NCBI RefSeq assembly: GCF_024362485.1
Contig: NZ_CP101456.1
Location: 2,604,001-2,668,000 of the forward strand
Direction of reading: 5' to 3'
DNA: 64,000 nucleotides
DNA from: Natronobeatus ordinarius
GTDB taxonomy: Archaea; Halobacteriota; Halobacteria; Halobacteriales; Natrialbaceae
Shown here: in pieces, positions 1-64,000 of the stretch
Position numbering within the stretch: the stretch's first letter is position 1
Layout of the letters: every line of letters begins with the position of its first letter
The notes under the pieces: generated by a model
The model's database searches: none
Seen by the model: only the letters and a program-made list of their open reading frames with translations
Told to the model about the DNA's origin: nothing
Position numbers and translations under genes: made by a program

Positions 1-1
1 C

Positions 2-217
2 CGGTACTACACCGGCTGGCAGGTCGAGCGACGGCTCCACACCGGGGCGTGGCGGCCGTGCATTCGTGAGACGACGACCGATCGCCGCCTCGTGGGGGTC
101 GACGACGAGCTGGTGTTGCTCGAGCCGACGGGTTTCAACGACCTCCCAGACTGGATCCGGATCCGGCTCGACCGGGCGGGACCCCGCGCCGTCGACGTGC
201 GGCGAACGGTCCCGTAG
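2..217 (+). CDS. C-terminal part of an unidentified protein (cut by left edge)
   Basis: The frame is open from the left edge to a TAG at 215-217, giving the last 71 residues of a protein. The visible part has a tryptophan- and arginine-rich stretch (TGWQVERRLHTGAWRP) followed by a short beta-like segment (LVGVDDELVLLEP). Codons end mostly in G or C, as in the neighbouring genes, which supports coding. No family can be named from this fragment. Confidence 0.5.
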   Translation, partial: RYYTGWQVERRLHTGAWRPCIRETTTDRRLVGVDDELVLLEPTGFNDLPDWIRIRLDRAGPRAVDVRRTVP

Positions 218-285
218 GCCGACGCCGATAACGGCTGCGCATGTGAAGACGAACGTACTGGAGCGACGCCTCGGAAGGAGGACGC

Positions 286-1017
286 GTGAACCGACGGACG
301 TTCCTCGGCGCAGTCGGCGCAGTCGGCTCGCTGAGCGCGCTCGCGTACGCGACTCGAGCCCCCGTCGACGAGCTCGAGGTTCGATTCTGGCTCTCCGAGC
401 GCGCCGCCGAGTACGACGTCGTCGAACGAATCGAAGCGTATCTCGCGTTTGCCCTCGACGTCGAGCGCTGGTCAGTCGACGTCTCCTACGGCGGTGTCGT
501 CCCCGTCGAGATCGAACACGGCGCGTCGGTGACGATCCGTGGCGAGTGGCCCGCGCGGGTCGCTGCGGGAGCGACTGGGCTGGGAGGCGTCGACCCCGCC
601 TCGGACGTCAATCTCCTCGTTACCGACGGCGACGTGCGCGACGCGCCGACGGGCTTCGGAATCCCTCACGTCGCGTCGGTCGGCGGCGCGCGATTTCTCG
701 AGACGGTGTCGTTCCCGGACGGCCGTCCCGACCCGGTCCCGTACTCGAGGGCCGACCGGGTCATGCAGGTGCTCGTCCACGAGGTCGGCCACGCCCTGGG
801 GTTGCGTCATGGACACGGGAGCGCCTACGAGCACGGCGACGCGGTCGTCGCGACGCCGATGCTCAGCGCGTACGCCTGGGACTCCGGCTACGACCATTGG
901 TCGTGCTGTGGCGCGGTCCTGCCCGAGACGGCAGGCCGCGGCCGGAAGCTCACCTTCACGTTCTCCGACTGTGCGCACCGCGAACTCGAGGCGTACAGAG
1001 GTGGAATTACACCGTGA
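286..1017 (+). CDS. Exported metzincin-type zinc metalloprotease
   Basis: This is a 243-residue protein with a short N-terminal signal containing twin arginines (MNRRTFLGAVGAVGS), which suggests Tat export. The zinc-binding motif HEVGHALGLRH gives ligands H165, H169 and H175 and catalytic E166, the extended HExxHxxGxxH signature of metzincins. A Met-turn candidate (TPMLSAY, M192) follows at the expected distance. It is therefore probably an active matrixin-like peptidase acting outside the membrane; the substrate is unknown. A purine-rich GGAAGGAGG stretch lies just before the ATG. Two cysteines (SCCG near 206) could form disulfides or bind metal. The family assignment rests on motifs only. 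Confidence 0.8.
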   Translation: MNRRTFLGAVGAVGSLSALAYATRAPVDELEVRFWLSERAAEYDVVERIEAYLAFALDVERWSVDVSYGGVVPVEIEHGASVTIRGEWPARVAAGATGLGGVDPASDVNLLVTDGDVRDAPTGFGIPHVASVGGARFLETVSFPDGRPDPVPYSRADRVMQVLVHEVGHALGLRHGHGSAYEHGDAVVATPMLSAYAWDSGYDHWSCCGAVLPETAGRGRKLTFTFSDCAHRELEAYRGGITP

Positions 1018-1199
1018 CTTGAGGTCGCGTAGGATTTCGCTGCACAACGATCGAATCCGCGTACGTTCTCCGTATCACGGCTCGAGGTTGCGTACGTCAC
1101 CCCTTCCGAACGATAGCCCGTCGCTACTCGTGTCCGTTCGCCGAACCCTCTCGTGGAACTGAAAAATGATTGATGCGTAGGGTCGTGCAACGCCGGGCC

Positions 1200-2855
1200 A
1201 TGTCGAACGTCGACCGGCGGCACTTCGTTCTCGCGACGGCGGCGGCAGTCACGGTCGGCCCGGTGGCCGGGTGCCTCACCGGGGCCGAGGATCAACCTGT
1301 CAGACAGGTCGAAGACCGAGCCGTCGAGGAGTGGGAGCTGACGGCCGACGAGGGGCCGTTCAACACGTACGCTGACGTCCGTACGACCGACGACGGCTCC
1401 CTCCTCGTCGGAACGGCCCGAGACGACACCGGGCCGGCGGTGGCGACGGCGACGAAGCTCACTCCCGGCGGCGACGTCGTCTGGGAACGGCGCTACCCCT
1501 CCCCCGACCAGCTCGAGGCACTCGAGGACGAGGTCGTCGGCCCGATCCCGGAGGACGGCTTCGCGTTTTCGCTGCCCGCCGACGACGGCTTCCTGCTCGT
1601 CGGCTGGACCTACTACGACGGCCCTGCCGTCTACGTCAGCCGGCTCGTCCGCGTCGACGAGCACGGCGAGGTACGCTGGGAGCGATCGTTCGCCAGCCTC
1701 GAGGACGCCTCCGCCTACAGCTACCTCGCCGACGGCGTCGTGACCGACGACGGCTACCTGCTCTGTGGCATCGAGTCCCCGGGGATCATGCTGGGCGGGG
1801 GCGGCTGGCTCGTCTCGGTCGCGGCCGACGGCTCGCTGAACTGGTTCGAGCGCATCCCGGCGACCGAGCGCGACCTCGCGGAGACGGTCAGACAGGACGT
1901 CTTCACCGGGATCGTGCCCGTCGACGACGGCTACGTGCTCTCGGGGCACTACGAGCCGCCAGAGGGTGGCTCGCGGGCCTGGGTCGTCGGCATCGACGAG
2001 CGCGGCTCGGTCCGGTGGGAAGACGACGTCGCGCTCGAGACCGCCGGCCCGACGCGGGCGAACGACCTCGCGGTGAGCGACGAGGGCGTCGGCTACGACC
2101 TCCTGGTCGTCGGCTCGGCAGGGGCCGTCTTCGACGCCCGGGCGCGCTCGAGGGCAGCCATCACTCTCGAGGGGGACGGCTTCGTCGCCGCGTACACTGC
2201 CGACGGCGATCGACGGCAGTTCAGGGAACTGGACGGGACGCCCGCGTTCAGCGTGGCGCGAAGCAGCCGCGGGCTCGTCGCCGGCGGCGCTCGAGCGGGG
2301 CGAGCCTGGGTCGGAACGCCGGATCGAACCGACTTCGAGGCCGCCGACTCGAGCGTCGTCGCGTCGCTCGCGACGGCCCACGAGGGCGAACTGGTCGCGG
2401 CGGGGAACCGGATCGACGGCGACCGCGTCGACGCCTGGGCGCGCCTGATTCGCTCACTCGCGGCCGAGCCGGACGATCGGAACGACGAAGAGCCGAAAGC
2501 CGACCCCAGGGAGTGGACGTTCGACTTCCTCGACTGTGAGACCGTTCGCGTGACCGGCGACGTCGCCGACGTCCTGTTGAACGTGATCTGGTGGGAGGAA
2601 CCCGACGAGGACCTGGTCGGGACGATCAGCGAGCCGGTCGGCGGTGTCGAAGGCGAACGGACGATCGCCGTCACCGAGGAGTTCGGCGAGTTTCCCTTCG
2701 GGCCCGTCCTCACGAGCGTCGAGGCGTTCGCCGAGGGGACGCCCGTCGTGCCCGGCGGCGGCGACGTCGTGGTCGAGAACCCGCAGGGTGAGGAGTGTCA
2801 GGCGGCGATCCTCGAGACGTTCGACGGGGAGAGACACGACACGTCGATGGGGTGA
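1200..2855 (+). CDS. Tat-type lipoprotein with beta-propeller repeats
   Basis: The preferred start is the ATG at 1200 (551 residues), because it places a signal of the form VDRRHFVLATAAAV directly before a lipobox-like VAGC; TTG and ATG codons 30 and 27 bases upstream would add a useless extension. The body has at least five blocks of the kind D-D-G-(Y/F)-L-L-V/C-G followed by V-R-W-E, which resemble PQQ- or WD-like propeller blades. The last 120 residues form a separate beta-rich domain with two cysteines. It probably sits on the outer membrane face as a lipid-anchored surface protein. No enzymatic motif is visible. Confidence 0.75.
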   Translation: MSNVDRRHFVLATAAAVTVGPVAGCLTGAEDQPVRQVEDRAVEEWELTADEGPFNTYADVRTTDDGSLLVGTARDDTGPAVATATKLTPGGDVVWERRYPSPDQLEALEDEVVGPIPEDGFAFSLPADDGFLLVGWTYYDGPAVYVSRLVRVDEHGEVRWERSFASLEDASAYSYLADGVVTDDGYLLCGIESPGIMLGGGGWLVSVAADGSLNWFERIPATERDLAETVRQDVFTGIVPVDDGYVLSGHYEPPEGGSRAWVVGIDERGSVRWEDDVALETAGPTRANDLAVSDEGVGYDLLVVGSAGAVFDARARSRAAITLEGDGFVAAYTADGDRRQFRELDGTPAFSVARSSRGLVAGGARAGRAWVGTPDRTDFEAADSSVVASLATAHEGELVAAGNRIDGDRVDAWARLIRSLAAEPDDRNDEEPKADPREWTFDFLDCETVRVTGDVADVLLNVIWWEEPDEDLVGTISEPVGGVEGERTIAVTEEFGEFPFGPVLTSVEAFAEGTPVVPGGGDVVVENPQGEECQAAILETFDGERHDTSMG

Positions 2856-3142
2856 TGTTTACGACCGATTTCACCGCCTGATGCGTCGATCTGCACCGAT
2901 GCAAGCCGATCACCTCGTCGAGGGACGACGATCGAATCCTTGACGACTGGCCGCTGTCAGCGCGCCTCTCTGCCAAAGGATTTCAATCGTGAGCCCCCTA
3001 CGTACACCATCATGTGCTTCGATCGGGAATGCGTGTGGCAACGCGAGCGACGGCGAACTGAATCGACTCAGCGATCTGTTCGAGGCGGACACGTCGGTTA
3101 TCACCGAGACCCCTCTCGATCGATCGGGGCTACGGGTCGTCG

Positions 3143-3523
3143 ATGCTGAACCCGATCCACGTCGACGCAATCGTCGACCTCGCCTACGGGGTGTTGATCG
3201 TCCTCGCAATTGTCTTGATCGTGACGCTCGAGTTCGGCATCGGGCTCGCCTTCGGGCTGGGGGTCTTCTCGGCGTACGTCGTCCACGTGGTCTGGAAGAT
3301 GGCCCGCTTCGATCCTGACTGGATGACGCAAGCGGTCGAGGAAACGGTCGAAGAGACCGTCGGTGAAACGGTCGAAGAGACTATCGGTGAAACGGTCGAA
3401 AAGCAGGTCAAAGAAGTCCAGGCACAGGTTCAGGCCGTGGATGAACGCGTCGATCGGCGTCCCCGGGAGGACGAAGTTGAAGAGATCATCGAGGACTCGA
3501 CCGAGAACAAATCAGACCAGTAG
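3143..3523 (+). CDS. Small membrane protein with VEETV heptad-like repeats
   Basis: The 126-residue product has two closely spaced hydrophobic segments (about residues 12-32 and 35-50) and then a charged tail in which the unit V-E-E-T-(V/I) or G-E-T-V-E recurs about six times (residues 67-90), continuing into a coiled-coil-like segment rich in E, Q, V and K. The repeat is visible in the DNA as recurring GGTCGAAGAGAC-like units. It would be membrane anchored with a cytoplasmic helical tail. Its 3' end overlaps the decayed UspA copy on the other strand. The function is unknown. Confidence 0.7.
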   Translation: MLNPIHVDAIVDLAYGVLIVLAIVLIVTLEFGIGLAFGLGVFSAYVVHVVWKMARFDPDWMTQAVEETVEETVGETVEETIGETVEKQVKEVQAQVQAVDERVDRRPREDEVEEIIEDSTENKSDQ

Positions 3524-3804
3524 ACGGCTGAGGGCTTCCGTCAACGAACGATCGGACCCGATATCTGAGTCGGACACCGTCTCGGCGACGTTCCCGACCA
3601 GCAATCGGCCCACTGCGCGGTCTCGATCTACGTCGTGGCTACCGATCGTGTGGGCGCGCGGTCGAAAGCCGGTTCGGCGCGTTCGGACGCAGCTTCGCTG
3701 CTGTCCTCGAGCGTCTGCCCCACCGCATCGTCCATCCTCATCGATGGGACGCCACCGACGTGGAGGACGGTGAGGTCGGCGTCGGGATGGGTATCTGCGG
3801 AGCA
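3512..3804 (-). pseudogene. Decayed UspA-family stress protein fragment
   Basis: Two minus-strand frames each encode a piece of a UspA domain. The first (about 3640-3795) reads DTHPDADLTVLHVGG, the usual beta-2 strand of haloarchaeal UspA proteins, and runs into a stop after RSVATT. The second (about 3512-3640) reads IGSHDVDRDRAVGRLLVGNV and then AETV, matching the ATP-loop and G-S-V-A-E end of the domain. The N-terminal DGS segment is not recognisable, and a frameshift or deletion separates the halves. I infer a dead copy; intact UspA genes lie at 8553, 9432 and 59759. Confidence 0.6.
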
Positions 3805-3872
3805 GGCGCAAGATCACGGCTACCCACCCCCGAGCGTAACCCGTTTACCCCCGAGGCCGATACCATCAGCCA

Positions 3873-5789
3873 GTGACCGACGACCGTCTTCCCCCGGACC
3901 AGGACGCGAGTGACGACCGCACTGACGACCACGTCGACGACCCAGCCGCAGACGATTCCGCGGCCGACGACCCCGCTGCCGATGGCGACGAAGACGTCCC
4001 GATCTCCCTCTCCACCTTTCACGACGTCTGCCAGCGCCAGGGCCGCCCCGTCGTCACCGCCGGCGCCGTCGCGCGCGAACTCGAGTGCACCCACGAGGTG
4101 GCGAGCGAGGCCCTCGAGGCCCTCGCCGAGCGCGGCGACGTCGAACGGCTCGCCGTCTCGGCCGACCCCGTCGTCTGGTACCCGAGCGAACTCGAGGACC
4201 TCACCGACCGCGAGCGCGTCGTCGTCTTCCCGAAGCGCCGGGAGATCGTCGTCGACCGGCCGGATCAGTTCACCCGCGCGCAGCTGTCGTCGTTCGCCCA
4301 CCTCGCGGACGCGAACGGCGAGGGCGGCTACCGTTACGTCGTCCGCCCCGAGGACGTCTGGAGCGCCCCCCACGAGTCGTTCGACGCACTCGTTCGCACG
4401 ATGCGCCAGGCGCTTGGCCAGCGCTCGCCCGAACTCGAGACGTACGTCGAGAGCCAGTTCGACCGCGCCAACCAGTTCCGGCTGCGCACCCACCCCGACG
4501 GCTACACCGTCCTCGAGGCGGAGAGTCCGGCGGTGATGGGAAACGTCGCCCGCCAGAAGCTCGACGAGGAGCACGTCCACGCGCCGATCTCCGAAACCGA
4601 AGACTGGGTGCGCGAGGGCTCCGAGGCGGCGATCAAGCGCATCCTCTACGAGGCGGGCTACCCCGTCCAGGACGAACGCGACCTCGAGCGCGGCGAACCG
4701 CTCCCGATGGAACTCCACCTGCGCCCGCGCGAGTACCAGCGCGAGTGGATCGACCGGTTCGTCGAGGGCGGCGAGGGCGTCTTCGTCGGGCCGCCAGGGA
4801 GCGGGAAGACGGTGGCTGCGATGGGTGCGATGGCCGAAGTCGAAGGCGAGACGCTCGTGCTCGTCCCCAGCCGCGATCTCGCCCGCCAGTGGGAGGAGAG
4901 CCTCCTCGAGTATACCAGCCTCGGGCCCGACCAGGTCGGCCAGTACCACGGCGGCCGCAAGGAGGTCCGTCCGGTGACGGTCGCGACCTACCAGATCGCC
5001 GGGATGGACCGCCACCGCTCACTCTTCGACGACCGCGAGTGGGGACTGCTCGTCTTCGACGAGGTGCATCACGTGCCGAGCGACGTCTACTCGCGCAGCG
5101 CCCGCCTGCAGTCCCGCCACCGGCTGGGTCTCTCCGCGAGTCCAATCCGGGAAGACGACCGCCAGGCCGAGATCTTCACCCTCGTCGGCCCGCCGATCGG
5201 CACCGACTGGGAGGCGCTGTTCGAGGCGGGCTTCGTCGCCGAACCCGAACTCGAGATCCGGTACGTGCCGTGGGGCGACGACGAACAACGAAACGCGTAC
5301 GGATCGGCCGACGGACGCGAGAAGTACCAGATCGCGGCCTCGAATCGCGGGAAGATCGACGAGATTCGATTCCTGCTCGCGTCCCACCCCGGCTCGAAGG
5401 CACTCGTCTTCGTCGACTACCTCGAGCAGGGCCGGGAGCTCGCCGACGCCCTCGACGTTCCGTTCCTCTCCGGCGAGACGCCCCACCACGAGCGCCGGCG
5501 GTTGCTCGAGTCGTTCCGCCGGGACGAACGGGACCTGCTCGTGATCTCGCGCGTGGGCGACGAGGGAATCGACCTGCCGACGGCCGACCTCGCCATCGTC
5601 GCCTCGGGGCTCGGCGGTTCGCGCCGGCAGGGCACCCAGCGAGCGGGCCGGACGATGCGCCCCGCCGGCGGCGCGCTCGTCTACGTGCTCGCGACGCGCG
5701 GCACGCGCGAGGAGGACTTCGCCCGCCGACAGCTCCAGCACCTCGGCCGGAAGGGGCTGACCGTCAGGGAACACACCGTCGATCGGTAG
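3873..5789 (+). CDS. XPB/Rad25-like superfamily 2 DEVH helicase
   Basis: This 638-residue protein (GTG start) is a DNA helicase/ATPase. It has an Asp-rich N-terminal tail (1-45), a putative winged-helix region (about 48-110), and then the two RecA-like lobes. Visible motifs are Q-like LRPREYQREW, Walker A GPPGSGKT near 306, DEVHH near 396, SASP (motif III), LVFVDY, and the C-terminal motif VI QRAGRTMRP. The DEVH box and this architecture resemble archaeal XPB/Rad25 proteins, which act in repair or chromatin opening. No XPB-type nuclease partner lies beside it. The gene stands alone between the UspA remnant and the flpA/nop5 pair. Confidence 0.85.
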   Translation: MTDDRLPPDQDASDDRTDDHVDDPAADDSAADDPAADGDEDVPISLSTFHDVCQRQGRPVVTAGAVARELECTHEVASEALEALAERGDVERLAVSADPVVWYPSELEDLTDRERVVVFPKRREIVVDRPDQFTRAQLSSFAHLADANGEGGYRYVVRPEDVWSAPHESFDALVRTMRQALGQRSPELETYVESQFDRANQFRLRTHPDGYTVLEAESPAVMGNVARQKLDEEHVHAPISETEDWVREGSEAAIKRILYEAGYPVQDERDLERGEPLPMELHLRPREYQREWIDRFVEGGEGVFVGPPGSGKTVAAMGAMAEVEGETLVLVPSRDLARQWEESLLEYTSLGPDQVGQYHGGRKEVRPVTVATYQIAGMDRHRSLFDDREWGLLVFDEVHHVPSDVYSRSARLQSRHRLGLSASPIREDDRQAEIFTLVGPPIGTDWEALFEAGFVAEPELEIRYVPWGDDEQRNAYGSADGREKYQIAASNRGKIDEIRFLLASHPGSKALVFVDYLEQGRELADALDVPFLSGETPHHERRRLLESFRRDERDLLVISRVGDEGIDLPTADLAIVASGLGGSRRQGTQRAGRTMRPAGGALVYVLATRGTREEDFARRQLQHLGRKGLTVREHTVDR

Positions 5790-6109
5790 CCCCCCCTCAC
5801 CACCCCACGGGAAGCGGCGGCGCACCCCGAGTCGCGCCGGAGCGTCAGCGACGGCGCGCCTCGACACCGCTGCGCCGCCGGGGAGGCGTGGTGGACTCAC
5901 TCTCGAGCGGGGGCCGAGCGATGCGAACGGCTCCGCGAGGAGCCGTGAGCCCGCGAGGCCCGCGCGAGAGGGGCAGCCCCTCGTCGCGTTTCGTGCGATC
6001 CGGAGCTGTCGACACCATCCATCCGGTATCGAACGGCGGCCACACCGGTAGACGACTCGAGGTGTTCGAGGCACGACTCGAGCGACCACGCCGCTCGAGT
6101 CACAGAAAG
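5790..6109. other. Intergenic stretch without a recognisable gene
   Basis: About 320 bases between two convergent genes. Several frames stay open because of the GC content, but none encodes a recognisable product and none has a promoter. Short inverted GC-rich runs (for example around 5935-5980) may help to end transcription. It leads into the 11-bp tandem repeat. Confidence 0.4.
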
Positions 6110-6170
6110 CTCACCGAACACTCACCGAACACTTACCGAAAGCTCACCGAAATCTCACCGAACACTCACA
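6110..6170. repeat. Five-copy 11-bp tandem repeat at the flpA 3' end
   Basis: The unit CTCACCGAACA is repeated five times without gaps (6110-6120, 6121-6131, 6132-6142, 6143-6153, 6154-6164), followed by a partial copy. The third and fourth copies differ by one to three bases. The 11-bp period is close to one helical turn. The array overlaps the stop codon of flpA (6166-6168, minus strand), so it would be transcribed into the 3' untranslated region of that gene as repeated TGTTCGGTGAG. Confidence 0.9.
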
Positions 6171-6804
6171 GCGGCCGCGCGACGATCCCGAGGTGGTCGG
6201 CGTGGTAGGGCTCGAGTCGGCGCGCCTCGAGCACCTCGTAGCCGTCCTCGAGTTCGGCCCGGACGTCCGTGAAGACCGCGTCCGGGTCACGGGTGACGTC
6301 CTCGCTTCTGGCTTTGATCGCGACGAGCAGCCGGCCGTCGTCGGCGAGGAAGCGGCGGTTCTCGAGGGCCACTCGGGCCTGTCCCCGCGTGGCGACGTCC
6401 TGGACGATCGCGTCGGCTCCGGCCTCGACGACGTGCGCGTACGTCTCGGGCTTGCGGGCGTCCGCGAGGAGGGGGAACAGCCGCGGGCGCGAGTCGGCGG
6501 CCTCGAGCAGATCGCGGGCGGGCCGGGCGGCGAACTCGACGGCGTAGGTCGGCCCCGCAAAGTCGGCGACGTGGCTCACCGTCGTTCCGCTGGCGGCGCC
6601 GAGGTAGAGGACCGTTTCGCCGCCCTCGAGGCCGGTGTCCATCCCCAGCTCGAACATCGCGCCGAGCTTCGAGCGGTTCGGATCCCAGGCGCGCCACTCG
6701 CCGTCGGTTGGCTCGCCGTACACCGGCTCGCCGCGCGTCACGAGTCGCTCCCGGCCGTCGATCTCCCGGCGCTCGACGCCCGCAGGGAGCTCGGCGTCAC
6801 TCAT
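6166..6804 (-). CDS. flpA: Fibrillarin-like rRNA/tRNA 2'-O-methyltransferase
   Basis: The 212-residue protein carries the fibrillarin signature: a short N-terminal domain, WDPNRSKLGAM, then a SAM-binding Rossmann core with VLYLGAASGTTVSHVAD and later AIVQDVATRGQA and LLVAIKARS. It is the methyltransferase subunit of the archaeal C/D-box guide RNP, which methylates ribose 2'-OH groups on rRNA and tRNA. The start ATG at 6804 overlaps the end of nop5 by 8 bases, so the two are translated from one transcript, as in most archaea. The length is usual for the family. The stop codon lies inside the 11-bp tandem repeat. Confidence 0.96.
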   Translation of the reverse strand: MSDAELPAGVERREIDGRERLVTRGEPVYGEPTDGEWRAWDPNRSKLGAMFELGMDTGLEGGETVLYLGAASGTTVSHVADFAGPTYAVEFAARPARDLLEAADSRPRLFPLLADARKPETYAHVVEAGADAIVQDVATRGQARVALENRRFLADDGRLLVAIKARSEDVTRDPDAVFTDVRAELEDGYEVLEARRLEPYHADHLGIVARPL

Positions 6805-7654
6805 CGTCGCCACCCCCGTTCGAGTCGTCGGCTCGCGCCTGGATCGTCTCGATGCGATCTGTGAGTTCGGCCTCGAGTTCCGGGCGGTAGTCGCCCGAGT
6901 AGTGGTCGATCCTTGCACCGATGGCGAGCTTGCCGGCGAGGGCGCGCGCCGCCGAGCCCCGATCCTCGCGGCGCGTTCCGCGAACCGCGTCGTGGGTGTA
7001 GATGATCCCGTGTTTTGGCGAGGGGGCGTGGCCCCGGAGGTGGGCGAACAGGGCGTCCTCGGCTCCGAGCACCTGGATCGTCCCGCTGGGTTTCTTCGCG
7101 AGGGACTCGAGCCCACCGGCGAGCGAGAGCAGCCGCGCCGCGAGGACCGGCCCCGCGAGCGCGGCGAGGTTGGGTGCGACGTCCGGCGCCCGCGTCTCCA
7201 CGTACTCGCGGAGGTCGTCGGCCTCGTCGGCGAGGTCCGCCACGCGGGTCGCGAGCGAGACGAGGGGTTCCTGGCCGGGCTCGGGAGCGCGTGCAGCGAG
7301 GTCGTGGGCGTACTCGAGGCCCACCTCGGCGTCGGGATCTACGGTGCCCGCCCACTCGGCGAGCCGTTCGGCGAGTTCGTTCGCCGTCCGCCGGCAGTCG
7401 TCCATGGCCCGCACCGCGTGGACCAGCTGGCGGTCGTCGGCCCGCTCGCGTTCCTCGACGGCCGCTCGAGTCGCCGCCGTGGTCGCCGCCTTCAGGGTAT
7501 CGTAGTACGCCTCCTCGTCGGCCGCGAAGCCGGCTTCGACGGCGAGCCGGGGCCACGCACGTGGCTCGTCCGCCGAGTCCTCGCGGACAGCGGCGGCGAG
7601 CGCCTCGAGGTCGTCGGGGTCGCCGGCCGCGAACCATGCCTCGGTGTCGGTCAT
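6797..7654 (-). CDS. nop5: Nop5/Nop56-type C/D-box RNP scaffold protein
   Basis: The 285-residue protein shows the Nop domain: PNLAALAGPVLAARLLSLAG, then LAKKPSGTIQVLGAEDALF, LRG..PKHGIIY, and a terminal LAGKLAIGARIDHYSG. Nop5 bridges L7Ae-bound guide RNA and fibrillarin in the methylation RNP. The N-terminal domain is acidic and alanine rich, and the central helices (about 100-160) form the coiled-coil dimerisation region. The C-terminus is a short acidic tail rather than the lysine-rich tail of eukaryotic Nop56, as expected in a halophile. It is the first gene of the flpA operon. Confidence 0.95.
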   Translation of the reverse strand: MTDTEAWFAAGDPDDLEALAAAVREDSADEPRAWPRLAVEAGFAADEEAYYDTLKAATTAATRAAVEERERADDRQLVHAVRAMDDCRRTANELAERLAEWAGTVDPDAEVGLEYAHDLAARAPEPGQEPLVSLATRVADLADEADDLREYVETRAPDVAPNLAALAGPVLAARLLSLAGGLESLAKKPSGTIQVLGAEDALFAHLRGHAPSPKHGIIYTHDAVRGTRREDRGSAARALAGKLAIGARIDHYSGDYRPELEAELTDRIETIQARADDSNGGGDDE

Positions 7655-8168
7655 GGCCGTCCGTTCCCGCCGGGAACGATTAAAGGCCGCGTCTTCTCGA
7701 CTGTGACACGTTCCCGCATGGCTGGGGAACCATTATGTAACCACGTGCAAATGTTGTGATCGAACGGTCGCGCCAGCACGCGACCACGACCAACCGATGA
7801 CCCGTACCACGCACAATCGCACCCTCGCCCGCGCGCTCTCGAACGCCGGGAATGGGTCGCTCGTTCCGAAGCCCACGATCGGGCTCGGGACGATCGTGCG
7901 TGGACGGGGCTCCCGGTATCCGATGTCCGTCCGCGCCGCATAGGTCCTTTCTCCGGCCGGACGGGTTGTTCACCGCGGTCGTCGCTTCTGGTTCGTGGGT
8001 CGTGCGTTTCGACCCGGCCAGTGTGCGACCGGCGCTGACGTTCGTTCGGCCAGACAGGACTGTGCGGTGTGCGGGGACACCCCCGCGGTGTACACCGCCG
8101 GTCGGCGGTGTGGTGGCCAGCAGGCGGGCGCCGGCCCGCCCTCGAGTTCGATCCTCGACGGGGGAGTC
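7655..8168. other. Long intergenic region upstream of nop5 and of the 8169 gene
   Basis: About 510 bases. TATA-like ATTATGTAA lies near 7731-7739 and could serve a plus-strand transcript. The only short frame I find moderately attractive is at 7798-7944 (listed separately). GC-rich inverted runs around 8068-8110 may form a hairpin. No RNA gene was recognised. Confidence 0.35.
7798..7944 (+). CDS. Possible 48-residue small ORF
   Basis: ATG to TAG encodes a basic 48-residue peptide starting MTRTTHNRTLARALSNAG and ending in RYPMSVRAA. It lies about 60 bases after a TATA-like sequence. It is basic, unlike most haloarchaeal proteins, has no recognisable domain, and may be chance. It is listed only because the surrounding 500 bases hold no other gene. 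Confidence 0.2.
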
Positions 8169-8501
8169 ATGGCACGACAGCCACGAGCCGTCGACGCGAC
8201 GCTCGTCGTGCGCGTTCCCGTGAACGCCGCCGGCAGCCTCGCAGACGGCGCTGCACGTACCGTCGAACGAATAGATGCGGTCGAACGCGTCGAGCAGGCC
8301 GAGATCTGCGGCCTCCAGCCCGGCCTGAACGACACCGTCGTCGACCTCTGCGCCCGCGTGACGCTGGTGGGCGAACGCGGCGAGGACCTCGCCGTGGTGA
8401 GACGGACGCTCGAGGCCGGCGTCGGCGTCCACGACGTCGACGGCCTCGAGGCCGTCGAGCCCGACGGCCCACCCGCGGGCGGTGAGGTCGGCGTCGTGTA
8501 G
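8169..8501 (+). CDS. Small hypothetical protein, possible ferredoxin-like fold
   Basis: The 110-residue frame uses strongly GC-ending codons. It alternates hydrophobic strands (ATLVVRVPVNA, DTVVDLCARVTLV) with acidic helices, a pattern that could fit a small alpha/beta sandwich, but no catalytic motif is visible. The ATG at 8169 is chosen because the longer upstream frame is cysteine- and glycine-rich and looks non-coding. It precedes the tandem UspA gene on the same strand by 51 bases, so co-transcription is possible. I do not recognise the family. Confidence 0.6.
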   Translation: MARQPRAVDATLVVRVPVNAAGSLADGAARTVERIDAVERVEQAEICGLQPGLNDTVVDLCARVTLVGERGEDLAVVRRTLEAGVGVHDVDGLEAVEPDGPPAGGEVGVV

Positions 8502-8552
8502 CGATCCTCCGAGAGGTGACGTTTCAAGACGGTGGCCTCCGTACCCTCAGAT

Positions 8553-9365
8553 ATGTACGACGACGTACTCGTCGCGACCGACGGCAGCGAGGTCGCCACG
8601 GACGCGGTGCTGCAGGGAATCGACGTCGCACGAGCGGTCGACGCGACCGTCCACGTGCTGTCGGTCGTCGACGACGCCGACCGCGAACGACACGAAGGGT
8701 ACGTCGAGGCGACCGCGACTGAGGCCACCGACGCGGGACTTACCGTCGAGACGGCCGTCCGCGAAGGCCGCCCCTCGAGCGAACTCCTCGCCTACGCCGA
8801 GGAGGCGGACGTCGACCTGGTCGTGCTCGGGACCCACGGCCGGACCGGGCTCGAGCAGGTACTGGTCGGCAGCGTCGCCCTCGAGGTGATCCGTGACTCG
8901 TCCCGACCGGTGCTCACGGTCGGGGGCGGCGTCGCCGATGTCCCGCGGCCGATCGACGACGTGCTCGTCGCGACCGACGGCTGGTCGGGATCTGGCGGCG
9001 CAGTCGAGCACGCGCTGGCGCTCGCGTCGGCGTTCGACGCCCGCCTCCACGCCTTCTACGCGGTCGACGTCCAGTCAAACGCGCCGGAGGTTCGCGAGTC
9101 GTTCGACGAACACGGACGGAGAACGACGGCCGAGATCGCCGAACGCGCCGAGGAGTCGGGACTCGAGGCCACGCGAACGGTCGTGCAGGGAGAGCCACAC
9201 GAAAAGATTCTCGCACACGCCGACGAGAGCAGCGTGGACCTGATCGTGATGGGGACAGAGAGCAAGTCGACGCTCGGACGGCTCGTCGTCGGCAGCGTCT
9301 CCCAGCGGGTCGTCCCGAACGCGAGGGTGCCGGTGCTGACCGTCCGGACACTCGAGGAAGCGTAG
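8553..9365 (+). CDS. Tandem-domain UspA universal stress protein
   Basis: This 270-residue protein consists of two UspA domains in a row. Domain 1 starts MYDDVLVATDGSE and ends with VVLGTHGRTGLEQVLVGSVA; domain 2 starts DDVLVATDGWSGSG and ends with VIVMGTESKSTLGRLVVGSV followed by VPVLTVRTLEEA. The G-(T)-x-G/x-x-(9)-G-S-V loops are the nucleotide-binding segments; domain 1 keeps the GTHGRTG form, while in domain 2 the loop reads GTESKST. Proteins of this kind act in stress survival, often as intramolecular dimers. ATG 8553 is preferred over the 8532 frame start because the domain begins there. Confidence 0.92.
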   Translation: MYDDVLVATDGSEVATDAVLQGIDVARAVDATVHVLSVVDDADRERHEGYVEATATEATDAGLTVETAVREGRPSSELLAYAEEADVDLVVLGTHGRTGLEQVLVGSVALEVIRDSSRPVLTVGGGVADVPRPIDDVLVATDGWSGSGGAVEHALALASAFDARLHAFYAVDVQSNAPEVRESFDEHGRRTTAEIAERAEESGLEATRTVVQGEPHEKILAHADESSVDLIVMGTESKSTLGRLVVGSVSQRVVPNARVPVLTVRTLEEA

Positions 9366-9431
9366 CGCGTCAGAACGCGTCACCGACGGGTGGTGACCGC
9401 TCGGTGGCACCGTTCGATGAGCACGCCGGTA

Positions 9432-9857
9432 CTACTGCGTGGCGGTGACGACCGGTCGATCGCTGTTCAGGATGATCGATTGAGCGACGCTCCCGAACAA
9501 CGCCTTCCCGGTTCGCGACCGTTTCCGAGGGGCGATGACGACGTACCGAGCGTCGTGTTCGTCGGCGTACTCGACGAGTCGTTCGGCTGGTTTTCCCAGT
9601 AGCCCGACCGCCTCGAACGGTACCTCGAGCTCCTCGGCCGCCTCGGCGGCGACGTCCCGTGCGAACTCGCGAATTCGATCCATCTCGACCGGTTTTCCGC
9701 TCTCTTCGACGTTCGCCAGGTTGCGGTCGGCGAATTCAGAGCGAGTCATCACGTGGACGACGTGAACAGGTTCGCCGAACGCGACTGCCAGTTCGGCAGC
9801 TTCCGCGATGACGGTGCTGGCGCGGTCGGATCGGTCGACTGCGGCGACGATTGCCAT
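9432..9857 (-). CDS. Single-domain UspA stress protein
   Basis: The 141-residue protein starts MAIVAAVDRSDRAST and ends with a UspA core (VVIAPRKRSRTGKALFGSVA then SDRPVVTATQ). The ATP-loop glycine region is altered: the usual G-x-H-G-R is replaced by APRKRSRTG, so nucleotide binding may differ from that of the 8553 protein. It is convergent with the tandem UspA gene, 66 bases from its end. The longer frame upstream of 9857 gives an unlikely extension, so the ATG at the domain start was used. Confidence 0.9.
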   Translation of the reverse strand: MAIVAAVDRSDRASTVIAEAAELAVAFGEPVHVVHVMTRSEFADRNLANVEESGKPVEMDRIREFARDVAAEAAEELEVPFEAVGLLGKPAERLVEYADEHDARYVVIAPRKRSRTGKALFGSVAQSIILNSDRPVVTATQ

Positions 9858-10382
9858 GCGCTCACTGGTCTTGGATACGGTATAATGATTGTCCCCGCTG
9901 ACGACCGCGCCCGCAGCGACGGCCGTAACGGTGTCCATTCAGGTGAACGATTGGCCGAGGACGGAGGTCCGATACTCGTTCTCGACCATCGCGCGATCAG
10001 GATCGTTCACGATCATCGGCAGTCGCTAGTCGGTCCAGGCTCGTCCGCAAGCGCGATCAGTCGTCTTCGGTTCCTCGATGCCAGACGTTCGTCACGGACT
10101 CTCCGTTCGGAGGGGTGTGACTGACGTCTTTCATAGTCTGCGTTTTCATCGTGATACACGGTACCGACTCTCTCGTATATGGGTGTTTCGGAGAATGTGT
10201 ATTCACAGTATTATGTGTTAATATACCACGTGGCGAGACGCTCGAGTCGAGTTCCGGTCGGCTGCGTCGTCACCGCCTGGCTCGGCGTTCGTTCCGACCG
10301 ATCACTGATTCACAGTGTCACCAGTGCCAGAATCAAAACGAGAGTATTAACCCCGTTCGCTAACGAGTGGTCTGTATCGACA
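9858..10382. other. Intergenic region with an AT-rich centre
   Basis: About 525 bases between divergent genes. An AT-rich patch near 10170-10225 (containing TTAATATACC) could hold promoter elements. No convincing gene or RNA was found. Just before 10383 the sequence GAGTATTAACC near 10350 is a TATA-like candidate for the zinc-ribbon gene. Confidence 0.35.
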
Positions 10383-10805
10383 ATGACCTGGCTTCGCGCG
10401 CTGGCCGCCGCCGGCCTCTCGGTGTTCTTACCCGGGGCAGGTCACGCCCTGCTTCGCGACTGGGTTCGTGCCCTGTTGTTCGCTGGCCTGTTCGTCTCGG
10501 CGCTCTACGTCTTCTTGCCGACACAGCAGCTGTCGGCAGCCGGCTCGATGGCGGCCGCCATGGACGTCGCGACGGCCGAACTCTCACGGATCGACCGGTT
10601 CGTCCTCTCGTTTATCGTCGTGTTCGCCGCGGTCGACGCCGGCTTCCGGGCGATGGGCTTTTCCTCCAGCGCCACCGGCGACGGCGACGGCGCCTCCTGC
10701 CCTTACTGCGGGAAAGAACTCGATGAAGACCTCGAGTTCTGTCACTGGTGTACGGAGCCTCTCGTGCCGGAAGCCGACCCAGAGGCCGAAGAAGACGCGC
10801 TCTAG
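10383..10805 (+). CDS. Membrane protein with C-terminal zinc ribbon
   Basis: The 140-residue protein has hydrophobic segments near residues 6-22, 27-45 and 70-90, then a cytoplasmic tail with CPYCGKE and CHWCTE, a four-cysteine zinc ribbon, followed by an acidic end. Small haloarchaeal membrane proteins with this arrangement are common and largely uncharacterised; the ribbon probably contacts protein or nucleic acid. ATG 10383 was chosen because residues before it are basic and non-hydrophobic. It converges on the DHQ synthase gene with a 2-base gap. Confidence 0.75.
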   Translation: MTWLRALAAAGLSVFLPGAGHALLRDWVRALLFAGLFVSALYVFLPTQQLSAAGSMAAAMDVATAELSRIDRFVLSFIVVFAAVDAGFRAMGFSSSATGDGDGASCPYCGKELDEDLEFCHWCTEPLVPEADPEAEEDAL

Positions 10806-10807
10806 CG

Positions 10808-11986
10808 TTATTTTTCGATGATCGACTCCTCGACCGCCTCGCCGAAGTGTCGAGCCGTGTCCTCGTAGTAGATTCTGAGTTCGTCGCCGGCCTCGAGATC
10901 CGTCACCGCCGTTCGGCCCTCGACAGTGGCGACCTTGATCGTCTCGGCGTTCTGGAGCAACGTCTCGATCCGATCGCCGTCGGCGGTCTCGAGGGCGACC
11001 CGGAACATCGGCCGTTTCTCGATCTTGACCCGACCGACGATCGCCTCGCGGGTGTGCCCCTCGAGGTCGACCACCTGGACTTCGTCGCCGCTCTGGAGTT
11101 CGGCGAGGTACTTCGTGCCGCCGTCGGGCGTCCGAACGTAAGCGTGGACGGCACCGGCGTTCACCCGGAACGGTCGGGAGGCGACGTACGGCGACTCGGC
11201 GGTCTCGGCGTGGACGAACACCAGTCCCCGACTCATGGAGCCGACGAGCATCCCCTCGTCGTGCTCGAGTAAGTTCCCCGTGTCGACGCAGACGCGGTCG
11301 CCCGATCCGGCTCGCTCGATTTCGACCACTTCGGCGAACTGGAGGTCGAGCGTCTCGCGTTCGGCCGCGTCGCGAACCTCGACCGTCCGGCGGATCTCGT
11401 CGGGATCGTCGGCGTCGAGCAAGACGGCGTCCGATCCGATCTCGAGGGTCTCGAACGCCGTTTTGGCCTCCTCGGCGCTCGTGACGCCCGCGACGAGGTC
11501 GGTCTCCTCGCCGATGCGCGCGATCAGGTTCTCGAGGGGGATGATCGCCCAGTCCTCGCCGACGACGATCGTGTGGTCCGCGTCGACGGCGGCAGCCTCG
11601 GCGAATGCCTCGTACTCTTTCGCGAGAATTCGAACGTACGCGCCGGTGTCGGTCTCGCTCTCGCGCCGGATCGTCGAGAGGTCGGCCGACCCCGAGTAGT
11701 CTGAGGGGAGATCGATCGTGCCGTCGCCCTCGCCGTCTTTTCCGACGACGACGGCGTCGGGTCGTGCGTTCGGTTCGTCTTCCTCGGCGTCGTCGATCAC
11801 CGTCACGTCGCCGTCGGTCCGGAACGCGGCGACGTTGATCTCGCCGAGTTCGCGGACGCGAGCGACGTCGTACTCGTCGACCAGCACCCAGTCGGCGCCC
11901 GCCTCGAGCGCGGTCGTGATCCGCGCCCGTCGGGTGTCCCAGTCGCCGACGCTATCGTCGGCTTTTATCCAGACTGTTCTCGTCAT
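10808..11986 (-). CDS. 3-dehydroquinate synthase II
   Basis: The 392-residue protein is the archaeal-type DHQ synthase (MTRTVWIKAD start, VLVGSMSRGLVFVHAE and ASRPFRVNAGAVHAYV in the middle, a beta-rich C-terminus). It makes 3-dehydroquinate from 2-amino-3,7-dideoxy-D-threo-hept-6-ulosonate using NAD+, replacing the classical DAHP/AroB route for aromatic amino acids. Its partner, the ADH synthase, is not in this window. The length is normal for the family. The next feature upstream on the same strand is the right end of the TnpB element, whose guide lies between 12001 and 12024. Confidence 0.95.
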   Translation of the reverse strand: MTRTVWIKADDSVGDWDTRRARITTALEAGADWVLVDEYDVARVRELGEINVAAFRTDGDVTVIDDAEEDEPNARPDAVVVGKDGEGDGTIDLPSDYSGSADLSTIRRESETDTGAYVRILAKEYEAFAEAAAVDADHTIVVGEDWAIIPLENLIARIGEETDLVAGVTSAEEAKTAFETLEIGSDAVLLDADDPDEIRRTVEVRDAAERETLDLQFAEVVEIERAGSGDRVCVDTGNLLEHDEGMLVGSMSRGLVFVHAETAESPYVASRPFRVNAGAVHAYVRTPDGGTKYLAELQSGDEVQVVDLEGHTREAIVGRVKIEKRPMFRVALETADGDRIETLLQNAETIKVATVEGRTAVTDLEAGDELRIYYEDTARHFGEAVEESIIEK

Positions 11987-12024
11987 AGCTCGACCGTCGA
12001 AGGGAACTGGCTTGAACGTGGCGG

Positions 12025-12130
12025 TTGACCTCCTCCCCCGCGTGAACGCGGGGGAATCCCACCATGGGATTTCAGGCCAGGCGTAGCGGCCCTAAGGTTT
12101 TAAGACGCATTCGTTCCATGCGTCACCTGC
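12025..12130 (-). ncRNA. Putative TnpB guide RNA (reRNA) 3' scaffold
   Basis: The minus strand from the end of tnpB to 12025 folds into two stable hairpins and ends in GGAGGTCAA. TnpB systems use an RNA made from the gene's 3' end, with about 16 bases beyond the element end serving as guide. Here the predicted guide is CCGCCACGTTCAAGCC (12024 downward). The 5' limit is unknown and probably lies inside tnpB. An equivalent structure occurs at 54993-55043. Confidence 0.55.
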
Positions 12131-13416
12131 TGGGGTTCAGCATCGTCATCAGAACTCGGAGAGTTCTGATTGGCTCGAAAATCGCCGGACGATTTTCGAA
12201 CGGCATGGCTGTCTTGTGGCCCGGTCAATGAGGCCCCATCCGTAGCCGAGTCATCGTCACCAGCCTTCTGCCGGGGAGCCCGGTCGTTTTGGCGGTGGCT
12301 CTCTCCACTACGGTAGCGGTCTGCAATGTTTATCGCCCCGTTCACATCGGCTTGGTACTCACCGACCCAACAGTCGGCGTTCGAGCAACGGAACGTTGCC
12401 TGTCGTGGTCGGTAGCCGTGTTCGCCGCAGGCGTGGCATGCTTTCGAGGTGTTCTGGGGATTCACCGTCTCGACGGGGATTCCCTTTTCGGCGGCCTTGT
12501 ACCGAATCTGTGCGTGGAGCTTCGCAAAGCCCCACCCGTGCAACCGCCGGTTCATGTACGCGCCGTAGTCCATGTTCTCACGGATATACGTCAGGTCTTC
12601 CAGTACCAACACTGGATTGTCGACGGACTCGGCGTACTCCACGACCTCGCGGGTCACACAGTGGACCACGTCATCGATCTGGTCCCACAGTGCGTCACCG
12701 TAGGACTCTGCAATTCGCTCACTACCACGCTTCTGAAGCCGCCGCGTAGCGGTGAAATAGGTTTTGCGGAGCCGACGAACAGCCTTGCCGTCGTCGGCCC
12801 ACAGTTTGGGGCGAACCGGAGAACCGCTCTCGTCGCGGTGACACACCGTGACGAGACTCGCTTCTCCGATGTCCACACCGATGGGCGTCCGCTCGTTGGC
12901 AGACGCCGCAGACTGTTCCTCCACGTCGCGGGTGGCGGTGACGTGGAGATACCACGCCCCATCCCGCTTGAACAGCCGACTTTCACCCATCTCGGCATCA
13001 CCAGCGTACACTGCTTCCAGCCAGTCTCGCTGATCTGGATTGACGTGTGCCGGGATCCAGAGGTTGTAATCGTCGTGGTGAGGGATTTTGACGTACCACT
13101 CGAGGGCGTTCTGTGGCTTGTGGTCGAGTTGGACGCCTTCGTTGGTGAACTTCACCGGGTGGTCGTCGTGAAGTTCGTCGGCGTCGTAGCTGCCGCCACA
13201 GAGTTGTGGGACGTACTTCTTGAGGGCGTTTTTGGCGTAGCCGGAGAGGTCGTACTCGACAACAACGTCATTTGTGGCCGACTGCGAGGCGCAGTCGGCG
13301 TCGAAGGCTGCCTGAAGTGCCTGCTGATATGCCTCGCGGGTCTCACAGAGCTTGCGCTCTTTATGGGCATTAGGGTTGACGAGGCGCAACTCCAGGGTCT
13401 TCGTGACTTCAGGCAT
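12100..13416 (-). CDS. tnpB: TnpB RNA-guided DNA endonuclease
   Basis: From the ATG at 13416 the protein has 438 residues beginning MPEVTKTLELRLVNPNAHKE, the usual start of haloarchaeal IS1341-type proteins; in-frame ATGs at 13431 and 13452 are possible, and a TATA-like TTTACTTT at 13474-13481 would suit a leaderless start near 13452. The RuvC residues are all present: D182 in GVDIGEAS, E273 in VLEDLTY, and D357 in YQADVNGA. The zinc finger has C327, C330, C344 and C349. The protein should thus be active. The C-terminal 60 residues are low-complexity and overlap the guide-RNA region. Confidence 0.92.
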   Translation of the reverse strand: MPEVTKTLELRLVNPNAHKERKLCETREAYQQALQAAFDADCASQSATNDVVVEYDLSGYAKNALKKYVPQLCGGSYDADELHDDHPVKFTNEGVQLDHKPQNALEWYVKIPHHDDYNLWIPAHVNPDQRDWLEAVYAGDAEMGESRLFKRDGAWYLHVTATRDVEEQSAASANERTPIGVDIGEASLVTVCHRDESGSPVRPKLWADDGKAVRRLRKTYFTATRRLQKRGSERIAESYGDALWDQIDDVVHCVTREVVEYAESVDNPVLVLEDLTYIRENMDYGAYMNRRLHGWGFAKLHAQIRYKAAEKGIPVETVNPQNTSKACHACGEHGYRPRQATFRCSNADCWVGEYQADVNGAINIADRYRSGESHRQNDRAPRQKAGDDDSATDGASLTGPQDSHAVRKSSGDFRANQNSPSSDDDAEPQQVTHGTNAS

Positions 13417-13539
13417 CCGTTCTGTATCCATCACTACGGCTCGGGGAACCATATACGTCAGCCATGCGGAGTGAAAGTAAACGAGGGAAATCCACCCAGC
13501 GTCACTACAAAAACGGGGCCGTCTCTGCCTATCGCTCGA

Positions 13540-13590
13540 CCTGCGCCTGGAGACGCAGGTATGCGCTAGCAATCCCTATCATGCAGGGAT
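13540..13590. repeat. Two hairpins at the presumed left end of the TnpB element
   Basis: Inverted repeats CCTGCG/CGCAGG (13540-13559) and ATCCCT/AGGGAT (13572-13590) lie between tnpB and the acetyltransferase gene. Subterminal hairpins of this kind are what TnpA binds in IS200/IS605 elements, so they support mobilisation by a TnpA supplied elsewhere. One of them could instead be a terminator of the acetyltransferase pair, which ends at 13625. Confidence 0.5.
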
Positions 13591-13624
13591 CGTCAGGGCC
13601 GCCGGAGCCCGGTCGTCGGTTCGG

Positions 13625-14221
13625 TCACCCGCTGATCGACTCGAGGTACCCCTCCCGCGTGATCGTGTACCGGACGGCGTCGACCGGCTCGTCGACGGCC
13701 GTCGTCCACCAGTTGCGCAACAGGCAGTCCCGGCCCCCGCCGAAGCGGTCGGCGTAGCGCTCGACGGCCCGAATCGACCGTTCGTTGTCAGCTCGCACGG
13801 GCACGGCGACGAGTTCGAGGGCGAGCCGGGAAAACGCCAGCTCGAGCAGGGCGGCGGCGCGCTCGCCCGAGTAGCCCCGACCCCAGAACGGTTTTCGGAG
13901 CCAGATGCCCAGCTCACCCGTCCGCTTCTCCCAGTCGATCCCGAGGCCGCAGGCGCCAGCGATCTCGCCGGCACCCGGTTCGGACTCGTGCGGTCGAATC
14001 ACGTACTCCGCTGCCGTCCGCTCCGACCAGGCCGTCTCGCGGGACTCGAGAAACGCCAGCGTCTCCGTCGGCGTCGCGTGGGGGTCCCACGGAACGTACT
14101 CGGTGACCGCTTCGATTCCCGGATCTGACGAACAGATCTCGTAGTAGGCGAGTGGATCGACCGTCTCCGTCGACAGCCGCTCGAGGACGAGCCGCTCGGT
14201 CTCGATTCGCTCGGGGAACAT
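13625..14221 (-). CDS. GNAT-family N-acetyltransferase (RimJ/RimL-like), copy 2
   Basis: The 198-residue protein starts MFPERIETERLVLERL and has the acetyl-CoA loop in a FWGRGYSGERA segment, typical of RimJ/RimL-type acetyltransferases. It is strongly similar to the product of the gene just upstream (14225-14848): shared blocks include YYEICSSDP or FYEICSSDP, EYVPWDPHATP versus EYVTWDPHATP, and WEKRTGELGIWLRK versus WEKRTMGLGVWLRK. Only 3 bases separate the two, so they are one operon and an obvious tandem duplication. The substrate is unknown; family members acetylate ribosomal protein N-termini or small amines. Confidence 0.9.
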   Translation of the reverse strand: MFPERIETERLVLERLSTETVDPLAYYEICSSDPGIEAVTEYVPWDPHATPTETLAFLESRETAWSERTAAEYVIRPHESEPGAGEIAGACGLGIDWEKRTGELGIWLRKPFWGRGYSGERAAALLELAFSRLALELVAVPVRADNERSIRAVERYADRFGGGRDCLLRNWWTTAVDEPVDAVRYTITREGYLESISG

Positions 14222-14224
14222 CGA

Positions 14225-14848
14225 TCAGTCGACGACCGTCACGGTCACGTCCGTGGGGGTTTCGGCCCACTCCTCCTTCGAGACGCTGTAGCGGTAGCAG
14301 TCGACCGGCTCGCCGTCGAAGACGTGCCAGTTGCGCAAGAGGCCGTCCTGGCCGCCGCCGTGGGCTTCCGTGTAGCGCTCGATCGCCCGGTTCGACCGTT
14401 CGTTGTCCACGTGTGCGTCGGCGACGACGAGCTCGAGGTCGAGTTGCTCGAACGCCAGGTTCATCAACGCCGCCGCGCGCTCGCCCGAGTAGCCCCGGCC
14501 CCAGAATCGCTTCCGGAGCCAGACGCCGAGTCCCATCGTCCGCTTCTCCCAGTCGACGCCGACCCCCGCGTCGCCGGCGATCTCGCCCGCGCCGTCTTCC
14601 CCCTCGCGCGGCCGGATCAGGTAGCTGGCGCCCTCGTTCGCCTCTCGCCGTTCCGCGGCACCCTCGAGGTACTCGAGGGTCTCTTTCGGCGTCGCGTGGG
14701 GATCCCATGTGACGTACTCCGTGATCGCCTCGATTGCCGGATCGGACGAACAGATCTCGTAGAACTCGAGGACGTCCACGGCGTCGGGGCCGAGTGCCTC
14801 GAGTCGCAGCCGATCCGTCTCGATTCGTTCGGGGAACAGCTCGCTCAT
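14225..14848 (-). CDS. GNAT-family N-acetyltransferase (RimJ/RimL-like), copy 1
   Basis: The 207-residue paralogue begins MSELFPERIETDRLRLEALG and carries FWGRGYSGERAAAL as the CoA-binding segment. It is the promoter-proximal member of the tandem pair. The start at 14848 leaves a normal N-terminus; the longer frame upstream has no family similarity. Differences from its neighbour cluster in the C-terminal third, the region that usually shapes the acceptor site, so the two may have different substrates. Confidence 0.9.
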   Translation of the reverse strand: MSELFPERIETDRLRLEALGPDAVDVLEFYEICSSDPAIEAITEYVTWDPHATPKETLEYLEGAAERREANEGASYLIRPREGEDGAGEIAGDAGVGVDWEKRTMGLGVWLRKRFWGRGYSGERAAALMNLAFEQLDLELVVADAHVDNERSNRAIERYTEAHGGGQDGLLRNWHVFDGEPVDCYRYSVSKEEWAETPTDVTVTVVD

Positions 14849-14959
14849 GGACCAACCGACGGACGGCGGTTCAAAAACGATACTGGACGTGTGCCATCGG
14901 CTATCACCCTCGGCGTGGATCGACGGTACGCTTTTCCTGATAGAACGTGAGTGTCTAGC

Positions 14960-15169
14960 ATGGGCCTCCTCGAATCGATCCGCAGCGCATTCGAACCGGC
15001 CGATACGGCCACCGAGACCATCGTTGGCGCCCACTGGTGTGACGACTGTTCGGTCCGAACCCCCGTCTACGACGAGCGATCCACCGACGGGGAACGGCCG
15101 CCGTGTCCGGACTGTGGCGACCCGATGCGCTTCGAGCGGTCGCCGGACTCCGGTTCCTGCGCCTGTTGA
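14960..15169 (+). CDS. Small four-cysteine zinc protein
   Basis: The 69-residue protein has two CxxC pairs (CDDC and CPDC) 21 residues apart, the layout of a zinc ribbon, with an acidic linker and a C-terminal CAC. A GTG three codons earlier (14951) is also possible. It is divergent from the acetyltransferase pair and may share its promoter region. Many haloarchaeal proteins of this size and pattern exist without known roles; protein or nucleic acid binding is plausible. Confidence 0.7.
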   Translation: MGLLESIRSAFEPADTATETIVGAHWCDDCSVRTPVYDERSTDGERPPCPDCGDPMRFERSPDSGSCAC

Positions 15170-15258
15170 ACACCACACGACAATCCAGCGACCGAGAGCC
15201 GGTGCTTGCGCGTTCAGCCTCGAGCCCGTTCCTGCCAGCAGTCTTACGTATAAGAACG

Positions 15259-15507
15259 ATGTCCGAACTCACGATCCCCGACGAGGCCGACGAGCCGGAG
15301 ACCAGGGAACTCGTCCGCAAACACGTAGCCGTCGGCGACGAGGTCCAGATCGGCAACAACGAGCGCGGCGGCGGGAGCAAGCTCACCGTGACGGGCGAGG
15401 TGACCGGGATCGAGTCCGGCTCCGTCGAACTCGACGGCCACCCCCCGGACGGCAAGAGCGTTCGATACGACCAGATCGAGACCGTGACGATCGTTTCCCG
15501 GAGCTGA
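15259..15507 (+). CDS. Small hypothetical beta-rich protein
   Basis: The 82-residue acidic protein starts MSELTIPDEADEPETREL and alternates short beta strands (GDEVQIGN, KLTVTGEVTGI, SVELDG, IETVTIVS), which suggests a small beta barrel. A TATA-like TTACGTATAAG lies at 15244-15254, just before the ATG, so the transcript may start slightly upstream or be leaderless. I do not recognise the family. The start at 15259 is preferred over the longer 15103 frame, which overlaps the zinc protein. Confidence 0.65.
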   Translation: MSELTIPDEADEPETRELVRKHVAVGDEVQIGNNERGGGSKLTVTGEVTGIESGSVELDGHPPDGKSVRYDQIETVTIVSRS

Positions 15508-15661
15508 CCCGCGTCTCGATCGAGTCTGTGCGACCCAGGAGCGACCCGTGGGCGGTGACGCCGGCTGACCGTCACAGCGATCGATGACATAAAGCGTTCC
15601 GACCGCGACAGCGGACTGTCGCCGTCGAAACCCCCTTTCGGGATGACGACGAACGACGACC

Positions 15662-16648
15662 ATGGCGACCGTCAGCGCCGGCGCACGACTCCACGTCGGC
15701 TTCCAGAACCTCTCGCTCGCCCGCGACCGCCTCTACGGCGGGCTCGGCGTCGGCCTCGAGGAGCCGCGGGTGACCGTCACCGCCACGCCCGCAGCCGACG
15801 TCGTCGCCGACGACGACCTCCTCGAGCGCTATGCGAGGCGGGCGGTCGACGTTCTCGACGTTCCGGGTGTCGCCGTCTCGATCGAGAGGCGCCTCCCGCG
15901 CCACGTCGGCCTCGGCAGCGGCACGCAGCTCGCGCTGGCGACGCTCGCCGCCGTCGCTCGAGCGCACGACCGCGAGCCACGGGTTCGCGAGCGGGCGCCC
16001 GCGATGGGCCGAGGTGGGCGCAGCGGCGTCGGCGTCGGGACGTTCGAGGGCGGCGGCTTCGTCGTCGACGCGGGCCATCCGACGGGGCGGTTCACGACCG
16101 CCCGGCCGGCCGACGGCGACTGGACGGTTCCGGCGGTCGTCGCCCGGCATCACCTCCCCAACGAGTGGCGATTTCTCGTTGCGCTCCCCGAGGCCGAGCC
16201 CGGCCGGAGCGGCGACGACGAGGACGAGAGCATCCGGACGGTGATCGAGCGCGCCGACCCCACCGTCGCCGACGAGATCGCCGGCCTCCTCACCCGGAAG
16301 CTGCTCCCGGCGGCCGCGGAGGGCCGACTCGAGGCTTTCGGCGAGGCGATCGGCGAGATCGGCCGCAAGAACGGCACGTGGTACACCGATGCCCAGGGCG
16401 GCGTCTACCGCCCGCCAGCGGGGGAGCTGATCGACGCACTCGAGGGCTGTCCCGTTCTCTCCGGCGTCGGCCAGTCCTCGTGGGGGCCCGCGGTGTACGG
16501 CGTCACCGACGCCACCCACGCCGAGGAGGCGCGAGAAGCCGCCCGGGACGCGCTCGAGGCCTGGGGGCTCGCCGGCGAGGTCGTTCTCTCCCCACCTGCG
16601 AGCGAGGGGGCCCGGATCGAGGACCGGTCGGGAGCCGGGCGTTTTTGA
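15662..16648 (+). CDS. Beta-RFAP synthase-like GHMP-fold protein
   Basis: The 328-residue protein carries a GHMP-kinase ATP loop variant (PRHVGLGSGTQLALA, residues 79-93) and the sequence pattern of beta-ribofuranosylaminobenzene 5'-phosphate synthases, including N-terminal AGARLHVGFQNLS and a late LSGVGQSSWGPAVYG. The known enzyme joins p-aminobenzoate (or p-hydroxybenzoate) to PRPP with loss of CO2 in methanopterin synthesis. Haloarchaea are not methanogens, so the product here may be a related C1 carrier. It lies 24 bases upstream of tfs and probably forms an operon with it. Confidence 0.8.
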   Translation: MATVSAGARLHVGFQNLSLARDRLYGGLGVGLEEPRVTVTATPAADVVADDDLLERYARRAVDVLDVPGVAVSIERRLPRHVGLGSGTQLALATLAAVARAHDREPRVRERAPAMGRGGRSGVGVGTFEGGGFVVDAGHPTGRFTTARPADGDWTVPAVVARHHLPNEWRFLVALPEAEPGRSGDDEDESIRTVIERADPTVADEIAGLLTRKLLPAAAEGRLEAFGEAIGEIGRKNGTWYTDAQGGVYRPPAGELIDALEGCPVLSGVGQSSWGPAVYGVTDATHAEEAREAARDALEAWGLAGEVVLSPPASEGARIEDRSGAGRF

Positions 16649-16672
16649 CGGTCGACGACGTACGGGCGGGGC

Positions 16673-17002
16673 ATGCAGTTCTGTGACGACTGCGGCTCGA
16701 TGATGAAAGCCGAGGGCGACCGCATGGTCTGTACGAACGACGACTGCGCCGGCTCGAGCGAGCGCGACCGGGCTCGAGAGGCGGCGTTCGTCACGACCGA
16801 AAAGCAGTCCGACGAGGAGCTGATCGAAACCGAGGAAGGGGCTGACTTCGAGGGGAAGCCGATCGCCACGGACGTCCGCTGTGAGGAGTGTGGGAGTACG
16901 GAGGCGTACTACACCTTCCTGCAGACGGCCTCGGCGGACGAGCCGCCGACGCGATTTTTCAAGTGTACCGAGTGCGGGAAGCGCTGGCGCGGCTACAACT
17001 GA
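16673..17002 (+). CDS. tfs: Transcription factor S (TFIIS/RPB9-like cleavage factor)
   Basis: The 109-residue protein has an N-terminal zinc ribbon (C4, C7, C20, C25) and a C-terminal ribbon (C70, C73, C98, C101) with the acidic loop S-A-D-E-P (D89, E90) that reaches the RNA polymerase active site. It stimulates transcript cleavage by stalled archaeal RNA polymerase. The length is usual for archaeal TFS. It closely follows the GHMP-family gene. Confidence 0.96.
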   Translation: MQFCDDCGSMMKAEGDRMVCTNDDCAGSSERDRAREAAFVTTEKQSDEELIETEEGADFEGKPIATDVRCEECGSTEAYYTFLQTASADEPPTRFFKCTECGKRWRGYN

Positions 17003-17130
17003 GGGGGGTTACCGTCGATCCTCGTATACCTCTGTGAGACAAACATCTGGTATGTTGGGTTCGGCGTACAAGATCCAGAGTATCTCTCTAGGGTTCATAT
17101 AGAACGAGTCGATTATGTCATATTCAGGAG

Positions 17131-17847
17131 ATGTTCAAAAGAATTGATAAGGCGGTTTCCGATGAACTTGGCCTCTCTCGAGAGTATCTTTCTCCAATCA
17201 TCACGCACGTCCTCCTTGTTATCGGGATTTTATTTTTCAACTGGAGTGTTATCGAAATAGTCCTCCTCTACCTAATCGAGATCGCAGTCATCCACGTCCT
17301 GTTCGTAACCGTAGCGCTGTTTGCGGCACAACCGATAGAAGGCCATGACGGCGACAAATGGCAGAGAGAACCGACCCCAATTCGGCTCGTTCCGCTTCTC
17401 CCACCGGTGTATGATCGAAATGTTGGAATGGTTTTAAAATACATGTTCGTTGGAGCGATCTATATTCTTCCGTTCATGCATGCCGTAGTCCAACTCACAA
17501 ACCAGAGTATACCCTCGCTGATTTCGTCGACAGTTGCTCTTGCAATACTCGCCATTTGTATCACTCAGCTGTTGCGTGCCTGGCAACAGTTCCTTGCGGA
17601 TCAGGCATATCAAAACCGGTCGCCAGCAGAAGCGATCAAAGTCGGACTGTGGCCAATTCACGAACTCCTCGTTACCGTCTTATTCGTATTTGTACCTGTT
17701 ACTTTCATACTGGTGGCTGCTGCGTTTGCAGTAGACGGTATCGAGTCACAGACTGTCGTATTATTGGTATATGTGATCCCTATCGGCGTTGCCAGGGTCT
17801 GGCTGCAGAACGGTGGATTGACTGTGACGCTCCCCTACGAGCGATAA
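17131..17847 (+). CDS. Multi-pass membrane protein, DUF6498-like
   Basis: The 238-residue protein has about six hydrophobic segments (for example VLLVIGILFFNWSVIEIVLL, then FVTVALFAA, MFVGAIYILPFM, and two at the C-terminus). The FNWS..EIVLLYLIE pattern resembles DUF6498 haloarchaeal membrane proteins. The gene is clearly AT-richer than its neighbours and uses many A/T-ending codons, which suggests recent acquisition. CATATAG near 17097-17103 can act as TATA box, and AGGAG lies directly against the ATG. The function is unknown. Confidence 0.75.
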   Translation: MFKRIDKAVSDELGLSREYLSPIITHVLLVIGILFFNWSVIEIVLLYLIEIAVIHVLFVTVALFAAQPIEGHDGDKWQREPTPIRLVPLLPPVYDRNVGMVLKYMFVGAIYILPFMHAVVQLTNQSIPSLISSTVALAILAICITQLLRAWQQFLADQAYQNRSPAEAIKVGLWPIHELLVTVLFVFVPVTFILVAAAFAVDGIESQTVVLLVYVIPIGVARVWLQNGGLTVTLPYER

Positions 17848-18117
17848 CCCGGCCGGTAGAGCTGCCTATTTTCGGTCGACTGTCGTAACCTGTCATGACC
17901 GCGCGCCGCTGTCGGACGAGACGCTTCACGACGCAGAACACCACACCACAGCCGACCGACAGCACTGCGACCTGGTAACCAACGTTTTGGTGGGGCCGAT
18001 CGCGTTCGGTTCGACGGGCCTCGAGCGGATACGAACCGATCCCGACCGTCGGTCACCAACGGTAGGACAGCCCCAGTAGTATCGACTCGGGAACGGCTCG
18101 AGCGCATTGATTGGTAA

Positions 18118-18447
18118 CTACCCAATGAGTCCAGAGTCAGTTATAACAGCAGCAAGGAGGACAAGTCCAAGCCCGCCGACCCGAACGGCTCCTGCGAGCG
18201 ATGTTCGCTCCGACGGAACCGATTCACCGATAGCGAGGACGATGAAAACAAATCCAAGCGTCATCCAAGCCCCTGTCTCTCTAGTATACAGTAAGAAGAA
18301 AGAAAGACCTGCCGCAAACAAGAGTACAGCATTATACGGCCATCCTTTTGGCTTCTCAAAAATGTTCGAAACCCAGTTCGAGTCGGATGCCGTTCTGGAG
18401 GGCATTGTACTCTGGTAGTTCTCATACAGCCAAAAAAGTACTGCCAT
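18118..18447 (-). CDS. Small membrane protein in an AT-rich patch
   Basis: The 109-residue product has an aromatic N-terminus (MAVLFWLYENYQ) and three hydrophobic stretches: NAVLLFAAGLSFFLLY, WMTLGFVFIVLAIG and VGGLGLVLLAAVITDSGLIG. Codon use is less GC-biased than in the flanking genes, as in the 17131 gene. I do not recognise the family. The gene lies convergent with, and 270 bases from, the DUF6498-like gene. Confidence 0.6.
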   Translation of the reverse strand: MAVLFWLYENYQSTMPSRTASDSNWVSNIFEKPKGWPYNAVLLFAAGLSFFLLYTRETGAWMTLGFVFIVLAIGESVPSERTSLAGAVRVGGLGLVLLAAVITDSGLIG

Positions 18448-18661
18448 TTTCCCACATGGACTTTTATACTTGAAACAGATTACATTGCCTGCGACGTGTT
18501 CGCCCTCTACACCGGTTCGAGTACGACTTCTCGTTTTGAAGCTAGCAAATCACGCACACATTCGAGTTGCTGTCCGAACGCCTCGACCTCGCATGCCGTG
18601 GCGCAGTCCACCGCGACCTGCGCTCGAACATTTTACGTTCCAGTGATGAATCGCTACAGTC

Positions 18662-19618
18662 ATGGCCGATACTCCGCATCCGGAGGCACAGGCACTGCTC
18701 GAGCTCGCCGACCAGCTCTCGTTGCCGCCCACGTACGCGCTGTCGGTCGAGAGCGCCCGCGAGCGTCTCGAGACGCTCGTCGCCGACCAGCCGGTCGAGG
18801 ACGTCGCGAACGTAGAAACGTACTCGATTCCGGGGCCCGAGACGGCGGCCGCTGACGTGACGATTCCCGTGCGGATCTACGAACCCGAGGGCTCGCCGCC
18901 GTACCCCGTCCTCGTCTACTTCCACGGCGGCGGGTGGACGGTCGGGAGCCTCGACACCCACGACACCGTCTGTGCGGCGCTGACGAACCGGGCGAACTGC
19001 CTGACGGTGTCGGTCGACTATCGGCTGGCACCCGAACACCCCTTCCCCGCGGCCGTCGAGGATTGCTACGCCGCCCTCGAGTGGGTCGCCGCCCACGGCG
19101 CACACCTCAACGCCGACACCGACCGGATCGCGGTCGCAGGCGACAGCGCCGGGGGCAACCTGGCCGCCGCGGTGACGCTCGTGGCCCGCGACTACGGCGG
19201 GCCCAAACTCGTCCACCAGGGGCTGCTCTACCCCGCCGTCGCCTCGCCCGTCGTCCACGACTTCGAGAGCTATGCGGAGAACGCCGAGGGCTATCTCCTC
19301 GAGGCCGAAAGCGTCCGGTGGTACTACGACCAGTACGTCCAGCACCCGGTCCACGCCCGCAACGAGTACGCCGCGCCGCTGCTGGTCGACGACCTGTCGG
19401 GATTGCCGCCGGCGACGGTCGTTACGGCCGGGTTCGACCCGCTCCGGGACGAGGGAATCGCCTACGCCGAACGCCTCGCAGCCGACGACGTCGAGGTGGA
19501 GCACCGCCACTACCCGGAACAGATCCACGCCTTCGTCAGTCTCCCGACGACGATCTCACAGGGGCAGGACGAACTCGACGCCCTCGGCGAAGACCTCGCC
19601 GACGCGTTCGGCACCTGA
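18662..19618 (+). CDS. Alpha/beta hydrolase, hormone-sensitive-lipase type esterase
   Basis: The 318-residue protein shows all signatures of the HSL esterase group: oxyanion motif HGGG (88-91), DYRLAPEHPFPA, nucleophile S162 in GDSAGG, acid D259 in FDPLRDEG, and H289 in QIHAF. Such enzymes cleave short-chain carboxylic esters. There is no signal peptide, so it acts in the cytoplasm. It precedes ppc by 89 bases on the same strand; no functional link is evident. Confidence 0.93.
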   Translation: MADTPHPEAQALLELADQLSLPPTYALSVESARERLETLVADQPVEDVANVETYSIPGPETAAADVTIPVRIYEPEGSPPYPVLVYFHGGGWTVGSLDTHDTVCAALTNRANCLTVSVDYRLAPEHPFPAAVEDCYAALEWVAAHGAHLNADTDRIAVAGDSAGGNLAAAVTLVARDYGGPKLVHQGLLYPAVASPVVHDFESYAENAEGYLLEAESVRWYYDQYVQHPVHARNEYAAPLLVDDLSGLPPATVVTAGFDPLRDEGIAYAERLAADDVEVEHRHYPEQIHAFVSLPTTISQGQDELDALGEDLADAFGT

Positions 19619-19707
19619 CCGCCGAACGCCACGCCTCCACCTGATCTTCGAACACTACGCCTTCCTCATGCCCAGCATTTTTGAGCTAATCCACGTAGGG
19701 ATGTGAT

Positions 19708-22449
19708 ATGAGACTCCATAACAGAGAGGTTCGACAGGACGTCCGCGAGCTCGGGGCGTTGCTCGGGGACGTCCTCGAGGACCAGACCTCTCGGCGCGCG
19801 TTCGAGACGGTCGAGTCCTGCCGGACGGCGGCGATCGACTACCGGTCGGGCGACCTCGACTCCCGCGAACCGCTCGCGGCCGAACTCGAGGGACTGTCGC
19901 CCCACCGGCAGCGAGTCGTCGCCCGGGCCTTTACGACGTACTTCGAACTCGTCAACCTCGCCGAGGAGCGAGAACGGGTACGCTCGATCAGGCAGGACTC
20001 CCAGGACGGGACGCTCGCGGACGGCCTCGAGGCGGCGGCCGAGGAGCTCGCGACGACGGATCCGGAGACGGCCCAGGGGATCCTCGAGGACGTCCTGATC
20101 GAGCCGACGTTCACCGCCCATCCGACGGAAGCCCGGCGCAAGACGGTCAAGTCGAAGCTCCGGGAGGTCGCGACCCACCTCGAGACGCTGGATGAACGAT
20201 TGTTGACGGACAAAGAGCGCAGCCAGCTCTGGCGCGACGTCGACGCCGAGGTGACGAGTCTCTGGCAGACCCCGCAGGTGAGAAAGCGCCAACCCGAACC
20301 CGAGGACGAGGCGCGCAACGTCCAGTGGTACTTAGAGAACACGCTGTTCGACGTCGTCGGCGAGGTGTACGACGAGCTCGCCGACGCCCTCGCCGCCGAG
20401 ATCGACGCGCCCCTCGAGGTGCCCAAGCTGTTCGAGTTCCGCTCGTGGGCCGGCAGCGACCGCGACGGCAACCCCTTCGTCACGCCCGAGGTGACGGCGA
20501 TCACGCTCGAACGACAGCGAGCCGTCGTCCTCGAGAAGTACTACGAGGAGCTCAAGACGCTCTCGGGCGTGCTGAGCCAGGATGGGAGCCGCATCGACGT
20601 CGGCCCCGCGTTCGAGGTCTCGCTCGCTGACGACCGCGAGGCGCTGCCGGGGAGCGCCCGGACGGCGGACGAGCGGTATCCGGGTGAGCCCTACCGCCAG
20701 AAGCTCAAGCTGATGCGCGATAGGATCGAACGCGTCGGCGACGTCCGACCCGGCGGCTACGGCTCCGTCGAGGCGTTCATCGAGGACCTCGAGGTCCTCG
20801 CCGCGAGCCTGCGCGAGAACGGCGCGGAGACGGTCGTCGAGGCCCACGTCGATCCGCTCCGTCGGCGCGCCGAGACGTTCGGCTTCTCGCTCGCGAGCCT
20901 CGACCTGCGCGATCACCAGCAGAAACACACCGACGCCATCGCCGAGGCCCTCGAGCGCGAGGACATCGACTACGCCGGGCTCGACGAAGACGGCCGGGTC
21001 GAACTGCTCACCGACGCGATCCTGCAGGACGAACCGGTGCTGGACCTCGAGGACACCGAGGGGCTCTCGACCGACTCGGCGCGCGTCCTCGAGCTGTTCT
21101 CCCAGTTCGCCGACTGGCAACACGAGTACGGCGTGCAGGCGATCGACACCTACTGCATCTCGATGACCGAGGAGCCGAGCCACGTTCTCGAGGTACTCTT
21201 CCTGGCCGATCAGGCGGGCGTCGTCTCGCTGCCCGAACACAGCGGCCTCGACGTCGTGCCGCTGCTCGAGACCGAGTACGCCCTTTCGGGCGCCCGGCGG
21301 ATCATGGGGGCGCTGTTCGAGAACGAGGCCTACAGCCAGGCGCTCGAAGCCCGTGGGCGGACCCAGGAGATCATGCTCGGCTACTCCGACTCGAACAAGG
21401 AGAACGGGTTTTTAGCGGCGAACTGGTCGCTGTACCGGAACCAGCGTCGCCTGGGCGAGATCTGTGACGACCACGACGTGACGATGCGGCTGTTCCACGG
21501 CCGGGGCGGTTCGATCTCGCGGGGCGGCGGACCGATGAACGAGGCCATGCTCGCGCTGCCCAACAGCACGGTGACCGGCCAGATCAAGTTCACCGAACAG
21601 GGCGAGGCGATCGCCGAGAAGTACGGCAATCCCCGCATCGCCGAGCGCAACATCGAGCAGATGCTCAACGCCCAGCTGCGAGCGCGCAAGCAGGCGCTCG
21701 AGCAGCCCCGTGAAGAGGTTCCCGAGGCGTGGCTCGAGGCCGCGGCGACGATGGCCGACGCCGCCCGCGAAGAGTACCGCGACCTCTTAGAGAGCGAGGG
21801 ATTCGTCCGGTACTTCGAAGAGGCGACGCCGATCACGGTCATCGAGGACCTCGACCTCGGCTCGCGGCCCGCCTCCCGGAGCGGCGAACGCACGGTCGAG
21901 GACCTGCGGGCGATTCCGTGGGTCTTCTCCTGGACGCAGTCGCGGTGTATCCTCCCCGGCTGGTACGGCGTCGCGGCAGGGATCGACGCCTACCTCCAGG
22001 GCGAGGAGTCGCGCTCCTCGGGCCGTTCGAACGGTGACGAGCCGCGAGACGAGGGAGACGAGCTGGAGACGCTCCGGGAGATGTACGATGAGTGGCCCTT
22101 CTTCCGGACCACGCTCGACAACGCCGCGCTCTCGCTGTCGCGCACCGACCTCGAGATCGCGTCTACGTACGCCGACCTCGCCGATCCCGAACGCCGGGAG
22201 GCGTTCTTCCCGCGGCTCACCGAGGAGTACGACCGCGCCGTCGAGCTCCTCACGACGATTGGGGAGCGAGAGACCCTCCACGTTCGCGACTGGATGGGGG
22301 AAAATCTGGCGCGACGGAACCCGTACGTCGACCCGCTGAACCTGCTGCAGGCACACCTCCTCGAGCAGCCCCAGCGATCCGACGTCGAGGAGCGGACGCT
22401 CCGGCTGACGGTCAAGGGAATCGCCGCGGGGATGAAAAACACCGGCTGA
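19708..22449 (+). CDS. ppc: Phosphoenolpyruvate carboxylase
   Basis: The 913-residue protein is bacterial-type PEPC: catalytic H138 lies in TFTAHPTEARR, and the second signature is FHGRGGSISRGGGP; the GSDRDGNP loop and C-terminal KGIAAGMKNTG are also conserved. It carboxylates PEP to oxaloacetate for anaplerosis. A short insertion of about 20 polar residues near 770 (SSGRSNGDEPRDEGDE) is an acidic surface loop. The promoter probably lies in the 89-base gap after the esterase gene. Confidence 0.97.
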   Translation: MRLHNREVRQDVRELGALLGDVLEDQTSRRAFETVESCRTAAIDYRSGDLDSREPLAAELEGLSPHRQRVVARAFTTYFELVNLAEERERVRSIRQDSQDGTLADGLEAAAEELATTDPETAQGILEDVLIEPTFTAHPTEARRKTVKSKLREVATHLETLDERLLTDKERSQLWRDVDAEVTSLWQTPQVRKRQPEPEDEARNVQWYLENTLFDVVGEVYDELADALAAEIDAPLEVPKLFEFRSWAGSDRDGNPFVTPEVTAITLERQRAVVLEKYYEELKTLSGVLSQDGSRIDVGPAFEVSLADDREALPGSARTADERYPGEPYRQKLKLMRDRIERVGDVRPGGYGSVEAFIEDLEVLAASLRENGAETVVEAHVDPLRRRAETFGFSLASLDLRDHQQKHTDAIAEALEREDIDYAGLDEDGRVELLTDAILQDEPVLDLEDTEGLSTDSARVLELFSQFADWQHEYGVQAIDTYCISMTEEPSHVLEVLFLADQAGVVSLPEHSGLDVVPLLETEYALSGARRIMGALFENEAYSQALEARGRTQEIMLGYSDSNKENGFLAANWSLYRNQRRLGEICDDHDVTMRLFHGRGGSISRGGGPMNEAMLALPNSTVTGQIKFTEQGEAIAEKYGNPRIAERNIEQMLNAQLRARKQALEQPREEVPEAWLEAAATMADAAREEYRDLLESEGFVRYFEEATPITVIEDLDLGSRPASRSGERTVEDLRAIPWVFSWTQSRCILPGWYGVAAGIDAYLQGEESRSSGRSNGDEPRDEGDELETLREMYDEWPFFRTTLDNAALSLSRTDLEIASTYADLADPERREAFFPRLTEEYDRAVELLTTIGERETLHVRDWMGENLARRNPYVDPLNLLQAHLLEQPQRSDVEERTLRLTVKGIAAGMKNTG

Positions 22450-22588
22450 ACGACACGACTTAGATGGTCGTCCACCCACGACCCACCATGGGCGGCCGAT
22501 CCGATTCGAGCGAGGTGCGCCACCGCTATGAGGGAGACCTGCGACGAGGGACGTTCCTCGAGCGACCGAATCGCTTCACCATAGATCC

Positions 22589-23539
22589 CTAGTCGACGGT
22601 CGGAACCGGAACCGACTCGAGAACCGACTCGATCACGTCCGCCTTTTCGACGGCCTTGACCGTCGCGTCGGGCGTCAGCACGAGTCGATGGGTCAGGACG
22701 GGACGAGCCACGCGCTTGATGTCGTCCGGGGTGACGTACTCACGACCGGAGAGCGCCGCGTACGCCCTGGACGCCTCGAACAGCCGCTGGGTGCCACGCG
22801 GGGAGACGCCGATCTCGACCCGGCCGTCCACCCTGGTTTCGCGGGCGAGCCCGACGACGTACTCGAGGAGGTCCTCGTCGACGCGAACCGTCTCCGGAAC
22901 CTGCCGGAGCTGGGCGACGTGATCCGGCTCGAGCACGCGCTCGACCGACGGCGTCCCCACTTCGCGGCCGGCGCGCCGCCGGAGGAGTTCGACCTCGCCC
23001 GCCTGGTCGGGGTAGCCGAGGGACGTCTTCACGAGGAAGCGATCGACCTGGGCTTCGGGCAGCGGGAACGTCCCCTCCTGTTCGACGGGATTCTGCGTCG
23101 CGATGACGAAGAACGGGCGGGGAAGCTGGCGCGTCTCGCCGTCGACCGTCGCCTGCCCCTCCTCCATCGCCTCGAGCAGGGCGGCTTGGGTCTTCGGCGG
23201 CGCGCGGTTGATCTCGTCGGCGAGGACGACGTTGGCGAAGATGGGCCCTTCGTTGAACTCGAACTCGCGCGTCTCCTCGTTGAAGACGTGTGTCCCCGTG
23301 ACGTCGGCCGGCAAAAGGTCGGGCGTGAATTGGATCCGCGAAAACGAGAGCCCGAGCGCGTTTGCGACGCTCCGGGCGGTGAGCGTCTTTCCCGTCCCGG
23401 GGACGTCCTCTAAGAGCACGTGGCCACGGCCGACGACGCCGACGAGGATCGTCTCGAGAAACTCCCGCTCGCAGATGACGGCCTCGCTAATCGTCTCGAG
23501 GACGGCTGCACACTCCTTGCTCGCCTGGGAGACGTCCAT
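22589..23539 (-). CDS. MoxR-family AAA+ ATPase
   Basis: The 316-residue protein has Walker A PGTGKT (about 47-52), Walker [11 protein letters not shown], sensor [19 protein letters not shown] and the C-terminal lid. MoxR ATPases act as chaperones that insert cofactors or remodel complexes, usually beside VWA-domain and DUF58 genes; none is next to it here, which is unusual. The ATG at 23539 is preferred because the longer frame adds a non-homologous leader. It points away from the tRNA-Ser gene. Confidence 0.93.
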
Positions 23540-23677
23540 GCTCGTGGCCCTCACACCGGCGTGGCATAGGGCTTCCGTTTCGTTGTCAGGTTCGTCGATC
23601 GAGTGCGGTCGGGACGGTGTGACACGCAACCGACGAACCGAAACGGATAAAATCGTTACCCGGGTATTTGGAGGTGA

Positions 23678-23762
23678 GCCGAGATAGCCTAGCCCGGCCA
23701 AGGCGGCAGATTCGAAATCTGCTGTCCTCACGGACACGGGAGTTCAAATCTCCCTCTCGGCG
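23678..23762 (+). tRNA. tRNA-Ser (anticodon CGA)
   Basis: The 85-base gene has acceptor stem GCCGAGA/TCTCGGC (23678-23684 with 23755-23761), discriminator G at 23762, anticodon arm CAGATT-CGA-AATCTG with CGA at 23713-23715, the long variable arm typical of serine tRNAs, and a T arm containing GTTCAAATC. No intron is visible, and CCA is not encoded. Its 3' 21 bases recur at 23876-23896. Confidence 0.97.
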
Positions 23763-23875
23763 TTTTACGGCGACAACGACCGCGAGCGAAGCGAGCGGTC
23801 CGCCGCCGTAACACGCGAACGGGGAATTTGAACTAGACCGAGGTTCTGCGCCGAAGGCGCAGGTTCTCGGGCGTA

Positions 23876-23896
23876 GTTCAACTCTCCCTCTCGGCG
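23876..23896 (+). repeat. Second copy of the tRNA-Ser 3' end (att-like)
   Basis: This 21-base stretch matches the tRNA-Ser 3' end (23742-23762) with one mismatch, 114 bases beyond the tRNA. Such direct repeats are left by integrases that use tRNA 3' ends as attachment sites. The interval carries no gene but has a hairpin (CTGCGCC-3-GGCGCAG near 23846-23862) and an inverted T-arm-like GAATTTGAAC near 23824-23833. Confidence 0.6.
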
Positions 23897-24021
23897 CTTT
23901 TCACGACGCAACACAGCGAGCACTGTGTAGCGTGTGCTCGCCGTCCGTCCACGGCCAGCCTCGGCATCGTACTTGAACGTTCGTCCCGGTGTTTAAATTC
24001 GATTACCCGGCCAGAGGGGGT

Positions 24022-24531
24022 ATGGGTTCAGAACAACGAATCCAGGATCGAACTGGTTCCCGACGATCGACCCGTTCGCTCGCCGCCGACGATCGTGCGA
24101 TCGAGGGGCTGCCGATCAGGCTCGTGATCGCGCTCATCGTGGGCGTGGTCTCACTCGGGATCATGCTCCAGATCCTCGGCGGGGTCGACACGTTCGAGGG
24201 CAACACCGAAGTGGACGTCGAGTTCGACGACGACGTGCTCGAGCTCGGTACCGGAGACGCCAACGTTACCGTTTCCGTCGTCGACGAGGACGGGAACGAA
24301 GTCACCGATGCGACGGTGATCGCGACGGCCGGCTCAGCACGGATGGACAGTGCCGTTATCGAACGCACGCCGGAAGACGACAACGAAGTGACGATCGATC
24401 TCTCGGCTGCGGGTATCGATCTCCCACCGGACCAGGACGTCGGAACCGTCGAGTTCGAGGTAGAACCTCCCGCTGGCACGAACTGGGAGGACGAGGAGCC
24501 GAACAACGAGTTGCTGGTCATCGACCAGTAG
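24022..24531 (+). CDS. Membrane-anchored extracellular protein, pilin-like N-terminus
   Basis: The 169-residue protein begins with a basic segment (MGSEQRIQDRTGSRRSTRS), then a single membrane helix in the form IRLVIALIVGVVSLGIMLQI (about 33-52), then an Ig/carboxypeptidase-regulatory-like beta domain (VTVSVVDEDGNEVTDATV). The N-terminal arrangement resembles haloarchaeal type IV pilin-like or flagellin-related families, but the exact prepilin cleavage site is not clear. The C-terminal domain would lie outside the cell. It is a single gene. Confidence 0.65.
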   Translation: MGSEQRIQDRTGSRRSTRSLAADDRAIEGLPIRLVIALIVGVVSLGIMLQILGGVDTFEGNTEVDVEFDDDVLELGTGDANVTVSVVDEDGNEVTDATVIATAGSARMDSAVIERTPEDDNEVTIDLSAAGIDLPPDQDVGTVEFEVEPPAGTNWEDEEPNNELLVIDQ

Positions 24532-24893
24532 CCGACCGGCCCGTTCGGATCACGAGGTGCGAGCAGTCGGTAATCGGTACCGATTACCGAACGGACGAAT
24601 CGAGAGTGGCCTGGCGACCCGGATCGAACTCAAAGCGGTGGATGAGCGGTGGCGAGACCGACGCAATAGCGCGCTGGCGCACCGACAGCCAGACAGCCTA
24701 TCCACTGACAGGGGAGAGTAGATACGAACCGTCTGTCGCCGGCGAGGAACCGGTGAACGATGGGGCGAGATGACAATTGTTCCCGTGATACAGAGCGCGC
24801 TGTCGGTTTCCCGGTACAACGACGCCGTGTGCGGTTACGCCGGAAATGACGTAGCCACAATCATTTATTGATCGATAGTTTCATCGTAGGCGT
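24532..24893. other. Intergenic region without recognisable gene
   Basis: About 360 bases. Nothing with a plausible product or RNA structure was found. A TATA-like CATTTATT near 24861-24868 precedes the small membrane gene at 24894 by about 30 bases, so that transcript is likely leaderless or nearly so. Confidence 0.4.
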
Positions 24894-25100
24894 ATGGACC
24901 TGAACCAGAATCCGCTCTTCTGGGCGCACCTCCGTTCGATTCAGTCGGCGATCGCTGCCCTCGCTCTCGCGGCGCTCGCACTGCCCTTTCTCCTCGAGGG
25001 GGACGAGCTGGGGCTGCTCCTCAGCATCCTCTCGCTGGTCCTTCTCGGCTACTCGTTCGTGACGGTTCAGGAAACGAAGTATCGACTGCGAAAACAGTAA
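24894..25100 (+). CDS. Small two-helix membrane protein
   Basis: The 68-residue product has two hydrophobic helices (SAIAALALAALALPFLL and LGLLLSILSLVLLGYSFVTV) and a basic end (KYRLRKQ). The ATG lies about 28 bases from a TATA-like CATTTATT. The family is not recognised; the size and topology are common among haloarchaeal hypothetical proteins. Confidence 0.65.
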   Translation: MDLNQNPLFWAHLRSIQSAIAALALAALALPFLLEGDELGLLLSILSLVLLGYSFVTVQETKYRLRKQ

Positions 25101-25202
25101 CCTCCACACATCGTCCGGGTATCGATCATAGACTGCCACCTCTCGTCTGTGGCAATCCACACCAGAGAGATCGACCAGCCATCGATAGCGCACCACACGT
25201 GC

Positions 25203-26231
25203 TCACCATCTGGCCCGGTGAACTTCGGCGACGCCGAAGGCGTCCTCGAGTTCGTGGTCGTCGAGCCGGCCGTCCCACGAGCCGAGTGGCTGGCGGTACT
25301 GCGAGGCAAACGGGCCGACCGTCACGTTCTCGAGGCGCTCGGCTTCGACCGCGAGCTCGGCGGTCACGCTGCCGTCGTCCGTGATGGCCTGCCACGCCCG
25401 CTCGCCAGTTCGTTCCCGGCTCGAGCGCTCGCGGCCACCGCGAGCCGATCCCGGGTGGTCGGGATACTCGAGCGTCGCCGGGCCGACCGCTCGCGGTTCG
25501 CCGTCGAGCCAGACGACGTTCTCGAGACCGTCGTTGAACCCCCAGACGAGGTTGAAGCCGGCGAGTTCGCCGTCGACGGCCCCGACGCCCATCGCCCACC
25601 GCCAGCGCGTCTCGCGGGCGAGCAGGCCGTGGGTGTGATCGAGCAGTCCGACGCCGTCGGCGAGCGTTCGCGACCGTCCCGCAACCGAGACGGTACCGGT
25701 CACCTGCGGTGCGAGCGCCTTCTGGGTGACGTTCAGCGCCGCTCGGTGTCCGCCGGCGACGGGACAGATCGCCGTCACGGCGTCGGCGGGCGGGGCCTCG
25801 AACGCGAGGTCGACGGCGACGTCGTCGAGGCTCCCGCGAACGCGAACGGCCGAGCCCCGGCGGTCGATCGTGAGCGGGTCGCGAGCGAGGCGGACCGTCG
25901 CGACCTGCCCTCTGGTCGGTCGCGAAGAAAGGTCGACGAGCGGGCCGGGAAGGGGCCGCGAGGCGTCGACGAGGCGCCCGCTCGTGCGGTCGGCGACCCA
26001 GCAGAAGACGGTTCCAACGGGGCCGGCGTCGACGATCGAGCCGCCGACCGCCACCTCGTCGTCCGCGGCCGCGAACCACTGCCAGTGTTTCTCCCGGAGA
26101 ATCGAGGACAGTCGTCCCGCCCCCCGCCGACGCGCCTCGAACGCCGTCGACTCGAGCGATCCCCGGTAGGTTCCGAACGCGGGATTGCCGTCGACGATCG
26201 GCGTCCGGGGAGCGGGCTCGAGGGCGGGCAC
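25203..26231 (-). CDS. DUF2804 family protein
   Basis: The 342-residue protein is beta-rich with many Trp residues; blocks such as KHWQWFAAADD, DHTHGLLARETRWRWA and GFNLVWGFNDGLENVVW match the DUF2804 pattern. This family is found in bacteria, fungi and archaea; its biochemical role is not established to my knowledge. There is no signal peptide. It overlaps nothing, but lies 1 base from the MscS gene upstream on the same strand, so they are probably co-transcribed. Confidence 0.75.
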   Translation of the reverse strand: MPALEPAPRTPIVDGNPAFGTYRGSLESTAFEARRRGAGRLSSILREKHWQWFAAADDEVAVGGSIVDAGPVGTVFCWVADRTSGRLVDASRPLPGPLVDLSSRPTRGQVATVRLARDPLTIDRRGSAVRVRGSLDDVAVDLAFEAPPADAVTAICPVAGGHRAALNVTQKALAPQVTGTVSVAGRSRTLADGVGLLDHTHGLLARETRWRWAMGVGAVDGELAGFNLVWGFNDGLENVVWLDGEPRAVGPATLEYPDHPGSARGGRERSSRERTGERAWQAITDDGSVTAELAVEAERLENVTVGPFASQYRQPLGSWDGRLDDHELEDAFGVAEVHRARW

Positions 26232-26232
26232 G

Positions 26233-27153
26233 TCACTCGGCCGGTTCGGCGAGGTGACGCGAGCCCTGGAGGTCGAGGCCGCCCTCGAGCGTGCGGACGG
26301 GGTAGGGGATGTCGATCCCTTCCTCGTCGAAGCGCGCTTTCACGGTGGTGACGTACTCGCCTCTGATGCGCACGAAGTCGGCTCTCGAGGGGTCGGCGAT
26401 CCAGAAGCGAGACTGGAGGCCGACGTCTGAGTCCCCGAGTTCGGTCAGCCGGACCGAGGGAGCGGGCTCCTCAAGGATCTCTGGGTGTCGTTCGGCCTCC
26501 TCGACGATGAGCTGACTCGCCTGGTCGATGTCGTCGTCGTAGCCGATACCGAAGTCGAACTTCAGGCGGAGGCGGTCGCCGTCGACGGGATTCTTGATGA
26601 CGCCGCCGGTGAGTTCGGCGTTCGGCACCGTCAGGAGTTCGTTGTCGAACGTACGCACGCGAGTGACCCGGAGGCTGATGTCCTCGACGACGCCCGAGTG
26701 GTCGTCCCACTCGATCCAGTCGCCGATCCGAAACGGCTCGTCGGTGTAGATGAACACCCCGGCGACGAAGTTCGCGATGACGTTCTGCATCGCGAAGCCG
26801 ATCGCGAGCGCGCCGGCCGCGGCGATGCCGGCCATCGAGACGAGGAAGTTGCCGTAATCGGCGAACCCGAACGCGACCGCGACTGCGACGAACACGACGC
26901 CAAATCGCGTGAGCATCAGCAGCGGTTTCTGAGCGTGTTCATCCAGTTCGCGCCGGTCGAACGCCCGGTCGACCAGCGGCAGGACGACCAGCCGTCCGAG
27001 CGCGTAGATGACGACGAACGCGACGACGAAGAGGACCACGCCCTCGAGCGCCCCGGCGATCGCGGCGTCGCCCAGCACGTTGTCGAGTGCGTTTCCGATC
27101 GGGCCGAGCGTCGGCTCGGCGCCCTCGGCGTCGAGGAGCGGGATGACGGTCAC
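26233..27153 (-). CDS. MscS-family mechanosensitive channel
   Basis: The 306-residue protein has an N-terminal helix pair (about 35-60 and 80-105), the pore-lining TM3 with repeated Gly/Ala (SMAGIAAAGALAIGFAMQNV), and the soluble MscS beta domain with FRIGDWIEWDD and LLTVPNAELTGGVIKNP. It releases solutes on hypo-osmotic shock, a frequent event for halophiles. A second paralogue lies at 60240-61235. The close fit to the DUF2804 gene suggests an operon. Confidence 0.93.
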   Translation of the reverse strand: MTVIPLLDAEGAEPTLGPIGNALDNVLGDAAIAGALEGVVLFVVAFVVIYALGRLVVLPLVDRAFDRRELDEHAQKPLLMLTRFGVVFVAVAVAFGFADYGNFLVSMAGIAAAGALAIGFAMQNVIANFVAGVFIYTDEPFRIGDWIEWDDHSGVVEDISLRVTRVRTFDNELLTVPNAELTGGVIKNPVDGDRLRLKFDFGIGYDDDIDQASQLIVEEAERHPEILEEPAPSVRLTELGDSDVGLQSRFWIADPSRADFVRIRGEYVTTVKARFDEEGIDIPYPVRTLEGGLDLQGSRHLAEPAE

Positions 27154-27196
27154 GCCTCGTCCACCCCCGCAGTCGTCGTCAGTCGGCCGCCGTGGC

Positions 27197-27445
27197 TCAT
27201 CGATGCAAGACGACGGTGTGTCCGCGGACGTCGACGATCGTCGCGTTCACCCGCTCGGCGAGGGTTTCGGCCTGCTCGTCGGTGGAACCGCCGGCTCTCG
27301 CCGATCTGAGGAGTTTCACTTTCACGAGGTCTCGGTCCGAGAGCTGGTCGTTGAGTTCGTCGACGACGGCCTCGAGGCCGCCTTTGCCGACCCAGACGGT
27401 TACGTCGAGGTCGTGTGCGCGCCGCTTCAGTTCCTGATCGTCCAT
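27197..27445 (-). CDS. YhbY-type CRM-domain RNA-binding protein
   Basis: The 82-residue protein has the CRM pattern: LKRRAHDLDVTVWVGKGGL, then a helix and LVKVKLLRSAR, ending in VRGHTVVLHR. The family binds pre-ribosomal RNA (GxxG loop, here GKGG). The start at 27445 matches the domain; the longer frame upstream is not conserved. It lies 43 bases upstream of the MscS gene on the same strand. Confidence 0.88.
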   Translation of the reverse strand: MDDQELKRRAHDLDVTVWVGKGGLEAVVDELNDQLSDRDLVKVKLLRSARAGGSTDEQAETLAERVNATIVDVRGHTVVLHR

Positions 27446-27522
27446 AACCGTGCGTAGCGACGCCAACGGTTTGAATGTTCGCGATGCGGACCGTCGTGAC
27501 GTCCGACGCGCGTTCGCGGCCG

Positions 27523-28728
27523 TCATCGATCCCCGTGGTCGCTGCCGGCCGGGGCGTCGTTCCCGGTGCCCGCGTCGTCCCGGGTGTCACCGGTGACCGA
27601 ATCGTTCGTGCCGGTAGCATCGTGATCCTCGCCCCGTGGTGTCGATCGAGGACGCTCCAGTTCAGAACCGGATTCGTCCGGGACAGCGGTCGTCACCCCG
27701 GTAGAACGCTCACGCTCGCGCGTGTACAGCTCGACCAGTATATCGAGCGTCCCCAGGATGACCGGACCGAAGAACAGCCCCATGACGCCGATGACGGCGA
27801 CGCCGCCGAAGATGCCGAGGATGACCGTCGCCACGCTCATCTTCGCCCCGCGACCGACGGCGATCGGCCGGAGCGCGTTGTCCGAGAGGCTCACGATCAC
27901 GGCCCCGTACGCGAACAGCAGCGCACCCGCGAGCGGACGCCCCACGACGAGCAGGTAGATCGAGATTGGCGCCCAGACGATCGAGGCGCCGATCAGGGGC
28001 AGTAACGAGAGGACGAACGTGAGGATGAAAAAGAACGTGAGGCTGGGAACGCCGACGAGTGCGAGCCCGATCGTCGTGAGGATCGCCTGGACGGCGGCGA
28101 CGGCGACGTTCGCGACGATCGCGACGTACAGCAGCCGATCGACGCGAGCGAACAGTTCCTCACGGACGTCGGCGCGCAACGGGAGGACGCGACCGAGCCA
28201 CGCGACGAGCCGGTCGCCATCCCGAAGCAACGAGTAGAGGACGAATAGCATGACCGTCAGGCCGATCAGGAACCCCGGCACGCCGCCGGCGAGCTCGAGT
28301 GCCTGGTCGGCGACTCCGCGGGCGGCGATCGCGAGCGGTTCGCGAAGCTGCTCGTACAGCGCCAGCAGGTCGACCTCGAGGCCGAGCGCCTCGAAGCGAT
28401 CTTCGAACTCCGCGACGCCGAGCTCGCCGGCTGCGATCACCTCCGCGAGGTCGGCCGCCTCGTCGATCGCGACCGCGACCAGGATCCCGAGCGGGAGGAT
28501 GATGGCGACCGTCCCGAGCGCGAGGAGCAGGGCCGCCGTGGCGGTTCGGCCGAGGCGCGGCTCGAGTCGACGCCTGAGGGGGTATAAGACGTACGCGAGG
28601 ACGATCGCCGCCAGGACGTACTGCAGGTACGGAAGGACGATGATCGCGGCGAGGACGCCGACGACGACGATCAGGAGCCCCAACCAGCGACGGTCGCTCG
28701 ATGCTCTCGACCACTCGCCCAGGGACAT
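27523..28728 (-). CDS. AI-2E/PerM-family membrane transporter
   Basis: The 401-residue protein has eight or so hydrophobic segments in the order expected for PerM proteins, with a central soluble stretch (about 100-150) and the conserved FFFILTFVLSLLPLIGASIV and GPVILGTLDILVELY near the end. The last 60 residues are a hydrophilic, Asp/Thr-rich tail. Family members export diverse small molecules; autoinducer-2 itself is unlikely here. The divergent SRP RNA gene begins 107 bases away. Confidence 0.88.
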   Translation of the reverse strand: MSLGEWSRASSDRRWLGLLIVVVGVLAAIIVLPYLQYVLAAIVLAYVLYPLRRRLEPRLGRTATAALLLALGTVAIILPLGILVAVAIDEAADLAEVIAAGELGVAEFEDRFEALGLEVDLLALYEQLREPLAIAARGVADQALELAGGVPGFLIGLTVMLFVLYSLLRDGDRLVAWLGRVLPLRADVREELFARVDRLLYVAIVANVAVAAVQAILTTIGLALVGVPSLTFFFILTFVLSLLPLIGASIVWAPISIYLLVVGRPLAGALLFAYGAVIVSLSDNALRPIAVGRGAKMSVATVILGIFGGVAVIGVMGLFFGPVILGTLDILVELYTRERERSTGVTTAVPDESGSELERPRSTPRGEDHDATGTNDSVTGDTRDDAGTGNDAPAGSDHGDR

Positions 28729-28805
28729 ACGTCCCGACTACGGTGGGGACGGTCATGATTCTGTGGCGCGCCGAGCGGCGACGATCGACGGCGGGAGCGA
28801 AAGGC

Positions 28806-28812
28806 CCTTAAG
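28806..28812 (+). promoter_or_regulatory. TATA-like box of the SRP RNA gene
   Basis: CCTTAAG lies about 26 bases before the predicted 7S RNA 5' end at 28835, the spacing typical of archaeal promoters. Confidence 0.5.
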
Positions 28813-28834
28813 AGGGTACCGTCTACGGTGAAGT

Positions 28835-29150
28835 GGACTAGGTCGGGCAGTTTGGCCCTGCTCAGAACCCGCGCTATGGTCATTAGCGGGGACCGAATCC
28901 CGCGGGCGTCCGGTCAGACCGGCCGGGGCCCCGGGAGCCAACGTGGAAGCCTCGTCCGTCGGGGACAGCGGGCCACGACGACCGTCCGCAGGGACGACTC
29001 GTCGTGGCTAATCGGCGACAGCCCATCAGGCGCGGAAGCGAGCAGTGGACCGCCGGACACCTGTCGCTCGACGGGTCGCGGGGTGGAGGAGGCAACCGGG
29101 ACTCCCCCGGCCGGAACGCCGGGCAATCGCGGGCGTCCGCACTCATACTC
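28835..29150 (+). ncRNA. 7S signal recognition particle RNA
   Basis: The 5' end GGACTAGGTCGGGCAG corresponds to the archaeal SRP start. Helix 3 pairs GGGCAG (28845-28850) with CTGCTC (28858-28863); helix 4 pairs CCCGC (28868-28872) with GCGGG (28886-28890). The SRP54-binding helix 8 is CAGG-CGC-GGAA-GCG-AGCAG (29027-29045) with its GGAA tetraloop at 29034-29037. Outer helix 5 pairs CCCGCG near 28898 with CGCGGG near 29129. The 3' end is uncertain by about 20 bases. It targets ribosomes making membrane proteins. Confidence 0.9.
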
Positions 29151-29242
29151 CTCATTCGACCGACGATCGCCGAGCGGCGCGGCCGCTCGAGTGGCCGATC
29201 CGTCATCGAAAGAGACACTCTCTCGCGCGTCGTTGGTCCGGT

Positions 29243-29620
29243 ATGGCAACCGCTGACGACGTGACGTTCAACGCAGGCGTCTGGACCGGCTCGCTACTCG
29301 TGCTCGTAGGTGTAGTCGCGTACGTGCTGACCGACTACGCCAGCCTGACGGCGCTGATCCCGTCGCTGTTCGGCCTGTTGTTCGTCGTTCTCGGTCGACT
29401 CGGGCTCAACACGGATCGCCAGCGAGCGGTGCGCTACGGCCTGGCAGCGCTCGCGTTGATCGGGCTCGCCGGATCGGCCCAGGGCGTCGTCGACCTCGCG
29501 ACGATCGCGACCGGCGGCACTGTCGAGCGCCCGATCGCCGCCGTCTCCCAGTCGGTGATGGTCGTCGTCTGCGTCTTCGTACTCGCGCTCGTCGGCCGTT
29601 CGCTCGCTGAAGCGCGGTAA
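29243..29620 (+). CDS. Four-helix membrane protein, function unknown
   Basis: The 125-residue product has four hydrophobic segments (GSLLVLVGVVAYVLTDY, LTALIPSLFGLLFVVLG, YGLAALALIGLAGSA and VMVVVCVFVLALVGRSL). The ATG at 29243 follows the SRP RNA gene by about 90 bases and starts a peptide with normal composition; upstream residues in the frame come from the RNA gene. Proteins of this type occur widely in haloarchaea without known function. Confidence 0.75.
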   Translation: MATADDVTFNAGVWTGSLLVLVGVVAYVLTDYASLTALIPSLFGLLFVVLGRLGLNTDRQRAVRYGLAALALIGLAGSAQGVVDLATIATGGTVERPIAAVSQSVMVVVCVFVLALVGRSLAEAR

Positions 29621-29711
29621 CGGCCGGCGTCTGAAGGCCGCTCGTCGACCTCGAGCAACCGTCGCGGCAGTGAGATCGTCGCTCTCGAGTAGCCGTCGTA
29701 ACTGGTGAGCG

Positions 29712-29930
29712 TCACTCCGGCAGATTCGTCAGGTATTGGCGCCCGGCGTCGGTGAGGTCGTACACGCCGCTCGTCGTCGTGTGCACGTACCCGTCCCGAT
29801 GGAGGTCGTAGCAGCACTGCTCGACGGTCGTCGGGTGGAGTTCGGTCGCCTCCGCGAGCGCGACCACTGTAACCGGGCCGCGTGCGTCCAATTCCTCCAG
29901 CAGTGCTCGCTCCATAGACGTGGACGCCAT
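29712..29930 (-). CDS. Winged-helix transcriptional regulator (small)
   Basis: The 72-residue protein from the ATG at 29930 is a lone winged-helix domain: ERALLEELDARGPVTVVALA, recognition region HPTTVEQCCYDLHRDGYV, wing TTTSGVYDLTDAGRQYL. Such minimal haloarchaeal regulators bind DNA as dimers. A later start (ERALLEE, 29915) is possible. The target is unknown. It is convergent with the 29243 gene and divergent from the HTH-10 gene at 30101. Confidence 0.82.
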   Translation of the reverse strand: MASTSMERALLEELDARGPVTVVALAEATELHPTTVEQCCYDLHRDGYVHTTTSGVYDLTDAGRQYLTNLPE

Positions 29931-30100
29931 GCATGACACGGCCCCACATAGTGCTTTCGGCGGTGGATCCAGCTGCCAGGTGACCAGCAACCTACCCGGA
30001 ACCGGCTCACCGATCCGCGACGACGATGCGGCGCGATCGCGGCCGACCCCGCTTCTGCCTCGACCGCAAAGCGGTTGAGACCCCGTTCCAATCCGACGGT

Positions 30101-30826
30101 ATGATCAACCTCGAACTGTCGGTACGCCAGGCCGACTGCCCGCTGACGGCGGCGAGCGGCGCCTACGACGTGGCGTTCGTCACGCCACACTGGCACTATC
30201 ACCACGAACGGTCCCGACTCGAGCTCCGCGTGCTCGCCGAAGCCGGCGATCGCGACGCCCTCGAGTCGGGCCTGTCACTGCTCCGACGCCACGACGAGCT
30301 TCAGTCGTTCGAACTGCTCGCGAAGTCGGGAGCCACCGCACGGGCACGGATCACGATGGGGACGACCCACGTAATGGGCGTGGTCGTCGAGCACGACGGC
30401 TACGTCACCGCCCCCTTCCGGAACGTCGACGGCCGCGAACGCTGGGCGGTCGGCTTCGACGACGAAACCACCGCCGAAACCGCCCTCGAGGCACTCCGAC
30501 GCCACGACGGCGACGAGTTCGTCGTCCGCGACCGACGGACGCTCGAGCCGGCGACCGTCCTCGAGGACGTCCGGGCCGGCGAGGTCGGGACCGCGATGCT
30601 CGCGGGCGGTCGGAAGCTGACGCCGACCGAACGGGTGACGATTCACCGCGCGGTGACGGCGGGCTACTACGACGTCCCGCGCTCTGTGACGCTCGGCGAA
30701 CTCGCCGCCGACCTCGCAGTCTCGGACGCCGCCGTCTCGAAGACGCTCCGGCGAGCCGAGGCGAAACTGCTCGAACCGGCGCTCGAGACGCTTACGCCCA
30801 CCGACGGCGATGCTCCCCCGCAATAG
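30101..30826 (+). CDS. HTH-10 (Bat-type) transcriptional regulator
   Basis: The 241-residue protein has an N-terminal beta-rich sensor-like domain with histidines (HWHYHHERS near 29-37) and a C-terminal HTH-10 domain: LTPTERVTIHRAVTAGYYDVPRS then LGELAADLAVSDAAVSKTLRRAE. This is the DNA-binding module of bacterio-opsin activator-like regulators, which is abundant in haloarchaea. The ligand sensed by the N-domain is unknown; the histidine cluster could bind metal. A related protein is encoded at 36348. Confidence 0.9.
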   Translation: MINLELSVRQADCPLTAASGAYDVAFVTPHWHYHHERSRLELRVLAEAGDRDALESGLSLLRRHDELQSFELLAKSGATARARITMGTTHVMGVVVEHDGYVTAPFRNVDGRERWAVGFDDETTAETALEALRRHDGDEFVVRDRRTLEPATVLEDVRAGEVGTAMLAGGRKLTPTERVTIHRAVTAGYYDVPRSVTLGELAADLAVSDAAVSKTLRRAEAKLLEPALETLTPTDGDAPPQ

Positions 30827-30904
30827 CGGCCGACGAGACCCCACGTCGACCGGGGTTAACATCCTAACGAGAGCAGCCTTGCTCGAGCGACGGCAAGGAC
30901 GAGT

Positions 30905-31894
30905 GTGTTCGAAACCGGACTGTCACGATCGTCGATCTCACCGTATCTCTTCGCACTGGCACCGCTCGCGGCCGCCGCGCTGTGGGGCGGCCTCTACGTC
31001 GTGAGCAAGTGGGGCTTCGACGCCGTCCCCCCGATGACGCTCGCGTTCTTCCGAGTCCTGATCGGTGCGTCCGCGCTCCTCTTGGTCGTCCGACTCCGCT
31101 ACCCGCAGCCGTCGTTCGCCCGTCGGGATCTCCTCGGCTTCGCCGGCCTCGGCACGGTCGTCGCCGCCTCCATCGCGACGCAGTTTCTCGGCACCGACCT
31201 GACGACGGCGAGCCAGGGCTCGCTCATCACCGTTCTCACGCCGGTGCTCACCGTCTTGCTCGGCGTCACCCTCCTCGGCGAGCGCCTCACTCGAAAACTG
31301 CTGGTCGGCATCGGCCTGGCGACCGCCGGCACCGTCGTCGTCCTCTCCGGCCAGTACGACCTCACCGAGCTCTCCGGTGCGGCGACGACCGGCGTACTCA
31401 TGCTGTTGCTCGCGAGCGCGACCTGGGCGGTCTACACCGTCTGGGGCAAACCCCTGATCGAGCGCTACTCGGCGCTCGAGACGGCGGCCTACTCGAGCGT
31501 CGCGTCGGTGCCGCTGCTCGCACTGTTCGTCCCCTACGAGGCCGCGACGACGGGCGTCTCGCCGTGGACGATCGAGTTCACGCCGGGGCTGGTCGCCGCC
31601 GTCGGCTACCTCGGACTGGGCGGGACGGCCGCCGCCTGGTACCTCTGGTACAAGGGGATGGAGTACGTCGGCGCGAGCGTGATCTCCGCCTTTTTCTTCG
31701 CCCAGCCGGTCGTCGGCGCCCTCTTCGGGGCGGTCTTCCTCGGCGAGAATCTCGGCACCCGCTTTCTCCTCGGTGGCGTCGTGATGGCCGTCGGGGTCTA
31801 CCTGGTCGCGACGACGGGGTCCGGTCGACCGGCCGACGGCGAGACGGAGTCCGGGGTCGACGCTGGGACGTCGACCCGATCCGAGAGCGCCTGA
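30905..31894 (+). CDS. DMT-superfamily (EamA) transporter
   Basis: The 329-residue protein from GTG 30905 has ten hydrophobic segments arranged as two EamA repeats, with ALWGGLYVVSKWGFD in the first and a matching ATWAVYTVWGKPLIE in the second. It probably exports a metabolite or amino acid; the substrate is not predictable. A short acidic tail (about 300-329) is hydrophilic. It follows the HTH-10 gene by 78 bases and may be its target. Confidence 0.92.
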   Translation: MFETGLSRSSISPYLFALAPLAAAALWGGLYVVSKWGFDAVPPMTLAFFRVLIGASALLLVVRLRYPQPSFARRDLLGFAGLGTVVAASIATQFLGTDLTTASQGSLITVLTPVLTVLLGVTLLGERLTRKLLVGIGLATAGTVVVLSGQYDLTELSGAATTGVLMLLLASATWAVYTVWGKPLIERYSALETAAYSSVASVPLLALFVPYEAATTGVSPWTIEFTPGLVAAVGYLGLGGTAAAWYLWYKGMEYVGASVISAFFFAQPVVGALFGAVFLGENLGTRFLLGGVVMAVGVYLVATTGSGRPADGETESGVDAGTSTRSESA

Positions 31895-31994
31895 GACTGA
31901 CGGTGAAGGTGTCGTAGAATCGTTCGCAACCCCCTACGACTCCTCGACGAACGGTCGGTACAGGTTACAATTGGCTCAGACTCCGTGCCGAAAG

Positions 31995-32004
31995 GATATA
32001 TACT
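31995..32004 (+). promoter_or_regulatory. TATA box of the 32025 gene
   Basis: GATATATACT is centred 26 bases before the ATG at 32025, which indicates a leaderless transcript. Confidence 0.6.
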
Positions 32005-32024
32005 AAAACCTAGTTCATCCACAT

Positions 32025-32420
32025 ATGGTTCGGTCGCTCTCATCCTTCGTGCGACAATTACTGGTCTTCGCATTTGTGGGGATGTTTGCTCTTTTGAGCG
32101 TTTTTCAACTCATGGAGAGTGGTTCCGTTCCATGGGTTTCGATTGCTGGCATTGGGGTCGTTATCGCAATCCTTGCTGGCCCGTTTGTATGGTTACTGCG
32201 TGACCGATACTCCGAACAGTACAGAGAGCGTTTGACATTAGTCGCGTTTGGAATCGCTATGATAGGCGCTCCTATCACACTTGGGCTTGTGCTGGCGTTC
32301 GGCGTCCCCCCGTTCATCCCATCCTTCCACGCCCTCATTGTCGGCGCTTTTATTGGAACCCTAGTTGCTCTCGTAGCGGAGCACACGGTGGTTCCCGAAC
32401 GACTACGAGCAGCCCAATAG
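32025..32420 (+). CDS. Membrane protein with four predicted helices, function unknown
   Basis: The 131-residue product has hydrophobic segments near residues 9-27, 37-57, 71-93 and 99-121 and no recognisable motif. Codon use is less GC-biased than in its neighbours. It has a clear TATA box at leaderless distance (31995-32004). It lies alone between the DMT transporter and the HNH-like gene. Confidence 0.7.
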   Translation: MVRSLSSFVRQLLVFAFVGMFALLSVFQLMESGSVPWVSIAGIGVVIAILAGPFVWLLRDRYSEQYRERLTLVAFGIAMIGAPITLGLVLAFGVPPFIPSFHALIVGAFIGTLVALVAEHTVVPERLRAAQ

Positions 32421-32635
32421 AATACAACCTGCGACTATTGTTACATGCGCAGGTCTACTGACCACACTGGTCATCGAAGATACGACCGAGCCCGATCCGC
32501 TGAGAACCCGTTCGGTGACACGCCTGGCTACACCCATCGGCATGAGCCGACGCTCGCGGTCACACCGGATTGACGCCGCAACCGACTCGACGCAGGATTC
32601 AACTTCCCGTCCGTCCAACGCTCAGCCGACCGAGC

Positions 32636-33175
32636 ATGGAGAAGACCCCACGTGGCACCGCCGTCGGCGTCGACGACCCCTACGCGTTCGCGGGCGTCTG
32701 CGATCACCTCACGAGCGAGGGCACGTGTCGGTACGCCTTCGACCACTACGGGCACGACCCCGAATTCGCCCGCGAGCGCGCCGCCGAGGAGTACGCGTGT
32801 CTCGCCCTCGAGCCCGACGCCGACCCCGAATCGGCCGATCCTTCGTGGGCCGATTGCCCCCACTTCCGCTCGAGAACGCGCACCCGCGCGTGTGTTCGCT
32901 GTGGGCTCGAGGAGAAACTGGACGCCCACTCGAGTGAGCGGCCGCTGCTCGAGGAACACCACCTCTCCTACGCCGCAGACGGTGAGACGTGCTCTCACGA
33001 GATCACGGTCTTCCTCTGTCGATGGTGTCACGCCAAGGTCCACACCTCGTGGGCGCGGCTCACCGACGACGTCTCGCCCGACCCCGAGGCCATCGCCGAA
33101 CTCGAGGGGCGACGGGGGCGAGAGCTCGAGGAGCTGGGATTCGAGTCGGCAGCCGAACGGTACGGGGAGGAGTGA
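32636..33175 (+). CDS. HNH-like zinc protein
   Basis: The 179-residue protein has CVRCG (near 83), then EEHHLSY near 105 and FLCRWCHAKVH near 127. This is the CxxC...HH...CxxCH pattern of HNH nucleases with a structural zinc. An extra N-terminal block with cysteines (GVCDHLTSEGTC) may hold a second metal site. If active it would cut DNA non-specifically or near a recognition site; this is inferred from motifs only. No restriction methylase lies nearby. The start at 32636 removes an arginine-rich leader. Confidence 0.65.
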   Translation: MEKTPRGTAVGVDDPYAFAGVCDHLTSEGTCRYAFDHYGHDPEFARERAAEEYACLALEPDADPESADPSWADCPHFRSRTRTRACVRCGLEEKLDAHSSERPLLEEHHLSYAADGETCSHEITVFLCRWCHAKVHTSWARLTDDVSPDPEAIAELEGRRGRELEELGFESAAERYGEE

Positions 33176-33303
33176 CTGCTCACACTGACGGACGTGAACC
33201 GTACTATTAACCGTCAATACGTTAGGAACTTTCCTGAAAATAGAGTGGCAAACCGATTGCCGATCACAGCATCCTCCGACGAGCGAGGCTCGCGGAAAGA
33301 AAC

Positions 33304-33311
33304 CACTATAC
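33304..33311 (+). promoter_or_regulatory. TATA-like box of the CadD-like gene
   Basis: CACTATAC lies about 30 bases before the GTG start at 33340 and supports that start and a leaderless or near-leaderless transcript. Confidence 0.45.
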
Positions 33312-33339
33312 GACCTCGATGTGACGGGGGTGCTACCTC

Positions 33340-33918
33340 GTGGAAACGATCCTGCTCGTCGGTGTGTGGTTGTTCGCCGTAACCCATCTCGACACCCTAC
33401 TCGTCGTCGGTGCGTTTTGTGCCGACAACGATTATCGGCTCCGGGAGGTGTTCGTCGGACACTACGTCAGCTTCTGTATCGGACTGGCTGTGGCGATCGC
33501 CGGAGCGGTTCTCGCCGCCGAACTCTTCCAGGAGTGGACGTTCCTGCTGGGTGTCGTTCCCCTCAGTTTGGGGCTGTGGGGCCTACTCAGCCAGCCGCCG
33601 GAAACGACGATCGAGGAGTCACCCGTCGTGCCGAACTCCCTCGGTCGTATCGTCGTCGTCACCGTCGCGGGACTCGGACTCAGTGGTGAAAACATCGCGG
33701 TCTTCGTCCCGTTTTTCGTTACTCTCTCACCGGCCGAACTGGCACTCATCATCGTCGTCTACCTGATCGGTGGTGGAGTCGTGTTTCTCGCCGCGTTCGT
33801 GATCGTCTCCCGCGTCGCCACCGACGGCATTCCCGACTGGCTGGATCGCTGGCTCGTTCCCACCGTGCTGGTACTCGTCGGCGGATACGTCGTGGTGGCC
33901 GGCTGGATCATCGTCTGA
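33340..33918 (+). CDS. CadD-like cadmium resistance transporter
   Basis: The 192-residue protein from GTG 33340 has five or six membrane helices with the CadD pattern: LFAVTHLDTLLVVGAF at the N-terminus and REVFVGHYVSFCIGLAVAI next, with acidic and histidine residues inside the first helices. CadD proteins of the LysE superfamily export Cd(II) or related cations. Specificity cannot be told from sequence. No metal-responsive regulator is adjacent. Confidence 0.82.
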   Translation: METILLVGVWLFAVTHLDTLLVVGAFCADNDYRLREVFVGHYVSFCIGLAVAIAGAVLAAELFQEWTFLLGVVPLSLGLWGLLSQPPETTIEESPVVPNSLGRIVVVTVAGLGLSGENIAVFVPFFVTLSPAELALIIVVYLIGGGVVFLAAFVIVSRVATDGIPDWLDRWLVPTVLVLVGGYVVVAGWIIV

Positions 33919-34008
33919 ACGCTGGATATGGGCGCTCTGTGACACGGGCGGCCGGGCATCGGCGACTGTCCTGCGACGGCTTCCGCGGCGCTCGAATTCA
34001 CCAGTGTG

Positions 34009-34617
34009 TCAAACGAGCGCTCGCCAGGCGTAGTAAAAGCGCTGGAGCGCGGTGACGTGCCCGACGACGGCGAGGAAGACGAGTAGCCAGCCGACGAGGG
34101 TGAAGCCGGCGTAAGTGCCGTCGAGGGGGTAGGCGAGGACGCCCACGAAGCCGATGATCGCGAGCCGATCCGCCCGGCCGACGAGGCCGCCGTAGACCCG
34201 CTCGAGGCCGACGGCCTGGGCCTGCGTGCCGAGGTAGGAGGTCATCACGACGCCCGTGACTGCGGCGAAGCCCAGCAGGAAGTCGCCGACACCTGCGGCG
34301 ATGCCGGCGACGACGACGATGTCGGCGTACCGGTCGAGGACGTGATCGAGCAGGTCGCCGGCGGACGAGGCGACGCCCTGCGCGCGGGCGAGCGCGCCGT
34401 CGACGACGTCGAGCCACCCGTTCAGAAAGACGAAGGCGGCGGCGACGACGTACCAGATCGGGTCCTGCCCGCCGAGGGCGAAGGCGACGGCCGCGGCGAT
34501 CGCCATCCCGAACGCCAGCACGCTGACGCCGTCCGGCCCCATCCCGAGCCGGTCGAAGCCGCGGACGAACGGATCGAGCGCGCTCGAGACGTACGGTCTG
34601 AGCTTGTCGAGCGTCAT
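34009..34617 (-). CDS. CDP-alcohol phosphatidyltransferase family protein
   Basis: The 202-residue membrane protein has the signature DGALARAQGVASSAGDLLDH and then VLDR, matching DGx2ARx8Gx3Dx3D, with six helices. It would transfer a phosphatidyl-type (archaetidyl) group from a CDP-lipid to an alcohol such as inositol phosphate, glycerol phosphate or serine; in archaea this makes polar lipids. The start ATG overlaps the stop of the AK6-type kinase by 4 bases, so translation is coupled. Confidence 0.92.
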   Translation of the reverse strand: MTLDKLRPYVSSALDPFVRGFDRLGMGPDGVSVLAFGMAIAAAVAFALGGQDPIWYVVAAAFVFLNGWLDVVDGALARAQGVASSAGDLLDHVLDRYADIVVVAGIAAGVGDFLLGFAAVTGVVMTSYLGTQAQAVGLERVYGGLVGRADRLAIIGFVGVLAYPLDGTYAGFTLVGWLLVFLAVVGHVTALQRFYYAWRALV

Positions 34618-35129
34618 CGGTCGTCGAGGTACGCGAGGAAGTCGACCTCGCCCGCACTCGGTTCGCGCTCGCCACCGATCACGGCCTCGAGCTCGCTCGC
34701 CACGGCCTCGGGTTCGCGGTCGGTCGTGTCGATCTCGTAGACGGACTCGAGGCCGTGACTCTCGACCGCTTCGGTGAGGATCACGTCGAGAGCCTCGCTC
34801 TCGGCGTTCTCTCTGGCTTTCGCGTCAGACTCCCCGCGCTCGATCAGTCGCGCCTCGAGGTCGGCTGGCCGACAGCGCAACACCGCGACGCGGTCGGCGT
34901 CGACGTGGTGGGCGAGGTGCGATTCGATCACGACGTCGTCGCGACCCTCGAGCCACGCCCCGAGCGCCTCGAGATCGGCGACGACGCTGTCCCGTTCCTC
35001 GTCGACGTCGGTGTAGAGGCCTTCAGCCTCGAGCACCTCGTTGAGGTGGATCACCTCGTGGTCGGGCTCGAGCAGCCGCGTCGCGGTCGTCTTCCCCGTT
35101 CCCGGGGTACCCGTCACGGCGACCCTCAC
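34614..35129 (-). CDS. AK6/Fap7-type adenylate kinase
   Basis: The 171-residue protein starts at a GTG (35129): MRVAVTGTPGTGKTTATRLL contains the P-loop (GTPGTGKTT). A small NMP-binding part and the LID arginines (ERGESDAKARENAESEALD) follow. Archaeal and eukaryotic AK6 enzymes interconvert adenine nucleotides and help 18S/16S rRNA maturation (Fap7, hCINAP). Its start overlaps the hisC stop by 4 bases and its stop overlaps the next start by 4, so the three genes form one operon. Confidence 0.92.
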   Translation of the reverse strand: MRVAVTGTPGTGKTTATRLLEPDHEVIHLNEVLEAEGLYTDVDEERDSVVADLEALGAWLEGRDDVVIESHLAHHVDADRVAVLRCRPADLEARLIERGESDAKARENAESEALDVILTEAVESHGLESVYEIDTTDREPEAVASELEAVIGGEREPSAGEVDFLAYLDDR

Positions 35130-36259
35130 GTATCGGTCACCTCGCCGGATCTCTCGGACTCGCCTACTCCCTCGGCCAGCAACTCGTTGAGCGTCTCGAC
35201 GGCGCGTTCGGTCTCCTCGGCGGTGCCGCAGGTGATCCGGATACAGCCGGGCAGCCCGAAGCTCGTGCAGTCGCGAACGATGACGCCTCGTTCTTGCATC
35301 GCGTCCGCGATCGCCGTCGCGTCGCCGACGTCGACCAGGACGAAGTTGCCCTCGCTCGGCCAGACGTGGGCGTCGATGCCCTCGCACATGGCGGTGCGCG
35401 ACTCGAGGGTCGTCTCGACGGTTCGCTCGACGTGCTGATCGTCCTCGAGGGCGGCGAGGCCGGCGCGACAGGCGAGTTCGCTCGCGGCGAACGGCGTGTT
35501 CACGCGGGCGTAGGCGTCGGCCCACGCTTCGGGAACGACGGCGTAGCCCAGGCGCACCCCGGCGAGGCCGAAGGCCTTCGAGAAGGTCCGCAGGACGGCC
35601 ACGTCGTCCCGAGCGTCGAAGCCGTCGCGACCCTCGAGCAGGTCGATGGCACTGTCGACGTCGGCGAACTCGCCGTAGGCCTCGTCGACGACGACCAGCG
35701 TCTCCTCGTCGGTCTCGGCGGCGAGTCGGTCGATCTCCTCGAGGGGCATCGTCGATCCCGACGGGTTGTGGGGACTCGTGACCCAGACGATCCGTTCACC
35801 GTCGTACGCCTCGAGGACGGTCTCGGCCGTCTGCGCGAAGTCGTCGGCCCGCGAGAGGGCGTACTCGGCCACGTCACCGTGGTGGAAGCGGGCGCTCATG
35901 CCGTAGTAGGCGAAGCCAGGGTCGGGAACGAGAATCTCGTCATCCGGCTCGAGGGTCGCCCGCGAGAGATAGTCGATCGCACCGTCGCCGCCGTTGGCGA
36001 GCCACACCTGCTCGTTCTCGACCTCCCAGCGGTCGGCGATGGCGGCAGTGAGGTCGGCGTGGGCGGCTTTCGGGTAGGAGCTGGCGTCCAGGGCGGCCTC
36101 GCGGATCGCCACCGTGGCCGCGGGCGAGGGACCGAGGGGATTCTCGTTCGAGGCGAGCTTGACGAACTCGGCGGGATCGCGTCCGAGTTCGCGGGCGACC
36201 TCCTCGATCCCCCGACCCGCCTCGTATGCGACGTGATCGGACAGGTCGCGCGGTTGCAT
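35126..36259 (-). CDS. hisC: Histidinol-phosphate aminotransferase
   Basis: The 377-residue PLP enzyme shows LASNENPLGPSP at its N-terminus, WVTSPHNPSGS, VVVDEAYGEF, and PLP lysine K228 in RTFSKAFGLAG. It makes histidinol phosphate from imidazole acetol phosphate. It is the first gene of an operon with the kinase and the CDP-alcohol transferase. The ATG at 36259 places the usual start; an upstream ATG would add 13 non-conserved residues. No other his genes lie in the window. Confidence 0.93.
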   Translation of the reverse strand: MQPRDLSDHVAYEAGRGIEEVARELGRDPAEFVKLASNENPLGPSPAATVAIREAALDASSYPKAAHADLTAAIADRWEVENEQVWLANGGDGAIDYLSRATLEPDDEILVPDPGFAYYGMSARFHHGDVAEYALSRADDFAQTAETVLEAYDGERIVWVTSPHNPSGSTMPLEEIDRLAAETDEETLVVVDEAYGEFADVDSAIDLLEGRDGFDARDDVAVLRTFSKAFGLAGVRLGYAVVPEAWADAYARVNTPFAASELACRAGLAALEDDQHVERTVETTLESRTAMCEGIDAHVWPSEGNFVLVDVGDATAIADAMQERGVIVRDCTSFGLPGCIRITCGTAEETERAVETLNELLAEGVGESERSGEVTDT

Positions 36260-36347
36260 ACGCCTACGGTTCGCCTCGCAGGCCTTAAGGATGCTCACCT
36301 GTGGTCACGACCCGCGAGCCGAGTTCGGCCACGACGGCGCGGACCGG

Positions 36348-36995
36348 TCAGGGCGGCCCGTTCTCGAGCAACTGAGACCGGAGCACGGCGTCCGTCCCCC
36401 GGCGGAGCCGCTCCGAGGCCGCCTGCGTGGAGACGTCGAGTTCGTCGGCGAGCGCCGAGAGGGTGGTCCCCCGTGGCACGGTGAAGTAACCGCGCTCGAC
36501 CGCGAGCTCGAGCGCCCGGCGCTGTTCCGGCGTCAGCTCGAACCGGTCTCCCGGGACCGACTCGGTCGGCTGGATCCGCACGAGCGAGAGGGTAACGTCG
36601 TGGTCGTCACAGTAGCCGTGAAAGTCGGACAGGGCGGCCCGTGACGGGAATCGGAGCCGGAACCACCAGCGATCGTCGCCGCGAGCCTCGAGGACCGCCG
36701 CCTGGCTGCGCTCGAGCGCGCTCGCGAGGCAACCGAACCCATCGCACCAGTCGATCCGATAGCAGATCCGGCTGCTGTCACGCTCGAGTTCGACGATCGA
36801 CTCGACGGCATCGCTCGCCCCGACGTGGTCGGCGAAGCGGTCGACGTCCGGACCTTCGACCCAGTGATACGGCACGAAGCGACGTGACGACGGGACGACG
36901 CGCTCGACGTCCACCGTAACGTCGAGCTCCGACGTGAGTAGCCGGCCGAGGGCGAACTCGTCGGCGGCGATCTCGAACTCGGAGACGACGGCCAT
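36348..36995 (-). CDS. HTH-10 (Bat-type) transcriptional regulator
   Basis: The 215-residue protein has an N-terminal sensor-like domain with aromatic residues (YHWVEGPDVDRF) and a C-terminal HTH-10 domain: LTPEQRRALELAVERGYFTV, then LSALADELDVSTQAASERLR. It resembles the 30101 protein in the C-terminal module but the N-domains are not obviously related. It is encoded 88 bases upstream of hisC on the same strand; whether it controls that operon is unknown. Confidence 0.9.
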   Translation of the reverse strand: MAVVSEFEIAADEFALGRLLTSELDVTVDVERVVPSSRRFVPYHWVEGPDVDRFADHVGASDAVESIVELERDSSRICYRIDWCDGFGCLASALERSQAAVLEARGDDRWWFRLRFPSRAALSDFHGYCDDHDVTLSLVRIQPTESVPGDRFELTPEQRRALELAVERGYFTVPRGTTLSALADELDVSTQAASERLRRGTDAVLRSQLLENGPP

Positions 36996-37084
36996 TGCCC
37001 CGGCTACGTCCGGTGATTTGAAAAGTCTGCTGACCGGACGATCTCGCCTGATGGTGATTCTCGTGACCCGTCACCAAACGCCGA

Positions 37085-38737
37085 TTACAGCTTCCGAAGG
37101 GCCTCGACTCGCTCGAGCGAGTCGGCATCCGCCGGATCCTTGTCGTGGCGAACCCCGATGAACCGTGGGAATCGAAGCGCGTACCCCGAGGAGTACGTCG
37201 GCGAGGTCTGGATCTCCTCGGCGCCGACCTCGAAGACGACCGCCGGTTCGAGGTCGACCTCGCGACCGTCCTGGGCGCGGACGTGGGGCTCGAGCAGCTC
37301 GGTGAGCTCGGCCAGTTTCTCGTCGGTGATCCCCGTCGCGACCTTGCCGACGGTCGCGTACTCGTCGCCGTCACGGATCGAAAGTTCGAACGTGCCGAGG
37401 AAGGTCGCTCGTCGGCCCTCACCCCACTCCGCGCCCGTCACGACGCAGTCGAGCGTCTCCACGTCGGGCTTGCGCTTGCGCCAGTGTTTCCCCCGTCGAC
37501 CCGGCGAGTACGCCGAGTCGGGGTCTTTCAGCATGATCCCCTCGTGGCCCGCCTCGAGCGCCTCGGCGTCGATCGACTCGATCGCTGCTGGGTCGTCCGT
37601 GTGCCAGAGGATCGACAACCCCTCGTCGGTCAGGAGTGACTCGAGTCGGGCGTGACGCTCCGTCAGTGGCGCCTCGAGTAAGTCCTCGCCGTCGGCGTGC
37701 AGGCAGTCGAAAAAGACCGGACGGACGGCCACGTTCTCGCGCGCCTTCGCGATGTCGTGTTTGCGCCGGAACCGGCGCAGCACCTCCTGGAACGGGAGCG
37801 GCTCACCCGCGTCGTCGACCGCGACGACCTCGCCGTCGAGGATGGTCGATACCTCGAGGTGCTCGTCGGCGAACTCGACGACCTCCGGGAGCGCGTCGGT
37901 GACGTCCTCTAAGTTCCGCGAGAAGACGCGCGTCTCGCCGTCGGGGTCGTGGTGCAGTTGCACCCGCGCTCCGTCGTACTTCCACTCGACGGCCGCCACC
38001 TCCCAGTCTTCCAGCGCACCCGTCACCGTCCCGGCCTGGGCGAGCATCGCCTGCACGGGCCGGCCCACCTCGAGTTCCAACGCGTCGAGCCCCTCGAGGC
38101 CCTCGTCGCGAGCGACGACGGCGACCCGACCGTAGTCGTTCGAGACCTGCAGGGCGCGCTCGACTCGACTGGCGGGGACGTCGAACGCCGCGGCGATGGC
38201 GTCTCGAACCGTCCCCTCGCCGACGCCGATGCGCATCTCCGAGAGGACCAGTCGGGCGAGGTAGCGTGCCTCCGCGCTCGAACAGCGGTTGAACAGGCCA
38301 AACAGCAGGTCTACCTTGCGGTCCTGGCTGCCCGATCCCGACGAGTCCGCGAGGTCGGTTAGCGTCTCGTGAACCTCGCGGACGGTGAGGTCGTCGGCCC
38401 CACCGCCCGTGAAAGCCGACAGGCCCTGCTGGCCGCCGAAGTCGTAACCTGCCGCCACTTCGCCGATCTCGCCCACTTCGGCCAGTTGCTCCTCGACGTC
38501 GTCCGCCGAGACGTTCGTCCCCGCTGCGCGCGCGATGGCCTCGTAGCACGTGCTCGGCCCGACGTCGAGCGTCGTCGAGTCCCACGCCGGGACCACCCGC
38601 CCCTGGACGAACCGGGCGACCACCTCGAGGTCGTCGTTCGCTTCCTCGAGCAACGCGGTGACGTGGTCGACGATCTCGAGGTCGGCCGACTCGGCTTCGA
38701 TCTCCCCGGCACGCTCGGCGAAGGCGGCGAACTCCAT
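37085..38737 (-). CDS. ATP-dependent DNA ligase
   Basis: The 550-residue protein is the archaeal replicative ATP-dependent ligase: an N-terminal DNA-binding domain (1-215), the adenylation motif EWKYDGARVQ with catalytic K253, motif III FFDCLHADG, motif IV HEGIMLKDP, motif V HWRKRKP, and a C-terminal OB fold. It seals nicks in replication and repair. The length matches haloarchaeal orthologues. Nothing unusual was seen. Confidence 0.96.
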   Translation of the reverse strand: MEFAAFAERAGEIEAESADLEIVDHVTALLEEANDDLEVVARFVQGRVVPAWDSTTLDVGPSTCYEAIARAAGTNVSADDVEEQLAEVGEIGEVAAGYDFGGQQGLSAFTGGGADDLTVREVHETLTDLADSSGSGSQDRKVDLLFGLFNRCSSAEARYLARLVLSEMRIGVGEGTVRDAIAAAFDVPASRVERALQVSNDYGRVAVVARDEGLEGLDALELEVGRPVQAMLAQAGTVTGALEDWEVAAVEWKYDGARVQLHHDPDGETRVFSRNLEDVTDALPEVVEFADEHLEVSTILDGEVVAVDDAGEPLPFQEVLRRFRRKHDIAKARENVAVRPVFFDCLHADGEDLLEAPLTERHARLESLLTDEGLSILWHTDDPAAIESIDAEALEAGHEGIMLKDPDSAYSPGRRGKHWRKRKPDVETLDCVVTGAEWGEGRRATFLGTFELSIRDGDEYATVGKVATGITDEKLAELTELLEPHVRAQDGREVDLEPAVVFEVGAEEIQTSPTYSSGYALRFPRFIGVRHDKDPADADSLERVEALRKL

Positions 38738-39172
38738 CGACGTGGTGTAGGTGACGGTCGCTGCTTAACGTTTTACTATTTTCTGTTGGACAGTCCGATA
38801 GATGTATGATAAGGACATACCGACACCAGCTCCGGTAGCAGTCCAGAGGGCGAAACTCGACACATTGGTCGTGGCACCGATGATTGCTCTACCAATTCCC
38901 CCAAGCAGAAAACACCGCCGATCGCAGATTGCTGAGACAGCGCTCGCTCCGAGTATACCATAGAAACTGCGTTAAATACCCGAAGTACAACACGATTCAC
39001 TGAAAGTCCGACTCTTCATGTTGCAAACGCATCCCACGTTCCTCACACCGTTTTGATAGCTAGTGGTGAGTACGATCGCCGCTCCGTTGCTCATTTACTG
39101 GCCCTACCCTGACAATCCGAACCCAATCATGTAGAACACTCGCGCTGTGAATCTTGAGCCCGCTTCGAGTCT
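38738..39172. other. Intergenic region, AT-richer, with a possible membrane-protein fragment
   Basis: About 435 bases between the ligase and the serine hydrolase. The GC content is visibly lower than in the ligase gene. Apart from the possible fragment at 38765-38961 no gene was recognised. Sequence 38972-38978 (TTAAATA) is TATA-like on the minus strand. Confidence 0.4.
38765..38961 (-). pseudogene. Possible remnant of a small membrane protein
   Basis: A minus-strand frame ending at 38765 encodes YGILGASAVSAICDRR then LLGGIGRAIIGATTN and SFALWTATGAGVGMSLSYIY, ending in basic residues: a plausible two-helix membrane protein. It lacks an in-frame ATG; the ATG at 38961 is in the frame next to it, so either a frameshift has occurred or a rare start is used. 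A TATA-like motif lies at 38972-38978. Confidence 0.3.
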
Positions 39173-41323
39173 CTACCCTGTGGTGGCGAAGAAATTCCAG
39201 TAGTACAACAGCCAGCATGCGATCGCCGTCGACACTGTGAGGACGGTATAGACGGTTGACGACCGCCGAGACCACAGTCCCGCACGCCACGTCAGGCCGG
39301 CTGATCCAATCGAAACAACTATCAGTAGAGTGGCAATTGGTGGAAGCAACAAGGCGAGCTGATACCACAGCGGTGGCTGTGAGAGCAGCGTCGGGTTCAC
39401 AATGATGCCAGTGACAACGCTCACAGCGAAGACGACTACGGATCCCGCAGCCGCGATCATGATACGCCGAGCAATCCTGGGTGACGTGAGCAACCTCGAT
39501 ACTCGGGCCGAAAATCCGCTGGATGCTTCGCTCGAGTCCGAATCGTCGGTTGTCGACCCACTGCCCGATCGGTTTCTGGTCGCTTCCTCGTGACCATCAC
39601 CACGAGCCTCTGCTTCCGATTCGGGGTCGATCGAATTCGAGGAGTCGTTACTCCGAAGCCGTCGTATCCCGCTTGCGACCGGAGGGCCGACAATTCCACC
39701 GACCATCCCGAGTGCGGCACCTGCACCGAGCACTCCATGGTATGCCAACGACTCGGATCTGGGTGGGCGCTCGAACGCTTGAGATCCAACGAAGAGATGA
39801 GAGAGATCAGCAGAGAACGCAAGGGTCTCGTGTCCATCGACCTGATCGAACACGAGCGGTTCCCGTTCGACCCACCTCGTCGTTGATCCGCCCATCTCGG
39901 TGAGCAGAGAGTCGCCATCAATCTCGACCGCTATCCGTCCAGCCTGTAGCGTCGTGAACAGTTTCGAATGTGAGTTCTCAGCCACCCGGACGCTGCGGAA
40001 CGTCCCAGCGAGTTCATCGGCCCTACTCGGAGGCCCGTCCGATTCACGATCCGCTGGTGCTTCCTGTCCGACGCTCGCCTCGAGGAATGCATCGACCAGA
40101 CTGCCGGCGGCCCCCGCACCGACATCCGTATTATACGCAACGAACAGCCCGAGATCTGCGCCCGGGACGAGTACGAGATGGCTGTAAAACGATCCCGGGA
40201 TCGCGCCATTGTGCCACAGGGTCCGAACGCCTCTGCTCGTGTCTTCGATCCAGCCGAAGCCGAGCCCATCGAGTGCGGGGTGGTGTGTAAACCACTGCTC
40301 GCGCATACGCGAGACGACGCCTGTTGAGAGGCCCCGATCACCCGTCTCCGGATCGGCCAGGTGGGCTCGCATAAATCGGGCCATGTCCGTGGCACTTGCC
40401 GTCATGGAACCAGCCGGCCAGAGTTCTATCGCTAAGCCTGGAGCAGCAGACGGTGACCCGAGTGCGGCGGTGTACCCCTGCGTGGCGGGAGGATCCGACG
40501 GTTGTGCGACCGATGCATTGTGCATCTCAAGGGGATCGAATACGTGCTCTTGGAGGTAGGATTCGATTTCCTGTCCAGTCACGTCAGCGACAATCTGGGC
40601 CGCCAGCGCCGTCCCGTAGTTCGAATACGAACTGACGGTTCCAGGTGCTCGTACACGGCTGGGTTGCTCGGTATCAAGTACCTCGACTAGCGCACGTCGG
40701 TCCTCGGGATCGTCCACCCACACCCCCTGATTGCGCTCTTCGAACCCGGCTGTATGGGTTGCCAGATGTGCGAGGGTGATCGGCTCGTCGATTGTCTCAG
40801 GGATGTTGACTGAATCAAGATACGTCCCAACATCCTCGTGTGGATCCACTTCGCCGGCCTCGATGAGCTGCATCACGGCCGTCCATACGACCGGCTTGGT
40901 GACCGACGCGATCCGGAAGGGTGTACTTTCGTCGATCGGCTCGCCGCTTTCAGGATCGTTCTGGCCGTAGCCCTTCGTCAGCACGGACTCGCCGTCGTGG
41001 ACAACAGCGACCGTGGCTCCGACGACATCGCCGTCGTCGATCACTTCCTTCATCTCCTCGTCGATGACAGCCTCGATGCCGTCAAGTGAAACGTCATAGT
41101 CATCAGCGTTCTTGACAGCACGCTCTCGAACCCCTGGCGTTTCGAGCGGCGATTGTGTACCCGGGGCGGCCCGGACCGATCGCGGCCCGGCCAGACTTCC
41201 AGCGACGAGCGCCCCTGTGCCTACGAGGAGAGTTCGACGTGTATGTTCGCCTCCAGAACGTTCTGGAATCGCATTCCTGGAGCGCTCTGTTCTGCTGTCG
41301 AAGTCTTGGTTCGTGTCAGTCAT
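39173..41323 (-). CDS. Exported serine beta-lactamase-like hydrolase with C-terminal membrane helices
   Basis: The 716-residue protein has a Tat signal (RRTLLVGTGALVAGSLAG, RR at 29-30), a class C beta-lactamase/PBP-like domain (about 80-420) with S140-V-T-K143 and Y233-S-N235, a linker domain, and C-terminal helices around 500-530 and 600-716. The combined protein is thus a membrane-tethered peptidase or esterase facing outside. Haloarchaea lack peptidoglycan, so the substrate is unknown. It is last in the DUF2178/XRE/hydrolase operon and overlaps the XRE gene by 8 bases. Confidence 0.88.
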   Translation of the reverse strand: MTDTNQDFDSRTERSRNAIPERSGGEHTRRTLLVGTGALVAGSLAGPRSVRAAPGTQSPLETPGVRERAVKNADDYDVSLDGIEAVIDEEMKEVIDDGDVVGATVAVVHDGESVLTKGYGQNDPESGEPIDESTPFRIASVTKPVVWTAVMQLIEAGEVDPHEDVGTYLDSVNIPETIDEPITLAHLATHTAGFEERNQGVWVDDPEDRRALVEVLDTEQPSRVRAPGTVSSYSNYGTALAAQIVADVTGQEIESYLQEHVFDPLEMHNASVAQPSDPPATQGYTAALGSPSAAPGLAIELWPAGSMTASATDMARFMRAHLADPETGDRGLSTGVVSRMREQWFTHHPALDGLGFGWIEDTSRGVRTLWHNGAIPGSFYSHLVLVPGADLGLFVAYNTDVGAGAAGSLVDAFLEASVGQEAPADRESDGPPSRADELAGTFRSVRVAENSHSKLFTTLQAGRIAVEIDGDSLLTEMGGSTTRWVEREPLVFDQVDGHETLAFSADLSHLFVGSQAFERPPRSESLAYHGVLGAGAALGMVGGIVGPPVASGIRRLRSNDSSNSIDPESEAEARGDGHEEATRNRSGSGSTTDDSDSSEASSGFSARVSRLLTSPRIARRIMIAAAGSVVVFAVSVVTGIIVNPTLLSQPPLWYQLALLLPPIATLLIVVSIGSAGLTWRAGLWSRRSSTVYTVLTVSTAIACWLLYYWNFFATTG

Positions 41324-41516
41324 CGAGTGATGGTTCGAAGATGTCTTCGATCGTGCAGTTGTAGTGGCGAGCGAGCTTGAACGCCAACTCCAGCGACGGA
41401 TCGTACCGCCCGCGTTCGATCGCATTGATGCTCTGTCTCGTGACGTCGACAGCGGCGGCGAGATCTGCCTGGCTCTTGCCCTCACGCTCCCGGCGTTCTC
41501 GCAGGTCGTTCTTCAT
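41316..41516 (-). CDS. XRE-family HTH regulator (66 residues)
   Basis: The protein is a single Cro/C1-type HTH: MKNDLRERREREGKSQADLA, VDVTRQSINAIERGRYDPSL and then AFKLARHYNCTIEDIF. Minimal XRE proteins of this type usually accompany DUF2178 membrane proteins and repress their own operon. Its start overlaps the DUF2178 stop by 4 bases, and its stop overlaps the hydrolase by 8 bases. The likely binding sites are the three palindromes at 41938-41986. Confidence 0.93.
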   Translation of the reverse strand: MKNDLRERREREGKSQADLAAAVDVTRQSINAIERGRYDPSLELAFKLARHYNCTIEDIFEPSLDD

Positions 41517-41929
41517 GCGTGTCGGCGGAGAACGGTGTAAATCACGCCGAAGAGTACGAAGACGGCAACGAACGTGACGGCCATCCCGTCGAACGCAGCC
41601 GGGAGGGTGAGAATACCCTCTGCCTCGAGCGCAACTAACCCTGGTATAGCGAGTACGCCGGCGATGGCGAACACGCCGAGGGTGTAGTCGCTCGCTTTGC
41701 GTTCGATGGCTGTGTCTCGCTCGTCATAGAGCGTCACTGGGCTGAACTGCCATACGCCAAGCATCCCGACGAACCCCGCCCAGTAGATGAAGACGCCAAC
41801 TAGAACCTGATCGAGGTACGAGGCAACCAGCAAGCCAGTGATACCGACGACCAGACTGCCGAACGCCAGGCGTTTGTACCGCTGTCGTCGTTTGATCCGG
41901 AGATTCGTCGAGTGAGTGGGTTCGTTCAT
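41513..41929 (-). CDS. DUF2178-like membrane protein
   Basis: The 138-residue protein has four hydrophobic segments in two pairs (about residues 22-60 and 83-130) separated by a conserved polar loop (LYDERDTAIERKASDYT). The RDERD/ERK loop is typical of DUF2178 proteins, which occur next to small XRE regulators in many archaea and bacteria. It is the first gene of the operon. The role is not known; a membrane sensor or modulator of the regulator is a fair inference. Confidence 0.85.
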   Translation of the reverse strand: MNEPTHSTNLRIKRRQRYKRLAFGSLVVGITGLLVASYLDQVLVGVFIYWAGFVGMLGVWQFSPVTLYDERDTAIERKASDYTLGVFAIAGVLAIPGLVALEAEGILTLPAAFDGMAVTFVAVFVLFGVIYTVLRRHA

Positions 41930-41937
41930 GATTGTGT

Positions 41938-41986
41938 GGAAAGCGAGCTTTCCGTAAAGCTCACTTTACAGTAAAGCCTGCTTTAC
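41938..41986. promoter_or_regulatory. Three adjacent 16-bp palindromes: probable XRE operator
   Basis: Three inverted repeats stand almost end to end: GGAAAGCGAGCTTTCC (41938-41953), GTAAAGCTCACTTTAC (41954-41969) and GTAAAGCCTGCTTTAC (41971-41986). The half-site is (G)TAAAGC or GGAAAGC. A TATA-like ATTTAAAC lies at 41992-41999 (minus strand GTTTAAAT), so the sites cover the transcription start and the leader up to the DUF2178 ATG at 41929. This is how an autorepressor would work. Confidence 0.85.
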
Positions 41987-42206
41987 GCATGGATTTAAAC
42001 CTTACCCCTCGACTGACTGCTCACGACTACTTCCAGATGTAGTCTCCCCCACCGAAGACCGCACCGATCGCCTGATAAAGAGCCAGCGTATTCGGAAGTC
42101 TGGTCCTGAATAGAGCCTCAGTCGGTGATCTTGGATATCCCACTACCGAATCAGCAGATCCGACCTGCCACTGGAGAGAAATGACCCAAAACGATGATCG
42201 GCGCTG

Positions 42207-42692
42207 CTACTCCCTCTCACTGGTTGCCCCAGTCTCGTCACCGCCACGCCGACGAACGGCCATCACGACGACCCGGACGACGGTCCCGGCGGCGAACCCC
42301 ACGACGGCGGCGACGATACTGACCGTCGCGAACGCAAGCGTGATGGTCCAGAGCGGAGCGTCCCCGCCACCGACGCCCGGAAGCCCAACGACGACGCCGA
42401 CGATCGCGACCGTCGCGAAAAAGGCGGCTGGAACGAGGCCGACCGCCAGGCCCGTCACCGCGCCACACCTGAGGTAGGCGACGAGCGCGGCGGCGAGCCC
42501 CGGCGCGTAGAAGAGCACGAACGGGAACCCGACGTCGTAGACCACCCGCCTGACCGGATTGGCGGGCTCGAGTACGTTCGTCGCGACCACGGCGAGCAGC
42601 GTGGCCAGGACGAGCGCGGCGAAGCCGCCGATCACCAGGGCTCGAGGAGCCCCGGGACTGCCCCACACGAGTCGGTGTCTGGTCGTGGTCAC
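42207..42692 (-). CDS. Hypothetical membrane protein with four helices
   Basis: The 161-residue product has hydrophobic segments near 18-40, 53-72, 78-100 and 112-150, rich in A, V and G, and a basic/acidic tail (RRRGGDETGATSERE). It is GC-rich like typical resident genes. No motif was recognised. It is divergent from the lipoprotein gene at 42948. Confidence 0.7.
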   Translation of the reverse strand: MTTTRHRLVWGSPGAPRALVIGGFAALVLATLLAVVATNVLEPANPVRRVVYDVGFPFVLFYAPGLAAALVAYLRCGAVTGLAVGLVPAAFFATVAIVGVVVGLPGVGGGDAPLWTITLAFATVSIVAAVVGFAAGTVVRVVVMAVRRRGGDETGATSERE

Positions 42693-42920
42693 ACCGGACG
42701 TCCACGCCGAATCACGATAAATCGTGGGTGGGGACCGCGATCGCTCTGTGTGACGTGTCCGAACCCGTCCGTCTGGGAACGAACCGACGGCTCGAACCGG
42801 GCGGGTTCAGCCGTGTTTCGCGGGAAACCCCGTCTTCGAAGCGAGCGCTCGGACGATAGACGACCTGGACTCGGTTCGAACCGAAATACGATCCCGGTAC
42901 GACTGTGTTCACAGAAAGCA

Positions 42921-42927
42921 TTTATAT
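42921..42927 (+). promoter_or_regulatory. TATA box of the 42948 lipoprotein gene
   Basis: TTTATAT begins 27 bases before the ATG at 42948, so the mRNA should be leaderless. The spacing confirms that start. Confidence 0.65.
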
Positions 42928-42947
42928 GTATTCAACAATTTATTGCC

Positions 42948-43517
42948 ATGAAGCGGCGAGCCCTCCTCACGGCGATCGGTTCGGCCTCGATCGCGGTCTC
43001 CGGCTGTCTGCACGACGAGTCCGATCACGAATCCGATCGTCCGTCCTCGACAGCTGCCGCCAACGAGTCCACGAACTCCGAAGACGATCTCCTCCCAGCA
43101 GCTGCCGGAGATCGATCCTGTCCAGTAGCTTCGGACGACGACTCCCCGGCACTGACGCTCCCGGACTCCATCGAGGAGGCTGATCGAGACGAGATCGTTG
43201 CTACAGTGCGAGAAATCGAACGGGCACATCTCGAGCAGACCGATTCCAGCAGGCATCTCTCGAGCGTGGGCGTGGCGGTTCGGGACGTTCAATGGAACGA
43301 CGACGGAAGCGTCGTCGGTCTTCACCTCGTCGGTGGGGTCACGTATCGTGGCGGCGGCGACGATGAACCCGAGTGGGTGGGTCACAGTCCCGAGAAACAT
43401 TCGGCCTACATCCTCACTGGCGACCAGACGTTCCGGGCCGACGTCCCCGAGGTTCCGGATCCGGACGTTACAGTCTTCGACGTCGAATCCGTTATCTGGG
43501 TCGAGTTAGACTGCTAA
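42948..43517 (+). CDS. Haloarchaeal lipoprotein (Tat/lipobox)
   Basis: The 189-residue protein begins MKRRALLTAIGSASIAVSGC, a twin-arginine signal with a lipobox (VSGC), followed by a Ser/Asp-rich linker (about 20-55) and a small alpha/beta domain. It should be lipid-anchored on the outer surface. The domain (RHLSSVGVAVRDVQW, VVGLHLVGGVTY) is not recognised. The start is fixed by a TATA box at leaderless distance. Confidence 0.8.
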   Translation: MKRRALLTAIGSASIAVSGCLHDESDHESDRPSSTAAANESTNSEDDLLPAAAGDRSCPVASDDDSPALTLPDSIEEADRDEIVATVREIERAHLEQTDSSRHLSSVGVAVRDVQWNDDGSVVGLHLVGGVTYRGGGDDEPEWVGHSPEKHSAYILTGDQTFRADVPEVPDPDVTVFDVESVIWVELDC

Positions 43518-43575
43518 AACCGCCGACCGGCTGTTGAACGAAAACTGCCGCGGCTCAGCCGCTCGAGAGCCGGTC

Positions 43576-45663
43576 CTACCTGACCTTTTCGCCGAGCTCG
43601 GCGTCGCCGTGGGTCGTCAGCAGGTCCGCCTGCTCGCCCGCCGCGAGGATCATCCCGTTGCTCTCGACGCCGAACAGCTCGGCGGGCTCCATGTTCGCCA
43701 GCAGAATGCACTTCGTGCCCGGCAGCTCCTCGAGGTCGTGCAGACGCTTGATTCCCGCCACGACCTGGCGGGTCTCGAAGCCGATGTCGACCTCGAGGCG
43801 CGCGAGGTCGTCCGCGCCGTCGATGCCTTCTGCTGCCTCGATCCGCCCGACGCGGATGTCCAGATCCTGGAACTCCTCGAAGCTGATGCGATCCTCGAGC
43901 AGGGGCTCGAGGTCGTCGGTGGCTGCCATGTCGTCGGCTTCTCCCTCATCCGTCTCGTCGCTTTCGGTTTCCGACGCGTCCTCGGCAGCCGCCTCGATCT
44001 TCGCCTCGAGTTTCTCCTCGAGTTCGTCGACGCGGTCGTCCTCGATCTTCTCGAAGAGTTCGCCCGGTTCGTCGAAGTGTCGGGGCGGAGCCTCGAGGGC
44101 CTCGGCGAGGTGGGCGTCGGCGACCTCGCCTTCCTCGCCGAGTTGCTCCCACAGGGCTTGGGCCTTGCCGGGGGCAATCGGCTCTAAGAGGACGCCGACG
44201 GCCTTCGCGAGCTGGACGCAGTCGCGGATGACCTGAGCCGCCTCGTCGGGCTCGTCGTCCGTGAGCTTCCAGGGCTCGTTGCGCTGGATGTACTCGTTGC
44301 CGAACTGGGCGAGGCGGACGGCGGCATGGCCGACGCCTCGGAGCGAGTAGTCGTTGACCGCCTCGCGGACCTCCTCGATCGCGCCGTTGATCCGACTCTC
44401 GACCTCCCCTGACACCTCGGCCTCGGGCGTCCCCTCGTAGTTTCGGTAGGCAAAGAGCAGCGAGCGGTACCAGAAGTTGCCGACCGTGCCCACGAGTTCG
44501 CCGTTGACCTTCTCCTGGAAGGCCGTCCAGGTGAAGTCGACGTCCTGCTGGAGGCCGCCCGTGGTCGTCAGGTAGTACCGGAGCAGATCGGGGTGAAAGC
44601 CCTCCTCGAGGTACTCCCGGGCCCAGATGGCCCGGTTGCGGCTGGTCGAGAGGCCCTTGCCGTCGATCGTGATAAAGCCGGTCGCGGCCACGGCGCGTGG
44701 GGCGTTGTAGCCGGCTCCCTCGAGCATCGCCGGCCAGAAGATGGTGTGGTGCTGGATGATGTCCCGGCCGATGACGTGGACGATCTCGCCCTCGTCCTTC
44801 CAGACGTCTTCCCAGTCGTACTCGTCGGCACCCACTCGTGCTGTGTACTGCTTCGTCGAGGAGATGTACTCGATCGGCGCGTCCACCCAGACGTACAGCA
44901 CGAGGTCCTCGGCCCCCTCGCCGGGGTAGTCGATCCCCCAGTCCATGTCGCGGGTGATACACCAGTCCTGCAGGCCGTCCTCGATCCACTGGCGGGGCTG
45001 GTTGCGGGCGTTCGAGGTTCCCTCGAGGTCGTCGAGGAACTCGGTGAGGTACGCCTCGAAGTCCGAAACGCGGAAGAACTTGTGGGTGCGCTCGCGGTAC
45101 TCCGCGGGGTTGCCCGTGATCGAACTGTGGGGGTCCTCGACCTCGCCGGGCTCTAAGTGACGCTGACAGCCCTCGTCACACTCGTCGCCGCGAGCCTTTG
45201 CACCGCAGTACGGACAGGTCCCCTCGACGTAGCGGTCGGGGAGGTACTGGTCGGCGTCGGGGTCGTAGGCCACCTGGATCTCTTTTTCGTAGATGTGACC
45301 CTCTTCCTCGAGCGTCAGGACGATGTCCTGGGTCGTCTCGGTGTTCGTCTCGTCGTGGGTGTGGCCGTAGTTGTCGAAGTCGACGGCGAACTGCGGGAAG
45401 GTTTCTTCGTACTGTTCGTGCCAGCGCAGCGCGAACGCCTCCGGCTCGACGCCCTCTTCCTCCGCGTTGACGGCAACGGGCGTGCCGTGCATGTCCGACC
45501 CACAGACGTAGGCCGACTGCTGGCCGAGGGTTTTGAGGGCGCGGTTGAACGCGTCTGCACCGATGTAGCCGCGGAGGTGACCGATGTGTAAATCGCCGTT
45601 GGCGTACGGCAACCCGCAGGTCACGACCGCGGGGCGATCCGTTGGATAGTCGTCGTGGCTCAT
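43576..45663 (-). CDS. metG: Methionyl-tRNA synthetase with C-terminal tRNA-binding domain
   Basis: The 695-residue class I enzyme has HIGH at 26-29, a zinc-finger region (CPYCGAKARGDECDEGC near 149-165), WVDAP and a KMSKS variant GKGLSTSRN near 340, the anticodon helix bundle, an acidic linker (about 555-590), and an EMAP II-like C-terminal domain (FQDLDIRVGRIEAA..., to 695). This fused domain aids tRNA binding and dimerisation. It charges tRNA-Met. The length fits fused archaeal forms. Confidence 0.97.
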   Translation of the reverse strand: MSHDDYPTDRPAVVTCGLPYANGDLHIGHLRGYIGADAFNRALKTLGQQSAYVCGSDMHGTPVAVNAEEEGVEPEAFALRWHEQYEETFPQFAVDFDNYGHTHDETNTETTQDIVLTLEEEGHIYEKEIQVAYDPDADQYLPDRYVEGTCPYCGAKARGDECDEGCQRHLEPGEVEDPHSSITGNPAEYRERTHKFFRVSDFEAYLTEFLDDLEGTSNARNQPRQWIEDGLQDWCITRDMDWGIDYPGEGAEDLVLYVWVDAPIEYISSTKQYTARVGADEYDWEDVWKDEGEIVHVIGRDIIQHHTIFWPAMLEGAGYNAPRAVAATGFITIDGKGLSTSRNRAIWAREYLEEGFHPDLLRYYLTTTGGLQQDVDFTWTAFQEKVNGELVGTVGNFWYRSLLFAYRNYEGTPEAEVSGEVESRINGAIEEVREAVNDYSLRGVGHAAVRLAQFGNEYIQRNEPWKLTDDEPDEAAQVIRDCVQLAKAVGVLLEPIAPGKAQALWEQLGEEGEVADAHLAEALEAPPRHFDEPGELFEKIEDDRVDELEEKLEAKIEAAAEDASETESDETDEGEADDMAATDDLEPLLEDRISFEEFQDLDIRVGRIEAAEGIDGADDLARLEVDIGFETRQVVAGIKRLHDLEELPGTKCILLANMEPAELFGVESNGMILAAGEQADLLTTHGDAELGEKVR

Positions 45664-45925
45664 GTGGTTGGTGTCTCTGGTGACGGGCGTAAAACCCGCC
45701 GATTTCGTTCTCGACAGCCGATACTCCGCGTCGAGTCCTCGAGTCCGGGTTTCGACGCCACGTGAGGGCCGTATGACCGGCCGAGTTCGTGGCGCTCCCC
45801 CCGACGACAGCGGGTGCTACATACGCATAGAACGAGCGGCGAACGCGACGGCTGCCGTCGGAATCACGCGCGGTGATACTCGCTCGCTCGAAAAAAAGAT
45901 TTCCATGCACCGACGACCGTGTCGG

Positions 45926-46186
45926 TTACAGCGGCTCCTCGTCGTCCGTTCGCATCCACTCGAGTTCGAACTCGATGCTCCGTTCGACGCCGCCGTCTTC
46001 GGGTTCGTCTTCGACCTCGAGTTCGAACTCGACGGTTTCGGGCGGATTGACGACGACGGTCTCGTCACCGACCTCGAGTTCGATCTCGTCCGACCCTCGA
46101 AGTCGGTCGGCGAAGCGCTCGAGGTGGTCGGCGATCTCGTCCCGGGAGAGGTCACGCTCGTATTCGATTTCGGTTTCCTCAGACAT
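45926..46186 (-). CDS. Amphi-Trp domain-containing protein
   Basis: The 86-residue acidic protein matches the amphi-Trp domain: YERDLSRDEIADHLERFADR, ELEVGDETVVVNPPETVEFE and a closing IEFELEWMR. The domain has a helix and amphipathic beta strands with a late tryptophan; its function is unknown to me. The start at 46186 removes non-conserved residues. It faces the 46295 gene divergently. Confidence 0.88.
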   Translation of the reverse strand: MSEETEIEYERDLSRDEIADHLERFADRLRGSDEIELEVGDETVVVNPPETVEFELEVEDEPEDGGVERSIEFELEWMRTDDEEPL

Positions 46187-46294
46187 ACGAGAGGCGTTCA
46201 ACGGATGGACGGATAAAACCACTCACTACCCACGAAAGCCATCCTCGAACCCGCAGCGTTCTTTATCCTGACCGTCGTCGATCGAGGTAGCACG

Positions 46295-46534
46295 ATGGGG
46301 GGCGAACACGATCAGGACGACGAGGTGGCGGCCTCGAAAACCGTGAGCGACAGCGTGCCGTCGATCCTGCGGCTCGTGGCGCTCGGCTTCGTCGTGATCG
46401 GATTCGTCGGCGCGGTCTCGAGCGACGCCTCGCCGATCGCCGCCGACTCGGCGTTCAGCCTCCTCTTTTACGCTGGCATCGGCTGTGCGGTCGTCTCGAT
46501 CTACCTCGGCGTGTACGGTGCCGGCCGAGCGTGA
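46295..46534 (+). CDS. Small two-helix membrane protein
   Basis: The 79-residue protein has a charged N-terminus (MGGEHDQDDEVAASK) and two hydrophobic helices (LRLVALGFVVIGFVGAV and FSLLFYAGIGCAVVSIYLGV). It is a common haloarchaeal type with unknown function. It converges on the acyl-CoA dehydrogenase gene with 39 bases between. Confidence 0.7.
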   Translation: MGGEHDQDDEVAASKTVSDSVPSILRLVALGFVVIGFVGAVSSDASPIAADSAFSLLFYAGIGCAVVSIYLGVYGAGRA

Positions 46535-46573
46535 CGATCACCCCGTCTGCTACCGACGAAAACCGCCACCAGC

Positions 46574-48424
46574 TCAGTCATCCGCCAGCTCGAGTTCGGT
46601 GACCGCTTCGGGCTCGAGCGGCGCGTACCGGACGATGGCGTCGAACGCCTCGAGGGGGAGCCGATCACCCGTGGTGATCCCGCGTGCCTCGGGCGTCCGG
46701 AGCTGTCGGTCCACGAAGCGTCGAGCGACGAGGGCCGTGCGGGCGTCGCCGTTCTCGAGGCCGGCCTGGGCTTCCTCGAGCAGCAAGGCGGCGGTGAAGA
46801 CGTCGAAGAGGTAGTGGGCGAGACGTTTCGCCGAGAGCTGGGCGTACGCTTCGCCTTCGCTCGCCAGCGTGGCCAGCGCGGCCGAGAGGTCGGCGAACTC
46901 GGCCTCGACCGCCTCGACCGGCTCGGCGAGCGCTGGGTGGGCGGCGGCCTCGAGTCGCGCCTGGACGGCTTCGACGTACGGCTCGTGGGACGCCTCGCGC
47001 TCGAGCGCCCGGAGGACGTCGAGCGAGAGGACGTTCTCGGTGCCTTCCCAGATGGGGAGTACCTGGGCGTCCCGGAGCAGTCTGTGAGTGACGAACTCGT
47101 TCACGTAGCCGTTGCCGCCCTGGATCTCCATGGCGTAAGAGGCCGTATCGACGGCCATCCGGCCGGTTCGAAGCTTCGCAATCGGGATCAACAGCCGCAG
47201 CAGCCGGTAGACGTTCTCGACGTCCTCGCCGGCGCTCGTCCGGTTCTCGCCGTTTCGCTCGGCTCGCTCGCGTTCTGAGAGCAGCCGCGACGCCTCGAAC
47301 GTAAAGGCCGTGGCGGCTTCGTGGTCCACGGCCATATCCACGAGGTCCGCGCGCATCAGCGGGAACGCGTCGATCGTGCGGCCGAACGCCTCGCGGTCCG
47401 CGGCGTGAATTTTGCTCTCGAGCAGTGCCCGGCCGATGATCCCGCACGACGCGGCGGCGTTCGACAGCCGCTCGAGGTTAAGCATCTCGGCCATCTGCTT
47501 GAAACCAGATTCCGCCTCGCCAACGAGAAACGCCGGCGTCTCCTCGAACTCGACCTCGCCCGTCGGGACGGAGATCGTTCCAAGCTTGTCCTTCAGCCGG
47601 CGGTAGAACTGGTCGTTGAGGGCGTCTCCCGGCGGCGTTCCCGAGAACGCGGCGCGGCGCCCCTTCGTGAGGACACCGTCGTCCGGGTCGCCGTGAGGGA
47701 CCAGAAACATCGAGAGGCCGGCGGTTCCCGCAGGGGCGTCTTCGGTCCGGGCGAGCGCGAGCGTGCCCTCGGCGTCGATATTCGAGCAGAACCACTTCTC
47801 GCCCGTGAGCCGCCAGCAGCCCGCCGACTCGTCGTACGCGGCGCGCGTCTCGTTCGCCCCGACGTCGCTCCCGCCCTGTTTCTCGGTGAGGAACATCGCC
47901 CCCTCGATCAGGTCGTCGTGCTCGCGGCTGACGAGGGCGTCGTAGTAGGGCTCGAGGGACCCGTCGTCGAACTTTTCGAGGACGAGCGCCGCGCCGGCGG
48001 TCATCGCCACCGGGCAGGCGAGTCCGCCGTCGGCGTACGACAGCAGGTACAGCATCCCGAGGTAGTGGCTCAGGGGCATCGGCTCGTCCCGTCCCGGCGG
48101 GGCCCGGAACGAGTCGGAAACGGTGCCCGCCTCGTAGACCAGCCGCTCGCTCTCGAGCAGTTCGGCCGGGTAGCGGACGACGTTTTGCACCTGGCCGTAC
48201 GCGTCGTAGGGCTCGAGTTCGGGTCCGTGGTCGTCGACGTAGTCGGCGTTGTCCGCGATCGTGTGTCCGACGATTTCGCCGAACGACTCGAGTCGGGGTA
48301 CAGCCCACTCGAACTCGTCGGCGGCGTACACCCGGCGCAGTTCGCGCTGGATCGTTCGGTCCAGCTCCCAGTAGTTGACGTGTCGTCCCTTCTCGAGCTG
48401 TCCGTAGTCGATTCCCTCGCTCAT
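46574..48424 (-). CDS. AidB-like acyl-CoA dehydrogenase
   Basis: The 616-residue flavoprotein has the acyl-CoA dehydrogenase core (FLTEKQGGSDVGANET, WRLTGEKWFCSN, a later TASYAMEIQGGNGYVNEF and LLRDAQVLPIWEGTENV) and long extra N- and C-terminal regions typical of the AidB branch. AidB-like proteins are linked to alkylation response in bacteria; a fatty-acid role is equally possible. The ATG at 48424 is 166 bases from the divergent actin-like gene. Confidence 0.9.
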   Translation of the reverse strand: MSEGIDYGQLEKGRHVNYWELDRTIQRELRRVYAADEFEWAVPRLESFGEIVGHTIADNADYVDDHGPELEPYDAYGQVQNVVRYPAELLESERLVYEAGTVSDSFRAPPGRDEPMPLSHYLGMLYLLSYADGGLACPVAMTAGAALVLEKFDDGSLEPYYDALVSREHDDLIEGAMFLTEKQGGSDVGANETRAAYDESAGCWRLTGEKWFCSNIDAEGTLALARTEDAPAGTAGLSMFLVPHGDPDDGVLTKGRRAAFSGTPPGDALNDQFYRRLKDKLGTISVPTGEVEFEETPAFLVGEAESGFKQMAEMLNLERLSNAAASCGIIGRALLESKIHAADREAFGRTIDAFPLMRADLVDMAVDHEAATAFTFEASRLLSERERAERNGENRTSAGEDVENVYRLLRLLIPIAKLRTGRMAVDTASYAMEIQGGNGYVNEFVTHRLLRDAQVLPIWEGTENVLSLDVLRALEREASHEPYVEAVQARLEAAAHPALAEPVEAVEAEFADLSAALATLASEGEAYAQLSAKRLAHYLFDVFTAALLLEEAQAGLENGDARTALVARRFVDRQLRTPEARGITTGDRLPLEAFDAIVRYAPLEPEAVTELELADD

Positions 48425-48590
48425 ACGCGCTCGGTTGGTGACTATCGACCATAAACGTGCAGCCAGATAACACGACGCACGTTTACTCGAGTTTGCCCCG
48501 GCTGCTGTATCGACCGGTGTCCGACCGCTAATTTTCAGTTCTGGTACTCGGAGGGGAACGACCAAGAGGCCGCCCGCGGTTTCCGGGGGC

Positions 48591-51479
48591 ATGGTACACG
48601 GCCTCGACATCGGAACGGGGGCGCTTCGATCGGTCAGCGGGGAGCCCAACGACCTGGCGCTCGAGTCGGAGCCGCCGATTGCGCTGGCAACCGACGAGTC
48701 GACGCTCGAGTCGGCCGGCGTGGATCCCGACGCCTGTCACGCGATCGAGCGGAACGGAGCGACGTACGTCCTGGGTTCGGACGCGGCAACCGTGGCCGAG
48801 TCGACCGGCGACGAGCCGGTTCGATTGCTCGCGAACGGTTTTCTGATCGGCGATCGCTACGCCGAACCCGCACTCGAGGCGCTCTTCGACGGCCTGCTCG
48901 CCGACGTGGCCGACGGGCGACTCTGTTACACCACGCCCGGCCCGCTCGTCGATGCCGACGAACCAGCCGAGGCACACCGGACGAGCCTGGAAGCGATCCT
49001 CGAGGATCGAGGCGTCGACGCGACGGCGGTGACCAGGGGGTTCGCCGTGATCTACGATCAGCTCGAGGCAGACAACTACACCGGGCTCGGCGTCTGCATC
49101 GAGGCGGGAACGACGAGCGTCGCCCTCGCGTACTACGGCGTGCCGGTGATGGCCGTCTCGCTCTCGAGCGGCGGCGAGTGGATCGTCGATCGCGTCGCCG
49201 AGGAGACCGGCACCTCGCGAACGGACGTCGCCGCGACGCTCGAGGAGTTCGCGCTCGATCCGAACGCCGCGGCCGGCGAGGTAGAGCGCGCGCTGGCGCA
49301 GGCGTACGACGCCCTCGTCGGGGAGTTGATCGCCGCGATTCAGGCTGCGGCCGCCGAGGCCGACCTCGAGCGAGGGATCGCCGTCCCGGTCGCCGTCGGT
49401 GGCGACCGCGCCGTCGAGGGCGTCGAATTTCTCCTCGGCGGACGGTTCGACGCGGCGACGCTCCCCTTCTCGATCCGTGGCGTTCGGCTCGCTGACGAGC
49501 CGGCGCGCTGTCCGGCTCGCGGCGCGCTCGCAGCCGCCCGGGACGACGTGGACGCCTACGAAGCCGTCACCTGGTCGGACGCCTCGAGCGACGACGACGC
49601 GCCCGCAGTTGCGACGTCGGCCGACGACGAACGCGCTGACACGCTGGCGTTCGACGAACAACCGGTCGAGCACGACACCGACGCCAGCACGGATGCGGCC
49701 ATCGACCGGCTGTTCGACCGCCTCGCGACCCGCGACGAGGAGATCGAAACGGTCGCCGAAGCGGTCGACGAACTCGTCGCGGCCCACGACGCCCTCGAAC
49801 GGCAGAGCGCGGCGGCCGCGGACGTCGACCGGCTCGACGATCGACTCGAGGAGCTCGCCGACGACCTCGCGGCCCTCGAGCGCGAAACCGACGCGGACGT
49901 CGCCGATCTCGTGGACGATCTCGACGCGATTCGAGAGACGCTTCGGTCACTCGAGGACCACCTCGAGTCGGTTTCCGGAACCGTCTCGACGGTCGAAGCG
50001 CGTGTCGCCGACGAGCGAGCCACACTCGAGGACCGACTCGACGACCTCGCCGCGACTGCAGCGACCACCGCCGACGTCGAGGACGTTCGATACGACCTCG
50101 AGACCGTGGCCGACGACCTGTCGGGAGTCGACGACCGGCTCGAGACGGTCCGGACTCGCGCCGAGGGACTCTCCGGGCGGATCGAGGAGGTTTCAGAACG
50201 AGCCGGCGCCCGGCTCGACAGACTCGACGATGACGTGGGTGAGCGGTTCGATCGGCTCGACGAGAGCGTGGACGAGCGGTTCGATCGGCTCGACGAGAGC
50301 GTGGACGAGCGGGTCGAAACCCTGGAAGCCGACGTCGAGGACCGCGTCGGCGGGCTCGAGACCGACCTCGAATCCATCGACGAGGCGGTGACGGCACTCG
50401 AGGACGACCTCGGAACGCGACTCGACTCGATCGGGGACGAACTCGACTCGATCGAAAACGACCTCGACGACGTTCGGACGTCGGCCGAGGACCGACTGGA
50501 TGCCCTCGGCGAGTCGGTCGAAACCCTCGAGGGGAACGCAGTGACCGGCGACGAACTCGCCTCGGTCGAGGCCGACGTCGAACGGCTCGAAACGCACCTC
50601 GGTGAGACGACGGCGACGCTCGAGGCCGACGTCGAGGCCACAACGCAGTCACTCTCCGATCTCGAGGTCGCCACTGAGACGCTATCGACGGCCCTCGACT
50701 CGATTGACGGCGACTTCGAGAGGGTCGACGGTCGACTCGAGACGGTCGACGAAACGCTCGACTCGCTGGCGGCCGACCTCGAGACGCTCGAATCCACCGT
50801 CGACGACGCGGCGAGTCGTGCGGCCGTCGACGCCGTCGACGAACGCTCCATCGACCTCGAGACGCGTCTCGGCGACCTCGAGTCGTCGTTCGAGGAGGTC
50901 CAGTCGACGCTTTCGGCCGTCGAGGCCGACGTCTCGGCGCTGTCGACCTCGATCGCCGACCGGACGACCCCGGCGTCGGCGGACGATCTCGCGACGCTCG
51001 AATCACGCCTCAACGAGATCGCGAGGGAAGCCGACGACGCAGCAGCCGCCGATGCCGTCGACGAACTCCGCGCTGCACTCGAAGTGCTTCAGGCGGACTC
51101 CGACACGAGAGCCGAGACCCTCGAGACGGTCTCCGACGACATCGAGGCTGTCGACGGCTCCCTCGAGGCGATCCAAGCGCGCATCGAGACGGCGACGGCT
51201 CGGCTGGATTCGCTCGAGTCGGCGCACGAATCGGACACGTCGACGCGGGACTCGGGCGACGAGGTCGACGCAGCCGCGGTGGCTGCGCTCCGGGAAGAGC
51301 TCGAGGCCGGACAGTCAGCGCGGCGAGCCGGCGTTGTGACGCCGGTGCTGGCGGGTGGTGGCGGTGCTGGGCTCGTCGCTGGCGGCGCGTTCGTACTGGC
51401 CGGTGACGCATCGCTCGGGCTCGGGGCTGTCCTCCTCGGCGTCGTTCTCGTCGCTGGGGCGGTGTATTTGTCGTCGTAG
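48591..51479 (+). CDS. Actin-like (ASKHA) ATPase fused to a giant coiled coil and membrane anchor
   Basis: The 962-residue protein has three parts. Residues 1-325 look like an actin/MreB/Hsp70-fold ATPase: phosphate-1 LDIGTGALRS (5-14), phosphate-2 CIEAGTTSVALAYYG near 170-184 (with E171 where MreB has Asp), followed by SLSSGGEWIVDRV, and adenosine motif PVAVGGDRAVEGVEFLLGG near 265-283. Residues about 390-905 are a long acidic coiled coil with Leu/Val heptads. Residues 914-962 hold two hydrophobic helices. I infer a membrane-bound cytoskeletal or scaffold protein. Confidence 0.8.
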   Translation: MVHGLDIGTGALRSVSGEPNDLALESEPPIALATDESTLESAGVDPDACHAIERNGATYVLGSDAATVAESTGDEPVRLLANGFLIGDRYAEPALEALFDGLLADVADGRLCYTTPGPLVDADEPAEAHRTSLEAILEDRGVDATAVTRGFAVIYDQLEADNYTGLGVCIEAGTTSVALAYYGVPVMAVSLSSGGEWIVDRVAEETGTSRTDVAATLEEFALDPNAAAGEVERALAQAYDALVGELIAAIQAAAAEADLERGIAVPVAVGGDRAVEGVEFLLGGRFDAATLPFSIRGVRLADEPARCPARGALAAARDDVDAYEAVTWSDASSDDDAPAVATSADDERADTLAFDEQPVEHDTDASTDAAIDRLFDRLATRDEEIETVAEAVDELVAAHDALERQSAAAADVDRLDDRLEELADDLAALERETDADVADLVDDLDAIRETLRSLEDHLESVSGTVSTVEARVADERATLEDRLDDLAATAATTADVEDVRYDLETVADDLSGVDDRLETVRTRAEGLSGRIEEVSERAGARLDRLDDDVGERFDRLDESVDERFDRLDESVDERVETLEADVEDRVGGLETDLESIDEAVTALEDDLGTRLDSIGDELDSIENDLDDVRTSAEDRLDALGESVETLEGNAVTGDELASVEADVERLETHLGETTATLEADVEATTQSLSDLEVATETLSTALDSIDGDFERVDGRLETVDETLDSLAADLETLESTVDDAASRAAVDAVDERSIDLETRLGDLESSFEEVQSTLSAVEADVSALSTSIADRTTPASADDLATLESRLNEIAREADDAAAADAVDELRAALEVLQADSDTRAETLETVSDDIEAVDGSLEAIQARIETATARLDSLESAHESDTSTRDSGDEVDAAAVAALREELEAGQSARRAGVVTPVLAGGGGAGLVAGGAFVLAGDASLGLGAVLLGVVLVAGAVYLSS
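50241..50306. repeat. Perfect 33-bp tandem duplication in the coiled coil
   Basis: Positions 50241-50273 and 50274-50306 are identical and encode ERFDRLDESVD twice; a third, diverged unit follows. Eleven residues equal one hendecad, so the duplication keeps the coiled-coil register. It suggests the rod changes length by unequal exchange. Confidence 0.85.
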
Positions 51480-51585
51480 TTCTCGCGGCGAACCGACCCC
51501 GACTCAGACGGACCGCTGTACGTCAGTTCCGACGCAACCGCGACCGTGGGACGGTTGCGCCGGTGCATCGGTACAGCAACCCATC

Positions 51586-51954
51586 TCACTCCTCGTGGAC
51601 GCCGTCGTCTTTGACGTTCGGCGCGCCCACGACGAGGACCGAACTCCCGTCCGCGGTGGCCTCGAGCTGTCGCCACGATTCCGGCGGGACGACGAGACAG
51701 TCGTGTTTCTCGAGGGAGACCACGTCCCGGTCGTCCTCGCGCTCGATCGTCACGTCGAACGCCCCCTCGAGGACGACGTACAGTTCCTCCTGTTCACCCT
51801 GTCGGTGGTACCGATTGGACTCGCCGGCGTCGTACTCCCAGATCGCCGGACGCATCTCTTCTGGCCGGAGGTGGTAGCCGATCGAGCGAAGCATCGGTCC
51901 CGTTTCGTCGAATTCGTGCGCATCGACCTCGTCGAGTGCGACAAGCGAGTACAT
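51586..51954 (-). CDS. Cupin-domain protein
   Basis: The 122-residue protein is a single cupin barrel: motif 1 YHRQGEQEELYVVLEG (first His, Glu and Tyr) and motif 2 KHDCLVVPPESWRQ. The usual second histidine of motif 2 is replaced, so metal binding may be altered. Its start near 51954 faces the MFS gene divergently. Small cupins have many roles; none can be assigned. Confidence 0.88.
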   Translation of the reverse strand: MYSLVALDEVDAHEFDETGPMLRSIGYHLRPEEMRPAIWEYDAGESNRYHRQGEQEELYVVLEGAFDVTIEREDDRDVVSLEKHDCLVVPPESWRQLEATADGSSVLVVGAPNVKDDGVHEE

Positions 51955-52051
51955 GGTCGCGCTTCGTCAGTCCGGGTGAAAAGCGCTCGCACTGCGGCAG
52001 TCACGGCGGCTCGGGCGAGAACCAGTCGGCCCTGCCGGGACCGACAGCGGC

Positions 52052-53290
52052 ATGCTTCCGATATTCGTCGATCTGTACGTGAGTACGACAGGGATAGGTG
52101 ACGTCCGCGTCGTCGCACGGGAGCTCTGGAGCGACGGTCGCGGCTGGATTCTCCTCGGCGTCGCCGGCGGCTGGTTTCTCTCGCTCGGCGTTCGACTGGT
52201 CTTTCCGCCGTTGCTCCCGTACCTCCGGGAGACGTTCTCGCTCGGGCTGACGCTCGCGGGGCTGTTGCTCACCGTCCTGTGGGTCGCTTACGCGCTCGGC
52301 CAGTTCCCCGGCGGGATCATCGGCGACCGGCTGGGAGAGGGGAACGCGCTCGTCATCAGCACGGTCGTCTCGGGCGTGGCGATCGCGGTCGTCGCCGTCT
52401 CGAACACGCCATGGATGTTGTTCGCGGCCACCGCCGTCTTCGGCTTCTCGACGGCCCTGTTCGGCCCGTCACGGTTCACGATCCTCTCGGCGATCTACGA
52501 CGATCGGGACCGGACGGCCGTCGGGTTGACGCTCTCGGCCGGCGAAGCCGGCAACGCGATCTTGCCCGTCGTCGCCGGCGTCCTCGCCGCGGCCGTCTCC
52601 TGGCGGCTCGGCTTCGGCGTCACCGTCCCGCTGTTTTTCCTCATGGCGGTCGTCCTCTTTCGGGTCGTCCCCGGCTCGGTGAGCGAGGGGAGCGCGGTCG
52701 ACACGCTCTCGCTCTCGACGTTCAGGTACGTCGTTCGCGGGATCGCCCAGCGGGCGATCGTGCTGATGACGGGCATTCACCTCTTTCTCTTTTTCGTCTA
52801 CCAGGGGTTCACCGGCTTCTACCCGACGTACCTGGTCGAGATGAAGGGGCTCTCGCCGCGATTCGCGGCGGGGTTGTTCGGCCTCTTTTTCGTCGTCGGC
52901 ATCGTCGTCCAGCCGCTGGCCGGCGCGGCCGGCGACCGGTTCGGCACGCGGCCGTCGTTGCTCGGCGTCGCGCTCGTTTCGACGGCCGCGCTCACGGCGT
53001 TGCCGTTCGTCGACGGCGTCGTGGGACTGATCGCCCTGACGGCCGTCGCGAGCACGCTCCTCGGCGTGACACCGCTCACCCAGACGTACCTCGTCAACGC
53101 GCTCCCGTCGGACATGAAAGGAAGCGGGCTCGGGCTCCTGCGCACCGTCCAGATCGCCCTCGGGGCGACCGGCCCGCTGGTCGTCGGGTTCGTCGCCGAC
53201 CTCGGCTACTTCGACGGGGCGTTCCTGCTCGTCGCGGTGATCTCGGGGCTCGGCGCCGCGCTCTGTCTGCTCGTTCCGATGGACCGCTGA
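52052..53290 (+). CDS. Major facilitator superfamily transporter
   Basis: The 412-residue protein has twelve hydrophobic segments and the MFS loop-2/3 signature G-x-x-x-D-R-x-G (GGIIGDRLGEGN) with its second-half echo GAAGDRFGTRPS. It probably exports or imports a small molecule by ion coupling; the substrate is unknown. The N-terminus before residue 20 is weakly hydrophobic, so the true start may be a little later. No regulator is obviously linked. Confidence 0.88.
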   Translation: MLPIFVDLYVSTTGIGDVRVVARELWSDGRGWILLGVAGGWFLSLGVRLVFPPLLPYLRETFSLGLTLAGLLLTVLWVAYALGQFPGGIIGDRLGEGNALVISTVVSGVAIAVVAVSNTPWMLFAATAVFGFSTALFGPSRFTILSAIYDDRDRTAVGLTLSAGEAGNAILPVVAGVLAAAVSWRLGFGVTVPLFFLMAVVLFRVVPGSVSEGSAVDTLSLSTFRYVVRGIAQRAIVLMTGIHLFLFFVYQGFTGFYPTYLVEMKGLSPRFAAGLFGLFFVVGIVVQPLAGAAGDRFGTRPSLLGVALVSTAALTALPFVDGVVGLIALTAVASTLLGVTPLTQTYLVNALPSDMKGSGLGLLRTVQIALGATGPLVVGFVADLGYFDGAFLLVAVISGLGAALCLLVPMDR

Positions 53291-53452
53291 CTCATAGGGA
53301 TTAGCAACGCAACTCATAGGTTTGTTTCATCCATCTTCAGTAGTTGAGAGTTTGGGGCTGATGAATACAAGGCGCGAATGATGCACGAGACGAGAGTTAA
53401 TCTGTGAAGGGTGATCGGTCAGTCCAGGTCCTACATTGAACGCCGTACTCTC

Positions 53453-53833
53453 TCACTCACGAAGGAGTACAACGGTCTCTTCTTTTTGCTGGTCGATCAA
53501 TAGCTCGAGCAAGGGCCTCATCTCGTCGAACCGTGGGCCTTTCGTTACGACGTGGGCGTTTCGGTCCCACTCGATGAAACCGTAGTCGGCCAATTTGGGA
53601 AGATGAATGTAGTGCAGCCGAAGAAGTCCCTCGTCCACTCCTGGAATCGCTCGGGAGCTGGACAGATGTTGTTGGAAGAGCTTCTCGTCAGCTTTAGCGA
53701 TCTCCTGTGACTTTCCAGAGAGTTCCGGAACGTGTTGCGGATTGTGGGTTAATAACTCAACTAACAACTGGCGTCGACGGCCGTCAGCCAAAGCGTCAAA
53801 TGATTTATCATCATCGATCATCTCGACCCCCAT
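53453..53833 (-). CDS. Winged-helix DUF7344-type regulator
   Basis: The 126-residue protein has a haloarchaeal winged-helix start (FDALADGRRRQLLVELL), a linker, and LRLHYIHLPKLADYGFIEWD leading to a wing (AHVVTKGPRFDEMRPLL). This layout matches the DUF7344 group of HTH proteins. The start is the ATG at 53833, supported by the TATA box at 53858-53870; a GTG at 53851 is less likely. The gene is AT-richer than its neighbours. Confidence 0.78.
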   Translation of the reverse strand: MGVEMIDDDKSFDALADGRRRQLLVELLTHNPQHVPELSGKSQEIAKADEKLFQQHLSSSRAIPGVDEGLLRLHYIHLPKLADYGFIEWDRNAHVVTKGPRFDEMRPLLELLIDQQKEETVVLLRE

Positions 53834-53857
53834 ACTATGTGTTTCCCCCACAATCTT

Positions 53858-53870
53858 ATTAAATATATAA
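53858..53870 (-). promoter_or_regulatory. TATA box of the DUF7344-type gene
   Basis: On the minus strand TTATATATTTAAT lies about 30 bases before the ATG at 53833, giving a very short leader. Confidence 0.65.
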
Positions 53871-54032
53871 CATTTTCACGAGCAGTTGCTGTTTTGATTA
53901 ACTGAGTGAATAAACAAGTGGACGATCCGTACGCATGCGTAGTGGGCGTCGATCCATCGAGACTGAATCGGACAGCACAGATGGCTCACTTTGCACTCGC
54001 TTCGCTCGTGCGTCGTTCGCCATACCGCAGAG

Positions 54033-54100
54033 AGACGCGCTTTCGCGCGTCTCGAACGACGCCTCGGCTGATTTGAAACGGCGAGCGTAGCGAGCCGTTT
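54033..54100. repeat. Two adjacent long palindromes in a gene-free gap
   Basis: AGACGCGC-4-GCGCGTCT (54033-54052) is a perfect hairpin; AAACGGC-11-GCCGTTT (54076-54100) is another with extended inner pairing. A weaker GC-rich pair occurs just before at 53997-54010. They may be a mobile-element end, a terminator or a protein-binding site. Confidence 0.7.
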
Positions 54101-54276
54101 GCTATCTGTACTTACCGAATCAACGTCTCCATGACTCTCTCCGAATCATTTTTCAGCACCATCTGTACACGATCACGTCAATTACACATGCATACTGTTC
54201 GATGTTCTCCAGTACATGACACTCAGTTTATGCCGTCGACATACCTGCTTATGGAGCAAGGAGATGTCTCTCCTCT

Positions 54277-54996
54277 ATGACCGATTCGAGTAGCGACGAG
54301 TTCGACCCAACAGCACCAGACCAACGGGAGATCGGCCGCGAAATGGTTGACGACAGCGCGGGACTCGGTTCGGTGATGGCCCACGCCTATCGCGGAGAGA
54401 TAGACCGAGTGGGGACGTGGCGCCAGCGCCTCGACGAGACGACGACGTGGGCGGTTACGCTGATGGCAGCAATCTTGACGTGGGCGTTTTCGAGTACCGA
54501 TAACCCACACTATATCTTGCTGATCGGGGTCGTTGTCGTCACCATCTTTCTGGGAATCGAAGCACGGCGGTACCGAGACTACGACGTCTTTCGTTCTCGT
54601 GCTCGAGTCATCCAAGAGAACCTGTTCGCAAACGCCCTCGATCCGTCCCAGGGCACTGAAAGTCACGACTGGCGAGCGGAACTGAGCAGGGACTATCGCA
54701 GGCCGACGCTGAAAGTCTCGTTCTACGAAGCACTCGCAAACCGGCTCCGGCGTGTGTACCTTGCGCTGCTCAGTGTCCTCTTGGTCGCGTGGATCTTCAG
54801 GATTACAGCGTTCGCGCCGCGCCAAGACTGGCTGACAACCGCTGGAATCGCCCGTCTCCCCGGGATTGCTGTGGTTGCCGTTGTGGGTGTGTTCTACGTC
54901 GTACTGCTGGGTGTCACCTTCTGGCCTCACGAGCGCCATGCCAAGGGTGAATTCCGTGAAGGGGACCCGGACGACTGGAAAGAGACAGACCGTTGA
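54277..54996 (+). CDS. DUF2270 membrane protein
   Basis: The 239-residue protein has the DUF2270 pattern: MAHAYRGEIDRVGTWRQRLD, two membrane helices (VTLMAAILTWAFSS and LLIGVVVVTIFLGIEA), EARRYRDYDVFRSRARVIQE and ENLFANAL, then further helices near 161-178 and 195-215. The function is unknown. The stop codon TGA (54994-54996) is part of the end of a truncated TnpB element (TTGATAC), so the original C-terminus has probably been replaced by the insertion. Confidence 0.85.
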   Translation: MTDSSSDEFDPTAPDQREIGREMVDDSAGLGSVMAHAYRGEIDRVGTWRQRLDETTTWAVTLMAAILTWAFSSTDNPHYILLIGVVVVTIFLGIEARRYRDYDVFRSRARVIQENLFANALDPSQGTESHDWRAELSRDYRRPTLKVSFYEALANRLRRVYLALLSVLLVAWIFRITAFAPRQDWLTTAGIARLPGIAVVAVVGVFYVVLLGVTFWPHERHAKGEFREGDPDDWKETDR

Positions 54997-55050
54997 TACC
55001 CTCCACGCCGTAAACGACGTGGAATCCCGACCGCCGTTGGGATATTACGG
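54993..55050 (-). ncRNA. Possible guide RNA end of the truncated TnpB element
   Basis: Two hairpins and a TATCAA end (TCAA at 54993-54996) correspond position by position to 12025-12070 of the intact element. If transcribed, the guide would be CGGTCTGTCTCTTTCC, reading from 54992 downward into the DUF2270 gene. It could be used in trans by the intact TnpB. Confidence 0.4.
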
Positions 55051-55268
55051 TTTACTTTTCGGCGGACGTTCTCCGCACCGTTCACGTCCGCGTTCGCCAC
55101 CGTATCGCACTCCTCGCAAACGTACAACCCGCGTTCAACACGCTGGTTGCCGTCCTTCGTTCCGCAGGCCGAACACGTCTTTGAGGTATCGCGTTCGGAC
55201 TCAGCCGTTACGTCGATACCTTCGGCTTCCGCCTTGTAGTCGAGTATCGACGTGAAGAACACATTAGC
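54993..55268 (-). pseudogene. tnpB: Truncated TnpB gene with its guide-RNA end
   Basis: The minus-strand frame encodes only a TnpB C-terminus: DYKAEAEGIDVTAESERDTS, KTCSACGTKDGNQRVE, LYVCEECDTVANADVNGAEN. The zinc finger and the third RuvC Asp (ADVNGAEN) remain; the first two-thirds, with the other RuvC residues, are missing. The end repeats the architecture of the intact element: ATCCC-10-GGGAT (55024-55043), then CCACGCCG-4-CGACGTGG, then TATCAA. It is 3' shortened, non-autonomous and probably inactive as nuclease. Confidence 0.85.
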
Positions 55269-55295
55269 GAGTGTGTGTATCTATGCCGATCCCCG

Positions 55296-56489
55296 TCAGA
55301 TCCCCTTCCCCATCAGGTGACTCCGCAACACGTCGGCTTCCTTGTTTCCGGAGCCGGTGTTGAGGATGACGACCGTCTCGTCGCCGTCGAACTCGCCGCG
55401 CTCGCCGAGTTCCCAGGCGCCGCTGACGGCCGCTGCACAGGTCGGCGCCATCTCGAGTCCTTCTCCCTTCGCGACGGCGATCGCGGCCTCGAGGATTTCC
55501 TCGTCGTCGGTCGCGACGGCGCCGCCGTCGGAGTCGCGCAGGGCCTCGAGGATCCACGGACTCGCGCCGGGATCGGGGATCTCGATCCCGCCACAGATCG
55601 TATCGGGGTACTCGACGGGTTCGTGGACGTCTCGGCCCTCGTCGAACGCCTCGACGATCGGCGCACAGCCGCTCGCCTGGGCGGCGTAAAACGAGGGCAG
55701 CTCGTCGATCAGCCCGAGCTCGCGAAACTCCGTCGCGGCCTTGTACATGCCGACGAGGCCGACGCCGCCGCCGGTCGGGTAGACGATCGCGTCGGGAACG
55801 TCGAACTCGAGTTGCTCGAGGATTTCGTAGCCCATCGTCTTCTTGCCCTCGTGGCGGTAGGGCGTGACGAACGTCCCGAGAGAGTACCAGTCGTCATGTT
55901 CGGCCATGGCGTCCTCGTAGGCCGCGACGGCTTCCGTGATCCGGCCGCCGGAGACGGTCATCTCCCCGCCGTGGACGTTCACCATCGCCTTGGTTGTGTG
56001 ACTCGAGCGCGCCGGGAGAAAGACGTGCGACTCGAGGTCCGCCCGGCCGGCGTAGGCCGCCGCGGCCTGTCCGGCGTTGCCCGCCGACGCGAGCGCGACG
56101 TCGCTCGCCCCGTGAGCGCGCGCCGCCGTCACGGCGACCGACTGCCCGCGGTCTTTGAACGTCCCGGTCGGATTCCGTCCCTCGTCTTTGATCAGGACGC
56201 GCTCGACGCCGAGTTCGTCGGCCATCTTCGGGCAGTCGACGAGCGGCGTCGCACCCTCGTCCATCGTCACCGCAGTCTCCCGCGGGAACGGCAGCAACTC
56301 CTCGTAGCGCCACATCGAGTCGAACGGCCGGGACGCGAGCGTCTCCCGGTCCAGCTCGAGGTCGTCGTACGCGTACGTCGGGTCGAGGATCCCGCCACAC
56401 TCCCCACAGCGATGACCTGCCGTCTCCGCGTCGAACGTCGCCCCGCAGTCTACGCACTCGAGCCCGGCGAACGCCTCGGTCGTGTCCAT
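55296..56489 (-). CDS. thrC: Threonine synthase
   Basis: The 397-residue PLP enzyme has an N-terminal zinc ribbon (C12, C15, C28, C31), PLP lysine K112 in NPTGTFKDRG, SAGNAGQAAAAYAGRA and the phosphate loop YPTGGGVGLVGM. It converts O-phosphohomoserine to threonine. The length fits archaeal forms. Because the fold is shared with threonine and diaminopropionate lyases, the zinc ribbon and overall length are the main support for this name. Confidence 0.9.
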   Translation of the reverse strand: MDTTEAFAGLECVDCGATFDAETAGHRCGECGGILDPTYAYDDLELDRETLASRPFDSMWRYEELLPFPRETAVTMDEGATPLVDCPKMADELGVERVLIKDEGRNPTGTFKDRGQSVAVTAARAHGASDVALASAGNAGQAAAAYAGRADLESHVFLPARSSHTTKAMVNVHGGEMTVSGGRITEAVAAYEDAMAEHDDWYSLGTFVTPYRHEGKKTMGYEILEQLEFDVPDAIVYPTGGGVGLVGMYKAATEFRELGLIDELPSFYAAQASGCAPIVEAFDEGRDVHEPVEYPDTICGGIEIPDPGASPWILEALRDSDGGAVATDDEEILEAAIAVAKGEGLEMAPTCAAAVSGAWELGERGEFDGDETVVILNTGSGNKEADVLRSHLMGKGI

Positions 56490-56632
56490 ACTCGACCGTT
56501 CGTCCCCGCGGACAAATTCCTGTTCATCGGGCTCAGACCGGGGTGGGCCCGCGCGATTGCCGGAGCTCGCCGACGCCGGCAAGACGACAGCCGATCGACG
56601 GGCTATAACCACTCGAGTCGCTACGTCCGCCC

Positions 56633-56881
56633 ATGACAGAGATCATCCTCTACGATCTTCCCGGCTGCCCGTTCTGCATGCGCGTCAAGCGAAAACTCGA
56701 GGAGCTCGACCTCGAGTACGACGTGATCGAGGTCCCCGCCCCCCACTTCGAGCGGACGGAGGTACAGGCGGTGAGCGGCCAGACTGGTGTCCCGGTGCTC
56801 GTCGACGAGGCCCACGGCGTCGAAGGGATGGCCGAGAGCAGCGACATCGTCGCCTACCTCGAGGAGACGTACGGGAACTGA
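56633..56881 (+). CDS. Glutaredoxin-like thiol-disulfide protein
   Basis: The 82-residue protein has a thioredoxin fold with active site CPFC (residues 12-15) and TGVPVLVD cis-proline loop, ending in VAYLEETYG. It is likely a redox partner using a low-molecular-weight thiol (gamma-glutamylcysteine in halophiles). The size is that of a typical glutaredoxin. It is convergent with the XRE-type gene with 15 bases between. Confidence 0.93.
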   Translation: MTEIILYDLPGCPFCMRVKRKLEELDLEYDVIEVPAPHFERTEVQAVSGQTGVPVLVDEAHGVEGMAESSDIVAYLEETYGN

Positions 56882-56896
56882 TCGGCCGATCGGGAA

Positions 56897-57865
56897 TCAG
56901 ACGGCTTCTTTCCGGTCAGCGCGTTCGCGGATGACCTCCCGGAGCTCTTCGGCGTCACGCATCTCGGCGAGTTCCTCGCGCTCGACGAGCGCGGTTCCTT
57001 CGACGGCGTCGCGTTTCGCGCGGTCGACGACGTAGACCGAGCGGGTGTGGGCGACGTGACCGATCGAACTCATGATCCGCGCGCGCTTCTCGGCGGCTTT
57101 CGTGAACGCGGAGTGACCCGTGAGGACGACCTCGTCCTCGCCGCCTTCGTCCTGACTGACGGCCTTGAACGGCGATCGAACCGTCGGGTGGACCCGAAAG
57201 CCTGCACGGGTGAGCACCGTGACGACCTCCGCGTCGTCGGGATCGGCACGCGGATCGTCGGGCATCGGGTCGGCGTCGTGGACGTCCTCTGCACCCTCGA
57301 GGACGTCGACGGGGCTCGTCAGCGGCGCCTCGAACAGCTCCTCTAAGGCCATCGCGACCTCGATGGAGGCGTTCATGCCGTCTTCGTACTTCGAGACGGT
57401 GCGTCGGGAGACGCCGAGTTCGTTCGCGAGCTGGCCGAGGCTCCAGTCGCGTTGTTCGCGTTCGTCCGCGAGCAGGTCGCCGTCGATGTTGACGTAGAGA
57501 CCGCCAGGAGCGGCGTAGATCAGCGGCGGCACGTTCTCGACGAACAGGTTGTACGCGGTGTCCGGGCTGAGCACGGGGACGCCGTGACGGAAGTAGACGA
57601 CGTCAGGCTTCAGGTTCTCGTCGCGGCTCCGAAGACCGAGCACCAGCGGCGTCGCCTGGAGGTAGGTTCCGAGCCGGCGCATCTCCTGGCCGGTCTCCTG
57701 GTTGAACGCGTCGATGTTTCCGAGAATCTTTACGAGCACGAGGTCGTCACCGCGACGGGCAGCGACGTCGAAACTCTTCGGCCGAATCGCACACCGGTCA
57801 CTCACCGTGAAGCCTGCATCCTCGAGCATCGCGGTGACGTTTCCGACCAGTGCGGACCGGGACAT
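56897..57865 (-). CDS. Archaeal XRE-type regulator with N-terminal nuclease-like domain
   Basis: The 322-residue protein has an N-terminal alpha/beta domain (to about 120) with [20 protein letters not shown], a central Cro/C1 HTH ([20 protein letters not shown] near 143-162), and a C-terminal domain of alternating strands. It belongs to a widespread archaeal family of putative HTH regulators. The D-x(n)-V-K pattern in the N-domain recalls PD-(D/E)xK folds. A TATA box lies at leaderless distance (57887-57896). Confidence 0.88.
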
Positions 57866-57886
57866 AGGCGTATGTAAGCAACTCAT

Positions 57887-57896
57887 TCTATAATAG
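57887..57896 (-). promoter_or_regulatory. TATA box of the 56897-57865 regulator gene
   Basis: The minus-strand CACTATTATA is centred 26 bases before the ATG at 57865, indicating a leaderless mRNA. Confidence 0.6.
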
Positions 57897-58053
57897 TGTT
57901 TCCCCGCTGCACACCGCGCCACGTCGTGCGGTTTTGTCGCTCGTAGAAGATACGTTTAAATAGATGGTCGCGTCCTCCGCGGCGAGACACACCGGTGGTG
58001 AGACACCCACCTCGCCCGAAACGCGTTACTCCCTCGACCGTCAAGGCCGGGTG

Positions 58054-59361
58054 ATGACCGTCGTCGGGCTGGACGATACCGACTCCCGCGAACTCGGGAT
58101 GTGTACGACCTACGTCGCCACGCGCGTCGCCGAGCGGCTGGCGAACGTCAAGCGACTGCTCCTCGTGCGGCTCAACCCGGCCGTGCCGTACAAGACGCGG
58201 GGCAACGCCGCGCTCGCGATCCACGCCGACTGCGATTCCGACGTCGCCTTCGACGTCGCCCGCGAGGAACTCGAGTCGCTGTCGGCGGACGGCGACGAGG
58301 CGACGAACCCGGGTCTCGTCGTCGCCGACGGCGACGCGGCAGCCGTTCCTGCCGACGTCCGGACGTTCGCCCGCGATGCACTCTGGGAGCACCACGAGAT
58401 CGCCGACGCCGAAGCCCTCCTCGAGCGCCACGGCTACCGATCGTGGCACGTCGGCGACGGACGCGGCCGCATCGGCGCGCTGGCTGCGGTCGGCGCGTGG
58501 CGGGCGTTCGACGACTGGACCTACGAGTGCATCTCCTATCGCGAACCCGACCGGTGGGGCACCCCGAGGGACGTCGACGCCGAGAGCGTCTTCGCGGCGG
58601 CCGAGTGGGGGTACCCGACGGTGTGGGACACCGTCGACCGCGACGAGGACGAACTCGTCTGCGTTCCGCACACGCCTTGTCCCATCCTGTACGGGATCCG
58701 CGGCGACGATCCCGACGCCGTCCGCGACGTCGCTGAACGGATCGAGGGCGAGCCCGTCGACCGCCACCAGCTGTTCGTCACCAACCAGGGCACCGACGCC
58801 CACCTCCGGGACGCGACGATCGCCGACGTCCGCGACGGCGGCGCCTACCGCCTCGAGGGCACGGTCGTCTCGGAACCGGAAACGAGGCGGGGCGGGCACG
58901 TCTTCTTCACGCTCGCTGCGGAGGGATCGGCGTCGAATGCCAGTTCTGACGCTGGCGGTGACGCCAGCGCGAACGGCGACCGCCTCGAGTGCGTCGCCTT
59001 CGAACCCACCAAACGCTTCCGTGATCGCGTCCGTACGCTTCGCGTGGGTGACCGGCTCACCGTCTGCGGCGAGATTTCAGACGGGACGTGTAAACTCGAG
59101 AAGGTCGCCGTCCGCGAGCTCGTGCGGACCGAACGGGTGACGCCGGTCTGTCCCGACTGCGGTCGAACGATGGAGAGCGCCGGCCGCAACCAGGGCTACC
59201 GCTGTCGGGACTGCAAGACCCACGCCGACGGGAAAGCCGCGGTCGCCCTCGAGCGTGACCTCGAGGAGGGCTGGTACGAGGTGCCGCCGTGTGCTCGCCG
59301 GCACGTCGCGAAGCCGCTGGTCCGGGATGGCTTCGACGGACCGACACATCCCGAACGGTAG
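58054..59361 (+). CDS. tiaS: tRNA(Ile2) 2-agmatinylcytidine synthetase TiaS
   Basis: The 435-residue protein starts MTVVGLDDTDSRELGMCTTY, the kinase-like TiaS start, followed by VRLNPAVPYKTRGNAA, a ferredoxin-like part, an OB-fold domain (about 255-345) and a C-terminal zinc ribbon (CPDCG...CRDCK). TiaS makes agmatidine at C34 of tRNA-Ile (CAU) so it decodes AUA. ATG 58054 fits the domain start; an ATG at 57964 would add 30 residues of unusual composition. It is essential in archaea. Confidence 0.95.
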   Translation: MTVVGLDDTDSRELGMCTTYVATRVAERLANVKRLLLVRLNPAVPYKTRGNAALAIHADCDSDVAFDVAREELESLSADGDEATNPGLVVADGDAAAVPADVRTFARDALWEHHEIADAEALLERHGYRSWHVGDGRGRIGALAAVGAWRAFDDWTYECISYREPDRWGTPRDVDAESVFAAAEWGYPTVWDTVDRDEDELVCVPHTPCPILYGIRGDDPDAVRDVAERIEGEPVDRHQLFVTNQGTDAHLRDATIADVRDGGAYRLEGTVVSEPETRRGGHVFFTLAAEGSASNASSDAGGDASANGDRLECVAFEPTKRFRDRVRTLRVGDRLTVCGEISDGTCKLEKVAVRELVRTERVTPVCPDCGRTMESAGRNQGYRCRDCKTHADGKAAVALERDLEEGWYEVPPCARRHVAKPLVRDGFDGPTHPER

Positions 59362-59389
59362 CGACGGCGCTCGAGGTTGGGTCCGACGC

Positions 59390-59629
59390 TCACTCGTGAG
59401 CCGCGTCCCACTCGGTGGCCTTGCGGAAGTTACCACACCGGTTACACTGAATGCGCCCCATCGCGTCCATCGCGTTGTCGACGCTCTCGCAATTCGTACA
59501 GAACCAGCCGTAGCGCTCGGCCCCTTCGGAGGTATGGTACGCCACGAGGAACGGCCCCTTCGACCCCTTGTCACCGTCGGCGGGTGAGACGTAGATCGTC
59601 TCCCCGTCGTCGGTCGACTTCGCGTGCAT
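59390..59629 (-). CDS. Small two-CxxC zinc protein (DUF5816-like)
   Basis: The 79-residue protein has CTNC and CNRC pairs 19 residues apart and aromatic strands (TIYVSPAD, FLVAYHTSEGAERYGWFC). It resembles DUF5816 haloarchaeal proteins. The zinc ribbon suggests protein or nucleic acid contact. It is convergent with tiaS, 28 bases away. Confidence 0.8.
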   Translation of the reverse strand: MHAKSTDDGETIYVSPADGDKGSKGPFLVAYHTSEGAERYGWFCTNCESVDNAMDAMGRIQCNRCGNFRKATEWDAAHE

Positions 59630-59758
59630 ACGCCGGCGTTGGGCCGCCCGAAGTAAATGACTGTCTCTCCGGCACGAGACGCTGTCACACCCGGGATGAG
59701 AGGGATCACTCCCGTTAGACTGAAAGATTTACCCACGGCGGTCACGTTCGCTTCCGTA

Positions 59759-60169
59759 ATGAGCCTGGTCGTGGTTCCCGTCCGCTATCCGTTGTCCCCG
59801 CACTCGAAGTACACCTTACAGAAGGCGATCGAGGTGGCACGCGAGCGAGACGCGGCGCTGACGGTGCTGCACGTGAACCTCTACCAGAACGGCCGGAAGG
59901 TGAACCGGACCGACCTGAAAGACGAGGTCGAACGGTCGTTCGGCCGCCTCGAGAACACCAGGTACGTGGTTCGGTCGGGATTTCTCGTCGAGGAGTCGAT
60001 CTTAGAGGAGGTCGCCGCCGAGAACGCCGACGTCGTCGTCGTCGGCCACAAACAGGCGAGTCGGTGGCGACGAATCCTCCGCCGGTTCGTGGACAATCCG
60101 AACATCGAGGCCTACCTCCGGCGGCATCTCGACTGTGAAGTGATCACCGTCGAGGGCGCGCCGGCATGA
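59759..60169 (+). CDS. UspA-like stress protein with altered ATP loop
   Basis: The 136-residue protein has the UspA layout: MSLVVVPVRYPLSPHSKYTL, ALTVLHVNLYQNGR, VVRSGFLVEESILEEVAAEN, VVVVGHKQASRWRRILRRFV, VITVEGAPA. The G-x(2)-G-x(9)-G-(S/T) ATP loop is replaced by GHKQASRWRRILRR, so ATP binding is unlikely. The start at 59759 is chosen because the domain begins there. It faces the mscS gene convergently with 70 bases between. Confidence 0.88.
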   Translation: MSLVVVPVRYPLSPHSKYTLQKAIEVARERDAALTVLHVNLYQNGRKVNRTDLKDEVERSFGRLENTRYVVRSGFLVEESILEEVAAENADVVVVGHKQASRWRRILRRFVDNPNIEAYLRRHLDCEVITVEGAPA

Positions 60170-60239
60170 GAAGCGAGCATCGTCGGGCGCACTGGCGTGA
60201 GGACGGCCGATCGCAACGAGAACCACGATCGACGCGACG

Positions 60240-61235
60240 TTACCGGTTGTGATCGTCGCCCGGGTCGAATCCCGCACCGCCTCGCGAGTCCCCGTCCGTC
60301 TCGAGCGGCGAGGCCATTGCGACCCGCGCCCGGCCGCTCGTCTCGTCGAAGACGTGGTGTCGGTGCGGATAGGCGAACTCGACGTCGGCGTCGGCGTATC
60401 GGCTCCAGACACGTTGCTGGACCTGAGATCGGGCGACGAGCAGTCGGTAGGGGTGTTTCACCCAGAACCGTAACGTCAACAGGATCCCGTTATCGACGTA
60501 CTCGTCGACGTGACACGTCGGCGCAGCCGAGTACCGGGCGCTGCCGATGCGAATGTCCGGCCCGCCCGAGATCACGACGTCGACCTCGCGGGCGGCGCGT
60601 TCGGCCAGCCGGATTGCCTCCTCAAGGTCGCTCTCGTAGGTCACCTCGAACTGGACCGACACGCGCGTGCGCTCGTCCTCGGCAGAGTAGTTGATCACGT
60701 CCCGCAGGTGAATCTCGCCGTTGGGAATCACGATGAACGTATTATCGAGCGTGAAGATCTTCGTGTACCGGATCGTGATGTCCTCGACGAAGCCGCGGTG
60801 GCCCTCGTCGACGACCTCGATCAGGTCACCGATCTCGAACGGCCGGTCGGTGAGGACGAACAGCCCGTTGATGACGCTCGCCACGAGCGGTGCGAGGATG
60901 ATACCGACGACCGCAGAGAAGACACCGACCGACAGCAGGATCTCGGGGCTCCGGATTCCGAGGATGGCACCGACGGCGACCAGCGTCAGCGTAAGCACGA
61001 ACACGCGAACCCCACGCAGGACCGTCCGCGTGACGCTCGGCCGGGCGATGCGACGAGCGACCGTCCTGCCGGTGAGCCGGACGACGACCTTCGAGAGGTA
61101 CCAACCGACGACGAGGACTACGAGCGCTTGCGCCAGCGTGACCAGTATCTCGAGCGTCTCACCCGAGTCCGGGAGAGCCCCCTCGAGTCGACCCACGACC
61201 CGGGACTCGTTCAATTGCAGGACGAGTTCACGCAT
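60240..61235 (-). CDS. MscS-family mechanosensitive channel
   Basis: The 331-residue protein has an N-terminal helix and three further helices (about 25-50, 75-100, 103-135), the pore helix with [20 protein letters not shown], and the MscS beta domain ([39 protein letters not shown]). It complements the other MscS at 26233. The start at 61235 is preferred; the ORF upstream has unrelated composition. It is divergent from the TrmB gene. Confidence 0.92.
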
Positions 61236-61394
61236 GCGATGACTCTCTTGGCCCCGTTGGTTATACTTTCGGGCGAACGTCGACCCGCCCGCTTCCAGTT
61301 CGACCGGGGGCCGCAGGGACGTCGCAGACCGGCCACAGGCCGACCAAGAAACAACCCAATTTCGAAACGGAGTGTTACTCATTGTATAATAAAT

Positions 61395-61401
61395 CATTTA
61401 T
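61395..61401 (+). promoter_or_regulatory. TATA box of the TrmB gene
   Basis: CATTTAT is centred about 27 bases before the ATG at 61425, which fits a leaderless transcript. A further AT-rich TATAATAAAT lies just upstream at 61385-61394. Confidence 0.6.
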
Positions 61402-61424
61402 CGGTTGAGTGCGTAGGCGCAGGT

Positions 61425-62489
61425 ATGACACAGAACGACCTGCGCTCGACGGTCGAACGCGTCGGGGACCGGTTCACCCTCGGCGAGTACGAGATCGACG
61501 CCTACCTCTCCGTCTTGGAGCACGGACAGCTCACGGCGAGTGAGATCGCCGACCGGACCGACATCCCCCAGCCACGCGTCTACGACACGGTTCGCAGCCT
61601 CAGTGACCGTGGCCTCGTCGAACTCCGCGAGTCGAGGCCCATGAAAATCGTCGCGATCGACCCCAAGGAGGCGTTCGACGACGTTCAGTCCTCGCTCGAG
61701 GAGCTAGTCGAGGAACTCGGGACGCGGTACACCGCCCCGGCGCGGGAGACGGAAGCCGTCTCGCTCGTCAAATCACGGTCGACGATTCTGCGATACCTGG
61801 AGGAAGTGATCGAGGACGCCGAGTACGAACTCGCACTCTCGCTGACGCCCGACCTGCTGACCCGGTTCGAGGACGAACTGCGTCGGGCGGTCGCCGACGG
61901 CGTCAGCGTCGACCTGATCGTCACGCCCGCAGCCGACGCGCCCAGTCCCGAGGAGTTCGACTACCTCGAGGTGGCGACGACCGCCCGCGCCCGCCGCGGC
62001 ATCACCACGCCGGTCGTCGCTGTCGCCGACGGCGAGTACTCGATCTACGCGACCCAGGACGCGCTGCGCGACGACCAGGACCGCTACGGCGTCATCTTCA
62101 ACCGCTCGGCGCTCGGCTTTTTGGTGTCGGGCTTTTTCGGAACCGTCCTCTGGACGACCGCGAACGAGACGCTCGGGGAAGACGGCGAGGGACGACCGTA
62201 CCCCCGAAGATACGCCTCCATCCGCCGCTGCGTGAAAGACGTGATCGACGAGGGCGGGGAGTTCTACGCGACGATCGAGGGTCGCGAGGTCGAGACCGGG
62301 AGCGCCACGGTCGTCCGCGGCCGGATCGTCGACGTCTCCTTCGAGCTGACCGAAGAAGTCGCCGGACTCACCCTCGAGACCGACGCGGGCGAGGTAACGA
62401 TCGGCGGCCGCGTCGCCGCCCTCGAGGACGTCGAGGCCTACGAGATCCACATCGGCCGCTCGAGTCCGCCGACCCTCGAAGACGAGTAA
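61425..62489 (+). CDS. TrmB-family transcriptional regulator
   Basis: The 354-residue protein has an N-terminal winged HTH of TrmB type ([20 protein letters not shown], then [18 protein letters not shown]), a coiled linker (about 80-105), and a C-terminal sugar-binding domain (about 110-350) with [16 protein letters not shown] and [19 protein letters not shown]. TrmB proteins repress or activate sugar transport and glycolysis genes in response to sugars. The start is fixed by the TATA box. The neighbouring carboxylase may or may not be its target. Confidence 0.93.
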
Positions 62490-62657
62490 GCCGCCGACCG
62501 GCGGGGGCGTCGAAAGCCGCTCGAGGCCCGTCTCGAGGCGATGTATCCCCTACCTGTGGGGTGGGGTGGGTCCGTCGCAGGATTACGCGGTTACAGAACG
62601 TTTTTTGTGCCGGTGGCCGTTCCCCCGCACAATGACCCACCAGCGGAGGGCGTATCC

Positions 62658-64000
62658 ATGACGATGGAAGATCGCATCGAAGAGCTCGAGGAAATGCGTG
62701 AGGAGGCCCTCATGGGCGGCGGTGAAGCCCGCATCGAACGCCAGCACGAGAAGGGGAAGATGACCGCCCGCGAGCGGATCGACTACTTCCTCGACGACGG
62801 CACGTTCACGGAGTTCGACCAGCTTCGGACCCACCAGACGCGTCAGTTCGGGATGGACGAGCAGAAGATCCCGGGCGACGGCGTCGTTACGGGCTACGGT
62901 GAGGTCAACGGCCGAACCGTCTTCGTTTTCGCCCACGACTTTACCGTCTTCGGGGGCTCGCTCGGCGAGGTGTTCGCCGAGAAGATTACCAAGGTGATGG
63001 ACATGGCGATGGAGGTCGGCGCCCCGATCGTCGGCCTGAACGACTCCGCGGGCGCACGCATCCAGGAAGGCGTCAAGAGCCTCGCCGGCTTCACCGAGAT
63101 CTTCCGGCGCAACCAGGAGGCCAGTGGCGTCGTTCCCCAGATCTCGGCCATCATGGGCCCGTGTGCCGGCGGCGCGGTCTACTCCCCGTCGATCACCGAC
63201 TTCATCTTCATGGTGAAAGATACGAGCCACATGTACATCACCGGCCCCGGCGTCACCAAGACCGTCACCGGTGAGGACGTCACCCACGAGGAACTCGGCG
63301 GCGCGATGACTCACGCCGATAAGACCGGCGTCGCCCAGTTCGCCGTCGAGGACGAAGAGCAGGCGCTCGATCAGATCAAGCGACTGCTCTCGTACCTGCC
63401 ACAGAACAACGTCGAGGACCCACCCCGGGTCGAGCCGTGGGACGACCCCGACCGTCGGGACGAGCAACTCGAGTCGATCATCCCCGAGAGCGCACAGAAG
63501 CCATACGACATGACACAGGTGATCGGCTCTGTCGTCGACGAGGGGTCGTTCTTCGAGGTCGCCGAGAACCACGCCCAGAACATCGTCGTCGGCTTCGGTC
63601 GGCTCGACGGCCGTTCCGTGGGGATCGTCGCGAACCAGCCGCGAGTCAACGCCGGGACGCTCACCGTCGACGCCTCGATGAAGGGCTCGCGCTTCGTCCG
63701 CTTCTGTGACTCCTTTAACATCCCGATCGTCACCTTCGTCGACGTCCCCGGCTACATGCCCGGCACCGACCAGGAACACCGCGGGATCATCCGTCACGGC
63801 GCCAAACTGCTCTACGCCTACTCCGAGGCGACCGTCCCGCTGCTGACGGTCATCACCCGGAAAGCCTACGGTGGGGCCTACTGCGTCATGGCCTCGAAGA
63901 ACCTCGGCGCGGACATCAACTACGCCTGGCCGACCGCCGAAATCGCCGTCATGGGCCCACAGGGTGCCGTCAACATCCTCTACCGGAACGAACTCGCCGA
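62658..64000 (+). CDS. Acyl-CoA carboxylase carboxyltransferase (beta) subunit, partial
   Basis: The first 447 residues are present; the gene runs off the right edge. Sequence blocks [54 protein letters not shown] and [14 protein letters not shown] mark the carboxyltransferase subunit used for acetyl/propionyl-CoA. It transfers CO2 from biotin to the acyl-CoA. An ATG at 62664 is a possible second start. The biotin carboxylase partner is expected beyond the edge. In haloarchaea such subunits serve propionate and odd-chain metabolism. Confidence 0.95.

Follow-up and report, generated by a model that had tools for sequence, protein, structure and literature searches.

The actin relatives of haloarchaea include salactin and volactin. 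Salactin from Halobacterium salinarum has an actin fold and belongs to a haloarchaeal family of dynamic filaments (PMC10746226), and it is described as broadly conserved in haloarchaea. For Haloferax volcanii, one paper calls volA the only identified actin homologue (PMC7617734), and in another the tips alone of volactin filaments are reported to contact the membrane (PMC10869688). Here, we describe a protein that has in common with VolA (HVO_2015; PF25216) the domain family of its residues 1–316. VolA, however, is about 340 residues long, has neither a coil nor a membrane segment and carries strictly invariant motifs, whereas this protein, which we call long volactin, has eroded motifs and about 640 additional residues.

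The window, that is the whole stretch of 64,000 nucleotides analysed, contains an open reading frame with an ATG start codon and a product of 962 residues. This start is supported by the MxxGLDIG N-terminus conserved among its orthologues. The gene is real and the layout of its product is tripartite: a volactin head, a coiled coil and a hydrophobic C-terminus. The features discussed below are as follows.

48527..48569, + strand: upstream DNA element (ATTTTCANNTCTGGTAYT...AA...CNAAGAGG), conserved in orthologues
48591..51479, + strand: long volactin gene, 962-residue open reading frame, layout shared by orthologues
48591..49538, + strand: actin-fold volactin domain, residues 1–316 (Pfam PF25216, AlphaFold, Foldseek)
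49089..49118, + strand: degenerate phosphate-2 loop, residues 167–176 (GVCIEAGTTS, against an invariant GISFGAGMTN in VolA)
49392..49427, + strand: degenerate adenosine motif, residues 268–279 (by comparison with VolA)
49539..49679, + strand: acidic linker, residues 317–363, predicted to be disordered (pLDDT below 50 in the full-length model)
49680..51323, + strand: acidic coiled coil, residues 364–911 (periodicity, helix in the model)
49698..49748, + strand: junction box where the coil begins, residues 370–386 (AIDRLFDRLATRDEEIE), conserved in orthologues
51324..51473, + strand: glycine-rich hydrophobic hairpin, residues 912–961, predicted membrane anchor (hydrophobicity in orthologues)

The head matches the Volactin family of Pfam (PF25216) with E = 2.7e-114 and 382 bits (cut-off 35), and it covers the profile entirely (positions 1–321 of 321). 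Its AlphaFold model, built on 18 orthologues, has a mean pLDDT of 87 and a pTM of 0.86. The closest solved folds found by Foldseek are those of MreB, BeeR, MamK, FtsA and actin; the top match is MreB (4czj; E = 2.4e-13), and the TM values are approximately 0.6–0.7 for the MreB, BeeR and MamK matches. The head as modelled has an actin fold. This relationship with MreB and actin emerges from fold comparison only, as no relatives were found in the PDB by sequence, using either the single sequence or a profile.

Beyond the linker, the hydrophobic residues of the coil recur with a period of about 3.5–3.55 residues (z = 23 versus shuffles of the same residues), and the full-length model, used for its secondary structure alone (mean pLDDT 65.6), places helices from residue 364 to residue 911 with short breaks. 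Asp and Glu make up 31% of the coil, lysine and proline are nearly absent, and 11-residue repeats can be discerned by eye in the sequence near residues 547–568. Among the first 19 full-length orthologues the total length ranges from 575 to 1264 residues, so that the stalk does not serve as a ruler with one set length. The middle of the coil varies in both length and sequence and is poorly conserved; the two ends, with the junction box and the Gly-rich hairpin, are highly conserved. The junction box has the consensus AIDQLFDRLANRDEEI in 49 of 62 distinct orthologues; Ala370 and Leu378 are invariant in the underlying alignment (A3), with Leu374, Phe375, Asp376, Arg377, Arg381 and Asp382 nearly so. 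A search for it elsewhere in the genome returned one insignificant match only. Lying between the linker and the coil, AIDQLFDRLANRDEEI is a candidate docking or dimer-register motif. The shortest orthologue of the first full-length set (L074, 7373–9100; 575 residues) has a coil about 165 residues long and keeps both the junction box and the hairpin, making it a natural minimal long volactin.

Two hydrophobic windows are present at the C-terminus of all 60 distinct orthologues compared, and 50 of the 60 have Arg or Lys among their last six residues. The second segment alone is modelled as a helix in the full-length model, and the first, being glycine-rich, is possibly a re-entrant or loosely packed segment. 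The best reading of this hairpin is that of a predicted membrane anchor. No hydrophobic segment was found at the N-terminus of the window protein and, under the positive-inside rule used for topology, the head, the coil and the extreme C-terminus would be cytoplasmic.

The initial annotation had proposed an actin-like N-domain followed by a long acidic coiled coil and a two-helix membrane anchor. The N-domain is upheld by the Volactin match, the pTM of the model and the Foldseek hits to MreB, and the coil by its period and modelled helix; the full-length orthologues that we read are unsplit and contain the coil. For the anchor, the two hydrophobic segments hold in every orthologue, whereas a helix is modelled for the second only. 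The N-domain had been presented as an ASKHA type within an undescribed layout, and its membership of a known family, volactin, had been overlooked, as had the ordinary volactin of the same genome, the conservation of the layout across a family and the private upstream element.

To characterize the nucleotide site, we compared 42 VolA sequences with 59 long forms. In the VolAs, the phosphate-1 (KGLDVGTMN), phosphate-2 (SFGAGMTN) and adenosine (TGGTSS) motifs are essentially invariant. The long forms keep Asp6 (58/59), and with it the fold-core residues, as well as Thr175 and Gly271 (both 59/59), and phosphate-1 GLD(I)G is largely kept. Of the positions fixed in VolA, they do not keep eight of ten in phosphate-2, eight of 11 in the adenosine motif and four of eight in phosphate-1; the adenosine motif, VTGGTSSPxG in VolA, becomes AGxGAxEG with a one-residue deletion. 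As far as the alignments indicate, part of this loss is overall faster divergence: the mean column entropy is 1.43 bits for the long forms versus 0.27 bits for VolA, and the variability of phosphate-2 in the long forms is about that of an average column. Residues of nucleotide motifs usually withstand fast divergence. Judged from these comparisons, the nucleotide site of the long forms is degenerate, and its erosion suggests that ATP turnover is weakened or lost, while ATP binding may persist.

These comparisons bear on the earlier view that all three nucleotide motifs are present in a working ATPase, with Glu171 standing in for the phosphate-2 Asp. The phosphate-1 motif does retain Asp6, but phosphate-2 and the adenosine motif are mostly lost relative to VolA, and the erosion of residues invariant in 42 VolAs weakens the notion of a working ATPase. 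Glu171 aligns with a loop glycine, present in all VolAs, and this position varies among the 59 long forms (Gly in 30, Glu in 21, Asp in five and Arg in three). When the MreB motif DIGGGTT is set ungapped against long volactin, the catalytic Asp presumably falls at residue 169, which is Cys in 45 of the 59 long forms (Cys169 here) and Ser in all VolAs. Since the catalytic phosphate-2 position is then residue 169 and not residue 171, the argument built on Glu171 falls.

The ordinary volactin of the same genome is encoded elsewhere and is 36% identical to the head over 323 residues. We surveyed 125 genomes from the family to which the window belongs (Natrialbaceae, judging by named relatives); their best volactin matches are either long frames or frames of about 350 residues. 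The long form occurs in 88 genomes, each of which has a further volactin match, and its hosts include Natribaculum, Natrinema, Natronorubrum, Haloterrigena, Natrialba, Halobiforma, Halopiger, Halovivax and Halorubellus. As 36 of the 37 genomes without it have VolA alone, the long form is accessory. In two other haloarchaeal families (f7 and f10), five genomes encode a second volactin whose frame spans 780–909 residues; these proteins (L150–L154) are divergent and share the layout, with a different hairpin sequence and no upstream element.

A tree of 57 head domains groups the long forms of the main family in one clade (100/99), which the f7/f10 forms join (93/99), all of them outside VolA; its root is not secure, given a very distant outgroup. 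The tree gives no sign of repeated recent fusions to VolA. We considered whether the long form could be an orthologue of VolA of the HVO_2015 type and rejected this, as the genome contains a separate VolA and the long forms make up a distinct clade: it is a paralogue. By its sequence relationships, long volactin is an ancient volactin paralogue and a conserved family. An identity with salactin was likewise rejected: the salactin-like sequences used as outgroup, assigned by sequence type and not by name, form a separate, distant clade (100/100, branch 3.5). A search of this genome with one distant query found no salactin-like actin.

The gene is preceded by an element of about 40 bp, the TTTT run of which is 59 bp away from the ATG in the window, and 58–59 bp from the start codon in nearly all orthologues read. 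After ATTTTCANNTCTGGTAYT it has a conserved A and conserved CCAA and AGG positions, with one set of the conservation counts coming from sequences chosen by the first part of the motif. This genome has one exact site and one further site with two mismatches. The 125 family genomes have 72 exact sites in 71 genomes, and all but one of these (G062:C1:375661) precede a long volactin; none occurs in the 37 family genomes lacking the long form. The element is also absent from the early-branching members, namely the f7/f10 forms, L155, L156 and L169. An in-frame start codon is lacking and the changes within the element, assessed by eye, do not look synonymous, on which grounds we take it to be possibly a gene-specific promoter or operator, perhaps an unusual haloarchaeal one. 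Two other possibilities were discarded. As an RNA, it has no match in Rfam, and folding of the alignment gives a consensus of −3.2 kcal/mol with weak covariation and no convincing structure. As the mark of a regulon, it would be expected before other genes, where it was not found either in this genome or in the 125 family genomes.

The divergent gene upstream encodes an acyl-CoA dehydrogenase (46574–48514; similar to AidB and acyl-CoA dehydrogenase 11, with the Pfam domains AidB_N and ACDH-11_C), and on the 3′ side lie a convergent cupin gene and a gene for an MFS transporter. Different neighbours, of a housekeeping kind by inspection, flank the gene in other genera (PEP carboxykinase-, MOSC-, MFS-, cupin- and ribosomal-protein-like). 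The gene order around long volactins across genera revealed no conserved partner gene and gave no functional hint. Because the neighbours vary between genera, the element travels with long volactin and not with them, and its being private to this gene suggests a tightly controlled dose.

What might such a protein do? The initial annotation had offered a membrane-tethered cytoskeletal or a chromosome/envelope-linking role, of which the membrane-tethered cytoskeletal one remains the best reading. We tentatively favour, at somewhat less than an even chance, a reading in which a degenerate volactin, anchored in the membrane, holds VolA filaments by the tip or seeds them there. In such a protein, the actin-fold head, its nucleotide site decayed, would lie in the cytoplasm on a stalk held by a two-segment membrane hairpin, and both ends of the protein would face the cytoplasm. 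The coil would form dimers or bundles, and the stalk could reach up to about 80 nm if fully extended (548 residues with a rise of about 0.15 nm each). The head, which would no longer cycle ATP as VolA does, could cap or seed VolA filaments by joining their end (or side) as a subunit, and the filament tips would thereby be tied to the membrane. This would fit the report that the tips alone of volactin filaments touch the membrane (PMC10869688). Moreover, a paralogue of a filament subunit that is held at the membrane and freed of the constraints on a subunit resembles an end-binding partner, and the presence of VolA alongside the long form in all 88 family genomes supports this model. Tip contact as such does not need the long form, since H. 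volcanii shows it with volA as its only identified actin homologue (PMC10869688; PMC7617734) and no long form known there; H. volcanii gives a signal in our family search. A bolder version, which we consider rather doubtful, makes long volactin an archaeal, Arp-like and membrane-bound actin relative, nucleotide-decayed and with an 80-nm stalk; it would nucleate or cap VolA filaments at the membrane and set their attachment site.

The heads could instead polymerize together, with or without nucleotide, into a self-sufficient membrane-bound cytoskeleton that the coil would set off from the membrane. The best solved relatives (MreB, BeeR and MamK) are all filament formers, and the retention of most of phosphate-1 and of Thr175 speaks in the same direction; yet the nucleotide motifs are among the parts relaxed relative to VolA, a head on a long stalk would be sterically awkward in a dense polymer, and the fast divergence shown by the entropies is unlike that of VolA, so that we regard this as quite unlikely. 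Similarly, the actin fold could be reused for binding, as it is in FtsA or PilM, in a membrane tether for a partner other than VolA, such as the chromosome, the division machinery or a chemosensory array. A degenerate site and an accessory distribution would suit a recruited adaptor, FtsA is among the Foldseek matches and the conserved junction box could be a docking site, but the lack of a conserved partner gene nearby and a head that is still plainly volactin by its profile leave this on the unlikely side. Decay into a paralogue with little function might be suspected from the fast evolution and from the 37 of 125 family genomes in which the long form is missing; it is made highly improbable by frames that stay open over 575–1264 residues in the full-length orthologues first read and by the strong conservation of the junction box, the hairpin and the upstream element. 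Finally, coiled-coil families do score (ASRP with 78 bits and SMC with 60 bits), as a rod-like structural protein of the SMC or Rad50 type would lead one to expect. Both scores fall well short of the family cut-offs and concern the coil only, and the head has the actin fold and is no ABC-ATPase with Walker motifs; such a protein is hardly credible here, a relationship with SMC or Rad50 being ruled out by domain content. Under the favoured reading, a membrane-anchored volactin acting on VolA filament tips, long volactin is a concrete candidate anchor wherever it is present, for filaments whose anchors and regulators are described as unknown (PMC10869688).

Long volactin can finally be set against other systems that join a cytoskeletal fold to a coil or a membrane. 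The salactin-like actins have the actin fold and the haloarchaeal origin in common with it, but those that we read have neither a coil nor a membrane anchor. FtsA and PilM are likewise actin-fold proteins, through which a partner filament or complex is attached to the membrane. FtsA makes its membrane contact with a short amphipathic helix at the C-terminus and lacks a 500-residue coil. In magnetotactic bacteria, MamK/Mad28 and coiled-coil Mad proteins cooperate in positioning (PMC12748827); there, the actin-like and coiled-coil parts are separate proteins, whereas long volactin unites them in one. The nearest parallel that we found is the haloarchaeal FtsZl1 family (Huta_2051), in which a cytoskeletal head is followed by an extended coiled coil (PMC2875224). 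It realizes the idea of a head with a coil on the tubulin side, with an FtsZ fold, a helical C-terminal globular domain and membrane regions that are exceptional (PMC2875224), whereas the N-domain of long volactin is of the volactin/actin type and not FtsZ-like. The family of this N-domain is already known and named; the long paralogue with its coil and anchor is unmentioned in the passages on volactin and salactin that we read, and is apparently undescribed, although an earlier description is possible. The archaeal cytoskeleton thereby gains a second actin paralogue, one that evolves fast and carries its own stalk and anchor, compared with the single identified homologue of the model species (PMC7617734).
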